A stretch of DNA of 64,000 bases from Chloroflexota bacterium (GTDB lineage: Bacteria; Chloroflexota; Dormibacteria; Dormibacterales; Dormibacteraceae), in contig VBGR01000048.1 of NCBI GenBank assembly GCA_005880695.1, positions 1 through 64,000 of the forward strand. The letters run 5' to 3'. The translations under genes and the position numbers were made by a program. This document shows positions 1 to 64,000 of this stretch, piece by piece; positions within the stretch are counted from its first letter, which is position 1, and each line of letters opens with the position of its first letter. Below the pieces are notes generated by a model. It searched no databases, had not been told where the DNA came from, and saw nothing but the letters and a program-made list of their open reading frames with translations.

Positions 1-2
1 AG

Positions 3-332
3 CTCTCACTGGCAGGCATGCGCTTGCAGGCGCTCTCGAAAGCGGGGGATCCGCTGGCTCTGCGGATCGCCGGCCCGGACGGTCGCGCCTTCTGCGATCT
101 GAGCGAGCTCGACCCTGAAGCGCAGGCCGAGGCTGCGACGCGTCTGCGCGGACGCTGCGACTATCTGCTCCTGCCCGCGGGTGGGCGGACGGCACCCGCC
201 CAAGAGTTCCTGGCTCGGGCCCGGCCGGGCGAGCTCATTGTCTCGACGGCCGCCGCCCGGCTCGCCCGCGGCATCCCTCCGGGCGTGGTTCGTCGGACCG
301 ACCAGGAGGGAGCCATCGAGCTTCCGCTATGA
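3..332 (+). CDS. comEC: ComEC/Rec2-type competence protein, C-terminal end only (5' truncated by window edge)
   Basis: The reading frame is open from the first bases of the window, so this is the tail of a longer gene. About 105 residues remain. The pattern of a short acidic beta strand, then LLLPAGG, then a Ser/Thr/Ala stretch and PGELIVST resembles the last part of the metallo-beta-lactamase-like domain at the C-terminus of ComEC, the inner-membrane channel for DNA uptake. Position next to holA and rpsT is a widespread gene order for comEC, which is the main support. The HHGS-type metal motif expected before the EFL segment reads AGGR, so this domain is probably not a metalloenzyme. It overlaps holA by four bases. 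Confidence 0.6.
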   Translation, partial: LSLAGMRLQALSKAGDPLALRIAGPDGRAFCDLSELDPEAQAEAATRLRGRCDYLLLPAGGRTAPAQEFLARARPGELIVSTAAARLARGIPPGVVRRTDQEGAIELPL

Positions 333-1318
333 GCGGGCGGAGCCCTCCGGCTACGATGCGCGGGATGCCGGCAAGGCCCAGCGACCCGCAAGCCATGCTC
401 CTGCATGGCGAGGAGACGTTTCTCGCCGACGAGGAGTCCAGGCGGGTCCTGGAGGCCTGGCGGCGCGATCTCGTCTCAGAGTTCGGAGAGCAGAACCTGG
501 ACCCGGGCGGCGTGACTGCGGCGAAGCTCCAGGACGCCATCCTGCAGGCACCCTTTCTGGACCCCTACCGCGTGGTGTCCGTGCGGGGGCTGGCGCCGCG
601 CAAGGCCGATAGCCTCGCCCCGGCCCTGGCGGGCCTGCCCGACAGCACCCGGCTCGTGCTGACAGTAGCCGGGCGGCTGCCCGCTTCCAGTCCGCTGCTG
701 AAGGCCGTGCAGGCGCTGCCGGCCGGCCTGGTTCGCGAGTTCCCGAAGTTGAAAGCTCGCGCACTGAACGATTGGGCGAGTCAGCGGGGGCGCGATCTCG
801 GCCTTCCGGCCAACGCCGCCGCGCTGGTCGCTCGCTCCAGTCCTGCCGATGCCGGCGTCATCGACTCCGAGCTGCGCAAGCTGGCCGCCTATCGCGAAAG
901 CGGCTATCCGCTCGACCAGGCAGCGCTGGCCGCGCTCATCGCGGGTGGCAAGGAGGACGAGATCTTTCGCCTCTCGGATCACCTCCTGCCCCGTCCTAGC
1001 GGCGAGGCCTGGCGCACGGCGCGCGGGCTCTTGAGGTCGGGCTGGCAGCCCACCACCGTCGCCTATCGGCTCGCCCGTCACATCGCGCTGGTGCTGGAGG
1101 TGAAGGCACGCCGTGACCGCGGCGAGAGCCTGGCCGAGGTCCAGGCCGCGCTCTCGGAGCACCCGTTCGTGGTCCAGAAGGCGTACGAGACCGCGGGGTC
1201 GGTGGGGGAAGATCGGCTCGAGGCCGGGCTCAAGGTGATCCTCGCCTATGAGTGGGAGGTCAAATCCGGCCAGCTCGACGCCGAGCTCGGGCTCGACGGG
1301 GTGCTAGCGAAGCTCTAG
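329..1318 (+). CDS. holA: DNA polymerase III delta subunit
   Basis: Delta subunit of the clamp-loader complex, which opens the beta sliding clamp during replication. The 329-residue length is normal for the family. The N-terminal LLHGEE motif followed by a long AAA-like fold, and the conserved C-terminal collar part (LRSGW, RLARHI, HPFVVQKA), are typical. The first ATG overlaps the upstream stop (ATGA). Two in-frame ATGs at 356 and 365 are alternatives, and 365 would place the LHGEE motif about ten residues from the start, closer to the family norm. It lies between comEC and the oppositely oriented rpsT. Confidence 0.9.
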   Translation: MSGRSPPATMRGMPARPSDPQAMLLHGEETFLADEESRRVLEAWRRDLVSEFGEQNLDPGGVTAAKLQDAILQAPFLDPYRVVSVRGLAPRKADSLAPALAGLPDSTRLVLTVAGRLPASSPLLKAVQALPAGLVREFPKLKARALNDWASQRGRDLGLPANAAALVARSSPADAGVIDSELRKLAAYRESGYPLDQAALAALIAGGKEDEIFRLSDHLLPRPSGEAWRTARGLLRSGWQPTTVAYRLARHIALVLEVKARRDRGESLAEVQAALSEHPFVVQKAYETAGSVGEDRLEAGLKVILAYEWEVKSGQLDAELGLDGVLAKL

Positions 1319-1339
1319 CGCAGCGGGGCCGCTCTTCGC

Positions 1340-1774
1340 TTACTTCTTCTTAGCCGGTGTCTTTTTGGCCGCCGCCGGCTTGGCGGTGGCCTTCTTGGCC
1401 GGTGCGCCTTTCGCGGCCGGTGCAGCCTTCTTGGCCGGTGCGGCCTTCTTGGCGGGCGTGGCCTTCTTGGCGGACCGCTTGGCCGCGGTCGCCGCCTCCG
1501 GTTCGGCCGCCACAACCGAGTTCAGGAGCTTCATCAACCGGGACTTCCGGCGGGCGGCGTTGTTGGGATGCAGGATTCCCTTCTCGGCGGCCCGGTCGAG
1601 TCCGGATACAGCCGCCAGGCCGATCTCGCGCGCTGCGTCAACGTCATGCTCGGCGACAGCGCGCCGTGCCCGCGTGACCCGTGTCTTCACGGCCGACTTC
1701 ACCGAGCGGTTGCGCACCGCGCGCCGGGCGCCCGCGCGCGCCTGCTTCTTGGCGGAGGCGGTTCGCTTAGCCAT
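1340..1774 (-). CDS. rpsT: 30S ribosomal protein S20 with a long Lys/Ala/Pro tail
   Basis: Primary 16S rRNA-binding protein of the small subunit. Residues 1 to about 90 match S20: MAKR start, a basic N-terminal helix with many Lys/Arg, and the conserved segment GILHPNNAARRKSRLM. S20 is normally about 85-90 residues. This one continues for about 50 more residues of AKKA, PAKK and AAAKK repeats, resembling a histone H1-like or HupB-like nucleic-acid-binding tail. The tail is in frame and ends in KKK. It is convergent with holA, with only about 20 bases between the genes, and divergent from the carbonic-anhydrase-like gene. Confidence 0.93.
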   Translation of the reverse strand: MAKRTASAKKQARAGARRAVRNRSVKSAVKTRVTRARRAVAEHDVDAAREIGLAAVSGLDRAAEKGILHPNNAARRKSRLMKLLNSVVAAEPEAATAAKRSAKKATPAKKAAPAKKAAPAAKGAPAKKATAKPAAAKKTPAKKK

Positions 1775-1810
1775 AGGTCATCGGTCTGGCAGGAGAAGAC
1801 ACGGCCTACG

Positions 1811-1816
1811 ATTGTA
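1811..1816 (-). promoter_or_regulatory. Possible -10 box (TACAAT) for rpsT
   Basis: On the minus strand the hexamer TACAAT lies about 37 bases upstream of the rpsT ATG, at a distance that fits a sigma-70-type -10 element. No good -35 box was found at 16-18 bases spacing. The site is only a few bases from the start of the divergent carbonic-anhydrase-like gene. Confidence 0.35.
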
Positions 1817-1820
1817 CGGG

Positions 1821-2351
1821 ATGCCGGAATTCGAGTTCGAAGGCAAGCGTCCGCGGGTGCATCCGGACGCTTACGTAGCGCCCACGGCGGTCCTGATCGG
1901 CGACGTCGAGGTGGCCGCCGGAGCCAGCATCTGGTTCGGCGCCATCCTCCGGGGTGACGACTCCCGCATCGTCGTCGGCGAGGGCGCCAACATCCAGGAC
2001 GGCAGCATGATCCACTGCACCCACGAGCTGCCCACCCTGATCGGGCGCAACGCTTCGGTCGCCCACATGTGCTGCCTCGAGGGCTGCGTCGTGGAAGAAG
2101 ACGGGGTCGTCGGGACGGCTGCCGTGATGCTCCAGCGGAGCCGCGTGGGGAAGGGTGCCATGCTGGCCGCCGGCTCGGTGTTGAGCGAGGGCGCCGAGGT
2201 GCCCGCCGGCCATCTGGCGGCCGGGGTTCCGGCCCAGGTCAAGAAGCCCCTCTCCGGCGCTTCGGCGCGCTGGGTGGGGGACGGCGGGCCGGCCGCTCAC
2301 TACCAGCGGATGGTCGTGGCTTACAAGCGGGGCTTGCTGGCCAGAACTTGA
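1821..2351 (+). CDS. Gamma-class carbonic anhydrase-like hexapeptide-repeat protein
   Basis: A 176-residue left-handed beta-helix protein of the gamma-carbonic anhydrase/PaaY/YrdA type. The conserved Arg and Asp of the FGAILRGDD segment and the Gln and His of IQDGSMIH are present. In the next turn the family has two zinc histidines, VGH and HGC. Here the first is kept (VAH) but the second reads LEGC, so the third zinc ligand is Glu instead of His. Activity is therefore doubtful or altered. The start ATG at 1821 fits the domain boundary, and longer in-frame starts would run into the rpsT region. The stop overlaps the TTG start of ispE (TTGA), suggesting coupled translation. Confidence 0.82.
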   Translation: MPEFEFEGKRPRVHPDAYVAPTAVLIGDVEVAAGASIWFGAILRGDDSRIVVGEGANIQDGSMIHCTHELPTLIGRNASVAHMCCLEGCVVEEDGVVGTAAVMLQRSRVGKGAMLAAGSVLSEGAEVPAGHLAAGVPAQVKKPLSGASARWVGDGGPAAHYQRMVVAYKRGLLART

Positions 2352-3061
2352 TCCGGGCGCTCCCTGCCCGGGCGAAGGTCAACCTGGAGCTGAGGGTCGT
2401 CGGCCGGCGGGGTGATGGCCACCACGAGGTCGACACACTGGTCCAGGCGGTCAGCCTGCACGACCTTGTCGAGCTGGAGCCGGCGCCAGAGTCGAGCCTC
2501 GAAGTGACCGGGCTGCGAGTGCCGCTCGGCGCTGACAACCTGGTCAGCCGGGCCCTGGCGGCGGCCGGCGCGACGGCGCGCGTGAAGTTGACGAAACGGA
2601 TCCCGCCGGGCTCCGGGCTGGGGGGTGGCAGCTCCGACGCGGCGGCTGTCCTGCGCCTCTTTGACGCAGGCGACAAGGCGCCCAACCTGGGCGCCGACGT
2701 CACCTTCTTTCTGCGCGGCGGCACCGCCCGCGCAACCGGCCGCGGGGAGCGCCTGGAACAGCTGCCGGACCGCCCCGGCTGGTTCGCGCTCGCCTGGCCG
2801 GGCATAGAGTTGTCGACCGCATCGGTCTATCGGGCCTGGGACCGGGTCGGCGGCGAGGGCCGCAACGAGCTCTTCCAGGCGGCCGCCTCCGTCGAGCCGG
2901 CGCTCCAGGACTTCGCCCAGAAGCTTGGCGAAGGATGGGTGATGACCGGCAGCGGCTCGGCCTTCTTCCGCGAGTTCGGCGATCCGGACTCAGCCGGCGC
3001 GGCGGTTGCCGGACTTGACTGCTGGACGGCGGTCGCTCGGGCGGTGGGCTGCTGGGCGTAG
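2348..3061 (+). CDS. ispE: 4-diphosphocytidyl-2-C-methyl-D-erythritol kinase (short form)
   Basis: GHMP-family kinase of the non-mevalonate (MEP) isoprenoid pathway, phosphorylating CDP-methylerythritol. N-terminal ARAKVNL and GDGHHE motifs and the ATP-binding glycine loop PPGSGLGGGSSDAA are clear, as are GADVTFFL (usually GADVPFF), GGTARATG and the C-terminal GSGSAFF. Only 237 residues versus about 280-310 usual: the segment between the glycine loop and the GADV motif is shortened and the C-terminus is compact. The start is TTG in a TTGA overlap with the upstream gene. The 3' end overlaps the 3' end of lon by 72 bases on opposite strands. Confidence 0.85.
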   Translation: MIRALPARAKVNLELRVVGRRGDGHHEVDTLVQAVSLHDLVELEPAPESSLEVTGLRVPLGADNLVSRALAAAGATARVKLTKRIPPGSGLGGGSSDAAAVLRLFDAGDKAPNLGADVTFFLRGGTARATGRGERLEQLPDRPGWFALAWPGIELSTASVYRAWDRVGGEGRNELFQAAASVEPALQDFAQKLGEGWVMTGSGSAFFREFGDPDSAGAAVAGLDCWTAVARAVGCWA

Positions 3062-5422
3062 GGCCAGCGCCTCGTCCAGGACGTCGTCCAGGGTCTCGAC
3101 CAGCACGATCTCGATGTCGTCCCGGAGCTCTCTCGGGATGTCGTCCAGGTCGGCGTCGTTGCGGGCCGGTACGAGCACTTTGCGAATGCCCGCCCGGTGG
3201 GCGGCGAGCACCTTTTCCTTCAGCCCGCCGATCGGGAGGACCTTGCCCCGCAGGGTGATCTCACCGGTCATGGCCAGGCCGTCGCGCACGCGCTTGCCGG
3301 TCAGGACCGAGGCGATGGCCGTGAGCACGGTAACGCCCGCGCTCGGGCCTTCCTTGGGCTGGGCTCCCGCCGGGACGTGGACGTGGATGTCCACAGTCTC
3401 CAGCCGCGCGGTGTCGATGCGGTAGCGGTCCGCGTGGGTCTTGAGGAAGCTCAGGGCCGCCTGGGCCGACTCCTTCATGACCTCGCCCAGCTGCCCTGTC
3501 AACCGCAGGTCGCCCTTGCCGGGCATCTGGGTCGCCTCGACGAAGATGATCTCGCCGCCCACCGGCGTCCAGGTCAGCCCCACCGCGATGCCCGGACGGT
3601 CGATCCGCTCCGCCGACACGTCGTAGAACCGCCGCTTGCCCAGCGCCTCGCGGACACGGGCCGGGTCGACACAGAAGGCGCCGTCACGGACACCCTTCTC
3701 CGCCACCTCGGCGGCCGCCCGGCGCAGCACGCCGGCGATCTCGCGCTCCAGGTTGCGGACCCCGGCTTCCCGCGTGTACTCGCGGATGATGAGGCGGATC
3801 GCTTCCTCGGTGAACTCCACCTCCTCCGGCAGCAGCCCGTGCGCCCCGAGCTGCTTGGGGAGGAGGAACTTGATGGCGATCTGCAGCTTTTCGTCCTCGG
3901 TGTAGCCGGGCAGCTGGAGCACCTCGAGCCGATCTCGGAGCGCCGCCGGCACGGTGTCCAGGGTGTTGGCGGTGCAGATGAAGAGGACGCGGGAGAGGTC
4001 GAAGGGGACGTCCAGGTAGTTGTCCCGGAAGTCCTTGTTCTGCTCCGGGTCGAGCACCTCCAGGAGCGCCGAGGAAGGATCGCCGCGCCAGTCGGAGGCT
4101 AGCTTGTCCACCTCGTCGAGCATGAAGACGGGATCGTTGGACTCGGCTCGCCTGATCGCCTGGATGACGCGGCCCGGCATGGCGCCTATGTAGGTTCTGC
4201 GATGGCCGCGGATCTCAGCCTCGTCGTGGACGCCGCCGAGTGACGCCCGAGCGAACTTGCGGCCCATGGCCCGCGCGATCGACTGCCCTAGGGACGTCTT
4301 GCCGACGCCGGGCGGGCCGGCGAAGCAGAGGATCGGCTCCCGGCCCCGGTCCATCAAACCGCGCTGCTGCTTCAGCCGCCGGACCGCGAGGTGCTCGACG
4401 ATCCGCTGCTTGACCTTGTCGAGGTCGTAATGGTCCGCGTCCAGGACCTCGCGGGCCTTGCCGACGTCCACTTCGCCGCCGGTCGAGACGTTCCAGGGCA
4501 GTCCCACCAGCAGGTCCAGATAGGTGCGGATCACCGAGGACTCGGGTGACGCGGAAGGCACCCGCTCGAGCCGGATCAGCTCTCGCTCCGCCTCCTTGCG
4601 CGCCTCGGCGGGCAGGCCAGCCTTCTCGATCCGCTCCCTGAGCTCGGAGACCTCGCCGGCGTCCTGGTCCAGTTCGCCGAGCTCGCGCTGGATGGCGCGC
4701 AGCTGCTCACGCAGGAAGTACTCCCTCTGGGCCTTGCCCATCTGCTCTTCGGCCTTGGTCTGGATCTTCCGGCCAAGCTCGAGAACCTCCAGCTCGTGCG
4801 CCATGTGGCCGAGCAGCCGCTCCAGCTTGGCGCGCGCCGTGGGCAGCTCCAGGATCTCCTGGCGCTGGTCGGTCGCCAGCTTGACGTGGTTGGCGATGAA
4901 GTAGGCGAGGTGCAGCGGGTCCTCGATGTTGATCGCGGTCGGCAGCAGCTCGCCAGGCAGGTAGGGCGCGATCGCGACCAGCTGCTGGAAGCTGTCGACT
5001 GCGCTCCTGTAGAGCGCCTCCATCTCGATTCCGCCCCCCTCGTCGGCCGGCTCGGGGTGGGGCTCCACCGCGACTGTGAGAAAGGGATCGTGCTGCGTGG
5101 CCTCCAGCAACCGGAGGCGGGCCAGTCCCTGGACGGCCAGCTGGTAGGTGCCATCCGGCAACTTGATCAGGTGCTGGATGCGGACCAGCGTCCCCGTGTG
5201 GTGGACGTCGTCCCAACCAGCCTCCTCCACGTCCTCGTCGATCTGGGCGGACATGGCCAGCAGCCGATCGCCGGCCGGGAGCTGCTCGATCAGGGCCAGC
5301 GAGCGGGGCCGGCCGACCGCCAGCGGCACCAGGACGTGTGGAAAGACCACAGCGTTCTTCAGCGGTAGCAGCGGCAGGGTGCGCGTCTGCTTGGCTTCGG
5401 TCTTGGCGGCCATCGAGCTCAT
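2990..5422 (-). CDS. lon: ATP-dependent Lon protease
   Basis: Cytosolic AAA+ serine protease for misfolded and regulatory proteins. The 810 residues contain in order the N-terminal LON domain (LPLLPLKNAVVFP), a coiled-coil linker, the AAA+ module with Walker A GPPGVGKTS and Walker B FMLDEVDK, and the protease domain with the catalytic Ser in KEGPSAG and the Lys in GGLKEKVLAA. Length and motifs are complete. Start ATG at 5422, with a second ATG at 5413; neither has a strong ribosome site. Convergent with ispE, sharing 72 bases. The C-terminal tail after the protease domain is polar and probably disordered. Confidence 0.97.
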   Translation of the reverse strand: MSSMAAKTEAKQTRTLPLLPLKNAVVFPHVLVPLAVGRPRSLALIEQLPAGDRLLAMSAQIDEDVEEAGWDDVHHTGTLVRIQHLIKLPDGTYQLAVQGLARLRLLEATQHDPFLTVAVEPHPEPADEGGGIEMEALYRSAVDSFQQLVAIAPYLPGELLPTAINIEDPLHLAYFIANHVKLATDQRQEILELPTARAKLERLLGHMAHELEVLELGRKIQTKAEEQMGKAQREYFLREQLRAIQRELGELDQDAGEVSELRERIEKAGLPAEARKEAERELIRLERVPSASPESSVIRTYLDLLVGLPWNVSTGGEVDVGKAREVLDADHYDLDKVKQRIVEHLAVRRLKQQRGLMDRGREPILCFAGPPGVGKTSLGQSIARAMGRKFARASLGGVHDEAEIRGHRRTYIGAMPGRVIQAIRRAESNDPVFMLDEVDKLASDWRGDPSSALLEVLDPEQNKDFRDNYLDVPFDLSRVLFICTANTLDTVPAALRDRLEVLQLPGYTEDEKLQIAIKFLLPKQLGAHGLLPEEVEFTEEAIRLIIREYTREAGVRNLEREIAGVLRRAAAEVAEKGVRDGAFCVDPARVREALGKRRFYDVSAERIDRPGIAVGLTWTPVGGEIIFVEATQMPGKGDLRLTGQLGEVMKESAQAALSFLKTHADRYRIDTARLETVDIHVHVPAGAQPKEGPSAGVTVLTAIASVLTGKRVRDGLAMTGEITLRGKVLPIGGLKEKVLAAHRAGIRKVLVPARNDADLDDIPRELRDDIEIVLVETLDDVLDEALALRPAAHRPSDRRPAVKSGNRRAG

Positions 5423-5437
5423 TCTGCCCCGAAAGGC

Positions 5438-6214
5438 TCAGGTGAAGATCAGGCTTTCGAGCATCTGTTCGAAAAGCGGCGAGTCTGCAGCGCTTTGCTG
5501 CCTGAACACGAACTGGTACGCACGCCCGGGCACCCACTCCAGCGACGTGGCCAGCTCGTAGCGGCCGCTGTCCAGGTGGTAGTAGGTGATCACCGGGCTC
5601 TTGCCGAAGACATCGATCGGTCCCTTCTCGCGTTCGGACTTCCCGGCGGCGCTGGGCACGGCCGGCAGCTTGGAAAGGTCGCTTGCGGTCTGCACCAGCA
5701 GGCTCAGGTCGGCCGTCCCCGTGTACGTCTGGAGCGTGGGACTGGTCGGCGCGAAGGTCCAGCTCTGGGGGAAGAGGATCGAGTAACCCAGGGGGCTGTC
5801 GACGTGTTGCTGCATCGGGATGTCGGTCACGAGCAGGGGATCGTTGAGCGCCCAGCCGTCGATATCGGGAGAGCCGTGAGCGTGGGCGTGCAGCCAGGTC
5901 TCGCTGCCGACGGGCCGCGTCTCGGTAACGTCGAGCTGGGCGCCCTGCCGGATCACCGCGGCCGTGTCGGCGGAGCGGTCGGGGGACGCGTGCAGCCGGA
6001 GACCGACCGGCGGGATGACCCAGATGGAGGCCGGCCCGCTCGGGGACGGGCTGGAACCGAGAGTGGGCGAGGAATGGGGCGAGGGATGCGGCGATGGCTT
6101 GGGAGTCTGGCCGCCACCCCCGCCAAGTCCGCAGGCCGCGAGCAGGAGGGCCGCCCCGGTCAGGGCCGCCGCTCTCCCCCTACGATTAGGACTTCCTGTT
6201 GAGCCAGCGACCAC
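5438..6214 (-). CDS. Predicted lipoprotein with SH3-like domain
   Basis: A 258-residue exported protein. An Arg-rich n-region is followed by a short hydrophobic segment and a lipobox ending LLAAC (Cys28), then a Pro/Ser/His-rich linker. Residues about 65-125 (LRLHASPD, TVIRQG-like, WLHAHAHG, GWAL) look like a bacterial SH3 domain, which usually binds cell-wall peptide. The C-terminal 130 residues resemble a PsbP/LpqN-like fold in layout only; I do not recognise a function. The start is GTG and lies 16 bases inside the 5' end of the divergent glmU, so the two promoters must sit within each other's coding sequence. Confidence 0.7.
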   Translation of the reverse strand: MVAGSTGSPNRRGRAAALTGAALLLAACGLGGGGGQTPKPSPHPSPHSSPTLGSSPSPSGPASIWVIPPVGLRLHASPDRSADTAAVIRQGAQLDVTETRPVGSETWLHAHAHGSPDIDGWALNDPLLVTDIPMQQHVDSPLGYSILFPQSWTFAPTSPTLQTYTGTADLSLLVQTASDLSKLPAVPSAAGKSEREKGPIDVFGKSPVITYYHLDSGRYELATSLEWVPGRAYQFVFRQQSAADSPLFEQMLESLIFT

Positions 6215-7545
6215 TTTCGGCTGTCATCCTAGCCGCCGGCCTCGGCACCCGCCTCCGATCCAAGAAGCCGAAGGTCCTCCACCCACTGGCCGGCCGGCCG
6301 ATGATCGACCTCCTGCTCGATGCTTGCGCTGAGGCCGGAGTGGACCGGCCGCTGGTCGTCCTGAACCCCGCCCAGCGCGCTGTCGCCGAACACGTCCAGG
6401 AGCGCTGCGAGGTGGTCTGGCAAGCGGCCCCGCGGGGAACTGGACATGCCCTCTCGATGGTGCCTCCCGAGCGCTTGCGGGGTGACATCCTGGTCTTGAA
6501 CGGCGACTGCCCACTGGTTCGCGGCGAGACCTTGAAGCGGCTCTACGCAACCCACCGCTCGGCGGGTGCAGCGACCACCATCGCCAGCGTCGTCGTCCCG
6601 GGCCGGCACGACGGTCGGGTCATGCGCGACGGCCAGGGCAGGTTCCACCGGATCGTGGAGGAGAAGGACGCCAGCGCCGCCGAGCGGGAGATCACCGAGA
6701 TCAACGCCGGCCTTTACTGCTTCCGGGCAGAGGGCCTGGCCGAAGAGCTGGCCAGGCTCCGGCCGGACAACCGCCAGGGCGAGTACTACATCACCGACCT
6801 GGTCGCGAGGCACACGCCCGTCGAGGTGGTCCGCCTGGAGGATCCCGACGAGGCGCTCGGGGTCAACGACCGGGTCCAGCTGGCCGCGGCCGAGCGAGCT
6901 CTCCGCAGCCGCATCGTCCGCGACCTCATGCTCGGCGGCGTGACGTTCACCGACCCGGCCAGCTGCCTTGTCGAGGTGGGCGTCAAGATCGGCGGCGACA
7001 CTGTAGTCGAGCCCTTCACGATCCTGCGTGGGAAGACCGTGATCGGCGAGGACTGCCGCATCGGCCCTTACGCGGACATCGCCGACTCCGAGGTCGGCAA
7101 CGCGTGCGTCGTCGACCATGCCTGGCTCCGCGAATGCCGCCTCGGCGACCGCTCCGACTGCGGCCCCTTCGTCAAGCTGCGGCCCGGCACGGAGGTCGCG
7201 GACGACGTCCACATCGGCAGCTTCGGCGAGATCGTTCGAAGCCGGATCGGAACCCGCAGCCGGGTGCCCCACTTCGCATACGTGGGAGATGCGGTGATCG
7301 GGGAGAACGTCAACATCGGGGCCGGAACGGTCACGGCCAACTACGATGGAACCGCGAAAAACCAGACGGTGATCGAGGACGACGCCTTTGTCGGGGTCGA
7401 TACGCTCCTGCGAGCTCCGGTCAAACTTGGCCGCGGCAGCAAGACCGGCGCCGGGTCGGTTGTGCTGAGCGACGTTCCCCCCGGTGTGACCGTGGTGGGC
7501 GCGCCCGCAAGAGCGATCCCACGCAAAATCGGGAGAAAGCGATGA
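6199..7545 (+). CDS. glmU: Bifunctional UDP-N-acetylglucosamine pyrophosphorylase / glucosamine-1-phosphate acetyltransferase
   Basis: Makes UDP-GlcNAc for peptidoglycan from glucosamine-1-phosphate, acetyl-CoA and UTP. The N-terminal uridyltransferase domain shows AVILAAGLGTR, KPKVLHPLAG and LNGDCPL; the C-terminal left-handed beta helix shows the acetyltransferase core with HFAYVGDA, NIGAGTVTANYDG and a trailing VVGAPAR. 448 residues, the usual size. The start is TTG at 6199. Its stop overlaps the ATG of prs (ATGA); glmU-prs is a common bacterial pair that links sugar nucleotide and PRPP synthesis. Confidence 0.96.
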   Translation: MSQRPLSAVILAAGLGTRLRSKKPKVLHPLAGRPMIDLLLDACAEAGVDRPLVVLNPAQRAVAEHVQERCEVVWQAAPRGTGHALSMVPPERLRGDILVLNGDCPLVRGETLKRLYATHRSAGAATTIASVVVPGRHDGRVMRDGQGRFHRIVEEKDASAAEREITEINAGLYCFRAEGLAEELARLRPDNRQGEYYITDLVARHTPVEVVRLEDPDEALGVNDRVQLAAAERALRSRIVRDLMLGGVTFTDPASCLVEVGVKIGGDTVVEPFTILRGKTVIGEDCRIGPYADIADSEVGNACVVDHAWLRECRLGDRSDCGPFVKLRPGTEVADDVHIGSFGEIVRSRIGTRSRVPHFAYVGDAVIGENVNIGAGTVTANYDGTAKNQTVIEDDAFVGVDTLLRAPVKLGRGSKTGAGSVVLSDVPPGVTVVGAPARAIPRKIGRKR

Positions 7546-8531
7546 TCGGCAGGGTGCAGACCGCGGTCGAGTACGCCAGCGAGGAGGCCTCGCCCTGGGG
7601 CGCCTTGAAGCTGATCTCGGGCGACGCCAACCCGCAGCTGGCGGAGCGGATCTCGCACGAGATCGGCGTGCCTCTCACCGACCCGAAAGTGCGGCGCTTC
7701 TCGGATGGTGAGATCGACGTCAAGATCGCCGACTCGATGCGCGGACACGACGTCTTCGTGATCCAGCCCACCTGCCACCCGGTCAACGAGAACCTGATGG
7801 AGCTGTTCATCATCCTGGACGCCTTGCGCCGGGCGTCGGCCGGCCGGGTGACGGCTGTGATCCCTTACTACGGATACGCGCGCAAGGAGCGCAAGTCGCA
7901 GCCCCGGGAGCCGATCACGGCGAAGCTGATCGCCAACATCGTCACCCTTGCCGGGGCCGACCGGGTGCTCCTGCTGGACCTCCATACCGAGGCGATCGAA
8001 GGCTTTTTCGACGTGCCGACCGACCACCTGACCGCGCTCAAGATCATCGCCGCCTACCTGGAGACCAAGAAGACGCGCGACCTCGCCGTGGTCGCGCCGG
8101 ATGTCGGCGGAGTGAAGCGCGCGCGCCAGCTGGCGACTATGCTGCACGCCTCCCTCGTCATCATCGACAAGCGGCGACCCGTCGACGAGGAGACGGAGGT
8201 GCTGAACGTGGTCGGCGAGGTGGCTGGCAAGGACTGCGTCGTGGTCGACGACATGATCACGACCGGCAATACCGTCTGCGCGGCTGCGCGAGCTCTGAAG
8301 TCGGCCGGCGCGGGCTCGATCTATGCGGCCGCGTCCCACGCCGTGCTGACCGGGAACTCGCTCGAAAACCTGCGCGGCGCGCCCTTCGAAGAGGTCGTGC
8401 TGACCGATTCCATCCCGGTCCCTGAAGGAAAGCGCGGCGCGCCGTTGACCGTGCTCTCCGTCGCTCCCCTGCTGGCCGAGGCGATCATCCGCGTGCACGA
8501 GAACCGGAGCGTCTCAGAGCTCTTCAGATAG
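7542..8531 (+). CDS. prs: Ribose-phosphate pyrophosphokinase
   Basis: Makes PRPP from ribose-5-phosphate and ATP for nucleotides, His and Trp. At 329 residues it is full length, with FSDGE near the N-terminus, the YYGYARKERK segment, and the PRPP-binding loop VVVDDMITTGNT. The metal/ATP loop after DLH reads TEAIEGFF where most enzymes have two Gln residues (DLHxxQIQGFF); the two Gln are replaced by Ala and Glu. The N-terminus is about 15 residues longer than average. Start ATG overlaps the glmU stop. Confidence 0.95.
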   Translation: MIGRVQTAVEYASEEASPWGALKLISGDANPQLAERISHEIGVPLTDPKVRRFSDGEIDVKIADSMRGHDVFVIQPTCHPVNENLMELFIILDALRRASAGRVTAVIPYYGYARKERKSQPREPITAKLIANIVTLAGADRVLLLDLHTEAIEGFFDVPTDHLTALKIIAAYLETKKTRDLAVVAPDVGGVKRARQLATMLHASLVIIDKRRPVDEETEVLNVVGEVAGKDCVVVDDMITTGNTVCAAARALKSAGAGSIYAAASHAVLTGNSLENLRGAPFEEVVLTDSIPVPEGKRGAPLTVLSVAPLLAEAIIRVHENRSVSELFR

Positions 8532-8533
8532 CG

Positions 8534-9904
8534 ATGAACGCCCAGTCTTGGGGCGAGGCGACCATCCTCGTCGTCTGCATCTTCGCCGCCGCGCTGGCTT
8601 CGGGAACGGAGACCGCCCTGACCTCCGTCAGCCGGCTCCGCGTCCGTCACCTCGCTGAGGAAGGGAGCCCCAAAGCGGCCACCTTGCAGCGCCTGCAGCA
8701 GGACCCGAACCGCTTCCTGGGGACTGTGCTGGTGGTCAACACCTTCGCCCTGATCCTGGCCTCGGCCTCGGCCACGCTGCTCAGCCTGCAGCTGATCCAT
8801 CCCGTCCTGCCCCTCACCCTGCGGACGGCGACCGACTTCCTCGTCAGCCTGCTCCTCTCGGTCTTCCTGCTGATCTTTGCGGAGGTGACGCCGAAGACTC
8901 TGGCCGTCCGCCACGCCGACCGGGTCGCGCTCCAGGTGGCGCCGATCGTCGACGCGCTGGCGACGGTTTTTTCGCCGATCCTCTGGTTCGTGACCGCCGT
9001 CAGCCGCGCGGTGATTCCCGGCGCGCAGCCGCGGCCATACGTCACGGAGGCGGAGCTGATGACGCTCCTTCACGTGTCCGAGGAGCAGGGCGTCATCGAG
9101 GAAGAAGAGCGGGAGATGATCGACTCCATCATCGAGATCGGCGACATGCTGGTCCGCGAGGTGATGGTGCCGCGGACCGACGTGATCGCCGTCGACAAGA
9201 GCGCTTCGCTGGAGGAGATCCAGCGCCTGATCGCGGCGCACGGGCACACCCGCCTGCCCGTCTACGAGAAGGACATCGACCACGTCATCGGCTTGATCCA
9301 CGTCAAGGACCTGCTCCGCTTCTACTCGCACGGCGGGCGCGACTTCCAGATCCAGAAGGCGCTGCGGCCGATCCGCCAGGTGCCCGAGCAGAAGAAGGTC
9401 GACGAGCTCCTGCACGAGATGCGGACGTACCGGGCGCACATGATGGTGGTCGTCGACGAGTACGGCGGAACGGCCGGCATCGTGACGCTCGAAGACGTGC
9501 TCGAGGAGATCGTCGGCGAGATCCGCGACGAGTACGACCAGGCGGAGAAGGAGCTGCTCCAGTTCGTCTCCCAGACCGAGGCGCTGGTCGACGGCAGCTA
9601 CCCGATCGACGAGCTCTGCGACAAGCTTGGGCTGCGGCTCGGCGAGAGCGAGGAGTACGACTCGGTGGGCGGCTACGTCAATTCGGTCCTCGGCGAGATA
9701 CCCAAGGCGGGCGCCACCTTCGAGGCGGACGGCTCGACCTGGACCGTGGAGGCGATGGACGGGCAGCGCGTGCGCCAGGTCCGCATCCAGTCTTCGGAGC
9801 CCTGGCCGATCGACACCCTGCTCGACGCCGGCCTGATCAAGCGCGAAGAGGCTCGCGAGCACCTGGAGAACCTCGAGCGCGAACGCTCCGAGGAGCAGGC
9901 CTGA
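8534..9904 (+). CDS. CNNM/CorC-type transporter-associated membrane protein (hemolysin C-like)
   Basis: 456 residues. The N-terminal DUF21/CNNM transmembrane domain has about three hydrophobic segments (ILVVCIFAAALAS, LVVNTFALILASA, FLVSLLLSVFLLIFAEV) followed by PKTLAVRHAD. A CBS pair follows, with MVPRTDVIAVD, TRLPVYEKD and YGGTAGIVTLEDVLEEIVGEI, and a C-terminal CorC/HlyC domain. The family is linked with magnesium or cobalt efflux and membrane integrity. Two bases separate it from prs; its stop overlaps the likely start of recO, so it is part of the glmU-prs-recO run. Confidence 0.9.
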   Translation: MNAQSWGEATILVVCIFAAALASGTETALTSVSRLRVRHLAEEGSPKAATLQRLQQDPNRFLGTVLVVNTFALILASASATLLSLQLIHPVLPLTLRTATDFLVSLLLSVFLLIFAEVTPKTLAVRHADRVALQVAPIVDALATVFSPILWFVTAVSRAVIPGAQPRPYVTEAELMTLLHVSEEQGVIEEEEREMIDSIIEIGDMLVREVMVPRTDVIAVDKSASLEEIQRLIAAHGHTRLPVYEKDIDHVIGLIHVKDLLRFYSHGGRDFQIQKALRPIRQVPEQKKVDELLHEMRTYRAHMMVVVDEYGGTAGIVTLEDVLEEIVGEIRDEYDQAEKELLQFVSQTEALVDGSYPIDELCDKLGLRLGESEEYDSVGGYVNSVLGEIPKAGATFEADGSTWTVEAMDGQRVRQVRIQSSEPWPIDTLLDAGLIKREEAREHLENLERERSEEQA

Positions 9905-10644
9905 GCACTTACCGGGACTCCGCGGTCGTGCTCCGCAAGCTCGACTACGGCGAGGCCGACCGCATCTTCACGCTGCTCACAAAGGAGCACGGCAAGGTGG
10001 GCGCCATCGCCAAGGGCGTGCGCAAGACCTCGAGCCGCCTGGCCGCGCCGCTCGAGCTCTACGGTCACGTCGACGTGCTCCTCGCCCGGGGGCGCAACCT
10101 GGACGTGATCGCCCAGGTCGAGCGCAAGCCCGGTCCCCGGATCCCGGCCGACCTCGACCGGACTGCTTACGCCGCGCTGGTCGCGGAGCTGGCCGAGCGT
10201 GTGACCGAGGACCGCAACCCCGTGGAGAACCTTTACGAGCTGACCGCCTGGGCGCTGAACCAGCTGGCCGCCGATGACGACCCCCGGCGGGGATCGGCTT
10301 ACTTCCTGGCCGCCGCACTGGACCTGATGGGCTACGCGCCACAGCTGGCGCAGTGCGCGCGCTGCGAAGGGCCGCTTCCCGATGCCCCGGCGCCGTTCTC
10401 AGCGGCCGCGGGCGGCTTTCTCTGCCCGCGCTGCTCGGACCCCGCCGAGCCCGTCTACGAGACAGGCGCGATCAAGGTGCTGCGGGTGATCTTCGCCGGC
10501 GACCTGGCGCTCTACCGGCGGCTCAAGCTAGGCCCCGGCATCATGGAGGCTGTGGAGGAGGTCCTGGCCAGCCAGCTCGAGTACCACCTCGACCGCCGGC
10601 TCAACTCGCTGCGCTTCCTGAGGCGGATGCGTACAGCCGGTTAG
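9901..10644 (+). CDS. recO: DNA repair protein RecO
   Basis: Recombination mediator that loads RecA on SSB-coated DNA with RecR. Family features are the OB-fold N-terminus (DSAVVLRKLDYGEADRIFTLLT, then KGVRKTSSRLAA) and a C-terminal zinc finger, CARC about 25 residues before CPRC. The first conserved residues lie upstream of the first GTG (9928), and no ATG, GTG or TTG precedes them in frame. The coordinates given use a CTG at 9901 that overlaps the upstream stop (CTGA). If GTG 9928 is used the protein loses nine residues, including the start of the first beta strand. Confidence 0.88.
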   Translation: MSTYRDSAVVLRKLDYGEADRIFTLLTKEHGKVGAIAKGVRKTSSRLAAPLELYGHVDVLLARGRNLDVIAQVERKPGPRIPADLDRTAYAALVAELAERVTEDRNPVENLYELTAWALNQLAADDDPRRGSAYFLAAALDLMGYAPQLAQCARCEGPLPDAPAPFSAAAGGFLCPRCSDPAEPVYETGAIKVLRVIFAGDLALYRRLKLGPGIMEAVEEVLASQLEYHLDRRLNSLRFLRRMRTAG

Positions 10645-10670
10645 TCCGTAGCGGCCGTTACAGTCCACTG

Positions 10671-11990
10671 GTGGCGATCACCCGCGACGACCTCATGGAG
10701 AAGGTCACCGCGCTCTGCAAGCGGCGCGGATTCATCTTCCAGTCGAGCGAGATCTACGGCGGCCTCTCCGGGTTCTACGACTATGGCCCCTACGGCGTGG
10801 CGCTCAAGCGCAACATCCGCGAGCTCTGGTGGCGGCACCTGGTGGAGCTGCGGGACGACGTGGTCGGGCTGGAGTCGACGCTGATCATGCACCCGGAGGT
10901 CTGGAAGGCCTCCGGCCACGTTGACAACTTCGTCGACCCGCTGGTGCAGTGCCTGGGCGAGTGCAAGCGTCGCTGGCGTGCCGACCAGCTGCAGGGCGGG
11001 CGCTGCCCGAACTGCGGCGGCGAGCTCAGCGAGCCGCGGCTCTTCAACCTCATGTTCGCGACTCACGTGGGCCCGGTCGCCGATTCCGCATCCGAGGTCT
11101 ACCTCCGGCCGGAGACCGCCCAGGGCATGTTCGTGGACTTCAAGAACGTGCTCAACTCGACCCGCGTCCGCATCCCCTTCGGCATCGCCCAGCAGGGCCG
11201 CGCCTTCCGCAACGAGATCACACCGGGGAACTTCGTCTTCCGGCTGCGCGAGTTCGAGCTGATGGAGATGGAGTACTTCGTCAAACCCGGCGATGACGAC
11301 CGCTGGTTCGAGTACTGGCGGGCCGAGCGGATGCGCTGGTACCAAGAGGTGCTCGGCGTCAGGGCCGACCGCCTCCGCTTCTTCGACCATCCAAAGGAGA
11401 GCCTCTCCCACTACTCGAAGCAGACCACCGACATCGAGTACGACTTCCCGTTCGGCTGGGGGGAGCTGGAGGGTGTGGCGGACCGCACCGATTTCGACCT
11501 TCGCACGCACCAGGAGCGCTCAGGCGAAGACCTGAGCTATCTGGACCCGGAGACGAATGAGCGCTATCTGCCCTGGGTGATCGAACCCGCGGTGGGCGCC
11601 GACCGGATCGCCGTCATGCTGCTCCTCGACGCCTATGACGAGGATGAGGTCAAGGGCGAGACGCGGGTCGTCCTGCGCTTTCACCGCAACGTGGCGCCGG
11701 TCCAGGTCGCTGTGATGCCTCTTTCCAAAAAGGAAGAGCTGATCGGACCCGCCCGGGAGATCGTGACTGCGCTCCGGCCGCACTTCCGCGTCGAGTACGA
11801 CCAGACGGGCGGCAATATCGGCCGCCGCTACCGCCGCCAGGACGAGGTCGGCACGCCGTACTGCGTCACAGTCGACTTCGAGTCCCTGCAGGATCGGGCG
11901 GTCACGATCCGGGAGCGCGACTCGATGGAGCAGGTCCGCGTTCCCATCGCCGACCTCGCCCAGCGGCTCCAGGAGCGGTTCCAGCTCTAA
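10671..11990 (+). CDS. glyS: Glycyl-tRNA synthetase (dimeric class II type)
   Basis: Charges tRNA-Gly. 439 residues of the single-chain alpha2 form, not the glyQ/glyS tetramer. Class II motifs are clear: the motif 1 area YGPYGVALKRNI, motif 2 with QQGRAFRNEI, and motif 3 ending GADRIAVMLL; the anticodon domain is at the C-terminus (VAVMPLSKK). An inserted zinc-knuckle-like region, CLGEC then CPNCGGEL, is present near residue 90. The start is GTG 10671. It is 26 bases after recO and probably in the same transcript. Confidence 0.95.
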   Translation: MAITRDDLMEKVTALCKRRGFIFQSSEIYGGLSGFYDYGPYGVALKRNIRELWWRHLVELRDDVVGLESTLIMHPEVWKASGHVDNFVDPLVQCLGECKRRWRADQLQGGRCPNCGGELSEPRLFNLMFATHVGPVADSASEVYLRPETAQGMFVDFKNVLNSTRVRIPFGIAQQGRAFRNEITPGNFVFRLREFELMEMEYFVKPGDDDRWFEYWRAERMRWYQEVLGVRADRLRFFDHPKESLSHYSKQTTDIEYDFPFGWGELEGVADRTDFDLRTHQERSGEDLSYLDPETNERYLPWVIEPAVGADRIAVMLLLDAYDEDEVKGETRVVLRFHRNVAPVQVAVMPLSKKEELIGPAREIVTALRPHFRVEYDQTGGNIGRRYRRQDEVGTPYCVTVDFESLQDRAVTIRERDSMEQVRVPIADLAQRLQERFQL

Positions 11991-12017
11991 GTCGGCCCCC
12001 CGCCGGTTAGGCACCTG

Positions 12018-12038
12018 TCTCCCCCACTCGGGGGGAGA
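12018..12038. repeat. C5/G5 hairpin in the glyS-ppdK gap
   Basis: TCTCCCCC and GGGGGAGA flank a 5-base loop, giving an 8-bp perfect stem. A second G-rich stretch follows directly. It lies in the 106-base gap after glyS. There is no clear U-tract, so it may be a dispersed hairpin repeat and not a standard terminator. Similar G/C-run hairpins occur at 46280-46296 and 63665-63685. Confidence 0.5.
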
Positions 12039-12096
12039 TCAAGAGGGGGGCGGGGAGAAAACCTTCGCGCCCTGTCCTTCAAACTTATCAACCGAG

Positions 12097-14766
12097 ATGG
12101 GGCAGACAGCAGCGAAGACGAAGTGGGTGTATCTCTTCAAAGAGGGTTCCAAGGACCTCCGCGACCTCCTCGGCGGCAAAGGCGCCGGGGTCGCCGAGAT
12201 GACGCGCGCGGGGATGCCGGTGCCTCCCGGCTTCACGATCACCACTGAAGCTTGCCGGCAGTACTACGCGGACGGCCGCAAGTTTCCGGAAGGCCTCTGG
12301 GAGCAGGTGACCGAGGCCTTGAGGGAGGTCGAGAAGCAGGCGGGGAAGGGCTTCGGCGACTCTTCCAACCCCCTCCTGGTGAGCGTCCGCTCGGGCGCCA
12401 AGTTCTCGATGCCGGGGATGATGGACACGGTCCTCAACCTGGGCTTGAACCAGGCCACGCTGACCGGTCTGCAGCGCCTCACCGATGACGAGCGCTTCGC
12501 CCTCGACGCTTACCGCCGCTTCATCCAGATGTTCGGCAAGATTGTGAAGGGCATCGAGGGCGACCTCTTCGAAGACGCTCTTTCCGGCGCCAAGAAGCTG
12601 GCCGGCGTGAAAACCGATCCCGAGCTCAAGCCGAAGGAACTGCGCGAAGTGGTCCTGGCCTTCAAAGGCCTCTACAAGAAGCACACCCGCGAAGCCTTTC
12701 CAGAAGACCCGCTCGAGCAGCTGCGGGCCGCCATCAACGCCGTCTTCAGCTCCTGGAACACCGAGCGCGCGGTTGCCTACCGGCGCGCGGAGAAGATCCC
12801 GGACGACCTCGGCACGGCGGTCAACGTGCAGACCATGGTCTTCGGCAACATGGGCGACGACTCCGGGACGGGCGTCGCCTTCACGCGCAACCCGATCACC
12901 GGCGAGAAGGAGCTTTACGGCGACTATCTTCGCAACGCCCAGGGCGAGGACGTCGTCGCCGGCATTCGCGACACCGAGCCCATCAGCGGGCTGAAGAAGC
13001 ACAACCCCGAGGTCTACCGGCAATTCCAGGAGTACGCCGAGAAGCTCGAGAAGCACTACCGCGACGTGCAGGACCTGGAGTTCACGATCGAGCGCGGCAA
13101 GCTCTACATGCTCCAGACCAGGGGCGCCAAGCGGACGGGCGAAGCGGCGGTCCGCATCGCGGTCGCGATGGAGGGTGAGGGTCTCATCTCCCGCGAGGAG
13201 GCGGTCGCCCGCGTCGAGCCCCGCCAGCTCGAGCAGCTGCTCCATCCGCGCGTCGACCCGCACGCCAACGCCAAGCCCATCGGCAAGGGCGTCCCGGCCT
13301 CCCCGGGTGCGGCCACTGGCCAGGCTGTCTTTGACCCTGATACCGCGGAGGAGTGGGGGAAGGAGGGCAAGGCGGTGATCCTGGTCCGCGTCGAGACCAA
13401 CCCCTCCGACGTGCACGGGATGATCGCCGCCAGGGGCATCCTGACCTCGACCGGCGGCACCGCCAGCCACGCGGCGCTGGTCGCCCGGGGTATGGGCAGA
13501 CCCTGCGTTGTGGGCGCCAACGAGATCGACGTCGACCTCCGGCAGCGCAAGTTCAGCTCCAACGGGACGGTGGTCAAGCAGGGCGACACGATCACCATCG
13601 ACGGCACCAATGGGGCCGTCTACTCCGGCCAGGTGAACACCATCGAGCCGAAGCCGTCGGCCGACCAGAAGACCCTGCTCGGCTGGGCTGACGCGATCCG
13701 CCGGCTCGAGGTCTGGGCCAACGCCGACTATCCGCGAGATGCGGAGAAGGCGCGCGAGAACGGCGCCCAGGGCATCGGGCTCTGCCGCACCGAGCACATG
13801 TTCATGGAGGAGGACCGCCTGCCCATCGTGCAGGCGATGATCCTGGCCGACTCGACCAAAGAGCGCGAAAAGCAGCTCGAGAAGCTGCTTCCGGTCCAGC
13901 GCTCCGACTTCGAGGGCATCTTCAAGGCCATGCACGGGCTGCCTGTTGTGATCCGCCTGATCGACCCGCCGCTCCACGAGTTTCTGCCCAACTTCGAATC
14001 GCTCCTGGTCCAGGCGACCGAGCTGCGGATCAAAAACCCGAAAAGTCCAAAGCTGAAGAAGGTCCAAAAGCTGCTCGACCGGGTCGAACAGCTGCGCGAG
14101 GCCAACCCCATGCTGGGCTTGCGCGGCTGCCGGCTCTCGATCCTGTTCCCCGAGATCACCCGGATGCAGGTCCGGGCCATCATGGAGGCGGCCTGCAACC
14201 TGAAAAAGAAGGGGGTCGATGCCAGGCCCGAGATCATGATCCCGCTGGTCGGCCACGTGAACGAGCTGCGGTTCGTGAAGCACGAGCTGGAGCCGGTGGC
14301 TCGGCAGGTCCAATCCGAAAAGGGAGTCGAGGTCGAGTACAAGTTCGGCACCATGATCGAGATCCCGCGGGCGGCGCTGACCGCCTCCGAGATCGCGCGC
14401 GACGCGCAGTTCTTCTCCTTCGGCACCAACGACCTGACGCAGACCACCTTCGGCTTCAGCCGCGACGATGCCGAGGGCAAGTTCATCGGCCGCTACGTGG
14501 AGCAGAAGATCCTGCCCCAGAACCCCTTCGAGACCCTCGACCGCAATGGCGTCGGTCGCTTGATGGCCATCGCTGTCGAAGAGGGCCGGAAAACCAGGCA
14601 CGATCTCGAAGTAGGCATCTGCGGCGAGCACGGCGGCGACCCCGATTCGATCCAGCTCTGCCACGAGCTGGGCCTGGACTACGTCTCCTGCAGCCCCTAC
14701 CGGGTCCCGGTCGCCAGGCTGGCGGCCGCGCAGGCGGTGGTGGCCGAGGGCTCCACGACCAAGTAG
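12097..14766 (+). CDS. ppdK: Pyruvate, phosphate dikinase
   Basis: Interconverts pyruvate, ATP and phosphate with PEP, AMP and pyrophosphate; a reversible glycolysis/gluconeogenesis step. 889 residues with the N-terminal ATP-grasp domain (GGKGAGVAEM, MPGMMDTVLNLG), the swivelling phosphohistidine domain with GGTASHAA (catalytic His458) and the C-terminal TIM barrel with CRTEHMF, TNDLTQTTFG and GICGEHGGD. The residue two before the catalytic His, a Thr used for light/dark regulation in plant enzymes, is Ala here, so that kind of regulation is not expected. It is 12 bases ahead of dnaG and likely co-transcribed with it and rpoD. Confidence 0.96.
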   Translation: MGQTAAKTKWVYLFKEGSKDLRDLLGGKGAGVAEMTRAGMPVPPGFTITTEACRQYYADGRKFPEGLWEQVTEALREVEKQAGKGFGDSSNPLLVSVRSGAKFSMPGMMDTVLNLGLNQATLTGLQRLTDDERFALDAYRRFIQMFGKIVKGIEGDLFEDALSGAKKLAGVKTDPELKPKELREVVLAFKGLYKKHTREAFPEDPLEQLRAAINAVFSSWNTERAVAYRRAEKIPDDLGTAVNVQTMVFGNMGDDSGTGVAFTRNPITGEKELYGDYLRNAQGEDVVAGIRDTEPISGLKKHNPEVYRQFQEYAEKLEKHYRDVQDLEFTIERGKLYMLQTRGAKRTGEAAVRIAVAMEGEGLISREEAVARVEPRQLEQLLHPRVDPHANAKPIGKGVPASPGAATGQAVFDPDTAEEWGKEGKAVILVRVETNPSDVHGMIAARGILTSTGGTASHAALVARGMGRPCVVGANEIDVDLRQRKFSSNGTVVKQGDTITIDGTNGAVYSGQVNTIEPKPSADQKTLLGWADAIRRLEVWANADYPRDAEKARENGAQGIGLCRTEHMFMEEDRLPIVQAMILADSTKEREKQLEKLLPVQRSDFEGIFKAMHGLPVVIRLIDPPLHEFLPNFESLLVQATELRIKNPKSPKLKKVQKLLDRVEQLREANPMLGLRGCRLSILFPEITRMQVRAIMEAACNLKKKGVDARPEIMIPLVGHVNELRFVKHELEPVARQVQSEKGVEVEYKFGTMIEIPRAALTASEIARDAQFFSFGTNDLTQTTFGFSRDDAEGKFIGRYVEQKILPQNPFETLDRNGVGRLMAIAVEEGRKTRHDLEVGICGEHGGDPDSIQLCHELGLDYVSCSPYRVPVARLAAAQAVVAEGSTTK

Positions 14767-14778
14767 CCTTCCCCGGGA

Positions 14779-16524
14779 ATGCCGGGCGGGGACGACGCCA
14801 AGGAGCAGATCCGGACTCGTGCCGATCTGGTGGAGATCGTGCGTGAGCACGTCCGCCTACGTCAGGTGGGCGGCCAGTTCACTGGCCTCTGTCCCTTTCA
14901 CACCGAGAAGACGCCGAGCTTCCGGGTCACGCCGCAGACGCAGACCTGGCACTGCTTCGGCTGCGACCGGGGCGGCGACATCTTCACCTTTGTGGAGCTG
15001 ATCGAGAAGATCGACTTTCGCGGGGCGCTGGAGATGCTGGCCGAGCGGACCGGCGTCGAGCTCGTGAAGGAGGCGCCCGGGACGCGCGAGCGCAGCCAGC
15101 TGCGCAAGCGGATCCTGGAGCTGAACCGCCTGGCCGCCCAGTACTACGAATACGTGCTCCACTCGACTGAGGTGGGGCGGCCGGGGCTGGAGATCCTTGC
15201 CAAGCGAGGTGTCTCGCCGGAGACCGCGCGGCGCTTCCAGCTCGGCTTCGCGCCGCCTGGCGGCCAGAGCCTGCAGCAGTTCCTTTCCAGCCGGAAGCAC
15301 TCGCTGCCCGACGCCGACCAGGCCGGCCTCGTCCGGCGCGGGCGCGACTTCTTCAAGAACCGGCTGATCATCCCGATCCGGGACGAGCGTGGTCAGACGG
15401 TGGCGTTCGTGGGCCGGGACGCTACCGGTACCGATGACAGGAAATATGTCAATTCTCCTGACACCCCAGCGTTCTCAAAGAGTCGTGTTCTCTTCGCCCT
15501 CGACCTCGCCAAGGAGGAAATCGGGCGCCGGGGCCACGCGGTCCTGGTGGAGGGCCAGTTCGATGTGATCGTGGCCCACCAGTTCGGCGTCGCCAACGCC
15601 ATCGCGACCTCCGGGACGGCCCTGACCGAGGAGCAGGTCAAGCTGCTGAAGAGGTTCACGGAGGAGGTCATCCTGGCCTTCGACGGCGACCCGGCCGGCA
15701 AGGCAGCCGCCTATCGCGCGATCGAGACCTGCAGCGCGGCCGGGCTGCGCACGCGAGTTGCCTCGCTCGGCGAGGCCAAGGACCCCGACGAGTTCCTCCG
15801 CGCGGGAGGTGACTGGTCGTTGGCCGCCGCCGCTGCCCCGCCGGAATGGGAGTTCTGGATCCGGGAGACCATCGCCGGGCTCAACCCGACCCGGCCGCGC
15901 GATCTCCAGGTCGGTCTGGAGAAGGTCTACGGCGTGCTTCTCAAGATCGCCGAGCCGGCGGTCCGGGAAGCCTATCGGGTGAAGGCCGCCGAGTGGCTGG
16001 GCATCGATCAGCGCCTCATGCGGCGCAACGGGCACCCCGCTCCGGCCCAACCAGGCGGTTTGGAGCCGGCGCGGCCGGGGAAGAAGCTCTCGGTCGGCCA
16101 GCACATCCTCTCGGTGATCGCTGTACGCCCGGAGGCCCTTGACAGGGTCGAATCGTCCGCGCTTCCTGACGACTTCAACGAGGAGGACCGGCGAACATTC
16201 GGCCTGATGCGGCAAACTTTGCAGGCCGGTGGATTGGATGCCCTTCGCGACCGGCTGGGGAGCTTCGGGGAGCAGGAGCAGGATCTGATCAGACGCGCGT
16301 GGGCGAGTCCGCCCCCTCGAACCGATGACGAGTTCGTTGCCGAGCTGACCTGGCGCCTGCGCCTCGAATCCCTGCAGACTCGCTTGGGCGACGTCCGCCG
16401 CCGCCTGGGAGAGGCGGAGCAGAGAGGCGACCGGGACCAGGTCGCCCTGCTGGAAATGGAAGATCGTCGGTTAGCGCGGGAGGTCCAAGCGTTTAAGACC
16501 CGGAAGGATCGGGAGAGGAGCTAG
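14779..16524 (+). CDS. dnaG: DNA primase
   Basis: Synthesises RNA primers at the replication fork. The N-terminal CHC2 zinc finger is intact: CPFHTEKTPSF, then WHCFGCDRGGD. The TOPRIM core has LVEGQFDVI, TSGTALTEEQ and AFDGDPAGKAA. The C-terminal helicase-binding part is shorter and weakly conserved. 581 residues. Its stop codon is followed directly by the TTG start of rpoD with no gap, so translation is likely coupled, as in the macromolecular synthesis operon. Confidence 0.96.
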   Translation: MPGGDDAKEQIRTRADLVEIVREHVRLRQVGGQFTGLCPFHTEKTPSFRVTPQTQTWHCFGCDRGGDIFTFVELIEKIDFRGALEMLAERTGVELVKEAPGTRERSQLRKRILELNRLAAQYYEYVLHSTEVGRPGLEILAKRGVSPETARRFQLGFAPPGGQSLQQFLSSRKHSLPDADQAGLVRRGRDFFKNRLIIPIRDERGQTVAFVGRDATGTDDRKYVNSPDTPAFSKSRVLFALDLAKEEIGRRGHAVLVEGQFDVIVAHQFGVANAIATSGTALTEEQVKLLKRFTEEVILAFDGDPAGKAAAYRAIETCSAAGLRTRVASLGEAKDPDEFLRAGGDWSLAAAAAPPEWEFWIRETIAGLNPTRPRDLQVGLEKVYGVLLKIAEPAVREAYRVKAAEWLGIDQRLMRRNGHPAPAQPGGLEPARPGKKLSVGQHILSVIAVRPEALDRVESSALPDDFNEEDRRTFGLMRQTLQAGGLDALRDRLGSFGEQEQDLIRRAWASPPPRTDDEFVAELTWRLRLESLQTRLGDVRRRLGEAEQRGDRDQVALLEMEDRRLAREVQAFKTRKDRERS

Positions 16525-18015
<1,491 letters not shown>

Positions 18016-18036
18016 GCGGCTGTAGGCTTCCGTTCG

Positions 18037-18666
18037 ATGGCCGCCATCACGATCGGCCGCCAGTTCGGAGCCGGGGGCGAGAAGGTGGGCAGGGTGGTCG
18101 CCGACCGCCTCGGCTGGGAATACCTGGACAGCAACATCATCGACGAGGTCGCCCGCCGGCTCCGGCTCGGCCGCGACGTTGTCGAGGCCTATGACGAAAA
18201 GCGGGGCTCACTCCTCGACCGGCTCCTCCGCCAGCTCGCCACCGTCGACCTCTCGACGCCTCAGGACGTGGCGGCCTGGACGCCACCCTATTCGGATCCT
18301 GCCTTTGACCTGAGCCGGTCGGTGCTTCGGCTGACCCAAGAGGTCATCAAGCAGGCGGCGGAAGGCAACGCCGTGATCGTCGGGCGCGGCGGTGCCTACA
18401 TCCTGCGCGACCGCCCGGATGCGCTGAGCGTCTTCCTCCTGGCCGGCGAGGAGTTCCGGGTCCGGGAAGCCATGGCGTTGCTGCAGCGGGGTGAGCCAGA
18501 AGCTCGCAAGCTGCTCAAAGAGACCGACGCCAACCGAGCCGCCTACGTGAAGCAGGTCTACGGCCACGACTGGCTGAAACCGGGCCATTACGACCTGGTC
18601 GTGGACACCGGACGGCTCGGCCACGCGCGGGCGGTAGAGGCAATCCTGGCGGCGGCGCCTCGCTAG
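18037..18666 (+). CDS. Cytidylate kinase-like family protein
   Basis: A 209-residue P-loop protein of the Cytidylate_kin2 type. The N-terminal phosphate loop reads TIGRQFGAGGEKVG, close to the modified P-loop of this family, followed by LGWEYLDSNIIDEVA. A later GNAVIVGRGGAYIL strand and the DANRAAYVKQVYG lid segment are typical. The family is related to CMP kinase but the true substrate is not established. It starts 21 bases after rpoD and may be part of that transcript. Confidence 0.85.
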   Translation: MAAITIGRQFGAGGEKVGRVVADRLGWEYLDSNIIDEVARRLRLGRDVVEAYDEKRGSLLDRLLRQLATVDLSTPQDVAAWTPPYSDPAFDLSRSVLRLTQEVIKQAAEGNAVIVGRGGAYILRDRPDALSVFLLAGEEFRVREAMALLQRGEPEARKLLKETDANRAAYVKQVYGHDWLKPGHYDLVVDTGRLGHARAVEAILAAAPR

Positions 18667-18707
18667 AGGCGTTCCAGCCCGAAGCTGCCCGTTAACCTAA
18701 GCCGGAC

Positions 18708-18989
18708 GTGATCCTCAACTCCCGGACCTCGCACGTCGACGGGTCCAGCGAAGGCGGTCGCATCAACACCGAGAGCCAGGTCATCACGCTGGCGCTCTAC
18801 GGCGTCGCCCTGATGGACGCCGTTCGGGCGCGAGGCCACAAAGGCAAGCTCCGGGTTGAGCCGCGGCAAAAGGACGGGGAGTGGCTTCTGGTCGCGACCT
18901 ACGCAGACGAGAAACCAAAGTGGCTGCCGGAGCGCTGGCACGGACGAAAGGTCGTTGCTGAAAAGGAAGCCCCGCCGCCCAGTGCCTGA
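18708..18989 (+). CDS. Small hypothetical protein
   Basis: 93 residues from a GTG start. It is polar, with a conserved-looking centre (ESQVITLALYGVALMDAVRARGH) followed by GKLRVEPRQKDGEWLLVATY, then a Pro-rich end. No known family recognised. The next gene begins inside its last codons (8-base overlap), which supports it being a real gene in a pair. Confidence 0.55.
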   Translation: MILNSRTSHVDGSSEGGRINTESQVITLALYGVALMDAVRARGHKGKLRVEPRQKDGEWLLVATYADEKPKWLPERWHGRKVVAEKEAPPPSA

Positions 18990-19191
18990 GTATTCGCGCC
19001 ACTCCCGCATCGTCGACGTGGTCGATCGCCTGCCCCATGGTCGCGACGCTCTCTACAAGCATGGTTATCGCCTCGGGGACGGGTTCGTGGATGTCCTCTC
19101 CCAGTACGTGACGCTGGAGGAAGCCGCGCGAGAGGGCCGGCTGCGGGATCTTGAGGGCTTAATTAAAGAGCTCAATTCCTCCGTTCACTGA
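18982..19191 (+). CDS. Small DUF1858-like protein
   Basis: 69 residues from GTG 18982. The pattern IVDVVDRLPHGRDALYKHGY, then a TLEEAAREG segment and a helical end with LIKELN, matches the outline of DUF1858: a short helical domain ending in LxxLN that is often fused to or encoded near redox enzymes. The Cys pair found in many DUF1858 proteins is absent. The GTG overlaps the end of the preceding gene by 8 bases. Confidence 0.55.
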   Translation: MPEYSRHSRIVDVVDRLPHGRDALYKHGYRLGDGFVDVLSQYVTLEEAAREGRLRDLEGLIKELNSSVH

Positions 19192-19254
19192 TAGCCCTGC
19201 CGGAGTAGAATCCCGCCAGCCCGCATCCCTGTTCAGTAAAGGCCGGAGTTCACG

Positions 19255-19545
19255 TTGTCGAAAAGGAAGAAGTCGGGAGCGGAGTCCCCAGAGTGCGTCT
19301 GTGGACGCAAACGTTCTGACGCGGCTATCTACGTGCACCAGTCGTACAGCACCGTCTACGTCTACCACCGCTGCGAGTGTGGCAGCGAGTGGACGGAAAG
19401 CCGGAGCAAGGTCGACCGGAGCCAGCCGATCACGACGGACGAGGTACTCGAGGTCTACCAGCGCTTGGAGGCTTTCGAGGGCTCCCTTTCCGACCTGCTA
19501 CAACCGATCGCGGAGCAGAAGCCAGAGCCGAAGCCCGACAAGTAG
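19255..19545 (+). CDS. Small hypothetical protein with two CxC pairs
   Basis: 96 residues from a TTG start. A basic N-terminus is followed by CVC (residues 15-17) and CEC (41-43), spaced like a zinc ribbon, with YVYHRCECGSEW resembling a treble-clef knuckle. The C-terminal half is a predicted acidic helix (EVLEVYQRLEAFEGSLSDLLQ). No family recognised. The zinc-binding role is an inference from the cysteine spacing. Confidence 0.5.
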   Translation: MSKRKKSGAESPECVCGRKRSDAAIYVHQSYSTVYVYHRCECGSEWTESRSKVDRSQPITTDEVLEVYQRLEAFEGSLSDLLQPIAEQKPEPKPDK

Positions 19546-19560
19546 GCTGGCGCCGAGGCG

Positions 19561-21054
19561 TCAGCTGATGTCGAGGATGACGTTCTTCAGCTCGGTGTAA
19601 AGCTCGAGCGCGTACGGGCCGAGTTCGCGGCCCCAGCCGCTTTGCTTGTAGCCGCCCCATGGGTTGGCGGGGTCGGCGACGTTGTAACAGTTGACCCAGA
19701 CGGTCCCGGCGCGCAGCGCGTGGGCCACCCGGTGGGCGCGCTTTACGTCCTGGGTCCAGACCCCGGCGGCGAGGCCGTACATGCTCTCGTTCGCCTTGGC
19801 GACGAGCTCTTCCTCGCTGGCGAAGGGTATCGCCGCCAGGACTGGTCCGAAGATCTCCTCCTGAGCGATCCGCATCGTGCCTTTCACGTCGGCGAAGATC
19901 GTCGGCTTGACGAAGTAGCCGTTGGCGAGGTCGCCATCGGCGCGGGTGCCGCCAGTGACCAGCCGAGCGCCCTCCTCATTGCCGACTGTGATGTAGCCCA
20001 TGACGCGGTCGAGCTGCGCCTGCGAGACCAGCGGTCCCATCTGCGTCATGAAGTCGATGCCAGGGCCGAGCTGGATGTCGGCGGCGGTCTTGGTCAGCTC
20101 CTCGAGCGTCTGCTCGTAGACCTGCTCCTCGACGAAGAGGCGCGAGCCGGCGGTGCAGACCTCGCCCTGGTTCACGAAGATCCCCATGAAGGCGCCGCTG
20201 GCGGCGCTCTGCAGGTTGGCGTCGGCAAAGACGATGTTGGGCGACTTGCCGCCCAGCTCCAGGCTCACGCGCTTCAGGTTGCCGGTCGAGGCCTGGACGA
20301 TCTTCTTGCCCACCTCGGTGGAACCGGTGAAGGCGATCTTGTCGACGTCGGGGTGCTCGGCGAGCCGGGCTCCGGCGGTCTCGCCGAACCCGGGCACGAC
20401 GTTGAACACGCCGGCCGGAATCTCGGCCTCCTGGATGATCTCAGCGAGGAGAAGGGCCGAGAGGGGCGTCTCCTCGGCCGGCTTGAGGATCATGGAGTTC
20501 CCGCAAGCGAGGGCGGGGGCGACCTTCCAGGAGGCCATCATGAGCGGGAAGTTCCAGGGCACGATGGCGCCCACGACGCCGACCGGCTCGCGCAGCGTGT
20601 AGCTCAGGTAGCGGCCGGGGAAGGAGAGCTGGTGGGTCTCGCCCTGCAGCTTGGTCACCCAGCCCGCGTAGTAGCGGAAGGTGGCAGCCGCGATGGGGGC
20701 GTCGAAGAGGAGCGCCTCGTTGATCGGCTTGCCGTTGTCGAGGCTGTCGAGCTGGGCGAACTCAAGCACGCGCTCCTCGATGAGGTCGCCGACCTTCCAA
20801 AGCATCTTGGCGCGCTCGGAGGGTGGCAGGTCCTTCCAGACGCCGGCCTCGAAGGAGGCGCGAGCCGCCTTCACAGCGCGGTCGACGTCCTCCCGGTCGC
20901 CTTCGGCGACTTTGGCCAGGATCTCGCCCGTGGCGGGGTTGATCGAGTCGAAGGTCTTGCCGGACGCGGCCTCCACCCAGCGGCCGCCGATGAAGAGCTT
21001 CTTAGGCTGGTCTTTCAGGTAGCGGGCGATCTCGAGGTCTTCGGCGATGGCCAT
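19561..21054 (-). CDS. NAD(P)-dependent aldehyde dehydrogenase
   Basis: Oxidises an aldehyde to the acid. At 497 residues it is the standard ALDH size, with FIGGRWVEA at the N-terminus, PWNFPLMM, the nucleotide-binding FTGSTEVGKKI, the general base Glu266 in ELGGKSPN, the nucleophile Cys300 in GEVCTAG, and the C-terminal EEIFGPVL. It looks like a broad-range class 1/2-type enzyme; the substrate cannot be told. The ATG at 21054 fits the family start, whereas the frame upstream of it runs into the tRNA gene. It is convergent with the small gene at 19255. Confidence 0.93.
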   Translation of the reverse strand: MAIAEDLEIARYLKDQPKKLFIGGRWVEAASGKTFDSINPATGEILAKVAEGDREDVDRAVKAARASFEAGVWKDLPPSERAKMLWKVGDLIEERVLEFAQLDSLDNGKPINEALLFDAPIAAATFRYYAGWVTKLQGETHQLSFPGRYLSYTLREPVGVVGAIVPWNFPLMMASWKVAPALACGNSMILKPAEETPLSALLLAEIIQEAEIPAGVFNVVPGFGETAGARLAEHPDVDKIAFTGSTEVGKKIVQASTGNLKRVSLELGGKSPNIVFADANLQSAASGAFMGIFVNQGEVCTAGSRLFVEEQVYEQTLEELTKTAADIQLGPGIDFMTQMGPLVSQAQLDRVMGYITVGNEEGARLVTGGTRADGDLANGYFVKPTIFADVKGTMRIAQEEIFGPVLAAIPFASEEELVAKANESMYGLAAGVWTQDVKRAHRVAHALRAGTVWVNCYNVADPANPWGGYKQSGWGRELGPYALELYTELKNVILDIS

Positions 21055-21107
21055 GCCCCCAATGGTAGGGGCGCGAGGCGGCCCGGGTAGAATCGAGAGC
21101 TTGCCGC

Positions 21108-21182
21108 TCCGGAGTAGCTCAACGGTAGAGCAGGCGGCTGTTAACCGCAAGGTTCACGGTTCGAATCCGTGCTCCGGAGCCA
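21108..21182 (+). tRNA. tRNA-Asn (anticodon GTT)
   Basis: 75 bases including an encoded CCA. Acceptor arms TCCGGAG and CTCCGGA pair perfectly over 7 bp, with discriminator G. The D stem is GCTC/GAGC, the anticodon loop is CTGTTAA with GTT as anticodon, and the T arm is CACGG-TTCGAAT-CCGTG. The first pair of the anticodon stem (G27-A43) is mismatched. The 3' 38 bases are repeated at 24530-24567, marking this tRNA as an integration site. Confidence 0.96.
21145..21182 (+). repeat. Left attachment repeat (in tRNA-Asn)
   Basis: From the anticodon stem 3' arm (CCGC) to the CCA end of the tRNA. It is repeated with a single C-to-T change at 24530-24567. The tRNA copy is functional, as expected when the integrated element restores the tRNA 3' end. 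Confidence 0.85.
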
Positions 21183-21188
21183 AGCAAT

Positions 21189-21287
21189 TGTGCAGTTTGG
21201 GCTGAGGCGCGCCAAAAGGCCTTCGGCTGATGCACGACAGATCTTCGGTTGATGCGCGACACCTACTTCGGTTGAGCCGCGACACTC
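21189..21287 (+). repeat. Left end of IS481-type element with tandem subterminal repeats
   Basis: The end probably begins TGTGCAG at 21189, six bases after the tRNA. Four imperfect repeats of the form CTTCGGTTGATGCGCGACA follow, starting near 21196, 21221, 21243 and 21266, about 22-25 bases apart. Tandem copies of such a motif just upstream of the transposase are typical of IS481-type ends and are likely transposase binding sites. Confidence 0.65.
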
Positions 21288-21293
21288 CCGGCT

Positions 21294-22100
21294 GTGAGGG
21301 AATTGAGCGTGGCTGAGCAGAGGTACCAGGCGGTGCTGGCAGTGGTTGCCGAAGGAAGAACGGTGACCGAGGTGGCCGGGCGGTGGAGGGTGAACCCGTC
21401 AACGCTCCATAGGTGGCTGGCGCGCTACGAGCTGGAGGGCCTGGAGGGACTCGGCGACCGCTCCCACAGGCCCCAGAGCTGCCCCCACCAGATGCCCGCC
21501 GAGCTGCAGGCAGCGGTGCTCGAGCTACGCCGGCAGAGGTCCTATTGCGGCCCGCGGAGTCTGGTCCTGCAGCTGGCCAAGAAGGGGGTCGAGCCGCTGC
21601 CGTCGGAGTCAGCGGTATATCGCTGCCTGGTCCGAGCCGGCGTGGTCGAGCAGGCTCGTCGGCATCCTCGCCGGGACACCTGGAAGCGCTGGGAGCGGGG
21701 CCGGCCCATGGAGCTCTGGCAGGTCGTGCGAAGGTACGGCGTCCCCGAGCAGGTGCTGACCGACAACGGCAAGGTCTTCACCGGCCGCTACGCCCAGCCC
21801 CCAGTGGAGGTCTTATTCGACCGCATCGGCCGCGAGAACGGCATCGAGCACCTGCTCACCCAACCTCGGATGCCGACCACAACCGGGAAGGTCGAGCGCT
21901 TCCACCGCACGCTCCGGCTTGAGTTCGACACCGCCAAGGTCTTCAGGAACCTGCAACTGGCCCAGTCAGCGCTCGACGAGTGGGTGACCTACTACAACAC
22001 CGAACGGACCCACCAGTCGCTCGGCGACGTCGTCCGACTTACTTCAGTGGGTTCGGCGAAATCTGGACCAGTACGACTCTGCCTATCGCGACCTCGCTGA
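21294..22100 (+). pseudogene. IS481-family transposase with internal deletion and truncated end
   Basis: 268 codons. Residues 1-143 are the helix-turn-helix part and start of the family (EVAGRWRVNPSTLHRWL, SYCGPRSL, MELWQ). Full-length relatives continue after ELWQ with the strand carrying the first catalytic Asp and about 50 more residues; here ELWQ is joined directly to VVRRYGVPEQ, so that Asp is gone. The second Asp (LTDNGK, D157) and the Glu (GKVERFHR, E201) remain. After THQSLGD the sequence leaves the family, and the frame runs through an antitoxin-gene remnant. The deletion is in frame but the protein cannot catalyse DDE chemistry. Confidence 0.8.
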
Positions 22101-22107
22101 CAGGTGA
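22042..22107 (+). pseudogene. Remnant of antitoxin gene 3' end, cut by the IS element
   Basis: In a frame different from the transposase, the last codons read LLQWVRRNLDQYDSAYRDLADR and stop. This polar Arg/Asp/Tyr-rich helix looks like the C-terminus of a ribbon-helix-helix or AbrB-type antitoxin, the part that binds the toxin. Its TGA overlaps the GTG start of the Doc-like toxin (GTGA), the usual coupling of an antitoxin-toxin pair. The rest of the antitoxin gene is missing, replaced by IS481 sequence. Confidence 0.45.
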
Positions 22108-22505
22108 CCGCGCCAGCTGAAGCGCTGGTCAGCCTGGCCGAGTTGATGTTCATCCACACAGTCATGATCGATCGCTACGGTGGGCATATCGGCGTGCGTG
22201 ACGCTGGTCTGATCGAATCCGTGTTGGCTGCACCGCTGGCAAGCTTCGGGCGCGACCTTTACCCCAACCCATTCCTGCGAGCAGCAGTTCTTTGGCATGG
22301 CCTCATCAAGAACCACGGATTCGTCGATGCCAAAAAGAGAACGTCGACCATGGCCATGCAGAGATGGCTCCACCGCGAGGGGTTCGACCTGTTCGTGCCG
22401 CAGTCCGATCTGGTCGTCATGGCAGTCCGAATCGCGAACTCCGGGATTACGGTCGAGGAATTGGCCAACTGGCTCGAGGACAATGCCCAGCCGGTTGTGG
22501 GTTAA
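22104..22505 (+). CDS. doc: Doc-like toxin (Fic/Doc family), probably orphan
   Basis: 133 residues of the death-on-curing type. Doc toxins phosphorylate elongation factor Tu and stop translation. Family features: IGVRDAGLIESVLAAP near the N-terminus, then a central helix with HGLIKNHGFVDAKKRTST, the catalytic HxFxD motif with His71. The position after D-A, Asn in the well-studied P1 Doc, is Lys77 here. The C-terminus has the GITVEELANWL helix usual in Doc. The GTG start overlaps the stop of a truncated antitoxin remnant, so no complete partner gene is visible. Confidence 0.82.
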   Translation: MTAPAEALVSLAELMFIHTVMIDRYGGHIGVRDAGLIESVLAAPLASFGRDLYPNPFLRAAVLWHGLIKNHGFVDAKKRTSTMAMQRWLHREGFDLFVPQSDLVVMAVRIANSGITVEELANWLEDNAQPVVG

Positions 22506-22602
22506 CCGAGGACTGACGGAGCTGGCGCGCCGACCAAGCGGGCTAGCCGACGACATGCTCGCCGAGGCCGGCCGTGAGGCCTACGCTCGCTAGGCTTCCC
22601 GT

Positions 22603-23073
22603 ATGACTTCGGACGCGGTTCGGACCTTCAGGGCGCGCGCCGACGGCACGGCGTCGGGCGGCGCCGTGATCGATCTGCCTTTCGATCCCCGGAAAGCCTG
22701 GGGCGCCCGCCCTCGCTACCACGTCACTGGGACCGCCGACGGGATCTGTTTTCGGACCACGCTCGCGCAGCGCTGGGGTGCCTGGCGCATGGCGTTCGGA
22801 CCGAAGTCCTCGGCGTGTCGCCTCGCCGGTCGCGAGGCGGTTGACGTCGAAGTCTGGCTCGAAGGTCCGCAGGCCGACGACCTAGCGCCCGACATCGCCG
22901 AGGCGCTGGCGTCCCGGCCGGCGGCGCTCGCCGCATTCTCTGGACTGGCGACCTTCTATCGCAAAGGCTGGCTGCGTTGGATCGACGCCACCAAGCGCAG
23001 GCCGGAGGCTCGCTCTGCGCGGATCGCCGAGATGCTCGACCTGTTGGAGGCAGGCCAGAAACAGAACCGCTGA
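22603..23073 (+). CDS. YdeI/OmdA-type protein (DUF1905-like N-terminus)
   Basis: 156 residues. The first about 95 residues (GGAVIDLPFDPRKAWG, then PYHVTG-like, WRMAFGPKS) match the DUF1905 beta barrel, and the C-terminal helical part (LASRPAALAAFSGLATFYRKGWLRWIDATKRRPEARSAR split over two helices) matches the YdeI/OmpD-associated domain with its WIxxAKRxETR-like motif. Proteins of this kind are linked with bacteriocin or peptide tolerance, but the biochemical role is unknown. It is island cargo, 97 bases after doc; that gap holds no recognisable gene. Confidence 0.75.
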   Translation: MTSDAVRTFRARADGTASGGAVIDLPFDPRKAWGARPRYHVTGTADGICFRTTLAQRWGAWRMAFGPKSSACRLAGREAVDVEVWLEGPQADDLAPDIAEALASRPAALAAFSGLATFYRKGWLRWIDATKRRPEARSARIAEMLDLLEAGQKQNR

Positions 23074-23174
23074 AGCTCGGAGCGCTAGGTTGACCGTCGC
23101 CAGAACTCGTGAGCCATTCAGCCTAAGCGACGCGCTCGAACGCGGCTGTCTCCCTCGGCCAGTCGCTCCCCGTC

Positions 23175-23612
23175 TCAGCCTCTTGCAGTTGTCGAAGCCT
23201 GGGACATGATTCCCAGCTGCTCCATCATCTCCATTCGGTCCTGGTAGGCGTGCGACTTGACGATCTTGCCGTCACGCCCCTCGACGTAGACAGCCGCCCG
23301 AAGCGAAACACGCTTCCCGGTCGCTGGGATCTCAGGTCCATCCGGCATGCGAAAGGGCGCGGATTGAGTGCCTTCCAGCGTGGCCTCGAAGAAGGCCTTG
23401 TCTCCCTCGGCCATCAAGTTCTCCAACCTCGACCGCATATCCGGGAATGCAGCGTGCATCAGCTTCAGAAGGGCGACGAAGTCCTCGCGGCCTTTGCCGC
23501 TTCGGCCGGGGTCTGTGAATTCAACGTTAGGGTCGTGCAGCGACGCGAATTTTTCAAGATCGTGGTCGTTCAGAGCCTGCGTAGCCTCTTCGATAAGAGC
23601 CTTGATGTCCAT
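23175..23612 (-). CDS. SnoaL/NTF2-like protein
   Basis: 145 residues of the NTF2-like cone fold, with the pattern ALNDHDLEKFASLHDPNVEFTDP then FPDMRSRLENLMAEGDKAFF typical of SnoaL-like polyketide cyclase relatives. Function cannot be assigned; many are small-molecule isomerases or uncharacterised. The ATG at 23612 is chosen because a good ribosome site (GGAGGT) lies a few bases upstream. A longer frame exists but begins without one. It is the only minus-strand gene of the island. Confidence 0.78.
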   Translation of the reverse strand: MDIKALIEEATQALNDHDLEKFASLHDPNVEFTDPGRSGKGREDFVALLKLMHAAFPDMRSRLENLMAEGDKAFFEATLEGTQSAPFRMPDGPEIPATGKRVSLRAAVYVEGRDGKIVKSHAYQDRMEMMEQLGIMSQASTTARG

Positions 23613-23863
23613 TGCCCACCTCCACTCACCAAACAGGACGTCGGTGCCCTTCAGAGATTTGTGACGCAACGGCCGCCGGATCCTTCGCAGGTGCCGGCAC
23701 CAAGAACTTCGCCAGTCTACGCCCCGGCGCAGCCGCCGGCTGAATTAATCGGGCCCTCTCGTCTCCGCGCAGACCACCTCCACTCCACCTGAGGCGCCGC
23801 CGACGCGTGACCTGCCGGGTTATTACCTCAATGGGCGCTTTTCAGCCAGTTGGAGGTAAGCAG

Positions 23864-24376
23864 ATGAAGAAAGCAAGGTGGTGCCTGATCTCGGCGACCG
23901 CCCTTTGCGCCGGTGCGGCGATCCTCGGCCTCACGACGGCGAGCGCCGACCCCGGCACCGTTCTCAAGTTCGACACCATGGCTCCTGTCACCGGGCCCTA
24001 CGTCGGCAGCGCCAACCCGATCCGGGGCCTGAACGGCGGCGGCCTTCCCTGGATGATCACCGCCGGAAACGGAGTCCTGAAGCAAGACGGGCGCCTGGTG
24101 CTGCACGTTCGCGGCCTGGTGTTGGCGAATCATGCGCCGGTCCCGCCCGCGCTCCAGGGCACCAATCCGATCACCAGCTTCCGCGCCATCGTCAGCTGCC
24201 AGACCATCTCGTCCGGATCGGCCGCGGTCAGCAACGTGCGAACCGACCCGTTCCCCGCCAGCTCCGAGGGCAACGCCGACGTGGAGACGGCGGTGGCCCT
24301 GCCCAGCCCTTGCATCGCGCCGATCGTATTCGTGACCTCACCCGGCGGCGCTTGGTTCGCGGCCACCGGCAACTGA
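23864..24376 (+). CDS. Small exported hypothetical protein
   Basis: 170 residues from ATG 23864, which has a GGAGGT ribosome site 6 bases upstream. The N-terminus is a classic signal peptide: basic MKKAR, a hydrophobic stretch, and cleavage after TTASA. The mature part has a Gly-rich loop (GLNGGGLPW), a strand-rich core and a single Cys pair (ISC...SPC) that could form a disulfide. I do not recognise the family. Related short secreted proteins are frequent in soil actinobacteria and Chloroflexota. Confidence 0.65.
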   Translation: MKKARWCLISATALCAGAAILGLTTASADPGTVLKFDTMAPVTGPYVGSANPIRGLNGGGLPWMITAGNGVLKQDGRLVLHVRGLVLANHAPVPPALQGTNPITSFRAIVSCQTISSGSAAVSNVRTDPFPASSEGNADVETAVALPSPCIAPIVFVTSPGGAWFAATGN

Positions 24377-24673
24377 ACCCGGGGGAGGCCGGAGGAACGG
24401 GCGCCCGCCTCCGCCTCCTCGAGGAACAAAGGCAAGGCGAGGGAGCGGCGAGGTATTTGCGGCATGGTCGACCCTGCGAGCCGTTCGGAAAAGCAGGGAG
24501 GCGAGGGAACGGCGGGACCGTCGGGGACGCCGCAAGGTTCATGGTTCGAATCCGTGCTCCGGAGCCACCTAATTCAATACCGGGTCGGCATCTTCGGACT
24601 AGCTGCTGGAAGACGTTATCGGCGGGGCTTGGTCACAGAATGGTCACAGGGCGGCCGGTCTGGCCATCCGCTC
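24377..24673. other. Gene-free stretch holding the right island boundary
   Basis: 297 bases without a convincing gene. It contains the 38-bp tRNA-Asn repeat (24530-24567), a direct repeat of TGGTCACA at 24630 and 24641 (11-base period), and on the minus strand a short frame ending PPCDHSVTKPRR at 24616 that resembles the extreme C-terminus of some tyrosine integrases. Two similar AGGCGAGGGA-containing segments at about 24430 and 24500 may be a local duplication. Confidence 0.5.
24530..24567 (+). repeat. Right attachment repeat (tRNA-Asn 3' fragment)
   Basis: 38 bases matching the tRNA-Asn 3' end including CCA, with one difference in the T stem (CATGG in place of CACGG). There is no 5' tRNA half before it, so it cannot form a tRNA. 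It marks the chromosomal side of the island. Confidence 0.85.
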
Positions 24674-25912
24674 TCAAAGACGGAGCGAGAGGATCCAGCG
24701 AAGTGCGCCCGCCAGCGCGACCTGGAACCAGCCTGACGACCGCTGCGTCCTCGGCGCGGGCGCTTTCGGGGCGGGGTGCTCGACTGCCCACGGGATCGCC
24801 TTCTTTTCCACCGGCTGCGCACTGTGGTTGCTGTCTGCGCCGTGGATCGGGGGCCCCACCTCCGTCCCGAACACGGGCGCCACTGCCACGCCGGCCGCGC
24901 CGGCCAGCGGCTGCACGGAACGCGCCATCGCCTGGCTGACGACCTGGATCATCTCCGGCCAGGGACAGCTGAAGTCGGAGGCTGCGCCGCAGGCGTAGAG
25001 GCCGTAGTCACCGTTGCCCTCGCGCATTACGAAGTGCGTCCAGTGCACCCCGTCACGCGCGTAGCGCAGCATCTGCGCCGCCACCCAGGCTGGCGCGTCG
25101 GCGCTTTTCGGTTGCGCGCCGAACTCTCCCACCCAGAGCGGCACCTGGCCCGACCAGGAGGGCGGGTAATTGTTGCCTTCCTGGTAGTGGTGGACCGACC
25201 AGACCATGTTCGCTCCGCTGACCGCGGGCACGTCCCATCCGGCGGAGGAGATCTCCACGGCGACGAAGTGGTTGGGATCGACCGCGAGGATGGTGTCGTG
25301 CAGGCGCTGTGCGAGCTGCTGCCACTCACCCTGCGAGGGTGGGGCGGGCTCGTTGAAAAGGTCGTAGCCGGCCACGGCCGGCTCCCCCGCGAAATGGGCC
25401 GCGATCGACCGCCAGGCGGTGTTGAGCGCGTCCTGGTTGTGTTGCGCGGAGCCGCAGTCGCTCCAAATGCAGTAACCCTTGCCGGCTGACTGATCGTAGC
25501 CGCCGGAGCTGCCGCCCGGCGGGATCATCATCGTGACGATCAACCAGAGCCTGTGGGCCCGCGCCCAGGCGACATGCTGATCGGCGACCGCGAAGAACCG
25601 CGTCCGGTCGCTCGCCCACCAGGCGTAATCCATGCTCCAGCGGATCACGTTGCCGCCCCAGGCCTGGACCTTGGCGTAGTCGCTCTCGCCGTAGTTGATC
25701 GCCCCGATGTCCGGTCCGCCGCAACAGCTCAGCGCGGGCTCGTTGTTGAAGTCCTCTCCACGCAAAACGACTGTCTGGCCCGCGTAGGTGAAGTTACGGC
25801 CGCTGACCTGCAAGTAGCTCCCTGCCGCGGCCGAGCTGACCGCTGGGGGCGCCAGCCAGAGTGCGCTGGCAAGGGCCATGGCCGCCAGTCCGAACCTGTG
25901 ACTCGGGCGCAT
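24674..25912 (-). CDS. Secreted glycoside hydrolase family 5 (cellulase-type) protein
   Basis: 412 residues. The signal peptide ends near VSSAAA. A TIM-barrel GH5 layout follows: FTYAGQTVVLRGEDFNN at the first strand, RWSMDYAWW, the acid/base Glu in YDLFNEPAP, VHHYQEGN, and the nucleophile Glu in LWVGEFGAQ. Likely acts outside the cell on a beta-glucan, mannan or similar; substrate unknown. Four Cys near CCGG and CIWSDC may form disulfides. After residue about 340 comes a low-complexity linker and a Trp/Leu-rich tail that may contact the membrane. The gene ends about 107 bases from the right island repeat. Confidence 0.85.
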   Translation of the reverse strand: MRPSHRFGLAAMALASALWLAPPAVSSAAAGSYLQVSGRNFTYAGQTVVLRGEDFNNEPALSCCGGPDIGAINYGESDYAKVQAWGGNVIRWSMDYAWWASDRTRFFAVADQHVAWARAHRLWLIVTMMIPPGGSSGGYDQSAGKGYCIWSDCGSAQHNQDALNTAWRSIAAHFAGEPAVAGYDLFNEPAPPSQGEWQQLAQRLHDTILAVDPNHFVAVEISSAGWDVPAVSGANMVWSVHHYQEGNNYPPSWSGQVPLWVGEFGAQPKSADAPAWVAAQMLRYARDGVHWTHFVMREGNGDYGLYACGAASDFSCPWPEMIQVVSQAMARSVQPLAGAAGVAVAPVFGTEVGPPIHGADSNHSAQPVEKKAIPWAVEHPAPKAPAPRTQRSSGWFQVALAGALRWILSLRL

Positions 25913-25966
25913 GAGCGAACCGCGCCACCGTGAGAGCTCCGGTCAGGGCGCGCGGCGGCGCCCCGG

Positions 25967-26047
25967 TTAGGTTTTGGTAAAGATTCGGCGGCGGCCGATT
26001 GAGAAGACGAGCCCGCCCAGGAGGATCAGCAGGCCGCAGGGCTCAGT
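25967..26047 (-). pseudogene. Relic of a C-terminal surface-anchor segment
   Basis: A short minus-strand frame reads PPQTEPCGLLILLGG then LVFSIGRRRIFTKT and stops. The order of an LPxTG-like PPQTE, a hydrophobic helix and a triple Arg end is the layout of a sortase sorting signal. It overlaps the end of the upstream membrane-protein gene in another frame and has no start of its own, so it would be the leftover tail of a lost surface protein or a frameshifted extension. Low confidence. Confidence 0.3.
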
Positions 26048-26765
26048 CTGGGGTGGGGAATTTCGACACCGGCCCCCTCGTCCAGCCGTGGGCTACATTG
26101 GCTGATCGCCGGCCGGAGACGATGTTCGCGACGATCGTGACGATGAAGCAAGCGGCGCCGACCCCGATGGCCAACGGCTGGGAGGCACCCAGGGCGATGC
26201 ACACCATTGCACCCCAAGCCCCAGCTACGACCGCGACGATGATCAGCATCATGCCCGGCACGATCGTCACCGTGTGGCGGAGATCAGAAAGCAGGTGTTG
26301 GCCGGGCTCGCTGCCTTTGATGCCGAGTGTCGTCATCACGCCGCGCATGTCGTCATGTGGTGAGGTGATGAAATAATCCTTCAGCTCGGGGTGGAGCTCC
26401 AGATAGGCATGCCGGATGCGGTTCATCCCGGTTACCCAGAGACTGTCCTGATAGTTGAGCTGGCCGATGCGCGAGATGGTGGTCAGTCCGACGAATACGA
26501 CGATGCCCAGAAGTACGATCGCGGCAACGTTGAACGTCGCGCCGAAACGACCGGCTTGAGCGATGAGGGCCAGCGCGATAACGGTGCCTGAGAGAACAGA
26601 GACGAACATGTTCGCCCGGCTGTAGATGTCGGTGTAGCCCAGCGATCGGGTTGCGAGCAAGCTCCAGTGCTCTGTGGACAATATCTGCATGCTGACGCCG
26701 GCTGCTGAACCTGACCCAAGGCCAGCGACCGGCCTCTCGCCTCCGCGCGTTTGTTCGACGCCCAT
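26043..26765 (-). CDS. Membrane protein of unknown function (four transmembrane segments)
   Basis: 240 residues from ATG 26765, which follows a GGGAGG ribosome site; a longer frame lacks one. After a polar N-terminus of about 45 residues come two hydrophobic segments (MFVSVLSGTVIALALI and VAAIVLLGIVVFVGL), a polar loop of about 65 residues with RIRHAYLELHPELKDYF, and two more hydrophobic segments. The loop pattern (MNRIRHAYLE) occurs in a conserved but uncharacterised membrane protein family of actinobacteria-like organisms. Function unknown. Confidence 0.65.
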   Translation of the reverse strand: MGVEQTRGGERPVAGLGSGSAAGVSMQILSTEHWSLLATRSLGYTDIYSRANMFVSVLSGTVIALALIAQAGRFGATFNVAAIVLLGIVVFVGLTTISRIGQLNYQDSLWVTGMNRIRHAYLELHPELKDYFITSPHDDMRGVMTTLGIKGSEPGQHLLSDLRHTVTIVPGMMLIIVAVVAGAWGAMVCIALGASQPLAIGVGAACFIVTIVANIVSGRRSANVAHGWTRGPVSKFPTPD

Positions 26766-26837
26766 GTTTTGCCTCCCGTCTTCATTCAGCGGCCGCCTCG
26801 CCGGTCGGACCTTGCTGCCAGGGTAGCCTTGAGGGCC

Positions 26838-27131
26838 ATGCCTGCCGACCCCCTGGATCGATTCCACGAGTTGGTCGACGATGCTCGGCGGGAGATCGCG
26901 TCGGTCTCCTCAGACCACTCAGGCCGGACGCCCGGCGCCAGCGCCGAGGCCGTTGAGAGGCTGGGGTTGGCCGAGGGTAGAGTCCTTGGCTACCTCGAAG
27001 CGCTGAGCGTGGTCCGGCCGGACCTCGCGCGCCTGGCAGTGGACGTCGCCGAGAAGCTTACAGCGGAGGTCGGCGCGCTTCGGCTGACATTGGCGCGAGG
27101 CGATGGTGAGCCGTTTCCCGAGGAAGACTGA
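26838..27131 (+). CDS. Small helical hypothetical protein
   Basis: 97 residues from ATG 26838. Mostly alpha-helical and acidic, with heptad-like leucines (RVLGYLEALSVVRPDLARLAVDVAEKLTAEV split by short gaps). No Cys, no signal peptide, no family recognised. The ATG is followed by a frame that uses typical high-GC third positions, which supports coding. It is divergent from the membrane protein gene, 72 bases away, so the two may share a regulatory region. Confidence 0.5.
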   Translation: MPADPLDRFHELVDDARREIASVSSDHSGRTPGASAEAVERLGLAEGRVLGYLEALSVVRPDLARLAVDVAEKLTAEVGALRLTLARGDGEPFPEED

Positions 27132-27155
27132 CTGGAAGCCCGCGGGGTCGCCCGG

Positions 27156-27524
27156 CTAAGAGCCGGAGGAAGCGATCCGCGCCAGGCGCCAGCGGCTGTG
27201 GTCGGGAATGTCGGTGAAGCGGAGCCCCGTCTCGCAGCCAGGCCCGGAAGAAATCGCGTCCGGATCTGACCAGGCCACCTCGGCCCAGATCTCGATCACG
27301 ACCCCATCTGGGAGCCGGAGTTCGAGCGGCAGGCGCTCGCCGGCCTCCATGCAGTCGCGAGCGATCACGCGGATGCCTCCCGGGCTGATGTCGATGACCA
27401 TCTCGAACCGAGGAGCCTGCGGCGGGCGGAACTCGACCGGGGCCCGAACCCGATTTGTAAGGCGACGATTTCGCTGCTCCACAGTTCCACTCCAAAGAAC
27501 GCGTGTGTGATCTGCCAGGGTCAC
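27156..27524 (-). CDS. PilZ-domain protein (probable cyclic di-GMP receptor)
   Basis: About 122 residues. The PilZ signature is present in order: an RxxxR-type motif in RRLTNRVRAPVEF and DISPGGIRV, matching D/NxSxxG. These residues bind cyclic di-GMP in the family. The start is uncertain: GTG at 27524 or GTG at 27482 are both plausible, and the much longer frame upstream overlaps the cobalamin adenosyltransferase gene and is unlikely. It may link surface or motility behaviour with cyclic di-GMP, but no partner gene is visible nearby. Confidence 0.72.
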   Translation of the reverse strand: MTLADHTRVLWSGTVEQRNRRLTNRVRAPVEFRPPQAPRFEMVIDISPGGIRVIARDCMEAGERLPLELRLPDGVVIEIWAEVAWSDPDAISSGPGCETGLRFTDIPDHSRWRLARIASSGS

Positions 27525-27624
27525 TTGAGTTCCGATGCAATCACATCCACCGGGCCCGGAGACTGTAGCAGCCCCACTGTCGGGGCGAGCTAGAGTGGAT
27601 CGGGTGCCGCGCCGGAGGAAGGGA

Positions 27625-28155
27625 ATGATGGCCGTCGCCGGAGGCGGCGATGACGGCACGACGGGCCTACTCGGCGGTGGACGCGCGCGTAAGGACGACC
27701 CGCGGATCGAAGCCGCCGGTGCCGTCGACGAAGCCTCCAGCGCGGTTGGCCTGGCCAAGGCTCTGACGCAAGACTCCCGCGTGCGCGAGGTCTGCGAAGA
27801 GCTCCAGCGCGGCCTCTACAAGCTCGGGGCGGAGCTCGGCACCAACCCCGAGCTGGCTGGCAAGTTCGGACTCATGGAAGAGACGGACATCGCGCATCTG
27901 GAGGAGATCTCGAACGAGCTGGAAGCCGAAGTGCCGATGCCCGAGGGCTTCATCCTGCCCGGGTCGACTCCCGGGTCGGGCGCGCTCGACCTGGCGCGGG
28001 CTACGGTCCGGCGGGCTGAGCGCCGCTGCCTGGCCCTGGGCGACGCGCACGCCGGCGCGAGGCGCTACCTGAACCGCTTGAGCCTTCTCTTGTTCATGCT
28101 CGGGCGCTTCGAAGAGCAGCGCGCCGGCGTAACGGCGAAGATGGCCCGCTCCTAG
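27625..28155 (+). CDS. ATP:cob(I)alamin adenosyltransferase (PduO type)
   Basis: Transfers the adenosyl group of ATP to cob(I)alamin to make coenzyme B12. 176 residues forming the PduO four-helix type: the N-terminal ATP loop GDDGTTGLLGGGR, KDDPRIEAAGAVDEASSAVGLA, the conserved RRAERRC helix and the C-terminal YLNRLSLLLFMLGR. The usual Thr-Lys before GDDGTTG is replaced (VAGGGDDG). Double ATG start with GGAGGAA ribosome site upstream. No B12-dependent enzyme lies next to it, so the client is elsewhere. Confidence 0.92.
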   Translation: MMAVAGGGDDGTTGLLGGGRARKDDPRIEAAGAVDEASSAVGLAKALTQDSRVREVCEELQRGLYKLGAELGTNPELAGKFGLMEETDIAHLEEISNELEAEVPMPEGFILPGSTPGSGALDLARATVRRAERRCLALGDAHAGARRYLNRLSLLLFMLGRFEEQRAGVTAKMARS

Positions 28156-28168
28156 ACTTAGGGCACCC

Positions 28169-29101
28169 ATGGTCCCGCTCGTGCTCGCGGTGGTGCTCGG
28201 GCTGGTGGCGGCTTACCTGGCGGTCAGCGCCGCCCTCTACCGCTACCTTTTCGTACCCGCAGCCCGAGGCATGCAGGAAGACTTCCTCTTCACTCCCTGG
28301 GAGTTCCAGGCGGACTACGAAGAGGTGGAGTTGGTGACCGCCGACGGGATTAACTTCGGCGCCTGGCATTTCCGCCAGCCCGGTTCGCCCCAGACGGTGA
28401 TCATCAGCGGCGGCCACAAAGGCCAGCGCCAATCCCTGCTCGGGATCGCGATCGGGCTGTGGCGCAAAGGCTTCAACGTCATCCTCTACTCCTATCGCGG
28501 CTACCCTGGCAGCGACCGCGCGCCGGTGACGCTCGGCATCGACGAGGTCAAAGAGCTGCAGGCCGTGATCGCCTTCGCCCGCCAGCGCATCAAGCACGCC
28601 CGGATCGGTCTTCTCGGCAATTCGATGGGGGCCGTCGTCTCGCTACTCGGGGCGGCCGGCGAACCCGGTGTCGAGGCGCTCGTTCTGGACAGCCCGTTCG
28701 CCGACCTCCGGCTCCTGCTGAGAGACGCCATCTGGCGCCTGGCGCACCTCCCCGGCGCGCCGTTCATCTTCGCGGTCGGGCTCCTCTTCCGCCTGCGGAC
28801 CGGATCGAGCCTCGCCGAGGCCAGCCCGCTCTCGGTGCTGAGCGCCCTCGAGCCGCGGCCGCTCTTCTTCATCCACGGGGGGGCGGACTCGCTCATCCCG
28901 GTCAGCCACTCCCGACTGCTCTACGACGCCTACCGCGGTCCGCGCGAGATCTGGATCGTGCAGGGCTCGCCCCACTGCGGCGCGTACGTGGCCGACCGGG
29001 AGCTCTACCTCGAGCGGCTGGCCGGATTCTTCGGCCGCCACCTGGGGCTCAAGGGAACCGGCCAGCTGCGACTGCTCGAAGAAGGCGAGGAAGTCTCCTA
29101 A
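28169..29101 (+). CDS. Membrane-anchored alpha/beta hydrolase
   Basis: 310 residues. An N-terminal hydrophobic segment (LVLAVVLGLVAAYLAV) suggests a membrane anchor. The hydrolase core has the nucleophile elbow GNSMGA with the Ser, an Asp in GGADSLIP and a His in GSPHCGAY, completing a catalytic triad. It resembles the BEM46/FrsA-like serine hydrolases of unknown substrate. It begins 13 bases after the adenosyltransferase and may be co-transcribed. Confidence 0.82.
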   Translation: MVPLVLAVVLGLVAAYLAVSAALYRYLFVPAARGMQEDFLFTPWEFQADYEEVELVTADGINFGAWHFRQPGSPQTVIISGGHKGQRQSLLGIAIGLWRKGFNVILYSYRGYPGSDRAPVTLGIDEVKELQAVIAFARQRIKHARIGLLGNSMGAVVSLLGAAGEPGVEALVLDSPFADLRLLLRDAIWRLAHLPGAPFIFAVGLLFRLRTGSSLAEASPLSVLSALEPRPLFFIHGGADSLIPVSHSRLLYDAYRGPREIWIVQGSPHCGAYVADRELYLERLAGFFGRHLGLKGTGQLRLLEEGEEVS

Positions 29102-29179
29102 GCGCCCCCTAGACGCAACGCAGGAGAGAAAGAAAGGCGGCAGACGATCCGGCTCGCGCGATCTTTTCTTTCCTCTTAT

Positions 29180-30130
29180 CTAGTAGATGAAGGCGATCAG
29201 CGGAACCTGGCCCGGCTTGATCGTGCGCCTGCTGACCACGCCAAAGCCGACGAAGTTCATCTCTGAAACCGTCCAGGAGCCGTCGGCGTTTACCGCTTCG
29301 ACATAGGCCACATGACCAAGGCTCGACTCCCACGTCGCCATGATCGCGCCGGGCTTTGGCGTCATCCCGGTCTGGTAGCCCATGGCCCGCGCGTTGTCCG
29401 GCCATTGGTAGGCGTTCCCGATCCAGGGAACCGGGCGCTTGGAGGCGACGTACCAGGTGCAGTAGCCCCATGGGAAGCGGCCGTTGGAGTAGGAACCAGG
29501 CGTGTCATAGGCGCGGCTGACTATCGGGCGACCGTACTGGATCGGCTTGAACTCCGGCCCCACGCCGTTCGGGATGACCAGGAGCATGCCGGGAGTGACT
29601 TCGGTCACTCGGTTGTATTCGACGATGACGTCGGCGTCGACGTGGTAGGAGGACGCGATCGAATCCATTGTGTCGCCCTTGCCGGCGGCATAGACGACGC
29701 CGGCCACGGGCGGGATGTTGAGGTGCTGACCGGCGCCCACCCAGTCGTAGATGAGCGGGTTCGACCAGCGCAGCTGGTCAACGCTGATGTTGAACTTCTG
29801 CGCCACCGACGCGACAGTGTCTCCGTCCGAGACCGTATAGCTGATGACGCTGTGGGAAGGTACAGCCGAGCTCGGGATCGCAAGCGGCTTCACGATCGTG
29901 CTGAACCGGCCCAGGTACACCTCCGAGATCTGCCCGCCCTCGTTCATCACGAGCGCGTTGGCATCTACGGAAGAGGAATTGAAACCGGATTGGAAATGAC
30001 GACCAACTGTCGCGTACCCCGAAATCGTGACCACGATCACGAGCACGACGGCATGCGTGAGATAACGGCTAAGTACCGTCAGTTTCCAGCTACCCCCGCT
30101 GTAATAAAAGGCACCCCTACTGGGCACCAA
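29180..30130 (-). CDS. LysM-CHAP peptidoglycan hydrolase
   Basis: 316 residues. One N-terminal hydrophobic helix (AVVLVIVVTISGYA) acts as signal or anchor. Two LysM repeats follow: one starting SYTVSDGDTVASVA near residue 97 and one starting AAGKGDTMDSIA near 148. The C-terminal CHAP domain has the catalytic Cys in PWGYCTWYVA and the His in GHVAYVEAV. This is the usual design of a cell-wall amidase or endopeptidase acting outside the membrane. The start is TTG 30130 or the next codon, GTG 30127. Long AT-richer upstream region shared with the divergent moxR. Confidence 0.9.
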   Translation of the reverse strand: MVPSRGAFYYSGGSWKLTVLSRYLTHAVVLVIVVTISGYATVGRHFQSGFNSSSVDANALVMNEGGQISEVYLGRFSTIVKPLAIPSSAVPSHSVISYTVSDGDTVASVAQKFNISVDQLRWSNPLIYDWVGAGQHLNIPPVAGVVYAAGKGDTMDSIASSYHVDADVIVEYNRVTEVTPGMLLVIPNGVGPEFKPIQYGRPIVSRAYDTPGSYSNGRFPWGYCTWYVASKRPVPWIGNAYQWPDNARAMGYQTGMTPKPGAIMATWESSLGHVAYVEAVNADGSWTVSEMNFVGFGVVSRRTIKPGQVPLIAFIY

Positions 30131-30249
30131 TGAACGCCGGGATACTAGCAGAGGATTTCACGGGTTGTCAAACGATCAAAAGTTCCGCCTCTTGCGAGGG
30201 GCCTGGACGCCGGCCCGAGTTCAAAAGGGGAATTCGCAGTATCGCTTTC

Positions 30250-30255
30250 TATAAT
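30250..30255 (+). promoter_or_regulatory. Perfect TATAAT -10-like box before moxR
   Basis: TATAAT sits only three bases upstream of the ATG at 30258. No good -35 box is seen 16-18 bases upstream. If it is a true -10, the transcript would begin inside the annotated first codons and translation would start at a later codon such as TTG 30279. Confidence 0.35.
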
Positions 30256-30257
30256 CG

Positions 30258-31259
30258 ATGCGTGGCGGGGACGGGATCTTGAAGGATCGATCCGAGCGAG
30301 ACGCTGGGCTCGACTCGGTCCGCACGGTCGCCGACGCCACGCTCGCCAACGTCAGCCGGGCAATCGTCAACAAGGAATACGAGATCCGACTCTGCCTGGC
30401 GACGCTGCTCTGCGAAGGCCATCTGCTGATCGAGGACGTGCCGGGCGTGGGCAAGACGATGCTCGCCAAGTCACTTGCCCGCTCACTCGACTGCACCTTC
30501 CGCCGGATCCAGTTCACGCCCGACCTGCTGCCGTCCGATGTGACAGGCGTGACCGCCTTCAACCAGAAGACTTCCGAGTTCGAGTTCCGGCCCGGCCCTG
30601 TCTTCGCCCAGGTCCTCCTTGCCGACGAGATCAACCGGGCCACCCCGAAGACCCAGGCCGCCCTCCTGGAGGCGATGGAGGAGCGGCAGGTGACTGTCGA
30701 CGGCGAGACCAAGCGCCTGCCGAACCCCTTCGTCGTGATGGCAACTCAAAACCCGATCGAGTACGCCGGCACCTTCCCGCTCCCCGAAGCCCAGCTGGAC
30801 CGCTTCATGATGAAAGTCAGGCTCGGCTACCTGAGCCTCCAGGAGGAGGCCAACCTGATCGGCCAGGACAAGGTCGAGTCGCCCTTCGAGGAGCTCCAGC
30901 CCGTCGTCTCGCCGCACGAGCTGATCGCCGCCCAGGAGGCTGTCCGGGGGATTTTCGTCAAGCCGAGCCTGCGCGAGTACATGGCGCGCGTCGTCGACCG
31001 CACCCGGAGCCATGCAGACATCGCCCTCGGCGCCAGCACCCGCGGCACCATCAACCTCTACCGGGCGTCCCAGGCGTGGGCCGCCATGCAGGGTCGCGAG
31101 TTTGTCGTGCCAGACGACGTGAAGGAGCTGGCCGAGCCGATCCTGGCTCACCGCCTGATCCTCCGGCCGAACGCCGAGATGCAGGGCCAGACGCCCCGCA
31201 AGATCCTCACCCAGCTGCTGGAACGCGAGCCGGTCCCGCAGCTGACTGGTGATGAGTAG
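30258..31259 (+). CDS. MoxR-type AAA+ ATPase
   Basis: 333 residues. Walker A is [13 protein letters not shown], Walker [15 protein letters not shown], followed by [15 protein letters not shown], the sensor region [22 protein letters not shown] and a C-terminal lid. MoxR proteins act as chaperones that insert metal or mature partner complexes. It is the first gene of the moxR-DUF58-transglutaminase operon, overlapping the next gene by 11 bases. The start may be later than 30258 because a TATAAT lies directly upstream. Confidence 0.93.
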
Positions 31260-32448
31260 GCTCCTTCTCGCCGCGGGCCTCGGCCTGCTTCTCGTCTTCG
31301 CGTACCTGACCGCGATCCACTCCGCTTTCGTCCTCTTCTACGGCCTCGCTCTGATCGGGCTCCTGGCCTGGTTCTGGGCCCGTCAGGCCGCCCGAGGGCT
31401 CCAGGTGGACCGCTCGATCGAAGCCGGCACGCCGACTGTCGGTGAGGCGTTCGAGGAGTCGTTCACAGTGAGCAAGTCCGGATGGGTGCCCGCACCCTGG
31501 GTCGAGGTCAGCGATCTCAGCGACCTGCCCGGCTACCGGCCCGGCCGGGTGATCTCGCTCGGCGACCCGGTGACGTGGAACGCCAACGGCACCTACCGGC
31601 GCCGGGGCTGGACCGTTTTCGGCCCCACCCGGGTCAAGGTCAAGGAACCCTTTGGTCTCTTTCACCGAGAGGTCAGGCTCCCGGACCGTCATCGCATACT
31701 CGTCTACCCGCGGATCCGGCCCATGCCCGACTTCGTAATGCCCGCCCACCAGCACTCGGGCGACGCCCAGCGCCTGGCGTCAGCCTGGGCCGACTACCCG
31801 CCCGAGACCGGCGGCGTTCGCGAGTACGTCGACGGTGACTCCTTCGGCCGCGTCCACTGGCCGCTGTCGCAGCGCTACCAGCGGCTGATGTCGAAGACCT
31901 TCGAGCAGGCGCTCACCTCCGACCTCCTGATCGTCCTGGACCTTCAGCGCAAGGTCCACTACGGGGAGGGCGAGGAGTCGACGCTGGAGTACGCCATCAG
32001 CCTGGCCGCCTCCATCAACGCCCAGGTCCACCAGCAGGGCCGCCAGGTCGGATTGGTCGCCAACGACAGCCGCGGCACTGTCCTGTCGCCCCACCGAACG
32101 GTCCGGCTGGAGCGCTCGCTCCTCGAGTACCTGGCCGTTGCCGAGGCCGACGGCGAGCTGCCGATCTGGGCGCCCCAGATCTGGGAACGGGTCCGTCGCA
32201 TTCCTGGCCGCATGATCGCGCTCATCACCCCCAGCACAGATGCCTCCTGGATCGCGAACCTGGAGGCGCTGCCCGGCCGCCGCACCGCCCGGGTCGCCTT
32301 TTACGTTGACGCTGCCAGCTTCGGCGCGCCCGAGCCGCATCTGACGTTCGAGCTTCACACCGACGTCGAGCTCTATGTCGTCCGCAAAGGCGACGACTTC
32401 AGCCGCTTGATGCGAACCCGTCAGGCCGCCCGCCTGGTGGATGCCTGA
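31249..32448 (+). CDS. DUF58 domain protein
   Basis: 399 residues. Two adjacent hydrophobic segments at the N-terminus ([16 protein letters not shown] and [19 protein letters not shown]), then a beta-rich stretch ([22 protein letters not shown]), and the DUF58 core around [32 protein letters not shown] and a vWA-like segment with [10 protein letters not shown]. Usually the partner of a MoxR ATPase and a transglutaminase-type membrane protein. Its exact job is unknown. It overlaps moxR by 11 bases and the next gene by 8. Confidence 0.9.
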
Positions 32449-34786
32449 GATGAGCGACCGCCTCCGCCGCTGGCTGCCGGTCTCGGAGATCCCGACACTC
32501 GTCCTGGTCCTGCTGCTGGTGATGGTGCTGGCCAACTCGACAGTCGCGATGGAGTGGGTGAAGGGCAGCGAGCTCTGGGTCCAGGTCGCCATCTGGGCCG
32601 CCCTTGTGATGGGTCTTCTGGCGCTGGTGCGGCCGTTGCCGGCGGCCGTCTCCTTGACCCTGGGGCTGGTCGGAGCCGTCCTGGTGCCCTATCTGCTGAA
32701 CGCCCACGCGCTGGTCCTGGCGCATCCGAGCGATCCCTTCGGGATCCCAAGCCCGGACACCTGGATCGCTCGCATCAACGCGAGCGACCAGCAGAGCGAC
32801 GCCTCGCTCTTCCTCTTCGTCGGCAGCGCCGCCTTCTGGGTCGTCGGCGGCTGGCTTGCCTGGTGCGTCGTCCGCTGGCGCCGGCCCCTCGTCGGCCTCT
32901 ATCCGGGCACGGCCATCCTGGCCACCAACATCCTCAACTCGAGGGATGAGCAGAACGGCTACACCCTCCTCTTCCTACTCATCACGTTCGCGCTGCTGCT
33001 CTGGAACAGCTACCGCGCTTCGCTCCTGACCGCGCTCCGCAGCGGCCTCAAGCTCAGCTCGGACTCCCGTTGGGATTTCTGGGAGACCGGCGTCGCGGCC
33101 ACCGTCGTGGTCATGCTGGTGGCGATCTTCCTGCCGCCGCTGAGCTCCCAGGACGCCACAGTCAACGTGGAGAACGGGGTCTTCCGCGACTGGGCCCAGT
33201 TCCAGCAGAACCTGAGCCGCCAGGTCCTCATCGGCCACGGCGGGACCGCGCCGCTTTCGATTGGCTTCGCGCTTGAAGCGGGGCTGGCGGGACCCCTGAA
33301 GCCGAAGGGCAACGTCGTCTTCACGTACTCGGTAAGCAGCCAGTACACAGGCCCGCGCTATTTCCGGGGCGTCAACCTGGATACCGGGCTGCGGCGCTAT
33401 GAGTGGTCGTACATCCCGAACCCATTCGGCTACCAGACTTTCGTGGCCAAGAGCGAGGCCATCCCTTACGCCGACCTCGCCTTGCTCTCGCAGCAGACCG
33501 GCACCTTCGACATCACGATGGACCGGCCGCCGAACGTAGCTCCAGACGTCCTCTTCTATCCCGGGCAGCTGCTCAAGATCAACCGCGACGTCACCGTGTT
33601 CGAGTCCTTGCGAACGAGCGCGCCGCCCCCGCTGGTGAACATCGACCGTGTCTCCAGCACGCATCCGCCCAGCTCACTGGGCAAGTACCGGGTGAACGTC
33701 CAGTACCCGAACCCAACCGAGGCCGAGCTCCGCAATGCGGGCACCGACTACCCGAGCTGGGTGGCGCCTTTTCAGGCGATCTCCGGTGTGGCGCGAGTCC
33801 AGGCCGCGCCCGGCGTTGTGCCCGCGCCCGCGGCCGGGCCGCCGGCCGGGCCCTTGGACCCGTTCCTCCAGAAGATCGCGACGCTGGCAGGCTCCATCAC
33901 GCAGGGCCTCGACAACCCGTACGACAAAGCCACCGCGATCGAGACCTACCTGCGCAGCAACTACAACTACACGCTCTCGCCTCAGCCCGTTCCTCCGGGG
34001 GTCGACCCGATCGACTTCTTCCTCTTCAGCTCGAAGGCCGCCTACTGCCAGTACTTCGCCAGCGCCATGGGCGACCTGCTTCGCGCATCGGGCATTCCTG
34101 CCCGGCTGGTGAACGGCTATGGAGCAGGGACCTACGACTCTAAGACGAAGCAGTACGTCGTCCGCGACCTCGACGCCCATACCTGGGTGGAGGCTTACTT
34201 CCCGCACCTCGGCTGGGTCCCCTTCGAGCCGACGCCGGACATCCAGGGCGGCTACTTTCCGATCCCCCGGGCCGCCACCGACCAGGGCTGCAGCAGCGAC
34301 GCCCAGTGTTCGGTGCAGGCAGGTGCGGTCCCGAACGCCGAGACGGGCAGCCTCGCCCGCAGCGGGAGGGGCTTCAACGAGCCGGACATTCCCGAGCAGG
34401 CGAAGGCCAGGCAGGCCAACACGGCGTACTGGCTGGCCGTACCGTTGGTGGGGCTCCTCCTGCTTCTACTCGCCCTGGTGCTGGTCTCGCGGTACCTGCG
34501 GCCGCGCGACCCTGGCCGGATCTGGCACCGTTTGGCGCTCCTGAGCCGGCTCGCGGGCCACCCTCCGAGGGAGGGGGAAACGCCTACCGAGTACGGCAGC
34601 CGGCTGGCGGCCGCCATGCCCGAGGCAGCGTCCCCGATCCGCGACCTCACCGATAATTTCGTCGTGCTTGCCTATGCGCCGGAGGCGCTCTCCCGCACGC
34701 GTCGCGGGGCGATCGTCGAGATCTGGCGGCAGTTGCGCCCGCACCTCCTGCGCCGGATGGCCGGGCGGCTGCGGATGGCCTGGTGA
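32441..34786 (+). CDS. Transglutaminase-like membrane protein (TgpA type)
   Basis: 781 residues. About six hydrophobic segments occupy the first 230 residues, then an external domain, then a transglutaminase core with the triad Cys (AAYCQYFASAMGDLLR), His (DAHTWVEAYF) and Asp (PTPD region). One further membrane helix (WLAVPLVGLLLLLLALVLV) and a cytoplasmic tail end the protein. This is the standard DUF3488-transglutaminase layout. With MoxR and DUF58 it likely modifies or cross-links envelope proteins. Start at ATG 32441 or ATG 32450. Confidence 0.9.
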   Translation: MPEMSDRLRRWLPVSEIPTLVLVLLLVMVLANSTVAMEWVKGSELWVQVAIWAALVMGLLALVRPLPAAVSLTLGLVGAVLVPYLLNAHALVLAHPSDPFGIPSPDTWIARINASDQQSDASLFLFVGSAAFWVVGGWLAWCVVRWRRPLVGLYPGTAILATNILNSRDEQNGYTLLFLLITFALLLWNSYRASLLTALRSGLKLSSDSRWDFWETGVAATVVVMLVAIFLPPLSSQDATVNVENGVFRDWAQFQQNLSRQVLIGHGGTAPLSIGFALEAGLAGPLKPKGNVVFTYSVSSQYTGPRYFRGVNLDTGLRRYEWSYIPNPFGYQTFVAKSEAIPYADLALLSQQTGTFDITMDRPPNVAPDVLFYPGQLLKINRDVTVFESLRTSAPPPLVNIDRVSSTHPPSSLGKYRVNVQYPNPTEAELRNAGTDYPSWVAPFQAISGVARVQAAPGVVPAPAAGPPAGPLDPFLQKIATLAGSITQGLDNPYDKATAIETYLRSNYNYTLSPQPVPPGVDPIDFFLFSSKAAYCQYFASAMGDLLRASGIPARLVNGYGAGTYDSKTKQYVVRDLDAHTWVEAYFPHLGWVPFEPTPDIQGGYFPIPRAATDQGCSSDAQCSVQAGAVPNAETGSLARSGRGFNEPDIPEQAKARQANTAYWLAVPLVGLLLLLLALVLVSRYLRPRDPGRIWHRLALLSRLAGHPPREGETPTEYGSRLAAAMPEAASPIRDLTDNFVVLAYAPEALSRTRRGAIVEIWRQLRPHLLRRMAGRLRMAW

Positions 34787-34823
34787 CGGGCTCCCCAGAA
34801 TCCTCGGCGCGGCGGGGAACCCC

Positions 34824-35021
34824 TTGACCAAGCTGCGTGTCTCACCGTCGGGACAGGTCTACGTCATCGACCTTCCCCAGATGAAGGTCACCCGTGACGA
34901 GGGCGGAGGCTGGTATCTCCACGGCCAGGGCCATTTCCTGCACTTCGACGACCTCGAGACGGCGATGGCCAAGAAACGGGAGATCGACGTGTACGGGGCG
35001 CTTGGTGGGAGTCGCGGGTAA
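34824..35021 (+). CDS. Small hypothetical protein
   Basis: 65 residues from a TTG start, 37 bases after the transglutaminase gene. Beta-rich with aromatic residues (VYVIDLPQM, GGGWYLHGQGHFLHF) and a helical end. No recognised family. The following hot-dog gene starts inside its last codons, so it appears to be translated in series with it. Confidence 0.45.
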   Translation: MTKLRVSPSGQVYVIDLPQMKVTRDEGGGWYLHGQGHFLHFDDLETAMAKKREIDVYGALGGSRG

Positions 35022-35385
35022 AAGTTATCCGCCGGTCGAGCTGACACTCGAGGCCGAGCAAGTGGCTGCCTTCGCGCGCGTCATTGGCGCCGATCCGGGC
35101 GCCGGGGTGCCGCCCACCTACGCCGCGGTGTACGCCCTCTTCGCCACCTTTCCGCAGCTGCTCCAGGATTCCGAGGCCGCGGTCGACTTCGCCCATCTCG
35201 TCCACGCTGAGCAGGAATTCAGCTGGGAGCGCCATCCGGAGGTGGGGGAGACGGTGACCGCGGTCGGAACCGTCACCGGCGACGATTCGCGGCGGAATCT
35301 GCGATTTTTGAAATATGAGACGGCCGTCAGCGCTGAGAGCGGGCCGGTCTGCGCCTCCAGGATGACCAGCGTGATCCGCGCTTGA
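35005..35385 (+). CDS. Hot-dog fold hydratase subunit (MaoC/FAS1-like N-terminal type)
   Basis: 126 residues from GTG 35005 (TTG 35002 possible). It looks like the non-catalytic half of a split hydroxyacyl dehydratase: an N-terminal helix ending EQVAAFARVIGAD, then GVPPTYAAVYALFATFP, HAEQEFSWERHPEVGETVTAVGTV. In mycobacteria the analogous HadA/HadC subunit pairs with HadB to dehydrate 3-hydroxyacyl-ACP. The catalytic D-x-N-P-x-H motif is absent here but present in the next gene, which overlaps it by 4 bases. Confidence 0.7.
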   Translation: MGVAGKSYPPVELTLEAEQVAAFARVIGADPGAGVPPTYAAVYALFATFPQLLQDSEAAVDFAHLVHAEQEFSWERHPEVGETVTAVGTVTGDDSRRNLRFLKYETAVSAESGPVCASRMTSVIRA

Positions 35386-35756
35386 CCCGGCTGCCGGCCT
35401 ACAGCTGGAAGGTGACGCGGGAAGACATCACGGCCTATGCGGAGGCTTCCGGCGATGGCAACCCGATTCATCTCGACGACGATTTCGCGCGCTCGGTCGG
35501 CCTGCCCGGCGTGATCGCCCACGGCATGCTCGGCATGGGGCACCTGGCCACCTATGTGACGCGCTGGGCGGGGGACCACCACCGACTTCGGCGGCTGCGC
35601 TGCCGCTTTGCCGCGATGGTGCTGCCCGGCGACGTGATCCAGTTTTCGGGACGAGTCGCGGGCGAGGCGGGAGGCCTGCTCCAGCTGGAGCTGGAAGCCG
35701 TCAACCAGAAAGGTGAGATGGTCCTCAGCAAAGGGTTTGCCGAAGTTACCGCCTAG
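35382..35756 (+). CDS. MaoC-like (R)-hydratase subunit
   Basis: 124 residues from TTG 35382. The hydratase signature is complete: DITAYAEASGDGNPIHLDDDFARSVG with catalytic Asp and His, then GVIAHGML. Catalyses hydration of 2-enoyl thioesters or the reverse dehydration of (R)-3-hydroxyacyl thioesters. Likely works as a heterodimer with the upstream hot-dog protein, as HadB does. Followed by an SDR of the ketoreductase type, so the pair and the reductase together cover two steps of fatty acyl reduction or oxidation. Confidence 0.85.
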   Translation: MTRLPAYSWKVTREDITAYAEASGDGNPIHLDDDFARSVGLPGVIAHGMLGMGHLATYVTRWAGDHHRLRRLRCRFAAMVLPGDVIQFSGRVAGEAGGLLQLELEAVNQKGEMVLSKGFAEVTA

Positions 35757-35783
35757 TTCGTCACCTCACTAAAGGGGGCACGC

Positions 35784-36626
35784 ATGTACGACCTATCAGG
35801 AAGGGTTGCCGTGATCACCGGCGCCTCGCGCGGTCTCGGCCGCGAAGACGCTCTCACGCTGGCGCGCAGCGGCGCCGACGTCGTGATCACCGACATCCTG
35901 GTCGAGGACGACCCCAATCTCCAGAAGGCGGCCGAAGAGTCGGGCAGCGTGCTGGCCCAGGCCGCTGTCGGCCAGGGCTGGGTCTACGCCAACCAGACGG
36001 CTGACGAGATTCGCAAGATGGGCCGCAAGTCGATGGCCATCAAGATGGACGTCACCAACCGCGACCAGGTCAAAGAGACGATGGCCAAGGTCAAGCAGGA
36101 GTTCGGCCGCCTCGACATCCTGGTCAACAACGCCGCCACGCTCGACCACGTGGCCACCATCCCGAAGCAGTCGTACGAGCTCTGGGACCGCGACATCAAG
36201 GTCAACCTCACGGGCGCTTTCAACTGCACGAAAGAGGCCTGGCCTTACATGGTCGAGAACAACTGGGGGCGGATCATCTTCATGTCCTCGGTCGCCGGCA
36301 CCCTCGGCGGGTTCGGCCAGGCGTCCTACTCCTCCTCCAAGGCGGCGGTCATCGGACTCGCCAAGACAGCGGCGTTGGAAGGCGGCCGCTACAACATCAC
36401 CGCCAACGCGATAGTCCCGGGCATCATCGGCTCCGAGGCGGCCAAATCGGCGATGCAGATGCAGGAGGCGATCTACGAGCGCTTCAAGGCGCGGACCGTG
36501 TTCAAGCGGTTCGGAGAGCCGGCCGACATCGCCAACACGATCGCGTTTCTCTGCAGCCAGGAGGCCGGGTACATCACTGGAATCGCGCTCGAGGTTGCGG
36601 GCGGCATCCCGCTTTTCACGGCCTAG
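35784..36626 (+). CDS. Short-chain dehydrogenase/reductase
   Basis: 280 residues. Rossmann loop TGASRGLGRE, NNAAT, catalytic Ser in MSSVAGTL and Tyr-Lys in YSSSKAAV. The insertion after TDI (residues 35-75) is longer than in FabG and is shared by the mycofactocin-associated and hydroxyacyl dehydrogenase groups, so NAD preference is plausible (Asp at the end of the second strand). Probably acts on the 3-hydroxy/3-oxo acyl intermediates of the neighbouring hydratases. Start ATG with AAAGGGGG-like site upstream. Confidence 0.85.
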   Translation: MYDLSGRVAVITGASRGLGREDALTLARSGADVVITDILVEDDPNLQKAAEESGSVLAQAAVGQGWVYANQTADEIRKMGRKSMAIKMDVTNRDQVKETMAKVKQEFGRLDILVNNAATLDHVATIPKQSYELWDRDIKVNLTGAFNCTKEAWPYMVENNWGRIIFMSSVAGTLGGFGQASYSSSKAAVIGLAKTAALEGGRYNITANAIVPGIIGSEAAKSAMQMQEAIYERFKARTVFKRFGEPADIANTIAFLCSQEAGYITGIALEVAGGIPLFTA

Positions 36627-36628
36627 CC

Positions 36629-37429
36629 GTGGGGGAGTGCGTCGACGTCAAGCGCGCTGGCGCGATCGCCACTGTGGTGATGCACCGCAAGGGCAACAAC
36701 GGGATCGCCCAGGACCTTTCGGATGAGTTGAAGGCCGCCTTCGAAGGGCTCGGGCGCCACGCCGAGGTTCGCGTCGTCGTCCTCGCCAGCGAGTACGAGA
36801 AGTACTTCTCTGTCGGCGCCGACCTGACCGAGATGGGCGGCGTCGACCGGGAGGCGCCCGACGCAGCGGACCGAATTGTCGACTTCGTGACGCGGTCGCA
36901 GGCGGGCTTCAACGCGATCGAGGCCTGCCCGAAACCGGTGATCGCCCGCATCAACGGCCACGCGCTGGGTGGCGGCTGCGAGCTGGCGCTCTGCTGCGAC
37001 TACCGGATCATGGTCGAGGACGGGCGTTCCCGGATCGGCCAGTCGGAGGCGCCGCTCGGCATCATCCCGGGCGCCGGCGGCACCCAGCGCCTGCCCCGCT
37101 TGATCGGCAAGGCAAAAGCCCTCCCGATGCTGCTGGAGGGGAAACGGCTTTCGGCCAAGGAAGCCGAGGAAGTCGGTCTCGTCAACCGGGCAGTGGCTCC
37201 CGACGAGCTGGACGCTGCGGTGGACGAGCTGGCGCAGCGGCTCGCCAAGGCGGCCACCGTGGCGCTCGGCCTCATCAAGGACGCGGTCAATCGCGGCCTC
37301 GACCTACCCTTGCCGGAGGCGCTCGAGATCGAAGCTCGCAACTTCGCCAAAGCGTCCCTGAGCGAGGATGCGGTGATCGGGATCATGAGTTTCCTGTCGA
37401 AGCAGGAAGCGGAGTTCAAAGGCAGGTAA
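36629..37429 (+). CDS. Enoyl-CoA hydratase/isomerase (crotonase family)
   Basis: 266 residues from a GTG two bases after the SDR stop. The crotonase oxyanion hole GHALGGGCELAL and the second segment IGQSEAPLGIIPGAGGTQRLPR carry both Glu residues used by hydratases, so hydratase activity is likely. The C-terminus ends EAEFKGR. Substrate could be a short or medium acyl-CoA. Its last codons together with the next gene's start are duplicated directly downstream (see the repeat at 37399-37516). Confidence 0.88.
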   Translation: MGECVDVKRAGAIATVVMHRKGNNGIAQDLSDELKAAFEGLGRHAEVRVVVLASEYEKYFSVGADLTEMGGVDREAPDAADRIVDFVTRSQAGFNAIEACPKPVIARINGHALGGGCELALCCDYRIMVEDGRSRIGQSEAPLGIIPGAGGTQRLPRLIGKAKALPMLLEGKRLSAKEAEEVGLVNRAVAPDELDAAVDELAQRLAKAATVALGLIKDAVNRGLDLPLPEALEIEARNFAKASLSEDAVIGIMSFLSKQEAEFKGR

Positions 37430-37516
37430 CGTGGTAAGGCGCCCCGGAGTCCCCGCGAAATCGCAGATTTCGTCGGGTGGGAAGCAGGAAGCGGAGTTTA
37501 AGGGCAGGTAACGTGG
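37399..37516 (+). repeat. 36-bp direct duplication around the crotonase/dehydrogenase junction
   Basis: 37399-37434 and 37481-37516 are near-identical (two differences in AAAGGC/AAGGGC area). Each copy holds the last codons of the crotonase gene and a ribosome site plus GTG. The 46-base spacer contains a perfect 7-bp inverted repeat (CGAAATC/GATTTCG at 37456-37472). The first GTG opens a 25-codon frame that again ends EAEFKGR. Confidence 0.85.
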
Positions 37517-38697
37517 CTAAGACCGCACCGCGCACCGAGCTGAAGCCCTCCGACTTCCTGGACCTGGAGTCGCAGCTCCACGATGAGGAGCGGCTGATCC
37601 GAGACACGGTCCGGAAGTTCGTCCACGACCGGATCCTGCCCGGGATCGAGAAGTGGTTCGAGGAGGGCACCTTCCCCAAGGAAGTGGCGCCCGAGCTGGG
37701 CCGGCTCGGCCTGCTGGGCATGCATCTGCAGGGCTACGGCTGCCTCGGTGCCAGCGCGACCAGCTACGGGCTGGCCTGTCTGGAGCTGGAGGCGGGCGAC
37801 AGCGGCTTCCGCTCGTTTGTCTCCGTCCAGGGCTCCCTGGCCATGTTTCCGATCTGGAAGTACGGAACCGAAGAGCAGAAGCAGGAGTGGTTGCCGCGGA
37901 TGGCGGCCGGGGAGGCGATCGGCTGCTTCGGTCTGACCGAGCCCGACGCCGGCTCGGACCCGGCCTCGATGCGCACGTCAGCGCGGCGTGCCGGCGCGGA
38001 TTGGGTCCTGAACGGCAACAAGCTCTGGATCACAAACGGCGGGATCGCCGATGTCGCGGTGGTCTGGGCTCGGGCGGACGACGGCGTGCGCGGCTTTCTC
38101 GTGCCGAAGGGGACGCCCGGATTCAGCACCCGCGACATCCACCGCAAGCTGTCGCTGCGAGCCTCGATCACGTCCGAGCTGATCCTGGAGGACGTCCGGC
38201 TGCCGGAGGCTGCCCTGCTGCCAGGCGTGACCGGCATGCGGGGACCGCTCTCCTGCCTGAACGAGGCGCGCTACGGGATCCTCTGGGGCACGGTTGGTGC
38301 CGCCCGCTCCTGCTTCGAGGCGGCGCTCGGGTACTCGAAGTCGCGCAGCCAGTTCGGGAAGCCGCTGGCTTCCTTCCAGCTAACCCAGGAGAAGCTCGTC
38401 AACATGCTGCTGGAGCTCAACAAGGCAGCTCTGGTCGCGCTCCATCTGGGCCGGATGAAGGACGAGGGCCGGATCTCGAGCGAGCAGGTCAGCTTCGGCA
38501 AGCTCAACAACGTGCGGGTAGCCCTCGACATCGCCCGCTCCGCGCGCACGATCCTGGGGGCCAACGGGATCACGCTCGAGTACCCGGTGATCCGGCACAT
38601 GAACAACCTCGAGTCGGTGCTGACCTATGAAGGCACGAGCGAGATCCACACGCTCGTCCTCGGCGAGGCGATAACCGGGGTCCAGGCCTACCGCTAG
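37513..38697 (+). CDS. gcdH: Acyl-CoA dehydrogenase, glutaryl-CoA dehydrogenase type
   Basis: 394 residues from GTG 37513; an in-frame GTG at 37477 would add 12 residues made from the duplicated segment. FAD-binding LTEPDAGSDP and WITNGGIAD are typical. The C-terminal domain follows the glutaryl-CoA dehydrogenase pattern (CLNEARYGILWG, LGANGITLEYPVIRHMNNLE) and the catalytic Glu is Glu373 in TYEGTSEIH. Oxidises and decarboxylates glutaryl-CoA to crotonyl-CoA in lysine, tryptophan or benzoate breakdown. The crotonase upstream would act on the product. Confidence 0.87.
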   Translation: MAKTAPRTELKPSDFLDLESQLHDEERLIRDTVRKFVHDRILPGIEKWFEEGTFPKEVAPELGRLGLLGMHLQGYGCLGASATSYGLACLELEAGDSGFRSFVSVQGSLAMFPIWKYGTEEQKQEWLPRMAAGEAIGCFGLTEPDAGSDPASMRTSARRAGADWVLNGNKLWITNGGIADVAVVWARADDGVRGFLVPKGTPGFSTRDIHRKLSLRASITSELILEDVRLPEAALLPGVTGMRGPLSCLNEARYGILWGTVGAARSCFEAALGYSKSRSQFGKPLASFQLTQEKLVNMLLELNKAALVALHLGRMKDEGRISSEQVSFGKLNNVRVALDIARSARTILGANGITLEYPVIRHMNNLESVLTYEGTSEIHTLVLGEAITGVQAYR

Positions 38698-38712
38698 CTT
38701 CGGGATGCTGGG

Positions 38713-39843
38713 TCAGATTGGCGGCGGCAGCGAGACCAGCAGGCTTGCAGCCAGCAGCACGGTGGCGACCGCGATCGCTTCAGCGCGCCGGCGGCCGGCG
38801 GCGGCCAGCCCGACGGCAGCGGCGAGCAGGCCGATCTTCAGCAGCAGCGCCCGTCCGAAGTCGCTCCCGAAGAGCTGAGCCGGCAGCCCGTGGAAGAGGG
38901 CGAGCAGGATGCCAGTCGTTGCGGCGGTCCCGAACGAAAGCAGCGCCAACCGCCCGAAGCGGCGATCGGGAGCCACCAGGTAGGCGACCAGGCCGCCCGC
39001 CCAAACGCCCATCGCGCCGACGTGGGTCGCGTCGAGGGCCGGCCCCAGGCCCGGAAGGCCCGGTATGGCATGACCGCCGGCGCCATCGACGAGGGCCAGC
39101 ACGGCCCCCAAGGCAAGGATCGGCCAGGGTGACTCCAGGGCCAGCAGCGCCCAGAGCATGAGTGCCCCCGCCAGCCGGAGCCCGAGCAGCCGGCCGAACC
39201 CGGAGCTGAGAACCCCGAGGAGAGTGTCTGCGTCAAAGGAGAGGCTCGCCAGCTGGGCGACCAGCGCCAGCGGCTCGGCCACCAGCAGCAGCGCCAGGCC
39301 GGCTCGGATCAGCCGTTTCAGCCTGGGCTCGCGCCGGACCAGCGCGAAGTAAGCCGCGACACCGAACGCCAGCGCATAGCCGGCGAAGTGAAGCCAGTGG
39401 GCGAAGGCTTGCAGGACGAGGCCGAGCGGTGAGGTGGTGCCGATAGCCGCCCCGTTCAAGAGGCCCGCATACGGGTTAGCCGTGCGGCTGCCGACGCTGA
39501 AGCTGAAGGCGCCCCGCGACGGATGTGTGTCCGCCGCCTCCACCTGCCAGAGAACCACATAAGTGCCGCGCAAGCCCTGCGACTCACCCAGCGAGGCGAC
39601 GAGGCGGTTTCCAGCGCGGCGGGTCTGGCCTGCGACCTGCCCGCCGGAGGGCGAGTAGACGCGGATTCCCGGCCCAGCCGGGGTCACCGGCTCGTTGAAC
39701 GCCAGGCTCACCTGGACCGGCAGCGTTTCGAGAACAGCGTCTGGGGCCGGGTCGGAGCTCACGAGCTGGGCGTGGGCGAAGGCCGTCGTGGGCAGGAGAG
39801 CGAAGGCGACGGAGAGGGCGACGACGAGAAGCCGCCGCGCCAA
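38713..39843 (-). CDS. Copper resistance protein, CopC-CopD fusion
   Basis: 376 residues. The signal peptide ends in AFA, leaving His24 as the first residue of the mature CopC domain (HAQLVSSDPA), a copper ligand in the family, with DTHPSRGAFSF later. From residue about 140 on, several hydrophobic helices form the CopD part (HWLHFAGYALAFG, LSFDADTLLGV, THVGAMGVWAGGLVAYLV). It imports or buffers copper across the membrane. The start is TTG, two bases after the MFS gene stop, so the two are an operon. Confidence 0.88.
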   Translation of the reverse strand: MARRLLVVALSVAFALLPTTAFAHAQLVSSDPAPDAVLETLPVQVSLAFNEPVTPAGPGIRVYSPSGGQVAGQTRRAGNRLVASLGESQGLRGTYVVLWQVEAADTHPSRGAFSFSVGSRTANPYAGLLNGAAIGTTSPLGLVLQAFAHWLHFAGYALAFGVAAYFALVRREPRLKRLIRAGLALLLVAEPLALVAQLASLSFDADTLLGVLSSGFGRLLGLRLAGALMLWALLALESPWPILALGAVLALVDGAGGHAIPGLPGLGPALDATHVGAMGVWAGGLVAYLVAPDRRFGRLALLSFGTAATTGILLALFHGLPAQLFGSDFGRALLLKIGLLAAAVGLAAAGRRRAEAIAVATVLLAASLLVSLPPPI

Positions 39844-39845
39844 GG

Positions 39846-41126
39846 TCAGGAGTAGACGGGCTGCTCGATGGCGACCGGCACGGGAGGCGCGGCGGGCGTG
39901 AATCGGGCGATCCGGAGGACGAGGCCCGCGGCGAGCAGGCAGAGCAGACCGGAGAACATGAAGGCGAGCTGGTAGTCACCGAACACCGTGCGCACGGCCC
40001 CCGCCGCGAAAGCGATCGAGGCGGCGCCGAGCTGGTGGGCCGCAAAGATCCAGCCGTAGACGACGGGCATGTTGCGGGCCCCGAAGACCCGGCGGGCGAG
40101 CTGGACGGTGGGCGGCACGGTCGCGACCCAGTCCAGCCCGTAAAAGACCACGAACAGGACCAGCCCGAAGTAGCGGGAACCGAACGCGTAGGGCAAGAAG
40201 AGAAGCGAGAGTCCGCGCAGGCCGTAGTACCAGAAGAGCAGCCAGCGCGAGTCGAAACGATCGGTCAAGTAGCCAGAGGCAAGCGTGCCGACCACGTCGA
40301 AAACGCCGATCACCGCGAGCAGGCTGGCGGCTGTCACCTCGGCCAGCCCGTGGTCCATCGAGGCCGGGATCAGGTGAGTGCCGATGAGACCGTTGGTGGA
40401 GGCGCCGCAGATGAAGAAGCTGCCCGCCAGGAGCCAGAAGTCACGGGAGCGGACGCCGAGCCGGAGACCCCGGAAGGCGTTCAGGATCGGACTGCCGCTG
40501 GGGGCCGCGGGAACCTCGTCAGGCGCCGTCTCGCCGTAGGCGCGCAGTCCCACGTCGGCGGGCCGGTTGCGGAGCAGGAGGGCCACCAGGGGCGCGACGG
40601 AGATCGCGGCCAGACCGACTGTGATCGCCGACCAGCGCCAGCCCACGTACTGGGCGAGCCAGCCGAGCCCGGGCAGGAAGATCAGCTGGCCGGTCGCTCC
40701 GGCGGCGGTCAGCGCGCCTAACACGAGCCCGCGGCGCCGCACGAACCAGCGGCTGGCGACGGTCGCCGCCAGCACGGAGGCGATCGTGCCGGCCCCGAGG
40801 CCGACGACCACGCCCCAGAGCAGGAAGAGCTGCCAGGGGGAGGTCATGAAAACCGTCAGCAAGGACCCGCCGGAGATCAGGACCAGGGCGCCGACCACGA
40901 CCCGGCGGAGGCCGAAGCGTTCCATCAGTGCCGCGGCGAAAGGCCCGGTCAGGCCGAAGAGGACGAGGTTGATCGAAACGGCGACTGAGATCAGCGCCCG
41001 GCTCCAGCCGAACTCCCTCTCCAGAGGGACGATCAGGACCCCCGGCGTCGAGCGGAAGCCCGCCGATGCCAGGAGCACCAGGAAGGTGACGCCCGCAACG
41101 ATCCAGGCGTAGTGCAGGCGCCTCAT
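39846..41126 (-). CDS. Major facilitator superfamily transporter
   Basis: 426 residues with about twelve hydrophobic segments. The MFS signatures are visible: a first helix with AWIVAGVTFLVLLASAGFRSTPGVLI, the loop LMERFGLRRVVV between helices 2 and 3, and GYLTDRFDSRW in the second half. It resembles oxalate/formate antiporter-like or monocarboxylate-type MFS carriers by its N-terminus (YAWIVAGVTF). Substrate unknown. First gene of the two-gene unit with CopC-CopD. Confidence 0.85.
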   Translation of the reverse strand: MRRLHYAWIVAGVTFLVLLASAGFRSTPGVLIVPLEREFGWSRALISVAVSINLVLFGLTGPFAAALMERFGLRRVVVGALVLISGGSLLTVFMTSPWQLFLLWGVVVGLGAGTIASVLAATVASRWFVRRRGLVLGALTAAGATGQLIFLPGLGWLAQYVGWRWSAITVGLAAISVAPLVALLLRNRPADVGLRAYGETAPDEVPAAPSGSPILNAFRGLRLGVRSRDFWLLAGSFFICGASTNGLIGTHLIPASMDHGLAEVTAASLLAVIGVFDVVGTLASGYLTDRFDSRWLLFWYYGLRGLSLLFLPYAFGSRYFGLVLFVVFYGLDWVATVPPTVQLARRVFGARNMPVVYGWIFAAHQLGAASIAFAAGAVRTVFGDYQLAFMFSGLLCLLAAGLVLRIARFTPAAPPVPVAIEQPVYS

Positions 41127-41172
41127 CTCTTGCCTGAACCGGGCGCCCGGCGCCTTATCTTCCGCGACAGGT

Positions 41173-42159
41173 TTAGCTGACGGGTCCGGTCGCCATGATC
41201 GCCTTGGCCTCCTCGAGGCTCATGTCCTCGCTTGGGACCACGATGTCCGACTTGACGATCTGGTCAGGCGGCAGCTTCTGGCCGCGGTTGCGGACGAACT
41301 CGAGAAGGTGGGTCAGGACCCCTTTGAACGCGGCTTCGTCGCCGCCGTTGATGGCCGCCACCAAGTCCTTGTCGAAGGCGTCCAGCTGGGCGCGATCGGA
41401 TTCCGCCAGGCGGAACTGGTCCTCGCCCTGGATGCGCACGACCGTGCCCGACGGCAGCTGGCCGGCCATCTGGGCCTTCATGAGGGCAAGCTGGGCGTCG
41501 ACGTTGGAGGCTGTCGTGGCGGTGTCAAGCTGGCGCTGGATGTCGTCGGCGGAGCCGGCTCCGATCTGGTCCAGGGTGCCCGTGTCCACCAACTGGTCGA
41601 TGGCGGCGGCTCGCGCCTGCATCTGGGTGGTCTTCTCCTGGGCACGGTCGACCATCATCGAGACGTCGGCCATCTGCTCGGAGAGCCCGGTCACGGCCTC
41701 TCCGATCTTGGTCGAGGCCTGGGCGGCGGAGTACTGCGCCTTGATCGTCTCCTTCTGGGTCCGGAAGGCTTCGACCTTGGCCTGCAGCTTCTGCGCTGTC
41801 AGTTCCAGCTTCTGCTCCTGCTCCTTCATCTGCTCGATCTGCTGGTCGAGCCCGCCGAGCTGTACTTGCGCGGTCTGAGCCCGGGTCAGGGCCAGCCGGG
41901 CCAGGTCCTCCCGCCCCTGCTGGAGGGCTTGCTGAGCTTGCGCGTTGAGCTTGTCGGCGCTCTGCCGCAGCTGGGCGGCCTGGAGCTCCAGCCGCTTCTC
42001 GGCCGTGAGCACGTCGGCCACATTCCGGCGAACCTGCTGGAGGGCTTCGATCTGCTTCTGGTAGGCGAAATCGAGCGCCTGGTTTGGGTCCTCGGTCTTG
42101 TCGAGGACGGCGTTCAGCTTTTGCTGAACCACGTCTGACATCCGCTTGAAAACGCTCAT
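41173..42159 (-). CDS. pspA: PspA/IM30-type protein fused to a PspAA-like domain
   Basis: 328 residues from ATG 42159, set by the AGGAGG site 10 bases upstream; GTG 42168 is too close to that site. Residues 1 to about 230 are the PspA/IM30 coiled coil (MSVFKRMSDVVQQKLN, QIEALQQVRRNVADV). Residues about 235-328 (GTVVRIQGEDQFRLAESDRAQLDAFD, GDEAAFKGVLTHLLEFVR, IVPSEDMSLEEAKAIM, with LPPDQIVKSD between) match PspAA, a small domain usually encoded as a separate gene beside pspA in actinobacteria and archaea. Envelope stress sensor or effector that protects the membrane. Confidence 0.82.
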   Translation of the reverse strand: MSVFKRMSDVVQQKLNAVLDKTEDPNQALDFAYQKQIEALQQVRRNVADVLTAEKRLELQAAQLRQSADKLNAQAQQALQQGREDLARLALTRAQTAQVQLGGLDQQIEQMKEQEQKLELTAQKLQAKVEAFRTQKETIKAQYSAAQASTKIGEAVTGLSEQMADVSMMVDRAQEKTTQMQARAAAIDQLVDTGTLDQIGAGSADDIQRQLDTATTASNVDAQLALMKAQMAGQLPSGTVVRIQGEDQFRLAESDRAQLDAFDKDLVAAINGGDEAAFKGVLTHLLEFVRNRGQKLPPDQIVKSDIVVPSEDMSLEEAKAIMATGPVS

Positions 42160-42193
42160 GATTTTCACCCCTCCTGGGCCGGCAGAAAGCGCA

Positions 42194-43219
42194 CTAAGCC
42201 AGCTCTGCCATCACCTGGTCGAACTGCTCCCGGCTGAGCCGCAGGTCCTCTTCCCGGAGGTCGCGCAGCGGCTTCTCGGTCAACTTCTCGCGCGTCGCGA
42301 AATCCTCCGCCTCGGGCTCCACGTAGAGCAGGCCGGTCACCAGCGTTCCAGTCTTGTGGCCCTCCTGGATGATCTTCATCGCGGCGCCCCGGTCGGACGG
42401 GTCGTGCTCGAGCTCGTGCAGCTTCTTCAGCACCAGGTGGGAGCCGTCGTGGAGCTTTACGTCCACCGTGGTCCCGGGCTCGTAGTCGACCTGGACCTCC
42501 TCGTAGTAAGGAACGAACGAGGGGTCTTGGAGGACCTCCTCGTGCTCCTTCACGTAGTCGTAGCTCTTCGTCGAGCCCTCGTGGTCGTTGAACGTGACGC
42601 AGGGGGAGATGACGTCCAGCAGCGCGACGCCACGGTGGCTGATGGCCGCTTTCAGAAGTGGCACCAGCTGCTTTCCGTCCCCGCTGAAGGACCGAGCCAC
42701 GAAAGTGCCCCCGAGCGTGATGGCCAGGGCGCAGAGGTCGATCGGAACGTAAGTGTTGACAGCTCCGCGCTTCTGCACAGAGCCGACGTCTGCGGTCGCG
42801 GAAAACTGGCCCTTGGTGAGGCCGTAAGTTCCGTTGTCTTCGACGATGTACGTGCAGTCGACGTTGCGGCGAACCATGTGCGCGAACTGGCCGAGCCCGA
42901 TCGACGCGGTGTCGCCGTCGCCGCTCACGCCGAGCAGGACGAGCTCGCGATTGGCGAGCTGGGCGCCGGTCGTTAAGGCGGGCATGCGACCGTGGACGCC
43001 GTTGAAGCCGTGGGCCTGCTCGACGAAGTAGGCCGGCGTCTTGGAGGAGCAACCGATGCCGCTCATCTTGGCCAGGCGGTGTGGCGCCACGCCGAGCTCG
43101 AACATGGCTTTGATCAGGTGGTTGGTGATCGAGTTGTGGCCGCAGCCCGCGCAGAGGGTGGTGGCGGCCCCCTTATAGGCATCGCGGGCGAGGCCGATTC
43201 TATTCACGGTCGTGCTCAT
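42194..43219 (-). CDS. korB: 2-oxoacid:ferredoxin oxidoreductase, beta subunit
   Basis: 341 residues. The N-terminal iron-sulfur/TPP region has CAGCGHNS, GIGCSSKTP and the thiamine-binding GVSGDGDTASIG followed by NGTYGLTKGQ. With the alpha-gamma subunit it oxidises 2-oxoglutarate or a related 2-oxoacid to the CoA thioester and reduces ferredoxin. The ATG overlaps the alpha-subunit stop (4 bases), so the pair is translated together. No separate ferredoxin gene is next to it. Confidence 0.92.
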   Translation of the reverse strand: MSTTVNRIGLARDAYKGAATTLCAGCGHNSITNHLIKAMFELGVAPHRLAKMSGIGCSSKTPAYFVEQAHGFNGVHGRMPALTTGAQLANRELVLLGVSGDGDTASIGLGQFAHMVRRNVDCTYIVEDNGTYGLTKGQFSATADVGSVQKRGAVNTYVPIDLCALAITLGGTFVARSFSGDGKQLVPLLKAAISHRGVALLDVISPCVTFNDHEGSTKSYDYVKEHEEVLQDPSFVPYYEEVQVDYEPGTTVDVKLHDGSHLVLKKLHELEHDPSDRGAAMKIIQEGHKTGTLVTGLLYVEPEAEDFATREKLTEKPLRDLREEDLRLSREQFDQVMAELA

Positions 43220-45018
43220 GCGGGGATCGTCTCCAGCTCGAGGATTGGTCGGGTGATCGCGTCAGCCGGGATCGGCTGGCCGTCGTAGCGGCGGATCGAG
43301 GTGAGCCGGGCGGCGAGCTCGGGAGGCAGGTGGAGCCGCAGCAGGTCGTAGAGCTGGCCGTCCCGGTTTCCCTCCACCACGTACACCCGCTCGTGGTCCC
43401 GCACGAAGTCCTTGATCGACGCGGCCAGGGGCAGCGCCCGGACCCGCAGGAAGTCGGTCTCGAGCCGCGCCTCGCGCAGGCGAATGCGTGCTTCCTCGAC
43501 CGCGGTCCAGGTCGACCCGAAGGCAATGATCCCGACGCTGGCGCCGGTTCCTGACGCGACCGGCCGGGGCATCGCCTCCCGGGCGGTTTCGAACTTGCGG
43601 TTCAGCCGGTCCATGTTGCGGGCGTAGACGACGCCGCTCTCCGTGTACCTGGCCTCCTCGTCGTGTCCGGAGCCGCGGGTGAAGTACGCCGCCAGCGGGT
43701 GGTCGGTGCCCGGCAGGGTCCGGTAAGTGACGCCATCGCCGTCCACGTCCCGGTAGCGGCCCCAGTCTCCCTTCAGCTCCTCGACCTGGGCGGCGGTCAG
43801 CACCTTGCCCCGGTCGAATGGCTTCTCCGGGTACTTGAAGGGCTTGGTCATCCAGAGGTTCATACCCAGGTCGAGGTCGCTGAGAACGAAGACCGGCGTC
43901 TGGAAGCGGTCGGCGAGGTCGAAGGCGTCACGACCGAACTCGTAGCACTCCTCGACCGTGCCGGGCAGCAGGACCAGGTGCTTGGTGTCGCCGTGGGAGA
44001 GCGTGTAGGCGAACTGGAGATCGGCCTGCGAGGTGCGGGTGGGCAGTCCTGTCGAGGGTCCGATCCGCTGGATATCGAAGATCACCACCGGGACCTCCGA
44101 GTAGTAGGCCAGACCGACGAACTCGGCCATCAAGGAGATGCCGGGACCGGAGGTCGAGGTCATCGCGCGTGCGCCGGCCCAGCCGGCACCGATCGCGATG
44201 CCGACGGCGGCCATCTCGTCCTCGGCCTGGACGACGGCGATCCGGCGGCCGCCGCCCTCCGCATCGCTGCGAAAGCGGTCGGCGTAGCTGCCGATGTACT
44301 CGCAGAGGCTGGAGGAGGGGGTGATCGGGTACCAGGCGGCGACCGTGCAGCCGCCCATCAGCGCGCCCAGCGCGGCGGCCTGGTTGCCCTCGACCAGGAT
44401 CATCCCCTCGGTCTTGCCGGTCATCGGACGCAGCACGTAGGCGTCCTGCTTGGCCAGGTTCTGGTCCCAGTAGTCCATGCCGACCTGGACCGCCTGCAGG
44501 TTCAGCGGCAGCGCCTTCGGCTTGGCCTGGAAGTGCCTCCGCAGGCCGTGCTCGACGGCTTCCAGGGGAATCTCCAGGAGTCGCGCCACCACTCCGACAT
44601 AGATCATGTTGACCAGCTGCTTGCGCAGGGTGTCGTTCTCGATCTTGGTCTTGCCGAGCTGCGCGAACGGCACCGGGTAGTAGTGGACGTCCTCCCGCAC
44701 GTCACCAGTCGCGTAGGCGGCCTCGTGGATGACCGCGGCGCCCGGCCGGACGCCCTTCAAGTCTTGCGCCCAGGTCGTCGGGTTGAGCGCGACCAGCACG
44801 TCCGGGTCACCCTTGCGGGCCATGTAGCCCTCGGGGGAGATGCGGATCTGGAACCAGGTGGGCAAGCCTTCGATGTTCGAGGGGAAGATGTTCTTGGGAG
44901 CCACCGGGATGCCCATCGAGAAGATGGCTCGCATGAGGACCGAATTCGCCGATTGGCTGCCCGAGCCGTTGATTGTGGCGGCCTGGAAAGTGAGGTCGTT
45001 GACTATTTGTTCGGACAC
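43216..45018 (-). CDS. korA: 2-oxoacid:ferredoxin oxidoreductase, fused gamma-alpha subunit
   Basis: 600 residues from GTG 45018. The N-terminal gamma domain (about 1-185; SANSVLMRAIFSMGIPVAPKNIFPSNI) is fused to the alpha domain, starting near EGNQAAALGALMGG and containing STSGPGISLMAEFVG and GPSTGLPTRTSQADLQFA. This gamma-alpha fusion with a two-subunit enzyme is the Kor/For layout of aerobes and hyperthermophiles. 2-oxoglutarate is the likely substrate but pyruvate or 2-oxoisovalerate cannot be excluded. It is divergent from pntAA with about 90 bases between. Confidence 0.92.
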   Translation of the reverse strand: MSEQIVNDLTFQAATINGSGSQSANSVLMRAIFSMGIPVAPKNIFPSNIEGLPTWFQIRISPEGYMARKGDPDVLVALNPTTWAQDLKGVRPGAAVIHEAAYATGDVREDVHYYPVPFAQLGKTKIENDTLRKQLVNMIYVGVVARLLEIPLEAVEHGLRRHFQAKPKALPLNLQAVQVGMDYWDQNLAKQDAYVLRPMTGKTEGMILVEGNQAAALGALMGGCTVAAWYPITPSSSLCEYIGSYADRFRSDAEGGGRRIAVVQAEDEMAAVGIAIGAGWAGARAMTSTSGPGISLMAEFVGLAYYSEVPVVIFDIQRIGPSTGLPTRTSQADLQFAYTLSHGDTKHLVLLPGTVEECYEFGRDAFDLADRFQTPVFVLSDLDLGMNLWMTKPFKYPEKPFDRGKVLTAAQVEELKGDWGRYRDVDGDGVTYRTLPGTDHPLAAYFTRGSGHDEEARYTESGVVYARNMDRLNRKFETAREAMPRPVASGTGASVGIIAFGSTWTAVEEARIRLREARLETDFLRVRALPLAASIKDFVRDHERVYVVEGNRDGQLYDLLRLHLPPELAARLTSIRRYDGQPIPADAITRPILELETIPA

Positions 45019-45107
45019 GGGAGCTCTCTACGTTACATCCTGACAACTCCGATCGATCGGGACCTGTTCGCTAGTTCCAGAGGGCTCTTCTAGTACCCTC
45101 ACCAGCG

Positions 45108-46304
45108 GTGAAGATCGGCGTTCCCAAGGAGACCGCCCCGGGTGAGCTGAGGGTGGCCCTGACCCCTAAGGAAGCGGGGCGCCTGGCGGCCTCCGGCCTC
45201 GAGGTCCTGGTGGAAGCCGGGGCCGGCCACGACTCCTTCCCGGATGCCGCCTACCGGGAGGCGAAAGCCCAGATCGCCAAGGGCCCGAAGGAGCCGTTCG
45301 GCGCCGAGGTCGTGCTCAAGGTGCGCAAACCCTCGGAACCGGAGGTGGCCCTTCTGCGCTCCGGCGGGGCCCTGATCGGGTTCCTGCAGCCCCTCACCAG
45401 CCACGAGCTGGTCGAGAAGCTGGCCGCCCGCGGCGTCCTCAGCTTCAGCCTTGACGCCATCCCCAGAATCACCCGGGCTCAGTCCATGGACGCGCTCTCC
45501 TCGCAGGCGACGATCGCCGGCTACAAGGCAGTCCTGATCGCTGCCGGCAGCCTCGGCAAGATCTTCCCGATGCTGATGACCGCCGCCGGCACGCTCAAGC
45601 CGGCCCGGGTGTTCGTGCTCGGTGCGGGCGTGGCCGGCCTCCAGGCGATCGCCACGGCACGCCGCCTGGGCGGACAGGTCGAGGCCTTCGACGTGCGGGC
45701 CGCCGCTCGCGAAGAGGTGCACTCGCTCGGTGCTCGCTTCGTGGAGCTGCCCCTGGAGACGCAGGAGGGCGCCGGCGGGTACGCGCGCGAGCAGTCCGAG
45801 GAGTACTTGAAGAAGCAGCGCGAGCTGCTGGCCGACCACTGCGCCCAATCCGACGTGGTCATCACTACCGCCTTGATCCCGGGCCGGCCGGCGCCGGTCC
45901 TGATCACGAAGGAGATGGTCGCGCGCATGCAATCGGGCTCGGTGATCGTCGACATCGCGGCCGAGGCGGGCGGCAACTGTGAGCTGACCGAGCCAGGCAA
46001 GGTGGTGAATGTGCAGGGGGTGGCGATCCACGGCGTTTTGAACCCGGCCGCCATGGTCCCGATTCACGCTTCGGAGCTCTACGCCAAGAACATCACCAAC
46101 CTGCTCGCGCTGCTGGTCAAAGACGGCACGCTCCAGCCCGACTTCGAGGACGACGTGGTCAAGGGATGCTGCATCACGCGCGACGGGAAAGTCGTCCACG
46201 AACCCACGCTGAAGTCGATGGGAAGCGGGGCGGTCGCAGGGGGGAGGCCCGGGGGAAGGGCTGCGCCCGGCCGGGCCGACGGGGGGAGCCCCCCCGCAGC
46301 ATGA
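45108..46304 (+). CDS. pntAA: NAD(P) transhydrogenase alpha subunit, NAD-binding part
   Basis: 398 residues from GTG 45108. Catalytic domain I of the proton-pumping transhydrogenase: MKIGVPKETAPGE start, GYKAVLIAAGSLGKIFPML, nucleotide loop VFVLGAGVAGLQAI, DVRAAAREEV, and SVIVDIAAEAGGN. The last 30 residues (GSGAVAGGRPGG and so on) are a Gly/Pro/Ala tail coded by a G/C-run hairpin and look like an inserted extension. Its stop overlaps the ATG of pntAB. The separate three-gene form (AA, AB, B) is common in alphaproteobacteria and some Terrabacteria. Confidence 0.93.
   Translation: MKIGVPKETAPGELRVALTPKEAGRLAASGLEVLVEAGAGHDSFPDAAYREAKAQIAKGPKEPFGAEVVLKVRKPSEPEVALLRSGGALIGFLQPLTSHELVEKLAARGVLSFSLDAIPRITRAQSMDALSSQATIAGYKAVLIAAGSLGKIFPMLMTAAGTLKPARVFVLGAGVAGLQAIATARRLGGQVEAFDVRAAAREEVHSLGARFVELPLETQEGAGGYAREQSEEYLKKQRELLADHCAQSDVVITTALIPGRPAPVLITKEMVARMQSGSVIVDIAAEAGGNCELTEPGKVVNVQGVAIHGVLNPAAMVPIHASELYAKNITNLLALLVKDGTLQPDFEDDVVKGCCITRDGKVVHEPTLKSMGSGAVAGGRPGGRAAPGRADGGSPPAA
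46260..46300. repeat. G/C-run inverted repeat at the pntAA-pntAB junction
   Basis: GCTGCG (46260-46265) and CGCAGC (46295-46300) pair, and inside them CGGGGGG/CCCCCCCG forms a strong hairpin (46280-46296). It encodes the end of PntAA and stops right at the pntAB ATG, so it could hide or expose that ribosome site. It resembles the hairpins at 12018 and 63665. Confidence 0.5.
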
Positions 46305-46615
46305 GCGCTCATCTTCTCGCCGAGATCACTGTCCTTGTTCTCGCGGCGTTTGTCGGCTTCGAGGTCATCTCGAAGGTGCCGACGACGCTGCACACGCCGC
46401 TCATGTCGGGCACCAATGCGATCCACGGCATTGTGATCGTCGGCGGAATGCTGGTCGCGGGCTCCTCGCATGACTGGATCGGAATCGTGCTGGGGACCAT
46501 CGCGGTCACCTTCGGGACAATCAACGTGGTCGGCGGCTTCCTGGTCACCGATCGCATGCTCGAGATGTTCAAGGGGCGCCGGCCGGCTCCTTCGGACGAA
46601 CAGAAAGCCGCCTAG
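46301..46615 (+). CDS. pntAB: NAD(P) transhydrogenase alpha subunit, membrane part
   Basis: 104 residues with three hydrophobic helices (AEITVLVLAAFVGFEVI, AIHGIVIVGGMLVAG, IGIVLGTIAVTFGTINVVGGF) and the conserved VPTTLHTPLMSGTNAIHG loop. This is the first part of membrane domain II. ATG overlaps the pntAA stop. 214 bases of non-coding, structured sequence then separate it from pntB, although all three subunits must be made together. Confidence 0.93.
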   Translation: MSAHLLAEITVLVLAAFVGFEVISKVPTTLHTPLMSGTNAIHGIVIVGGMLVAGSSHDWIGIVLGTIAVTFGTINVVGGFLVTDRMLEMFKGRRPAPSDEQKAA

Positions 46616-46829
46616 TGGACCGCCCCGGGGTGATGGCCGGCATCCGACCGCTCAGATCCGCCGGGCGCCTCACGGCGCTGATGCCGGCGTCTGGGGGCCC
46701 GGCGCGCGTCGTCGCGCATCTTTGGATGCACTGCCTAGCACGCCACCCCATCCTGGGCACCGACGGCCTGAACGGCCGGGTTTCACCCCTCCGGGCTGCT
46801 GGGCCTCACCCCGGAGCGGTCCCCTAGCC
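46616..46829 (+). other. 214-base structured insertion inside the pnt operon
   Basis: No credible gene: the plus frame has a 70-codon ORF with low-complexity Pro/Ala/Gly/Arg content. GCCGGCATC (46636-46644) pairs with GATGCCGGC (46680-46688), with an inner CGCCG/CGGCG. A second hairpin, CTCCGGG/CCCGGAG (46789-46816), ends 14 bases before the pntB GTG. A regulatory or repeat element is possible; nothing further can be said. Confidence 0.4.
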
Positions 46830-48212
46830 GTGCCCCAGATCTGGATCGACGCGGCTTACCTGCTGGCGGCCGTCTGCTTCATCCTCGGGCTCCGCTTCCT
46901 GAGCCACCCGCGCACGGCCCGGCGCGGAAACCTGGTGGCGGCGGCCGGGATGGGTGTCGCGCTGATCGCGACCCTGCTCGACGCGCACATCACGAACTAC
47001 ACCTGGATCGTCGTCGGCGTCGTGATCGGCACCGCTGTCGGAGTCGCCGGCGCACGGATGGTGAAGATGACGGCCATGCCGCAGATGGTGGCGCTCTTCA
47101 ACGGCGTGGGCGGCGGCGCCGCCGCGCTGGTGGCGTCGAGCGACTACCTGCGGGGCGGGGCCACCGGACCCGGCGACCTGGTCCCGGTCATCTTCAGCGC
47201 CGCGGTGGGCTCGATCTCCTTCGCCGGCTCGATGATCGCTTTCCTCAAGCTCCAGGAGTGGATGACCGGGCGGCCGCTGACCTATCCCGGCCAGCAGGTG
47301 GTCAACGCGCTCGTCGCTCTCGGCATCCTGGCGATCTCCGGCTACCTGCTGGTCACGGCCAGCGCACCCCTTTACGTGACGCTGGTGGTGCTCGCGCTGC
47401 TGCTCGGCGTCGCGTTCGTGCTGCCGATCGGCGGCGCCGACATGCCAGTCGTCATCTCGTTGCTGAACGCCTTTACCGGCCTTTCCGCGGCGGCGACAGG
47501 CTTCGTCCTCAGCAACACCGTGCTGATCGTCGGCGGCACTCTAGTCGGGGCGTCCGGCACGCTGCTGACCCTGATGATGTCGCGCGCGATGGGCCGCTCG
47601 ATCGCCAACGTGCTCTTCAGCGCGTTTGGCAGCGCGGTGCTGGTGCCGGCGGCGCGCGGCGGCCCCTCGCAGGACGGCCGGACAGTGCGCAGCGGCTCCG
47701 CTGACGACGTCGCGGTGCTGCTTGCCTACGCCAACTCGGTCGTGATCGTGCCCGGCTACGGACTCGCGGTGGCGCAGGCACAGCACGCGGTGCACGAGCT
47801 GGCAGAGCTGCTCGAGAAGCGCGGGGTCGACGTCAAGTACGCGATCCACCCCGTCGCCGGGCGCATGCCCGGCCACATGAACGTGCTGCTGGCTGAGGCC
47901 AACGTGCCCTACGAGCAACTGGTCGAGATGGACGAGATCAACCCCCAGATGGAGCGCACCGACGTGGCTCTCGTCGTGGGAGCGAACGACACCACCAACC
48001 CGGCGGCGAAGAACACGCCAGGCAGCCCGATCTACGGCATGCCGATCATCGAGGTCGACGAGGCGCACAACGTCGTGGTTCTGAAGCGGAGCCTGGGCGC
48101 CGGTTTCGCGGGCATCGACAACGAGCTCTACTACAACCCGAAGACGACGATGCTCTTCGGTGACGCCAAGAAGTCATTGAGCGAGCTGGTGAGCGCTGTC
48201 AAAAACGTCTAG
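46830..48212 (+). CDS. pntB: NAD(P) transhydrogenase beta subunit
   Basis: 460 residues from GTG 46830. The N-terminal half is membrane domain II (about eight helices; FNGVGGGAAALVA, GTLVGASGTLLTLMMSRAMGRS), and the C-terminal half is the NADP-binding domain III with VIVPGYGLAVAQAQ, GVDVKYAIHPVAGRMPGHMNVLLAEA, LVVGANDTTNPAA and LKRSLGAGFAGIDN. With PntAA and PntAB it couples proton entry to NADPH formation. The end overlaps the convergent NTF2-like gene by 4 bases. Confidence 0.94.
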   Translation: MPQIWIDAAYLLAAVCFILGLRFLSHPRTARRGNLVAAAGMGVALIATLLDAHITNYTWIVVGVVIGTAVGVAGARMVKMTAMPQMVALFNGVGGGAAALVASSDYLRGGATGPGDLVPVIFSAAVGSISFAGSMIAFLKLQEWMTGRPLTYPGQQVVNALVALGILAISGYLLVTASAPLYVTLVVLALLLGVAFVLPIGGADMPVVISLLNAFTGLSAAATGFVLSNTVLIVGGTLVGASGTLLTLMMSRAMGRSIANVLFSAFGSAVLVPAARGGPSQDGRTVRSGSADDVAVLLAYANSVVIVPGYGLAVAQAQHAVHELAELLEKRGVDVKYAIHPVAGRMPGHMNVLLAEANVPYEQLVEMDEINPQMERTDVALVVGANDTTNPAAKNTPGSPIYGMPIIEVDEAHNVVVLKRSLGAGFAGIDNELYYNPKTTMLFGDAKKSLSELVSAVKNV

Positions 48213-48610
48213 TTAGCCGTTGTCGACGCGGAAGATCGCTTGCGCTGCAGGTACCACTCGGTGAATTCGCGGCAGCGATCCTGGTCGTCGAATCGCATCA
48301 CGAAGAGGTTGCGGTACTCGCGTTCAGGCTGCTCGCCGCTTCCTCGATACCGCGTCCATCCTCGACCGATGCCGAGGTCGCCCATCACGGCCAGCGCCGT
48401 ATAGCGGCACTCCCAGCTCTCCGGGTCGTCAGGCTTCTCGAGCCAGGCGCTGACGATGGCGTCGCGGCCCCGGACAGGGCCCTCGTCGAAGGGATCGAAC
48501 GCGTACACGGCATCGTCGCTGAAGAGCCGCCCGATCACCTCCGGCTGGTTCAACCGCCAGGCTTCGACGTAGGCGTCGAGCCACTGCTGGAGCCGGGCCA
48601 TGGTCAGCAT
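48209..48610 (-). CDS. NTF2/SnoaL-like protein
   Basis: 133 residues (ATG 48610, or 48601 giving 130). Cone-fold pattern: helix LQQWLDAYVEAWRLN, then VIGRLFSDDAVYAFDPFD, RGRDAIVSAWL, and a beta sheet ending RNLFVMRFDDQDRCREFTEWYL. Typical of NTF2-like proteins without known chemistry. It is the last gene of the molybdenum hydroxylase operon; its first codons overlap the end of the large subunit gene, so it may act on a pathway intermediate. Confidence 0.75.
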   Translation of the reverse strand: MLTMARLQQWLDAYVEAWRLNQPEVIGRLFSDDAVYAFDPFDEGPVRGRDAIVSAWLEKPDDPESWECRYTALAVMGDLGIGRGWTRYRGSGEQPEREYRNLFVMRFDDQDRCREFTEWYLQRKRSSASTTAN

Positions 48611-50943
48611 CGCGGCCGGCTCAGCTCGAAAAGCTTGAGCGGCGACAGCGGCATCTCGGTGATCCGCACCCCGAGCGCGTCCTCGACGGCCGAGGCGACC
48701 AGCGCCCCGACCGGGATCGTGCCGGCCTCACCGGCGCCCTTGATGCCGAGCGGGTTGAGCGGAGAGGGAGTCTCCTGATGGTGGATCTCGACCTCCGGGA
48801 CCTCGGTCGCATACGGCATCAGGAACTCCATGAATGACGCGTTACGCAGCTGGCCGTCCGCGTCGTAGGCAAGCCGCTCATAGAAGGCACCGCCGATGCC
48901 CTGGGCGACGCCACCCTGGATCTGTCCTTCCAGGACCAGTGGGTTGATGACGCGGCCACAGTCGTGCGTCACGACGTATTTCAGGAAGCGGAGTCGGTAG
49001 GTATCCGGGTCCACCGCGACCCAGGCCGCATGACATCCTGCCGCCCAGGTTGAGCCCAGGGGCGGGCTGTAGTAGCCGGTGGCCTCCAGGCCGGGCGCCT
49101 CACCTTCGGGCAGCGGCGGTCCGGGGCGGGGACGCGCCTGAAACGGAGTCGCGATCTCAGCACCACCTCCAAACGCGTAACGCAGCGGGTTGCTCAAAAT
49201 GGCGACCGCGGCCAACGGCAGCCCGCGGTCAGGCGCGCCTTTGACGCGCACCATGCCGCCAGCCAGCTCCAGGTCTTCCGGGTCCACCTCCAGCTGCTCG
49301 GCCGCGATCCGCCTCGCTTTGAGCGCGACGTTGCGTGCCGCCACCGCCATGGCGTTGCCGGCGGTGACCGCCGCCCGCGACGCGAAAGTGCCGACCCCCC
49401 ACTGGAAGCGGCGAGTGTCGCCCGTGGTGACCGCCACCTGCTCCGGCCGCACGCCCAGCTCGTCGGCGACCACCTGCGCGAAAACCGTCTGATGGCCCTG
49501 GCCTTGCGTCGGGATCCCGGTCGAGGCGACCACCTCGCCGCTCACCAGCACCTGCACGTGGGCGCCTTCGTAGGGGCCCACGCCGGTGCCTTCCACGTAC
49601 ATGGCGAGACCGAGCCCGACCTGCTCGCCCGCCGGCTTGGGGCCGAGGTGCTGCAAGGTCGTTTCCAGCAGCGCCGGGTAGTTCCCGCTGTCATAGACCA
49701 CGCGCCCGCCGTCCTGCCAGCCGACCCCGACCTCGTGCGGGAAGTCACCCGGCTGGAGGAGGTTGCGCCGCCTGACCTCGGCCCGCTCGAGGCCAAGCTC
49801 GCGGGCGATGGCATCCAGCGTCCGCTCCATCACGAAGCAGGCGTGCGGCCGGCCTGCGCCGCGATAAGGGGAGGTGGGGGTGGCGTTCGTGTAGAGGGCT
49901 TTAAAGCGGACCCGATAGCTCGGCACCCGGTACGGTCCAGGCACCTGGGCCGCGGTGATGATCGGCAGGATGATCCCGTACGGCGTGTAGGCGCCGGCAT
50001 CGTGGATGAAGTCGACGTCGAGCCCGAGCAGCCTGCCCTCGCCGTCGTATCCCACCCTCACGTCGTGGACCTGGCCGCGCTCCTGGTTGACGGCCGTGAA
50101 GTGCTCGCGGCGATCTTCGGTCCACTTGACCGGGCGGCCGAGCTGCATGGCTGCGAAAGGCACCAGCAGCTCGTCCGGGTAGAAGAGCATGATCTTCGGC
50201 CCGAAGCCTCCACCGACGTCTGGTGCGATCACCTCCACCGAGGTCTCGGGCAGGCCGAAGAGCACCGCCAGGCCGCCCCGGATCGAGGTGGGCGACTGGG
50301 TCGAGTCATAGACCGTGAGCTTGCCTTCGCGTTCCAGCCACCTGGCCCAGACCGCTCGCGCCTCCAGCGGGTGGGCGCCGCCGCGCTCGAACCGCAGTCG
50401 CAACCGCAGGTTATGGGGAGCCTTTGAGAGCGCCACCTCCACGTCGCCGCTTTCCTGGCGGAGCTCTGCCGCGACGTTTCCCGGCACGTCGGCGTGGACC
50501 AGATGCTCGGCGCCTTGGGCGGTCTCCGGCGTGATCACGACGGGCAGCGGCTCGTATTCGACGAGGACCTGGTCGGCGGCGTCCTCGGCGACGTACCTCG
50601 ACTCGGCGACAACGAAAGCGACCGCCTCGCCGACATAGCGCACGACCTCGTAGGCGAGGCATTTTTGGGTACGTCCCTGGGTCAGGCTCGGGTGCGGGAT
50701 CAGGAGGGGCAGGTCGGTCTGGCCGAAGGGGAGATCGGCGGCCGTGTAAACGGCGACCACGCCTGGAACGGCAGTCGCGGCGGAGGTATCGATTGAGGTG
50801 ATGCGCGCATGCGCGTACGGTGACCGCACGAAGCAGCCTTCGAGCGCACCCTCGCCGAGGTCGTCGGTATAGAGACCCGTGCCGCGCAGGAAGCGCTCGT
50901 CCTCCAGGCGCTGGACGCGTTCGCCGAACCAGCGAGTCGTCAC
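48604..50943 (-). CDS. Molybdenum hydroxylase large subunit (xanthine dehydrogenase/CoxL family, form II type)
   Basis: 779 residues from GTG 50943, which overlaps the iron-sulfur subunit stop (GTGA); the frame runs on upstream but overlaps that gene fully and is not used. The Moco-binding regions are present: APDVGGGFGPK, PYRGAGRPHACFVMER, GQGHQTVFAQV and the active-site Glu in KGAGEAG. The loop reads PYRGAGR, the form II type, not the AYRCSFR of true CO dehydrogenase. It should hydroxylate a carbon on an N-heterocycle or aldehyde. Substrate not known. Confidence 0.88.
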   Translation of the reverse strand: MTTRWFGERVQRLEDERFLRGTGLYTDDLGEGALEGCFVRSPYAHARITSIDTSAATAVPGVVAVYTAADLPFGQTDLPLLIPHPSLTQGRTQKCLAYEVVRYVGEAVAFVVAESRYVAEDAADQVLVEYEPLPVVITPETAQGAEHLVHADVPGNVAAELRQESGDVEVALSKAPHNLRLRLRFERGGAHPLEARAVWARWLEREGKLTVYDSTQSPTSIRGGLAVLFGLPETSVEVIAPDVGGGFGPKIMLFYPDELLVPFAAMQLGRPVKWTEDRREHFTAVNQERGQVHDVRVGYDGEGRLLGLDVDFIHDAGAYTPYGIILPIITAAQVPGPYRVPSYRVRFKALYTNATPTSPYRGAGRPHACFVMERTLDAIARELGLERAEVRRRNLLQPGDFPHEVGVGWQDGGRVVYDSGNYPALLETTLQHLGPKPAGEQVGLGLAMYVEGTGVGPYEGAHVQVLVSGEVVASTGIPTQGQGHQTVFAQVVADELGVRPEQVAVTTGDTRRFQWGVGTFASRAAVTAGNAMAVAARNVALKARRIAAEQLEVDPEDLELAGGMVRVKGAPDRGLPLAAVAILSNPLRYAFGGGAEIATPFQARPRPGPPLPEGEAPGLEATGYYSPPLGSTWAAGCHAAWVAVDPDTYRLRFLKYVVTHDCGRVINPLVLEGQIQGGVAQGIGGAFYERLAYDADGQLRNASFMEFLMPYATEVPEVEIHHQETPSPLNPLGIKGAGEAGTIPVGALVASAVEDALGVRITEMPLSPLKLFELSRPRC

Positions 50944-51392
50944 TTCGATAACTCGGTGGCACGCCGGACCGCTCTGCGGATTGACGCGTAGCCCGTGCAG
51001 CGGCAGAGGTTGCCGGAGATTCCCTCGTCGATCTCCAGGTCGCTCGGTTTGCGGTGCTTTGCGAGCAGGCCTGCGACCGCGAGGACGAAGCCGGGAGTGC
51101 AGAACCCGCACTGAAGGGCATGGCATTCGTGGAACGCCTGCTGAATCGGGTGCAGCTTTCCCTCGCCGGCGAGACCTTCGATCGTCGTCACCTCGTGCCG
51201 GCCCGCCTGCACGGCGAGCATCAAGCAGGAGCGGACCGGCCGGCCGTCCAGCAGGACCGTGCAGCAGCCGCAGACACCGTGCTCGCAGCCGACGTGCGTG
51301 CCGGTCAGCCCGAGCTCGTGGCGCAGGTAGTCGGAGAGCAGAATCCGGACGTTGGTGGGGTCCGGACGTTCCCGGCCATTGACGCGGATCAT
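50940..51392 (-). CDS. Molybdenum hydroxylase iron-sulfur subunit (CoxS-like)
   Basis: 150 residues with two [2Fe-2S] centres. The plant-type cluster uses Cys36, 41, 44 and 56 (CEHGVCGCC), the second uses Cys95, 98, 130 and 132 (CGFC, CRC). Carries electrons from the Moco to FAD. 4-base overlaps join it to the FAD subunit before it and the large subunit after it. Confidence 0.93.
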   Translation of the reverse strand: MIRVNGRERPDPTNVRILLSDYLRHELGLTGTHVGCEHGVCGCCTVLLDGRPVRSCLMLAVQAGRHEVTTIEGLAGEGKLHPIQQAFHECHALQCGFCTPGFVLAVAGLLAKHRKPSDLEIDEGISGNLCRCTGYASIRRAVRRATELSK

Positions 51393-52141
51393 GACGCGAA
51401 AGCCCTCCGCACCAGCACCTCGACAAGGTGCAGGCGGAAGGCCGGCGTCGCCTCCAGGTCGCCGCTGGGACTCAGGCCGTGGGACGGATCGGTGGGGTCG
51501 GCCAGGACCGGGGTCGGGGCGACCCCGAAGAGGGCCAGGCGGTCACCGCTGCGAGCCGCCCCAGCCAGAGCGAAGTCGCCGTGGCGTCGTGACTCCTCAA
51601 CCAGAGCGAACGGTCCGGTCGTAGCCGGAAACCAGGCCTCGACGAGAAGCTCATCCGCCTCCAGCGCCGAGTCGAAAACGCCCTTGAAGAAGTCCTGCGC
51701 GGTGATCCGCCGCTCGCCACGGACAGAGCGCGCGACGACCTCGCCTCCCGCCGCCAGCAGGACCGCAGGCAACTCCGCGGCAGGGTCTGCATGGGCGAGG
51801 CTGCCGCAGACCGTTCCGCGGTTGCGAATCACCGGGTGCGCTACCTGGCCGAGCGCCTCCGCCAGGAGGGGGCAGATCCGGCGCACTGTCTTGTCGTCCT
51901 CGACATCGGACTGCCGCGCGCCGGCGCCGATCGCGACGCCACCGTCTCGCTCTCGGACGTACTCCAGCTCGGCGATGCCGTTGATATCCACCAGGTGAGC
52001 GGGGCTGGCCAGCCGGAAGTTGAGCAGCGGAATGAGCGACTGCCCGCCGGCGAGCACCTTGGCGTCTTCCAGCTTGGCGAGCAGGTCGAGCGCCTCCGCC
52101 ATCGTGCTGGGCGCGTGGTACTCGAACGGTGGGGGTTTCAC
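51389..52141 (-). CDS. Molybdenum hydroxylase FAD-binding subunit (CoxM-like)
   Basis: 250 residues from GTG 52141, in a GTGA overlap with the cyclase gene. FAD-binding motifs AGGQSLIPLLNFR and NRGTVCGSLAHADPAAELPA are standard for this family, and the C-terminal domain ends RLHLVEVLVRRAF. Passes electrons to an acceptor such as a quinone, NAD or ferredoxin. Gene order FAD subunit, iron-sulfur subunit, large subunit is typical for this class. Confidence 0.92.
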   Translation of the reverse strand: MKPPPFEYHAPSTMAEALDLLAKLEDAKVLAGGQSLIPLLNFRLASPAHLVDINGIAELEYVRERDGGVAIGAGARQSDVEDDKTVRRICPLLAEALGQVAHPVIRNRGTVCGSLAHADPAAELPAVLLAAGGEVVARSVRGERRITAQDFFKGVFDSALEADELLVEAWFPATTGPFALVEESRRHGDFALAGAARSGDRLALFGVAPTPVLADPTDPSHGLSPSGDLEATPAFRLHLVEVLVRRAFAS

Positions 52142-52923
52142 GAATCGAGGAAGGCGACAGCGCGGCAGAAGGCGGCTTCGCCGCCCTGGAACCGCCACGG
52201 GAAGCAGCCGAACGTCACCTTGCTGTCGAGCACCTTGTCGATCTCGCCGCCCAGGTTCTCGATGTGGATCACGTCGTGCGGGAAGAGTGCTGTGTGCATG
52301 ACCTGGTAGTCGGCGAGCGGGAAGATCTCGTCCAGCGACCGGCCGAGCTTCTGCTCGGCGAGGCCGGCCTCGTCCGCGCGGAGCCGGCGGATGACGGTAT
52401 TCATCGGGTGGTCGGCGCTCCCCGCGTCGACCGCCAGCCAGCGGAGGCCGCGCGCCAGCACCCAGTCGGCGAACTCCCGGGTCGGGCCGGGGTGGCGGAT
52501 GAAGTAGCGCGTCTCGTCGACTCCGGCCCTGCCGTCGGCCCAGTTCTCCGGGTAGTAGCGGTGGTACCCCGTGTGGATGACCAGGATGTCGTCGCGTTCG
52601 ATCCTGAGGCCGGTGTCCTTCTCCCAGCGCTCGAAGTGCGCTGGACCGTAGAGGTCGTAGTCGCCGATGCCCATCCGTTCCAGGTCGACCACGCAGGCAG
52701 GTCCGACGAGCCAGTCGAGCGGGAGGTCGCCAATGAACTTGCCGCCGGACAGGAAGTGGGCGGGAGCGTCCAGGTGGGTGCTGACGTGGAGCGTGCTGGT
52801 GATCTCCTGGCCGCCTGCCTTATCGAAGGCCAGCCGCTTCACCCATTTGATCGAGGGGCCGGTGTAACTGGCGAAAGCCGGCGTGTGCATCGAGAAGTCC
52901 TGGGAGAGGTCCAGGACCTTCAT
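52138..52923 (-). CDS. Metal-dependent cyclase-family hydrolase (isatin hydrolase / kynurenine formamidase type)
   Basis: 261 residues of the PF04199 cyclase family. The metal motif HxxTHxDxPxH is complete (LHVSTHLDAPAHF). Known members open cyclic amides or hydrolyse formamides (isatin hydrolase, KynB). Located between the DUF1116 gene and the Mo hydroxylase in a row of 4-base overlaps, so a cyclic imide or ureide product of the hydroxylase is a plausible substrate. The exact compound cannot be read from sequence. Confidence 0.85.
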   Translation of the reverse strand: MKVLDLSQDFSMHTPAFASYTGPSIKWVKRLAFDKAGGQEITSTLHVSTHLDAPAHFLSGGKFIGDLPLDWLVGPACVVDLERMGIGDYDLYGPAHFERWEKDTGLRIERDDILVIHTGYHRYYPENWADGRAGVDETRYFIRHPGPTREFADWVLARGLRWLAVDAGSADHPMNTVIRRLRADEAGLAEQKLGRSLDEIFPLADYQVMHTALFPHDVIHIENLGGEIDKVLDSKVTFGCFPWRFQGGEAAFCRAVAFLDS

Positions 52924-54203
52924 GCGTTGAATGCGCGAAACGCGTCAAGGAACGGCTCGATCGGCGCGCGCGTCAAGCCGGCGCCGATTTGCCCGACCCC
53001 CGCGCGCCGGTGCGCGATGCCGGTGTTGATGACAGGCTGGATGCCCGTCTCCACCACCCGGCGCACGTCGATGCCGGTGGGCGTGCCGCGGAAGTTGAGC
53101 GCGGGCACCTGGTGGTTCGGGTTCTCGGCGAGGGTGATCTCGTACATCTCGAGGGTTGCGTTGCGGGCCGTCTCCACATCGCCTCCGACGTACTGGACGA
53201 TCGCCGGCGCGGCCGCCATGGCGAAGCCGCCGAGCCCGAACGTTTCCGTGATGGCGCTGTCGCCGATGTCCGGGTTGGCGTCCGCCTGCGTGTAGCTGCC
53301 CAGGAAGAGGCCCGCCGGGACCGGCGCCGGCGCGGTGAACCAATGGTCGCCCAGGCCGCTCACGCGCACCCCGAACTCGGTGCCGTTGCGAGCCATCGCC
53401 ACCACCAGGCTCGACCTCGCCACATCAGCGGCGGCGTCGCAAGCTGCCTTCGCCGCGGCCATGACCAGGTTCAAGTAGAAGTAATCGTTCGAGTCGACGA
53501 ACTTGAGCGACTCACCGCTCAACCCGCGCACCGCCAGCTCGCGGAAGAGCAGCGAGGTGGCCGCCCGGTGCCGGTTGTGGAGCTCGTCGCCCATCTGCAA
53601 AGCTTTCGAGTTGATCGCGGCGAGGTCGATGGGGCCCGCTGCCAGTACCCGCGCCAGGTCGGGCGCCAGCTCGGCGGCCATCCAGCGCAGCCGGTCGAGC
53701 ACCACCTCGTCGTTCGCTCCGTAACGGAGAACCTTGCCGAGGCCTTCGTTGAGATTGCTGTAGGCTCGCCGCCCGCTGGCCGTGTCTTCGACCGCCACGA
53801 CCGGCATGGAGGCGCTGATCACCCCGGCCATTGGTCCGACCGCCTGGTGGTGATGGCAGGGCTCGAGGTCGGCGGATTCGCGACCTTCGAGCCGAAGTGC
53901 GCCGTCGAGGGCACCCCTCAGCGGGCCGGAGGCGTCTTCCCAGCGCAGCGGCGGACCCGAGTGGAGTAGGAGGTCCGCCCGCATGCCCGGAATCAGGTCG
54001 AGGGCGCGGCCGATCCCCACCCAGGCCGGCCGGGCCGCCAGGACCCTGGCCACCGCGATCTGATTGGCCGCGTCGGTCGCCGGCTCCGGCTGGAGCCGGT
54101 CCAGGGGCGGCCGCCATGCGACGGAGACGCGTGGCACGTCGACGGTCTCGCCGATCAGGTCGGCGCCGGCCGTGACGGCTTTGAGAGAGCCGATGATCGG
54201 CAT
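52920..54203 (-). CDS. DUF1116 protein (YlbE/AllG-like, carbamoyltransferase subunit candidate)
   Basis: 427 residues from ATG 54203, with GGAAGGA just upstream; ATG 54215 is the alternative. Matches DUF1116 (E. coli YlbE): PRVSVAWRPP, then HHHQAVGPMAGVIS, then SNLNEGLGKVLRYG, DELHNRHRAATSLL, ARNGTEFGVRVSG and FGLGGFAMAAAPAIVQYVGG. In E. coli the FdrA, YlbE and YlbF set has been linked with oxamate carbamoyltransferase activity in allantoin breakdown. Here it sits beside relatives of both and a carbamate kinase, so a carbamoyl transfer role is likely but unproven. Confidence 0.85.
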   Translation of the reverse strand: MPIIGSLKAVTAGADLIGETVDVPRVSVAWRPPLDRLQPEPATDAANQIAVARVLAARPAWVGIGRALDLIPGMRADLLLHSGPPLRWEDASGPLRGALDGALRLEGRESADLEPCHHHQAVGPMAGVISASMPVVAVEDTASGRRAYSNLNEGLGKVLRYGANDEVVLDRLRWMAAELAPDLARVLAAGPIDLAAINSKALQMGDELHNRHRAATSLLFRELAVRGLSGESLKFVDSNDYFYLNLVMAAAKAACDAAADVARSSLVVAMARNGTEFGVRVSGLGDHWFTAPAPVPAGLFLGSYTQADANPDIGDSAITETFGLGGFAMAAAPAIVQYVGGDVETARNATLEMYEITLAENPNHQVPALNFRGTPTGIDVRRVVETGIQPVINTGIAHRRAGVGQIGAGLTRAPIEPFLDAFRAFNA

Positions 54204-54244
54204 GGTTCCTTCCATACCTTAGGTTGAGTGCGAGCGGGGGGTGC

Positions 54245-55531
54245 TCAGAGCAGCGCGCGGGCAGCGCGCGAGTTCGACAGGTAGACGCGAGCGCCGCCCG
54301 CCTCGAAGGCAGCCCGCTGCCGGTCCAGGCCCTGCGGGTCTCCTGCGGCGCCGATGAGCACGACGACCGCGGCGCGGCCCTTGAGAGCCGGCGCCAGCTC
54401 GGCAGCCGGGTCGGGGTGGGCGCCGCGCCCGAGCACGACGTCCAGGTAGACCAGGCCTTCCGCGCGCCGGATCGCTTCCAGCCGGATCGTGTTGTCGATC
54501 ATCGGGTGGGGGCGGCCCCGCGTGTACTCGTCGGCGCCGTAGTCGACCGCGCTGAAGCGCGGGTCTTGATCCCAGATGAGGGCGGCTTCGTCGCGCAGCG
54601 TGCCGCCGCTGAAGATGCCGCTGACGCGCTCCGGCCGCGGTGGCGCCGGCGGATCCTCGGGGAGCTTGCCTCGACCAACTCGCAGCGCGACCTCCGTCAG
54701 GTCGACGCCCGGCGCCAGGAGCGCCTGGACAAGTGGCTTGCGCGCGCTGAGCTCGGCCGTGGCGGGCTTGCTGACGACGACTATCACGTCGGTGTCCGCG
54801 TCCGAGTCAAGGCGCCGGATGGCTTCCCGGGTCATCCGGCCGCCGACTTCTGGCGAGAGGTCGCGGCCACCGACGCCGATCGCTTGCGAGATCCCGACGC
54901 CCTGGTGCGCGAGCAGGCAGCTGAGCTGCTGGATGCCCGTCCCGGAGGCGCCCACGATCCCGATCCGGCCACGCGGAACGGCGTTCCAGAACCCAAGCCC
55001 GACCCCGTCGATGATCGCGGTCCCGCAGTCGGGGCCCATGAAAAGGAGACCCCGGCGGAGCGCTTCGTCCTTGAGCCGGATCTCGTCCGCGAGGCTCACG
55101 TTGTCGGAGAAGCAGAAGACGTTCAAGCCCGCACTGAGCGCGTCCCAGGCGGCCCAGGTGGCGTGTTCGCCCGGCACCGAGATCACGGCCAGGTTGGCGC
55201 CCTCGAGCTGGCTGGACGCCGTTCTGACTGTGCGTGGAGCCGGGTGATCTCCAGTGGAGCGGGGCGTGGTCCGCTGGGTCAGCGCCTCCAGCGCGGCGCG
55301 GAGCGCCGCTGCGGGGTCGTCGCCGCGCGCGGCCAGCACGAGGTCGTCGGCTCCGGCGCCGTCCAGCTCCGGCGCCCAGAGTCCTGCCTCTTTCAGCAGC
55401 TCGAGGTTGAGCGGTGTCGCCATCGCCGCCATCGCGGCCTCGGTCCCCGGCACGTCGAGCATCCGCCGGGAGGCCAGCATCAGGACTATCGAGTCGTGAT
55501 ATTCCCGGGGCCGGAGCTCGGCCTTCAGCAC
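54245..55531 (-). CDS. fdrA: FdrA-like protein (AllF-like, carbamoyltransferase subunit candidate)
   Basis: 428 residues from GTG 55531. Features of the succinyl-CoA-synthetase-alpha-like FdrA family: YHDSIVLMLASRRML start, LAVISVPGEHA, FSDNVSLADEIRLK, GLLFMGPDCGTAII, GASGTGIQQL, GVGGRDLSPEVGG, FSGGTLRDEA and RPHPMID. E. coli FdrA is about 555 residues; the C-terminal acyl-CoA ligase-like region is cut short here. The gene overlaps the DUF2877 gene by 7 bases. The longer frame before GTG 55531 overlaps that gene and is rejected. Confidence 0.85.
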   Translation of the reverse strand: MLKAELRPREYHDSIVLMLASRRMLDVPGTEAAMAAMATPLNLELLKEAGLWAPELDGAGADDLVLAARGDDPAAALRAALEALTQRTTPRSTGDHPAPRTVRTASSQLEGANLAVISVPGEHATWAAWDALSAGLNVFCFSDNVSLADEIRLKDEALRRGLLFMGPDCGTAIIDGVGLGFWNAVPRGRIGIVGASGTGIQQLSCLLAHQGVGISQAIGVGGRDLSPEVGGRMTREAIRRLDSDADTDVIVVVSKPATAELSARKPLVQALLAPGVDLTEVALRVGRGKLPEDPPAPPRPERVSGIFSGGTLRDEAALIWDQDPRFSAVDYGADEYTRGRPHPMIDNTIRLEAIRRAEGLVYLDVVLGRGAHPDPAAELAPALKGRAAVVVLIGAAGDPQGLDRQRAAFEAGGARVYLSNSRAARALL

Positions 55532-56073
55532 GCCAGGGCCAGGCCGAGGAGGAGGGCGCGCCCCGAGGAATGCCCGAACCGCCGCAGCGGCTCCGGGTCC
55601 CCGTCTTCGAGCAACCGGTGGGCGGGCTCGGGCAGCTCGCCGCGAGCCGCGTGCCGAAGCAGGGTGGCTGAGAGCGAGGTGGTCCGCGGCGCCGCCACCG
55701 CGGCGATCTCCTCGGCCTCCTGGCGCCGGCCGTGGAAGAGGGTGAGGCCGGCCGCGTAACCCGCCAGGATGTCGTCGCCCGCGGGCGTGAGCCCGCTGCC
55801 GCGGCCGGCCAGGCGAATGGGGTCCGGACGCCACTGGCGGTCTACGTCGAGGCGTATCCGCGGCACCGGCCGCGGGTCCCACCAGGCATCCGGCTCGAGG
55901 CTGCCGCCGCCGATCCAGAGGCGGACCGGCCCAGCACAGCCGTTGGGCATCCGGACCGCGGAGCCGAACGCCACCACCCAGCCTCCGAAGTCGACGTAGC
56001 CGGCGCCCAGCTCGACCCCGCGCCGGAGCGGTCCTGCCAGCAGCGGGCGCAGCCCCCGGCTGGCTTCGATCAT
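55525..56073 (-). CDS. DUF2877 protein (YlbF/AllH-like)
   Basis: 182 residues. The hallmark GRGSGLTPAGDDILAGY of DUF2877 is present, as are the flanking LDVDRQWRP and TTSLSATLLRHAARGE, and a C-terminal Leu-rich helix. YlbF in E. coli is about 270 residues, so this is a short form that may lack the N-terminal part. It begins with an ATGA overlap with the carbamate kinase stop and is the third member of the FdrA-YlbE-YlbF set. Confidence 0.78.
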   Translation of the reverse strand: MIEASRGLRPLLAGPLRRGVELGAGYVDFGGWVVAFGSAVRMPNGCAGPVRLWIGGGSLEPDAWWDPRPVPRIRLDVDRQWRPDPIRLAGRGSGLTPAGDDILAGYAAGLTLFHGRRQEAEEIAAVAAPRTTSLSATLLRHAARGELPEPAHRLLEDGDPEPLRRFGHSSGRALLLGLALAC

Positions 56074-57023
56074 TTCTGGATCACCTGCGTCCCCGCCTCG
56101 CCGGCAAGCGCCTGCCTGGCGTCGTCGAGGTGGGCGATCACCGCCCGCCCACCGCCGCCTTCCACAAAGCGCAGCGCCGCCTCGACTTTCGGACCCATCG
56201 AGCCGTCGCTGAAATGGCCGGCGGCCTGAAACCCCCGGAGGATGGCGGGTGTGACGCGCTCCAGCAGGCGCTGGTCGGGCCGGCCGAAGTTGATCGTCGC
56301 GCCTGGCGCGTCAGTCAGGATGACGAGGGCGTCGGCGTCCAGGTGGCGGGCCAGCAGCGCGGCTGTCAGGTCCTTGTCGATCACCGCCTCCACGCCGAAG
56401 TAGCGGCCTTCGGCGCCCTCTTCGACCGGGACGCCGCCGCCGCCCGCGGCGACGACCACGGCGCCGCTGTCGAGCAGGTGGCGGATCTCAGCCTCTTCGA
56501 GGATGGCGACCGGCTCCGGCGAGGGCACCACCCGCCGCCAGCCGCCGCCGGGCTGGGCGGCATAGCGATGTCTATCGTCGGCGCGCGCGGTCGCGTCCTG
56601 CTCGGTCACGCGGCCGCCGATCGGCTTGCTGAATTCCAGCCGGCGCGGGTCGAGCGGATCGACCAGGACGCGGGTCAGGACGACTACGACTCGACGGCCG
56701 GTGCCCAGCCGGCGCAGCTCCCATTCCAGCGCGGCCTGGATGGCGAGACCGATGGTTGCCTGCGTCTGGGCCACGCACCAGTCGAGCGGCATTGCTGGGA
56801 CGACCGCTCGCGCCAGCTCGTTCTTGACGAGCAGGTTGCCGACCTGGGGCCCGTTGCCGTGGGTCACGACCAGCTCGACACCCTCGGCGGCGAGCGGCGC
56901 CAGCTGGGCGGCCGCGCCGCGGACCTGGAGCATCTGCTCCTCGGCCGTGCCCGCCGCGCCCGGCGGGATCAGCGCGTTTCCACCGAGGGCGACCACGTAC
57001 CGACCCTTCCGCTCACCCACCAC
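56070..57023 (-). CDS. arcC: Carbamate kinase
   Basis: 317 residues. Makes ATP, CO2 and ammonia from carbamoyl phosphate and ADP. Standard motifs: VVALGGNALIPPG, VTHGNGPQVGNLL, KPIGGRVTE, AAGGGGVPV and LTDAPGATINFG. First gene of the operon; its ATG or a GTG sits close after the start of the small basic protein gene in the opposite... same strand upstream. No arginine deiminase or ornithine carbamoyltransferase is nearby, so the carbamoyl phosphate probably comes from the FdrA/DUF1116/DUF2877 proteins encoded just downstream. Confidence 0.93.
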   Translation of the reverse strand: MVGERKGRYVVALGGNALIPPGAAGTAEEQMLQVRGAAAQLAPLAAEGVELVVTHGNGPQVGNLLVKNELARAVVPAMPLDWCVAQTQATIGLAIQAALEWELRRLGTGRRVVVVLTRVLVDPLDPRRLEFSKPIGGRVTEQDATARADDRHRYAAQPGGGWRRVVPSPEPVAILEEAEIRHLLDSGAVVVAAGGGGVPVEEGAEGRYFGVEAVIDKDLTAALLARHLDADALVILTDAPGATINFGRPDQRLLERVTPAILRGFQAAGHFSDGSMGPKVEAALRFVEGGGGRAVIAHLDDARQALAGEAGTQVIQK

Positions 57024-57052
57024 GAGCGGATTCTAGGTGTCGGTTCCTCTAG

Positions 57053-57232
57053 CTAACCCGATCGGCGCGAGTGCTTCAAGGCCAGGTCGATGCGGTCGTC
57101 GAACCGCCACCCCGCCTCGGCCTGCCACACCGAGTCGAGCAGTTCCTCGAGCTGGGTCTGAAGATCGGGCACCTCGATGCCCGGCCTCGCCTTGCTGCGA
57201 CGGTGCCTGCGCGCCTTGGTTGTCGTTGCCAT
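57053..57232 (-). CDS. Small basic hypothetical protein (59 residues)
   Basis: 59 residues from ATG 57232: a basic N-terminus (MATTTKARRHRRSKARPG) then a helical, acidic middle (IEVPDLQTQLEELLDSVWQAEAGW) and a basic end. It lies just upstream of arcC on the same strand, 29 bases apart, and may be the first gene of that operon or an independent small protein. No family recognised. Possible nucleic-acid or protein-binding role by composition only. Confidence 0.45.
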   Translation of the reverse strand: MATTTKARRHRRSKARPGIEVPDLQTQLEELLDSVWQAEAGWRFDDRIDLALKHSRRSG

Positions 57233-57346
57233 GACGTTCTGCTAAACCTCCTATCAGCCATAACGCGCGGAGGTGCCTTCGTGATACGAACTGAAAGGTC
57301 AGGGACTTCGCAAAGGGCCTGCCGGAAGGACGCGCGCGAGCCGAGG

Positions 57347-57745
57347 CTAGGTGACGGTGAGGGTCCCCACCATGCCGGCGTCCTTGTGCCCCACCACGTC
57401 GCAGTAGACCTGGTACTTGCCGGCGGCCAGGTTGTCGACGGTGAAGGTGGAGGTGTCGCCCGACTGCACCAGCGAGCTCTTGGCGATGACCTTCCCGCTC
57501 GAATCGGCGATCGTCATGTCGTGGCTGGCGGGGCCGTTGTTGACGAGGTAGAAGACTGATTTCCCGGCCGGAACGGTGAGGGCGTTCGGGTCGAACTTGA
57601 AGTCGCTCATCGTGACTTTGACGGAGCCAGGGGGTTGGGCTGTCGTGTTGCTGCCTCCACCGCCGCCTCCACAGCCGGCGAGAAGGACGGTCAGGGCTAG
57701 CGCCGCAAAAGCCGCTTTCAGCATCGCTCCCTGATTTTCGGCCAT
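57347..57745 (-). CDS. Cupredoxin-type lipoprotein (plastocyanin/azurin-like)
   Basis: 132 residues from ATG 57745 (ATG 57724 possible). Signal peptide with lipobox LLAGC, then a Gly/Ser/Thr linker. The C-terminal cupredoxin has a complete type 1 copper site: His in PASHDMT, Cys and His in YCDVVGH, and Met in KDAGM (C-x4-H-x4-M spacing). Likely an outer-face electron carrier or copper carrier anchored to the membrane. Divergent from the SDR gene, 12 bases apart. Confidence 0.88.
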   Translation of the reverse strand: MAENQGAMLKAAFAALALTVLLAGCGGGGGGSNTTAQPPGSVKVTMSDFKFDPNALTVPAGKSVFYLVNNGPASHDMTIADSSGKVIAKSSLVQSGDTSTFTVDNLAAGKYQVYCDVVGHKDAGMVGTLTVT

Positions 57746-57757
57746 CCTGTCACCGCG

Positions 57758-58477
57758 GTGCAGGACCTGGAGCTGAGCGGGCGAGTCACCGTGGTCACCG
57801 GCGGGGCGGCCGGCATCGGGCTGGCCACCGCCCGGCGGGCGTTGTCGCTGGGTGCTCAGGTAGCGGTCCTGGACGTGAGCTCGCCGCCGGACGGCATCCT
57901 CCACGTCGCCTGCGACGTCAGCGACTCCGGCCAAGTGGTGGCGGCCTTCACCCAAGTTCGCGAGCGGCTAGGCCCGGTCCGGGTGCTGGTCAACAACGCC
58001 GGGGTGGCGCCGTCCTGGCGGCCGGCCCAGGAGATCGAGGAGTCCAGCTGGGAGCGGACGCTGGCCATCAACCTGAAGGGCGCCTTCCTCTGCACTCGGG
58101 CCGCGGTACCGCAGATGAAGGAGGCGGGGGGCGGGGCCATCGTCAACGTCGCGTCTTTGGCCGGCCGGCTGCGGAGCCTGAGCTCAGATGCCGCCTACGC
58201 CGCTTCCAAGGGCGGCCTGATCGCCCTCACGAGGCAGACCGCCTTCGAGCTTGCTGCAGACGGGATTCGAGTCAACTGCGTCTGCCCGGGCGGCGCGGCG
58301 ACGCAAATCCTGGACCGCAACTTCGACGCCGAGCAGCGGGCGCGCGTAGAGGCTTCGATTCCGCTCGGCCGGCTGGCTCGGCCGGACGAGATCGCTGCGG
58401 TGATCTGCTTCCTGGCCGCCGACGCCGCCTCCTACATGGTGGGCGCGGCGGTCGACGTCAACGGCGGCTTGCTCTAG
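57758..58477 (+). CDS. Short-chain dehydrogenase/reductase
   Basis: 239 residues from GTG 57758. TGGAAGIGLATA nucleotide loop, NNAGVAPS, catalytic Ser in VASLAGRL and Tyr-Lys in YAASKGG, PGGAATQI, and the C-terminal MVGAAVDVNGGLL common to sugar- or ketoreductase SDRs. The Asp after the second strand (VLDVS) favours NAD. Substrate unknown. Its 3' end overlaps the convergent glycosyltransferase by 20 bases. Confidence 0.88.
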   Translation: MQDLELSGRVTVVTGGAAGIGLATARRALSLGAQVAVLDVSSPPDGILHVACDVSDSGQVVAAFTQVRERLGPVRVLVNNAGVAPSWRPAQEIEESSWERTLAINLKGAFLCTRAAVPQMKEAGGGAIVNVASLAGRLRSLSSDAAYAASKGGLIALTRQTAFELAADGIRVNCVCPGGAATQILDRNFDAEQRARVEASIPLGRLARPDEIAAVICFLAADAASYMVGAAVDVNGGLL

Positions 58478-59222
58478 CCCTTACGGGGAGCCGTTCGACC
58501 ACCGGGGCGGCTTCGCGGGCCAGCGCGAGGCGGAGCCGGAAGGCTTCGTGGAAGGCTTTGGCGATGACGGCAGGCCGGGCGCCAGTTGCCTCACCGGTCG
58601 TGCGCGGCCGGTGCCGGACGGGCACCTGGGCGACCTTGAGGCCGGCGCGGCGGGCCTGGGCGAGCAGCTCGGTGGAGATCATCGCGCCCCGGCTGCGGAG
58701 GCGGGCGGCGCGCACGAAGTCCGCTCGGAAGACCTTGAAGGCGCAGTTGACGTCGCGGACGTGGACCCCGAAGAGAACTCCCATGAGCCAGCCCCAGCCC
58801 GCTGCGTTCAGGCGGCGCAGCGGCGGGTCGTTGCGGTTGTTGCGGTAGCCGACGACGGCGTCGGAGCCGGCCAGGCGGGGCAGGAGGCTGCCGAGGTCCG
58901 AGATGTCGAACTGGCCGTCGGAGTCCATGAAGAAGACAAGGTCGGCGCTCGCCTCGAGCGCGGCTTCGAAACCGGCCCGGAGGGCGCCACCGTAGCCGCT
59001 GTTGACCTGCTGGTGGACCACCCGCACGTGCTCCGGGTCCTGCCTGGCGAGCTGGTCGAGGATCTCGCCGGTGGCGTCCCGGCTGCCGTCGTCCACGACC
59101 ACGACTACGTGGTCTGTCGCGAGCTTGGGCAGCTTTGCCAGCACATCCTCGACAGTCGGCCGGATCACGCCTTCCTCGTTGTAAGCCGGGAGGACGACGG
59201 CGAGCCGTTCGGGGATGCTCAC
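58458..59222 (-). CDS. Glycosyltransferase family 2
   Basis: 254 residues from GTG 59222. GT-A fold signatures: AVVLPAYNEEGVI, VVVDDGSRDATGE, VHQQVNSGYGGALRAGFE and the metal-binding MDSDGQFD. Resembles the soluble dolichyl/undecaprenyl-phosphate sugar transferases, without the extra C-terminal membrane helices. Donor and acceptor unknown; likely polyprenyl-phosphate hexose synthesis for the cell envelope. Confidence 0.85.
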   Translation of the reverse strand: MSIPERLAVVLPAYNEEGVIRPTVEDVLAKLPKLATDHVVVVVDDGSRDATGEILDQLARQDPEHVRVVHQQVNSGYGGALRAGFEAALEASADLVFFMDSDGQFDISDLGSLLPRLAGSDAVVGYRNNRNDPPLRRLNAAGWGWLMGVLFGVHVRDVNCAFKVFRADFVRAARLRSRGAMISTELLAQARRAGLKVAQVPVRHRPRTTGEATGARPAVIAKAFHEAFRLRLALAREAAPVVERLPVRARASRR

Positions 59223-59239
59223 GTTTGCGGGGCGTGAGC

Positions 59240-59818
59240 TTAGCGCATCCCCTTGACGGTGGGCATCCAGTCAGGACGCGTGCTTTCGAAGGCGGTGATC
59301 GCGTCCTCCCGGCGCTCCGTCAAACCGATCTCGTCCAGCCCTTCCATGATGTTGACCCGGCTGAACTCATCGATCTCGAAGCGATGCTCCACGCCATCGG
59401 CGCTGACGACCAGCCGGTCCAGGTCGACGGTCACCTCGTCCGCCCGCATCAGCTCGCGCACGGTTGCCTCGGGCAGCTGGACCGGGAGGAGCCCGATCTT
59501 CAGGCAGTTGGTCCGAAAGATGTCGCTGAAGGAGGGCGCGATCACCGCCCGAAAGCCGTAGTCCTGGATCGCCCAGGGCGCGTGCTCGCGCGACGAGCCG
59601 CAGCCGAAGTTGGGCCCCGTCACCAGGATGCTCGCGCCCTGGTATTCGGGCCGGTTGAGGACGAAGTCGGGATCCTTGCGCCAGTCGAAGAAGAGAAACT
59701 CCCCGAAGCCGGACCGCTCGATCCGCTTCAAGAACTGCTTGGGAATGATCTGGTCGGTGTCGACGTCGGCCTTGTCCAGGGGCGCCACCCGCCCGCTGTG
59801 CTTGACGAAGGGCGTCAT
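59240..59818 (-). CDS. leuD: 3-isopropylmalate dehydratase small subunit
   Basis: 192 residues from ATG 59818, which overlaps the leuC stop (ATGA). Contains the swivel-domain residues: [31 protein letters not shown] and [17 protein letters not shown]. With LeuC it isomerises 2-isopropylmalate to 3-isopropylmalate in leucine synthesis. A longer frame upstream overlaps leuC and is not used. Confidence 0.95.
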
Positions 59819-61200
59819 CCTGCCTGCCCCGGGAACTCTCTGATGTCGACCAGGTGGCCGGCGATCGCCGCCGCCGCCGCCATGGGCGGGCTGACCAGGT
59901 GAGTGCGGCCGCCGGCGCCCTGGCGGCCCTCGAAGTTGCGGTTGCTGGTGGACGCGCAGCGCTCGCCCGGCTGGAGGATGTCCGGATTCATGCCGAGGCA
60001 CATCGAGCAGCCGGCCTCCCGCCACTCGAAGCCGGCCTCAAGGAAGACCTTATCCAGACCCTCGGCTTCGGCCGCCGCGCGGACGCTCATCGATCCCGGC
60101 ACCACCAGGGCCCGCACCTTTGGGTGCACGTGGCGGCCCTCCACCACGGTGGCCGCCAGGCGCAGGTCTTCGAGCCGGGCGTTGGTACAGGAGCCGATGA
60201 ACACCCGGTCGAGCGAGATGTCCTGGATCGCCGTGCCGGGCTTGAGCGCCATGTAGCGGAGGGCGCGCTCGTCGGTCTCTGAGCCGGGCTCCGGCACCCG
60301 GCCGGTGACCGGCACCGACTGGCCGGGGTTGGTCCCCCAGCTGACGAACGGCTCCAGCCGGCCGGCGTCGATGACGACCTCACGATCAAAGGCCGCGCCT
60401 TCGTCGGTGACCAGGCGCCGCCAGTGGTCGAGCGCCTGCTCCCAGGCCGCGCCGCGGGGAGCGAACTGGCGCCCTTCGAGGTAGGCGAAGGTTGTCTCGT
60501 CGGGGGCGACCATGCCCGCCCGCGCGCCGCCCTCGATGGTCATGTTGCAGACGGTCAGCCGGCCCTCCAGCGTGAGGCCGCGGATGGTGGAGCCGCGGTA
60601 TTCGACCAGGTGGCCCTGGCCGCCGGCCACTCCGATCTTGGAGATGATCCCGAGGGCCACGTCCTTGGCGACGACGCCGAGAGGCAGCTCGCCGTCGACG
60701 GTGATCGCCATGTCTTTGGGTCGCCGCTGGGGCAAGGTCTGGGTCGCGAGGACATGCTCCACCTCCGAGGTCCCGATGCCGAACGCCAGCGCGCCCAGCG
60801 CTCCGTGGGTGGAGGTGTGGGAGTCGCCACAGACGAGGGTCATTCCCGGCTGAGTCAGGCCCAGCTCCGGTCCGATTATGTGGACGATTCCCTGGTGGCG
60901 GCTGCCGACGCCGTAGAGGCGGATGCCCGCGGCGCGACAGTTCTCCTCCAGCGTGCGCATCTGCAGCTGCGAGATCTCGTCGGGCCTTTCCGCGCGGGAG
61001 GTGGCGATGTTGTGGTCCATGGTCGCCACCGTGAGGTCGGGGCGGCGCACACGCCGGCCCGCCAGGCGGAGGCCTTCGAAGGCTTGCGGCGACGTCACCT
61101 CGTGGACCAGGTGGAGGTCGATATAGAGCAGGTCGGGCTCGCCGGCGGCTTGGCGGACGACGTGGCTGTCCCACAGCTTGGAGGCAAGAGTCTTCGGCAC
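59815..61200 (-). CDS. leuC: 3-isopropylmalate dehydratase large subunit
   Basis: 461 residues from GTG 61200. Aconitase family: [11 protein letters not shown] start, [29 protein letters not shown], and the three [4Fe-4S] cysteines in [13 protein letters not shown] and [10 protein letters not shown]. leuCD are transcribed away from the ilv operon; the 263-base gap between them carries the ilv leader on the plus strand. Confidence 0.96.
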
Positions 61201-61307
61201 GAGATCGCAAGCCTAGCCCAACCACCTGGGCCCATGTGGTGGACGAACACTAGACGGCTGGCGGTGGCCTTGTGCGCCGGTCACTAGACGCGCACGGGCG
61301 CATGGCG

Positions 61308-61313
61308 TAGCAT
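61308..61313 (+). promoter_or_regulatory. Possible -10 box (TAGCAT) of the ilv leader transcript
   Basis: TAGCAT ends 10 bases before the ATG of the leader peptide, so a transcript from it would have almost no 5' leader. No convincing -35 box at the right distance. No Shine-Dalgarno site precedes the leader ATG, which agrees with leaderless translation. Confidence 0.35.
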
Positions 61314-61323
61314 CGCTGACTCG

Positions 61324-61392
61324 ATGCGCAGCTTTGCGGGCCTCATCCTCGTACTCCGTGCCCTTGAGAGGGCGGGGCCGCCGGCGCGCTGA
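61324..61392 (+). CDS. ilv leader peptide for transcription attenuation (22 residues)
   Basis: Twenty-two codons reading MRSFAGLILVLRALERAGPPAR, within which seven are for Leu, Ile or Val, clustered at codons 7-14 (L-I-L-V-L-x-x-L). It ends 14 bases before the attenuator stem begins. Ribosome stalling at these codons when branched-chain amino acids are short would let an antiterminator form. The arrangement matches known ilvB/leu leaders of enterobacteria and actinobacteria in design, though the sequence itself differs. Confidence 0.7.
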   Translation: MRSFAGLILVLRALERAGPPAR

Positions 61393-61448
61393 AAAGAGAG
61401 TCAGCCTGCGAAGCCCCTGCCCAGACCGGGTGGGGGCTTCGCATTTTT
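61370..61448 (+). terminator. ilv attenuator: antiterminator arm and rho-independent terminator
   Basis: Terminator stem TGCGAAGCCCC (61407-61417) pairs with GGGGCTTCGCA (61433-61443), an 11-bp perfect stem with a 15-base loop, followed by TTTTT (61444-61448). GGGCGGGGC (61370-61378), inside the leader peptide coding region, can pair with GCCCCTGCCC (61413-61422), which overlaps the terminator's left arm; the two structures exclude each other. The ilvB ribosome site GAGGAG follows the T-run at once. Confidence 0.8.
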
Positions 61449-61463
61449 GAGGAGACCGAATAG

Positions 61464-63152
61464 ATGACAGGAGCGGACATGGTCCTCGAAGCCCTCGAAA
61501 GGGAGGGAGTCGAGATCATCTTCGGCTACCCGGGCGGGGCCAACCTGCCCCTCTATCAGCGTCTCCCCGCGCACCCCAAGCTGCGTCACATCCTCGTCCG
61601 CCACGAGCAGGGCGCCGCCCACATGGCCGACGGGTACGCACGAGCCACGGGCAGGCCCGGCATCGTCTTCGCCACCTCCGGCCCGGGCGCGCTGAACCTG
61701 GTCACGGGCCTCTGTACTGCCTTCATGGACTCGGTACCGATGATCGCGATCACCGGCCAGGTGCCGACCGCCGTGGTCGGGCGGGACGCTTTCCAGGAGT
61801 CCGACGTGATCGGCTGCACACAGTCGGTCACCAAGCACAGCTACCTCGTGACCAAGGTCGCCGATATCCCGCGCGTCATCAGCGAGGCTTTCCATATCGC
61901 CGCCACCGGCCGGCCCGGCCCGGTCCTGATCGACATCTGCCGCGATGTTCAGCAGGCGGAGGGGGGCGACTTCGAATATAGCTACTGCTCGGTGCTGCCC
62001 GGCTACAAGCCCGCCCTGGAGCCCGACCTGGTCCAGGTCGAGCGCGCGGCCGAAATGCTGGCCGGCGCCCGCCGGCCCGTGATCCTGGCCGGTCACGGAG
62101 TGATCCTGAGCCACGCCGAGCAGGAGCTGCTGGAGGTGGCCGAGAGGTCGGGCACCCCCGTTGGTACCACGCTTCTCGGAGTGGGCGCCTTCCCGGTCCA
62201 GCACCCGCTGGCCCTGCACATGACCGGGTTCATGGGAACCGGCTGGAACATCAAGGCCGTACAGAACGCCGACCTCCTGATGATGGTCGGCATGCGCGTC
62301 GACGACCGCGTAACGGCCAAGCTCAGCGAGTGGGCGCCAAAGGCGGAGTCCTTCGTGCACATCGACATCGACGCCAGCGAGATGGGCAAGAACGTGCGGC
62401 CGCACCTCGAGGTCGTTGCCGACGCCAAGCGCGCGCTGACCGCGATGGCTCCGTACGTCAAGCCGCCGCCTGCCGACCGCGGTGAGTGGCTGACGCAGAT
62501 CGACGCTTGGCGCGAAGAGCACCCCCTCAAGTACTCGCGCTCGAACGGCCACCTGCAGCCGCAGGACGTCCTGATCGACATGTACCGGCGCTGCCAGGAC
62601 GAGGCCATCGTCGTGGCGGACGTCGGCCAGAACCAGATCTGGGCCGCGCTTTGGTGGAATTACACGAAGCCCGGTCTCTTCCTCAACTCAGGCGGCTCAG
62701 GCACCATGGGTTTCGCCTTCCCCGCGGCGCTGGGGGCCAAGTTTGGGCGACCGGACAAGGACGTCTGGTGCGTCGCCGGCGAGGGCGGTTTCGTGATGAC
62801 GGCCCAGGAGCTCTCCGTTGCTGTCGAGCACCAGGTGCCGGTCAAGATCGTCCTCCTCAACAACTTCAGCCTGGGCATGGTCCGCCAGTTCCAGGACGAC
62901 TTTTACGGCGGGGTTAGGTCCGAGGTCGACCTCACGGTGATGCCCGACTTCGTGAAGCTGGCCGAAGCCTACGGGTTGAAAGCCCGGCGCGTAGACAGGT
63001 ACGAGGAGATCAAGCCGGCCTTCGATGAGGCCCAGGCCACACCCGGGCCCTTCCTGATCGACTTCCGGATCGACCCCGAGGCCAACGTCTACCCGATCGT
63101 GCCGCTCGGCAAGGGCCTGGACGACTTCTGGGAGCTGCCTAACGGTGCATAG
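61464..63152 (+). CDS. ilvB: Acetolactate synthase, large (catalytic) subunit
   Basis: 562 residues. ThDP enzyme for the first step of Val/Leu/Ile synthesis. GYPGGANLPLYQRL, the activating Glu in RHEQGAAHMADGYAR, SGPGALNLVTGL, the FAD/beta domain and the C-terminal ThDP domain. The Mg-ThDP motif usually GDG is GEG here (Glu440 in AGEGGFVMT) followed by the conserved NN about 27 residues later (LLNNFSLGMVRQ). Regulated by the leader attenuator upstream. The ATG has a GAGGAG site. Overlaps ilvN by 8 bases. Confidence 0.94.
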   Translation: MTGADMVLEALEREGVEIIFGYPGGANLPLYQRLPAHPKLRHILVRHEQGAAHMADGYARATGRPGIVFATSGPGALNLVTGLCTAFMDSVPMIAITGQVPTAVVGRDAFQESDVIGCTQSVTKHSYLVTKVADIPRVISEAFHIAATGRPGPVLIDICRDVQQAEGGDFEYSYCSVLPGYKPALEPDLVQVERAAEMLAGARRPVILAGHGVILSHAEQELLEVAERSGTPVGTTLLGVGAFPVQHPLALHMTGFMGTGWNIKAVQNADLLMMVGMRVDDRVTAKLSEWAPKAESFVHIDIDASEMGKNVRPHLEVVADAKRALTAMAPYVKPPPADRGEWLTQIDAWREEHPLKYSRSNGHLQPQDVLIDMYRRCQDEAIVVADVGQNQIWAALWWNYTKPGLFLNSGGSGTMGFAFPAALGAKFGRPDKDVWCVAGEGGFVMTAQELSVAVEHQVPVKIVLLNNFSLGMVRQFQDDFYGGVRSEVDLTVMPDFVKLAEAYGLKARRVDRYEEIKPAFDEAQATPGPFLIDFRIDPEANVYPIVPLGKGLDDFWELPNGA

Positions 63153-63597
63153 CCAGCTCCGGGTCTTGCGCGTGCTGGTGGAGGACAACCCGGGCGTGAT
63201 GGCGCGCGTGAGCGGCATGATCCGGCGCCGCGGCTTCAACATCGAGACCATCACCGTCGGCCCCAGCACCGAGCCGGGCCGCTCACGGATGACGCTCACT
63301 GTCGACGCCGGCCACGCCGAGGTCGACCAGGTGGCCAAGCAGCTCGACCGCTTGATCGAGGTGATCGAGGTCGAGGACATCACCGACGCGCCGACCGTCA
63401 GCCGCGAGCTCCTGATCGCCAAGCTCGACAAGGTTCCGCCGACGGTCGAGCAGTACGGCGCCCGCCAGCTCGCCACCGGCATCGTAGAGCTGACGGCCGA
63501 CTCGGAGACAGTCGAGGAATTCATCGAGTTCCTGAAGCCTTTCGGCATCAAAGAGCTGGCCCGGACCGGGCCCGTAGCCATGAGGAGAAGCGCCTAG
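63145..63597 (+). CDS. ilvN: Acetolactate synthase, small (regulatory) subunit
   Basis: 150 residues from GTG 63145. N-terminal ACT domain ([31 protein letters not shown]) that binds valine for feedback control, then the C-terminal domain with [13 protein letters not shown] and [26 protein letters not shown]. Stabilises and regulates IlvB. Ends one codon before the small ORF at the ilvC junction. Confidence 0.95.
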
Positions 63598-63732
63598 ATG
63601 ACGGTGAAGATGTACTACGACCAGGGGGGTGCGGTCCGTCGGGGCTTGTACCCGCGGACCGTTTCGAGGGGGGATGCCCCCCTCGCACACCGTCCGAGTC
63701 GCTCGATGCAAGGAGGGACTGTGGCCCGATGA
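63598..63732 (+). CDS. Small ORF (44 residues) beginning like IlvC
   Basis: Begins MTVKMYYDQ, mirroring the IlvC start (MKMFYDKD), then reads a low-complexity stretch [11 protein letters not shown] and so on through two hairpins, ending in a TGA that overlaps the ilvC ATG (ATGA). It has its own GAGGAGA ribosome site inside the ilvN end. It looks like a duplicated ilvC 5' end separated from the gene by an inserted GC element; it may be translated and coupled to ilvC. Confidence 0.45.
63632..63685. repeat. Two adjacent GC-rich hairpins in front of ilvC
   Basis: CGGTCCG (63632-63638) pairs with CGGACCG (63655-63661), and CGAGGGGG (63665-63672) with CCCCCTCG (63678-63685). No U-run follows. The second stem resembles the G/C-run hairpins at 12018-12038 and 46280-46296. 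Could tune ilvC expression within the operon. Confidence 0.55.
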
Positions 63733-64000
63733 AAATGTTTTACGACAAGGACTGCCCTCCGAAGCTTGGGGAAAGGGTCGCCATCCTCGGGTACGGCTCG
63801 CAGGGCCGCGCTCATGCCCTGAATCTGAAGGAGAGCGGCGAGGACGTAACCGTCGGGCTCTACGCCGGCAGCCGTTCGCGGGACCGCGCCGAGGCCGACG
63901 GGGTGAAGGTCGCCGACGTCGCGGAGGCGGTGGCGGGGGCCACGGTGGTCATGGTCCTGACGCCCGACACGGGCCAGGCCAGGCTCTACCGGGACGCCAT
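63729..64000 (+). CDS. ilvC: Ketol-acid reductoisomerase, N-terminal part (runs off window end)
   Basis: 91 residues visible. [19 protein letters not shown] leads into the NADPH-binding [17 protein letters not shown], then GLYAGSRSR and [12 protein letters not shown]. The residue after GSQG is Arg where most enzymes have His (GSQGHAHAL). Second common step of Val/Leu/Ile synthesis. The AGGAGG site is at 63711-63716. The gene continues beyond the window. Confidence 0.93.

Follow-up and report, generated by a model that had tools for sequence, protein, structure and literature searches.

A tRNA-docked IS481 element, probably joined by deletion to an antitoxin remnant, beside an orphan Doc-like toxin gene that is probably inactive

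Results

The tRNA-Asn locus

The window analyzed here is a stretch of 64,000 nucleotides on contig C23 of a Dormibacteraceae draft genome (2.82 Mb, 111 contigs, 94% complete). It contains a tRNA-Asn gene followed by an incomplete IS481-family element, a short antitoxin-like reading frame, and a gene for a Doc-like protein. The coordinates of these features are given in Table 1.

Table 1. Features of the tRNA-Asn locus in the window
Feature	Position	Strand	Basis or remark
Intact tRNA-Asn gene (gtt), at which the IS481 element and the apparent integrated island are docked	21108..21182	+	ARAGORN; sister genome G001
Spacer from tRNA CCA end to IS left terminus, 6 bp	21183..21188		5-8 bp at this place in relatives' copies
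IS481 left end, starts TGTGCA	21189..21293	+	blastn to relatives' left ends
Truncated IS481 transposase gene, residues 1-144 and 193-293 of ~391	21294..22028	+	alignment; NCBIfam IS481 model
Deletion junction, transposase interior to probable antitoxin interior	22028..22033		homology stops on both sides (draft assembly)
Probable MazE/AbrB-like antitoxin remnant: stop codon and the ~24 codons before it	22030..22107	+	rank 1 of 1256 21-mers; intact genes in L002-L005, L078, and L079
Orphan Doc-like gene (133 aa) with HGFVDAKKR in place of the motif HxFx(D/N)(A/G)NKR	22104..22505	+	PF02661, TIGR01550, motif comparison
Copy of the tRNA-Asn 3' half, 38 bp (37/38 identical), attR-like; right edge of the apparent island, which is absent in G001	24530..24567	+	G001 comparison

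The sister genome G001 carries the same tRNA-Asn gene beside the same aldehyde dehydrogenase gene, with neither the IS nor the Doc-like gene behind it. DNA identity between the two genomes is 91.5% over window positions 18001-21182, and beyond the tRNA homology returns only from 26039. This gap and the 38-bp tRNA-Asn 3'-half copy suggest that the IS and the Doc-like gene, together with a YdeI/OmdA-like and a SnoaL-like gene, are carried on a tRNA-Asn island of ~3.4 kb, an ordinary setting for a toxin-antitoxin pair. No match to an integrase besides the IS481 transposase was found in the subset of island ORFs scanned.

Just past the island edge lies a gene for a glycosyl hydrolase of family 5 (cellulase, PF00150; 24674-25912, minus strand), and the stretch that holds it (24568-26038) has no homology to the tRNA-Asn region of G001. 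By eye, a common stretch bearing TTTCTGAACGG precedes the tRNA-Asn 3' halves at L060/L121, L107/L137, L154, and L155; these halves may mark the right-hand borders of a set of related tRNA-Asn islands.

The IS481 copy and the junction

The transposase encoded in the window is 66% identical to that of a complete relative copy, L055. An in-frame deletion after 21725 has removed 48 residues, and with them the first catalytic aspartate; TDNGK and GKVERFH are present. Here we assume that these residues correspond to the DDE triad. The truncated protein scores 214.5 bits against the NCBIfam IS481 model (NF033577), below the cut-off of 224, as does another truncated copy of the same group (L182), and copies L159, L162, and L172 of that group exceed the cut-off. 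Since the transposase lacks 48 residues including the first catalytic aspartate, the IS is predicted to be dead.

Homology to IS481 in the transposase frame stops at codon 245, in HQSLGD (22026-22028), which corresponds to residue 293 of the relatives, and in blastn comparisons with eight relatives the matches break off at points between 22001 and 22031. Past this break the frame runs on through unrelated residues to a TGA at 22098-22100, 3 nt before the GTG of the Doc-like gene. The relatives start with TGT (in one case TGC) and end with ACA or ATA; the window retains the TGT left end, and the right end, comprising ~98 codons and the terminal repeat, has been deleted.

A classical IS-adjacent deletion starts at an IS end. 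This type of event was rejected for the window, where the junction lies inside the transposase gene and not at an IS end. The 15-bp sequence at the IS left end was also searched for elsewhere, as a possible trace of a lost target duplication; besides its own position it gave four matches at three mismatches, which is chance level, and one of these falls in the attR-like copy (24559-24573).

The probable antitoxin remnant

A second frame open from 22030 reads SSDLLQWVRRNLDQYDSAYRDLADR up to its stop codon, and this TGA (22105-22107) overlaps the GTG start of the Doc-like gene (22104-22106) by GTGA. The last 21 residues of this frame were scored against the C-termini of five antitoxins encoded just ahead of related Doc genes, giving a mean BLOSUM62 score of 18.2. 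Among the 1256 stop-anchored 21-mers on both strands of the window, the remnant included (mean -6.6, S.D. 4.9), this score ranks first and is reached by the remnant alone, the next best being 8.0. When the letters of the remnant were shuffled 20,000 times, one shuffle reached the mean score and 77 reached the best score with a single relative. The tails ARFTERYREDLAELADL, DRAMRRYRRAWQELAQR, and ARFTDRYREALSRLAEL of the relatives' antitoxins are similar to RRNLDQYDSAYRDLADR in the window, the identity to any single relative being 24-28%. A search of Pfam and NCBIfam with the 25-residue remnant gave no match. Frame, place, the stop beside the toxin start, and the score jointly argue that the frame is very probably the tail of an antitoxin.

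In the closest relatives of the Doc-like gene an intact gene of ~76 codons ends at the Doc start. Its products look MazE/AbrB-like. Among five of the relatives' antitoxins scanned, PF04014 (MazE) was above its cut-off in one (L079) and below it in four (E 0.0003-0.012); for L078 the MazE model ranked second, behind an unrelated model that was likewise below cut-off. The window holds no complete antitoxin gene next to the Doc-like gene: the ~24-codon remnant has the relative-like C-terminal tail that ends at the toxin start and lacks the N-terminal DNA-binding MazE domain (PF04014). A profile built from four intact antitoxins of relatives found three weak matches in the host genome, the best at E 0.02 and none convincing, with the proviso that an antitoxin acting in trans could be missing from an assembly in 111 contigs that is 94% complete.

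A sequence-only reading of the window had claimed that the IS481 frame ends out of register, that another frame at the same place gives an antitoxin-like C terminus overlapping the Doc GTG by GTGA, and that the Doc-like toxin is an orphan. These claims stand, the last for the locus itself. That reading had also proposed searches for the intact antitoxin in relatives and for a distant antitoxin in the host; the former found the ~76-codon gene, and the latter found nothing convincing.

The orphan Doc-like gene

The product of the Doc-like gene matches PF02661 (Fic/Doc) with 49.7 bits (cut-off 24) and TIGR01550 with 55.9 bits (cut-off 38.65). A profile of the protein and its relatives matches the solved Doc structures 9vzc (E 8e-15) and 3dd7 (E 6e-13); we take PDB 3dd7 and 3k33 to be Doc of phage P1 origin. 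A Doc scan of genome contigs detected no relative, and relatives were taken from whole-genome searches. The closest relatives found (L002, L003, L004, and L005) are 43-46% identical and all belong to the same taxonomic family.

The Doc consensus is given as HxFx(D/N)(A/G)NKR in passages of PMC4177925 and PMC4257102. The window departs from it by an asparagine-to-lysine substitution, with HGFVDAKKRT where L002-L005 have HGFVDGNKRT or YGFVDCNKRT. NKR was present in 30 of the 30 Doc relatives examined (L002, L003, L004, L063, and L078-L103; E 1e-20 or better and locus fetched, with five further matches left out), and KKR was seen in the window alone. The substitution most likely disables the enzyme. 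Because lysine stands where all 30 relatives have the asparagine of the catalytic motif, the toxin is probably inactive.

Weaker matches of the same search than L002-L005 include L006, L010, and L013, from three genomes of the class. These Doc-like genes (minus strand) are distant in sequence, have open frames with no HxFx..NKR motif at all, and follow a small, similar-looking upstream ORF. They may represent catalytically dead Doc proteins that have been retained as a family.

The sequence-only reading had suggested that the IS promoter could now drive the toxin gene; a scan of 21000-22700 for sigma-70-type promoters, the one promoter type that it covers, gave no promoter-like site. A tRNA was present at one of the six searched loci with related Doc genes, so the toxin-antitoxin pair as such shows no apparent link to tRNA genes.

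The IS481 group at tRNA genes

A search for intact copies found IS481 matches of this kind in 14 of 42 genomes of the same family. The family set provides 17 left ends, the window included, of which 11 lie behind a whole tRNA gene (Asn, Lys, Phe, Gln, Thr, Arg, or Ile), 4 behind the 3' half of tRNA-Asn or tRNA-Lys, and 2 behind another IS copy. A scan of the transposase alignment against 84,980 species genomes gave 42 loci (L115-L156), on contigs partly shared with the family set. The hosts are Chloroflexi/Dormiibacterota metagenome-assembled genomes and Actinomycetota, among them Ornithinimicrobium, Intrasporangium, Cellulomonas, Kribbella, and Nocardioides.

The left end was readable at 39 of these 42 loci, L120 (rearranged) and L123 and L146 (contig edges) being left out. 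A whole tRNA gene lies 6-10 bp before the IS end at 29 of the 39, and a tRNA 3' half at a further 7; L154 and L155 have an identical flank and may represent one event. The three left ends without a tRNA are those of L126, which may sit behind another IS, L135, and L150. ARAGORN detected just three other tRNAs in the 129,752 bases around the scanned loci.

The spacing is narrow. Measured from the T-loop motif of the tRNA, the IS starts after 29-33 bp in 36 of the 39 cases, or 37 of 40 with the window, and the distance is 31 bp in 21 and 32 bp in 11 of the 40. It holds with or without an encoded CCA and with or without the tRNA 5' half. In the window the IS starts 31 bp after the T-loop GTTCRA, within the range of the group. 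That the T-arm is the ruler for insertion, as it seems to be, we only infer, because the T-arm of every tRNA is nearly equidistant from its 3' end.

A direct repeat of ~16 bp containing the tRNA 3' end was found in 9 of 20 elements examined; several of the 11 elements without it have no right end on their contig. In complete copies a single transposase gene of ~391 codons fills roughly 1.35 kb between the ends. A search of plasmids with a complete transposase returned four records, all partial matches with 51-53% identity.

A second IS481 clade

As a control, 20 genomes were searched with the IS481 model; of the 29 loci obtained, 4 belong to the group described above, 7 to a second clade, and 18 to neither. 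The second clade (~405-aa transposases, tree support 100/100) had to be rejected as a control for tRNA homing because it, too, is found at tRNAs. At five of its seven loci a whole tRNA gene (Ala, Ala, Tyr, Ser, and Lys) faces the right end of the element at a distance of a few bp, at one a tRNA 3' half occupies that place, and the seventh stops at a contig edge. The orientation at the six tRNA-adjacent loci (L166, L168, L173, L175, L176, and L181) is opposite to that of the first group.

The remaining 18 loci encode mostly shorter transposases (~290-370 aa), and 16 of them have no tRNA within 400 bp of available sequence, some reaching contig edges. The two at tRNAs are L164, which follows an apparent relic of a second-clade end, and L179. 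The first group falls in one branch of 22 rows in the tree (support 100/99). L112 and L113 fall in this branch as well, with no tRNA in the available sequence, so homing may have arisen or been lost inside the branch.

Discussion

Origin of the fused locus

Our main reading, to which we give a probability of about 80%, is that a deletion fused a tRNA-docked IS481 element to an antitoxin gene tail and thereby orphaned a toxin that is probably dead. An element of the tRNA-homing group would have docked 6 bp behind tRNA-Asn, the place where it is found today; its homing is suggested by its relatives. Downstream in the same island there would have been a MazE/AbrB-like antitoxin gene followed by the Doc gene, stop and start overlapping or abutting as in the intact pairs of relatives. 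A deletion, to which the break in homology attests, would then have taken approximately the rightmost quarter of the IS together with the first two thirds of the antitoxin gene and joined what was left in a new frame, so that codon 245 of the broken transposase is followed by the last ~24 antitoxin codons; the order of events and the mechanism are those we infer. The transposase has also dropped 48 residues, a loss that would have silenced the element. The toxin has kept its frame and family signature with lysine in place of the conserved motif asparagine, and the cell most likely survives the loss of the antitoxin because the toxin no longer works. Decay of the toxin may have preceded or followed that loss.

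Some observations fit this account less well. The remnant is short. No stop interrupts the 133 codons of the Doc-like gene, and the transposase stays in frame across its deletion, so decay would have to be recent or slowed, and the intact Doc frame could mean that the gene still does something. The motif-less genes L006, L010, and L013 likewise have open frames.

The sequence-only reading had an IS481 insertion replace the antitoxin gene. The gene is indeed gone save for its ~24 C-terminal codons, and the direct joining of IS and remnant at 22028-22033 is what an insertion into the antitoxin gene with later loss of the IS right end could leave. Such an insertion would, however, require the 5' part of the antitoxin gene to the left of the IS, where the 6-bp gap to tRNA-Asn leaves no antitoxin part, and the left end lies at the usual docking distance of its group. 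With the right end missing and the junction inside the transposase gene, we consider insertion a very improbable cause. Even less credible is a chance open frame at 22030-22107 in place of an antitoxin tail. Its shortness, the absence of a Pfam or NCBIfam match, and the 77 shuffles that equal its best single-relative score would suit a chance frame, but it stands first among the 1256 21-mers by a gap of 10 points and occupies the right frame and the right place at the toxin start, like the intact pairs.

The main reading of a probably dead toxin also has to be weighed against a Doc-like protein that still functions, tolerated through low expression or a cross-acting antitoxin or recruited to a new non-toxic role. 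Its open frame of 133 codons and a family signature well above the curated cut-offs would be expected of such a protein, the fused transposase stop 3 nt ahead of the GTG makes coupled translation possible, and motif-less open Doc-like genes do exist in the class. Against this, the position of the lysine is asparagine in every relative examined, the host has no convincing antitoxin in trans, and no sigma-70 promoter-like site was detected; we regard a functional toxin as unlikely. The earlier suggestion that the toxin is inactive, poorly expressed, or controlled otherwise is thereby narrowed: the lysine in the catalytic motif favors the first of these and makes the other two less likely. The locus is a clear case of the death of a toxin-antitoxin pair, in which the toxin motif and the antitoxin have both been lost at one place.

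Proposed tRNA homing by a single transposase

As first described, the locus is an ordinary case of decay, and the surrounding IS biology is more surprising; tRNA homing could matter more than the decay of the toxin. We lean toward the view that the two clades of IS481-family transposases (~390-413 aa) are single-gene tRNA-homing transposons. They would read the T-arm in DNA, whatever the amino acid of the tRNA, and insert ~31-32 bp past the start of the T-loop motif, directly after the tRNA 3' end, in a fixed orientation (the left end toward the tRNA in one clade and the right end in the other), leaving the tRNA intact; a tRNA 3' half that an integrated island has left behind would suffice. 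If true, this would be safe-site targeting by one protein in bacteria, with no TniQ, TnsC, or guide RNA. A single transposase that finds many different tRNA genes harmlessly would offer a compact model of safe-site insertion and might serve as a tool for it, and its homing would be one more reason why mobile DNA clusters at tRNA genes, as is well known. Yeast and Dictyostelium have tRNA-targeting retroelements, of which single-gene tRNA-homing transposons would be the bacterial counterpart.

Comparison with known systems

By sequence (TIGR01550; E 6e-13 to 3dd7) the Doc-like protein belongs to the Doc family, and the window's relatives share with phd-doc and other Doc-type pairs a small antitoxin gene that lies upstream and runs up to the start of the toxin gene. 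The closest relatives differ from phd-doc in their partner, which looks MazE/AbrB-like rather than Phd, and the window differs from Doc-type pairs in having a ~24-codon remnant of the partner and a lysine for the motif asparagine.

The elements resemble the IS481 family in the transposase match (NF033577) and the TGT terminus. Target duplications of ~15 bp are known for some IS481 members, according to passages of PMC10045372. The group described here differs in its left end at a fixed distance behind tRNA T-arms and its ~390-aa transposase. No description of tRNA-homing IS481 elements was found in searches of the open-access literature, including passages of PMC9569102.

The closest parallels in targeting are the "dif site hunters" of the ISAjo2 group (IS1202 family), single-transposase elements at a fixed dif site. 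In passages of PMC10132070 the authors call single-site targeting relatively uncommon and report no target for long-duplication members of the same family. As described there, the ISAjo2 elements are like the present group in having a single transposase, TGT/ACA ends, one orientation, and a constant position only a few bp away from a conserved site. Their targets are Xer dif sites and their duplications 5 bp long, whereas the present group uses tRNA 3' ends and has ~16-bp repeats in 9 of 20 elements. Judged by flank and repeats, the present elements do not fit an insertion 5 bp from a Xer dif site with a 5-bp duplication; a tRNA is in that place.

Passages of PMC11406308 describe Tn7-like and CAST elements that target tRNA sites by means of extra proteins or a guide RNA. 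They share with the present group DDE transposition beside diverse tRNA genes and TGT/ACA ends; they depend on TniQ/TnsD proteins or guide RNA for targeting, whereas the complete copies described here have one transposase gene only.

By eye, a CTTCGGTTGATGCGCGACA-like or CTTCGGCTGATGNGTCACA-like unit recurs at intervals, three to four times, in the left ends of the IS481 elements, for example at 21189-21293 in the window and at 899-1003 in L055. These repeat units are reminiscent of the multiple TnsB sites in Tn7 ends.

Follow-up and report, generated by a model that had tools for sequence, protein, structure and literature searches.

A leader peptide, terminator and exclusive antiterminator before ilvBNC in Candidatus Dormibacterota point to ribosome-mediated attenuation

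The window (the whole stretch of DNA that was analysed, 64,000 nucleotides) comes from Candidatus Dormibacterota, an uncultured soil bacterium with a 2.8-Mb genome, and its IlvB is 98% identical to the IlvB of Candidatus Dormibacteraeota metagenome bins, the closest named relatives. The plus strand carries, in this order, a leader ORF, a terminator, ilvB, ilvN and ilvC. The leuC and leuD genes lie divergently on the minus strand, and a pheA-like frame stands downstream of ilvC outside the window; these three, like ilvC, were named from sequence. The features are as follows.

61269-61287, strand unassigned: putative transcription-factor operator CTTGTG-N7-CACTAG, a degenerate form of the family consensus TTTGTG-N7-CACAAM
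61285-61313, plus: putative promoter, TAGACG (61285-61290), 17-nt spacer and TAGCAT -10 box (61308-61313), placed by the -10 spacing across leaders
61324-61392, plus: leader ORF MRSFAGLILVLRALERAGPPAR, 22 codons, stop UGA at 61390-61392, without Shine-Dalgarno sequence and predicted to be nearly leaderless
61342-61356, plus: predicted sensing codons 7-11, CTC ATC CTC GTA CTC (Leu Ile Leu Val Leu), where a stall would free the 14-pair antiterminator
61370-61382, plus: antiterminator 5' strand GGGCGGGGCCGCC, within the leader ORF (sequence and folding)
61407-61422, plus: left arm UGCGAAGCCCCUGCCC, common to terminator and antiterminator (sequence and folding)
61428-61448, plus: terminator right arm (61428-61443), then T5 run (61444-61448) (sequence and folding)
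61449-61454, plus: Shine-Dalgarno sequence GAGGAG of ilvB
61464-63152, plus: ilvB, acetolactate synthase large subunit, the regulated gene (TIGR00118, 699.7 bits, cut-off 538)
63145-63597, plus: ilvN, acetolactate synthase small (regulatory) subunit (ACT_AHAS_ss and ALS_ss_C)
63729-64000, plus: start of ilvC, which runs past the window end (351-aa frame in L124)

By its sequence, IlvB belongs to the biosynthetic acetolactate synthases. The stretch that separates ilvN from ilvC (63598-63728) contains a frame starting MTVKMYYDQ, which resembles a second, decayed ilvC start (the true start reads MKMFYDKD) and is followed by GC-rich inverted repeats; it has the look of an insertion that moved the start of ilvC. 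Palindromic REP-like elements of the CTCCCCATTCATGGGGAGGTGTCGGGCGGAGCCCGACGG type were observed close to ilv genes in several family genomes (L021, L023, L024, L026).

The leader ORF contains Leu/Ile/Val (LIV) codons at positions 7 (Leu), 8 (Ile), 9 (Leu), 10 (Val), 11 (Leu) and 14 (Leu). A prior reading of the sequence only had described a 22-codon frame with an LIV cluster at codons 7-14 and only Arg and Ala between, all of which holds, except that the LIV codons number six and not seven. If an LIV-rich frame had come to lie beside a terminator by chance, with no regulatory role in this genome, it would have drawn on a background in which LIV make up 23.5% of residues and short runs do occur. 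However, among the window's 190 small ORFs of 18-35 codons in six frames, only the leader ORF has at least six LIV in eight codons, and the arrangement recurs in every family genome that could be tested and in other families as well (see below), which makes coincidence extremely unlikely. Codon choice was also examined, with the window's own 41 genes as the only background. Leaders prefer codons that are rare in these genes: ATT accounts for 75% of Ile codons in main-family leaders versus 4% in window genes, GTA for 57% versus 4.5% of Val codons, and CTT for 35% versus 8.6% of Leu codons. In the leaders of two other families, f2 and f4, ATT makes up 78% of Ile codons.

In 52 of 54 leaders, a -10 box ends 9-12 nt ahead of the start codon, and most f2 and all f4 rows also carry a TTGACN -35 box at 17-18 nt; a strict promoter scan did not list the window promoter. 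Most f4 leaders have a TTG start with TATA-type -10 boxes 5' of it. Most leaders show poor Shine-Dalgarno pairing ahead of their start codon; ilvB of the window has GAGGAG. Given this -10 spacing and the poor Shine-Dalgarno pairing, the 5' end of the leader RNA is expected at the start codon or a few nucleotides from it, which would make this RNA nearly leaderless. In most of 30 family sequences, a TTTGTG-N7-CACAAM dyad was found whose 3' end is mostly 36-39 nt before the leader start. It is likely a transcription-factor site in the leuCD/ilvBNC divergent region. The dyad (family loci L002-L034, L044, L112) sits roughly where f2 and f4 have their -35 box.

The terminator stem comprises 16 bp (61407-61422 / 61428-61443, -32.8 kcal/mol). 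The earlier description of a GC stem followed by a T5 run was correct as to the run, and its 11-bp stem is extended to 16. Within a 401-nt stretch, one terminator-like site was found versus 0.2 expected from shuffles, and the folding of 61320-61450 that the same reading had proposed gave a z-score of -2.7. That reading had further claimed that the leader can pair with the terminator left arm in a mutually exclusive fold. The pairing is real: GGGCGGGGC (61370-61378) pairs with GCCCC-U-GCCC in the left arm with one bulged U and, with its flanks, extends to 14 pairs. Pairing between the ORF end and the left arm in the window reaches -29.9 kcal/mol versus -17.8 kcal/mol for synonymous recodings (P = 0.002). 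Of 30 family sequences, 25 reached P < 0.05 in the same comparison, which was mostly not significant sequence by sequence in f2 and f4 (P 0.002-0.37), these values not being independent of one another since the leaders share ancestry.

The terminator stem is kept in 30 of 30 family sequences, and the proposed search for covariation yielded one compensatory A-U/G-C position in it. RNAalifold on a MAFFT alignment recovered the terminator core and three doubtful pairs only, because some left arms align out of register, and the pairing was therefore tested one sequence at a time. For the finished full transcript at equilibrium, the terminator is always preferred (P = 1.00), so that the switch would have to be kinetic. 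Kinetic switching is usual for ribosome-mediated attenuators. A selected protector hairpin formed by 1:2 pairing was considered and gained no support from the controls: the 1:2 fold is present in naked RNA on folding, and in the window its pairing does not exceed that of synonymous recodings (P = 0.38), which leaves the behaviour without any translation uncertain.

We modeled which pairs survive when a ribosome occupies the leader. In the window, a ribosome with its A-site at codons 7-11 spares 14 antiterminator pairs (-31.6 kcal/mol as long as the right arm has not been transcribed), one at codon 14 spares five, and from codon 18 onward none are left. Codon 14 (Leu) is, on this modeling, not productive for sensing, since stalling at that codon already places the ribosome over the antiterminator core. 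We defined the edge of the permissive zone as the last position where a stalled ribosome leaves the antiterminator free. In 53 leaders from three families, the LIV cluster lies within the permissive zone, upstream of its edge and ending near it, and 244 of 278 LIV codons in the counted subset of leaders are permissive. Leader peptide sequence varies between families and the geometry is kept. The rule on where the LIV cluster ends provides a simple, alignment-free test for such leaders elsewhere.

The locus combines an ORF with clustered end-product codons, an intrinsic terminator between this ORF and the first gene, and, by computation, an antiterminator that is exclusive with the terminator and is freed or covered according to ribosome position. 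Very probably, the element controls the ilvBNC operon by ribosome-mediated transcription attenuation, with charged Leu, Ile and Val tRNA as the signal. The start site, ribosome stalling, termination and response to amino acids are predicted to proceed as follows. Transcription would start at the leader AUG or a few bases before it, and a ribosome would load on the nearly leaderless RNA. When Leu-, Ile- or Val-tRNA is scarce, the ribosome would stall at codons 7-11, leaving the end of the leader frame naked to pair with the left arm on its emergence; with this antiterminator in place the terminator would come too late, and RNA polymerase would proceed into ilvB. When the amino acids are plentiful, the ribosome would reach codons 16-22 and the stop, covering the antiterminator strand, so that the 16-bp terminator would form and transcription would stop near 61448.

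Conservation was assessed with an RNA model built from 14 family ilvB upstream sequences and run over 110 genomes of the class. Matches were found in 37 of 42 family genomes and in six f2 genomes; the five family genomes without a match lack the 5' region of ilvB, having either no strong match to the gene or a contig edge at it. The sequence-only reading had named as refuting its proposal the case that relatives keep the hairpin and lack the frame or its codon bias. The opposite was found, as the frame, the LIV cluster, the GGGGC antiterminator segment and the terminator are kept in all family genomes whose ilvB upstream region can be read, a result that supports the attenuation design put forward in the sequence-only reading. 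Beyond the family, diverged versions with the same geometry occur in f2 and f4: direct inspection of ilvB upstream regions revealed LIV leaders together with terminators in 17 genomes of f2 as well as in genomes of f4, and these elements are independent versions. A match in G101 (family f3) lies on a 5.1-kb contig with an f1-type leader and was set aside as probably a stray contig.

The leader peptides read ..LVLLLGLLGLIG..GARA in the main family (f1), MTYAAVLVLLLGLLLIRGGASRLQ.. in f2 and ..ALVLLITGG.VS in f4. Such peptides are hydrophobic and alike within the family (..LLGLIG..GARA), as would be expected if the small ORF encoded a functional peptide, for instance a small membrane protein, and the hairpin were an ordinary terminator or an mRNA-stability element. 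We consider this very unlikely, since the conservation extends to codon choice (the ATT preference given above), the pairing exceeds synonymous controls, and the peptide varies between families where the geometry does not; moreover, a terminator between the promoter and ilvB would otherwise block a biosynthetic operon.

Several further observations were made in the course of these scans. In f4 (L049-L052, L120-L122, L272-L280), a short conserved gene, ..EDIALSEAGRNWVRRRHAAEP..RRLAADAAVTASIASAYGTD, stands between the attenuator and ilvB. Second model matches occur also in G001, G008 and G013; those in G008 and G013 (L249, L252) have leader-like frames, VKVRVVAEIGGLLLLRGAGKRVP and MRTRIVIPVRALEGAGRGTL, and terminators, and no amino-acid gene was recognised next to them. 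A quick scan outside the class found LIV-rich small ORFs (e.g., MNALSNLVVLSLVLVIVLIIRNKDHMLLGEG) before ilvB in some Chloroflexota and in one Sorangium bin (L073, L079, L092, L096, L103, L110), some with a terminator-like hairpin. A simple scan for Trp leaders before trpE in relatives returned no convincing W-rich leader.

Control of the terminator by a trans-acting factor or by a tRNA or ligand riboswitch (T-box, ppGpp riboswitch or other), with the ORF incidental, was weighed against the preferred reading; in its favour, sister genera within the class do have T-boxes 5' of ilvB. In an Rfam covariance search no family, including the ilv and leu leaders and the ilvB motifs, reaches its gathering threshold at the site; matches to rnk_pseudo and Ms_AS-4 at the locus were weak, at chance level, and were rejected. 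The T-box model (RF00230) has no covariance match at the window site and none in G000, no T-box motif was seen in the family leaders, and those T-boxes of the family that were looked at precede an ileS-like gene. Since the leader ORF also takes up most of the RNA between promoter and terminator, we regard such a device as highly improbable here and retain the ribosome as the probable sensor.

In two f2 genera, g17 and g26, and in f3 genus g22, ilvB showed no LIV leader. T-box covariance matches before ilvB were obtained in G039, G046 and G059 (E 1e-5 to 1e-8, below the gathering score), and a T-box sequence motif was found before ilvB in G065 and G066. The loci with a T-box or T-box motif directly 5' of ilvB are L114, L118, L119, L270 and L271. 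On an IlvB tree (midpoint rooting, long branches flagged), the T-box rows of f2 group in a single clade and f3 stands beside f1, and two T-box gains would be the shortest history on this topology, a lead that is subject to the same rooting and branch lengths. Between phyla, T-boxes and leader peptides are documented to have taken each other's place (PMC2965389). As a lead, then, the T-box may have replaced the attenuator at ilvB in some genera.

Genera g3 and g10 have no canonical ilvB match. This same attenuator stands before leuA in G003 and G010, neither of which has canonical ilvB, and in G003, G010 and G016, the last likewise without canonical ilvB, it precedes a 589-591-aa ThDP enzyme (L246:407-2179, L247, L248:2005-3771); the sole model match in G016 is the one 5' of this enzyme. 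The enzyme matches TIGR00118 at E about 1e-13 to 1e-16, far below the cut-off, and is distant from acetolactate synthases. Its regulation suggests that it acts in branched-chain synthesis, and it is a candidate replacement acetolactate synthase. Here the attenuator serves as a regulation tag that hints at the function of a divergent enzyme.

A broader scheme can be drawn only tentatively, and it is rather doubtful in its entirety: a class-wide, two-hairpin, nearly leaderless Dormibacteria attenuator, in which the ribosome and not a protector hairpin covers the antiterminator strand, would be ancestral, would have given way to T-boxes at ilvB in some genera, and, where canonical ilvB is missing, would have been redeployed to leuA and the divergent ThDP enzyme, marking the latter as a candidate acetolactate synthase. 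The class offers a natural case in which the same operon stands behind a probable ribosome sensor in most genera and a T-box in others.

The mechanism is of a textbook kind and the lineage is little studied. The E. coli ilvBN (ivbL) and ilvGMEDA (ilvL) attenuators belong to the same mechanism class and sense the same amino acids; their leaders carry a ribosome-binding site in a longer 5' UTR and contain several hairpins. Leader-peptide attenuation of ilv operons is known in Proteobacteria and Actinobacteria (PMC1262725, PMC10272879). A literature text search of incomplete coverage returned no paper naming both Dormibacterota and riboswitch and none joining Chloroflexi, ilv and leader peptide, and within that search this is the first such attenuator that we could find for the phylum. 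Leader-peptide attenuation would thereby extend to a phylum known mostly from uncultured soil genomes, several dozen of which serve as comparative evidence, and the additions to the known mechanism would be its replacement by a T-box in certain genera and its spread to two other genes, leuA and the one for a divergent ThDP enzyme.

Among described systems, the T-box (RF00230) likewise stands 5' of ilvB, in sister genera of the class, but senses tRNA directly and is absent at the window site. The ilvB-OMG and ilvB (Leptospira) RNA motifs also have an upstream ORF rich in branched-chain codons before ilvB, with attenuation suggested, but their peptides are Thr-rich as well (PMC10272879), and no Rfam family reaches threshold here. 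The predicted ilvB leaders of Actinobacteria share the short ORF with runs of Ile, Val and Leu codons and the polyU terminator before ilvB; there the ORF overlaps the terminator hairpin, whereas here it ends 14 nt before the terminator stem (PMC1262725). For the Streptomyces coelicolor ilvB leader, a codon test was negative (PMC1262725). Transcription of Corynebacterium glutamicum ilvBNC is likewise reported to start close to the leader frame, one nucleotide away from its start codon, with CUU and GUA put forward as control codons (PMC11857589). That system (ilvL, PMC11857589; ilvB-II motif, PMC10272879) has the same operon, a leader peptide rich in branched-chain amino acids and a terminator/antiterminator overlap. 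It differs in its 15-aa peptide (22 aa here), in its phylum, and in a three-hairpin model with an anti-antiterminator hairpin (PMC11857589), a pairing that is not above synonymous controls in our leader. The likeness is one of design, and no sequence similarity is claimed.
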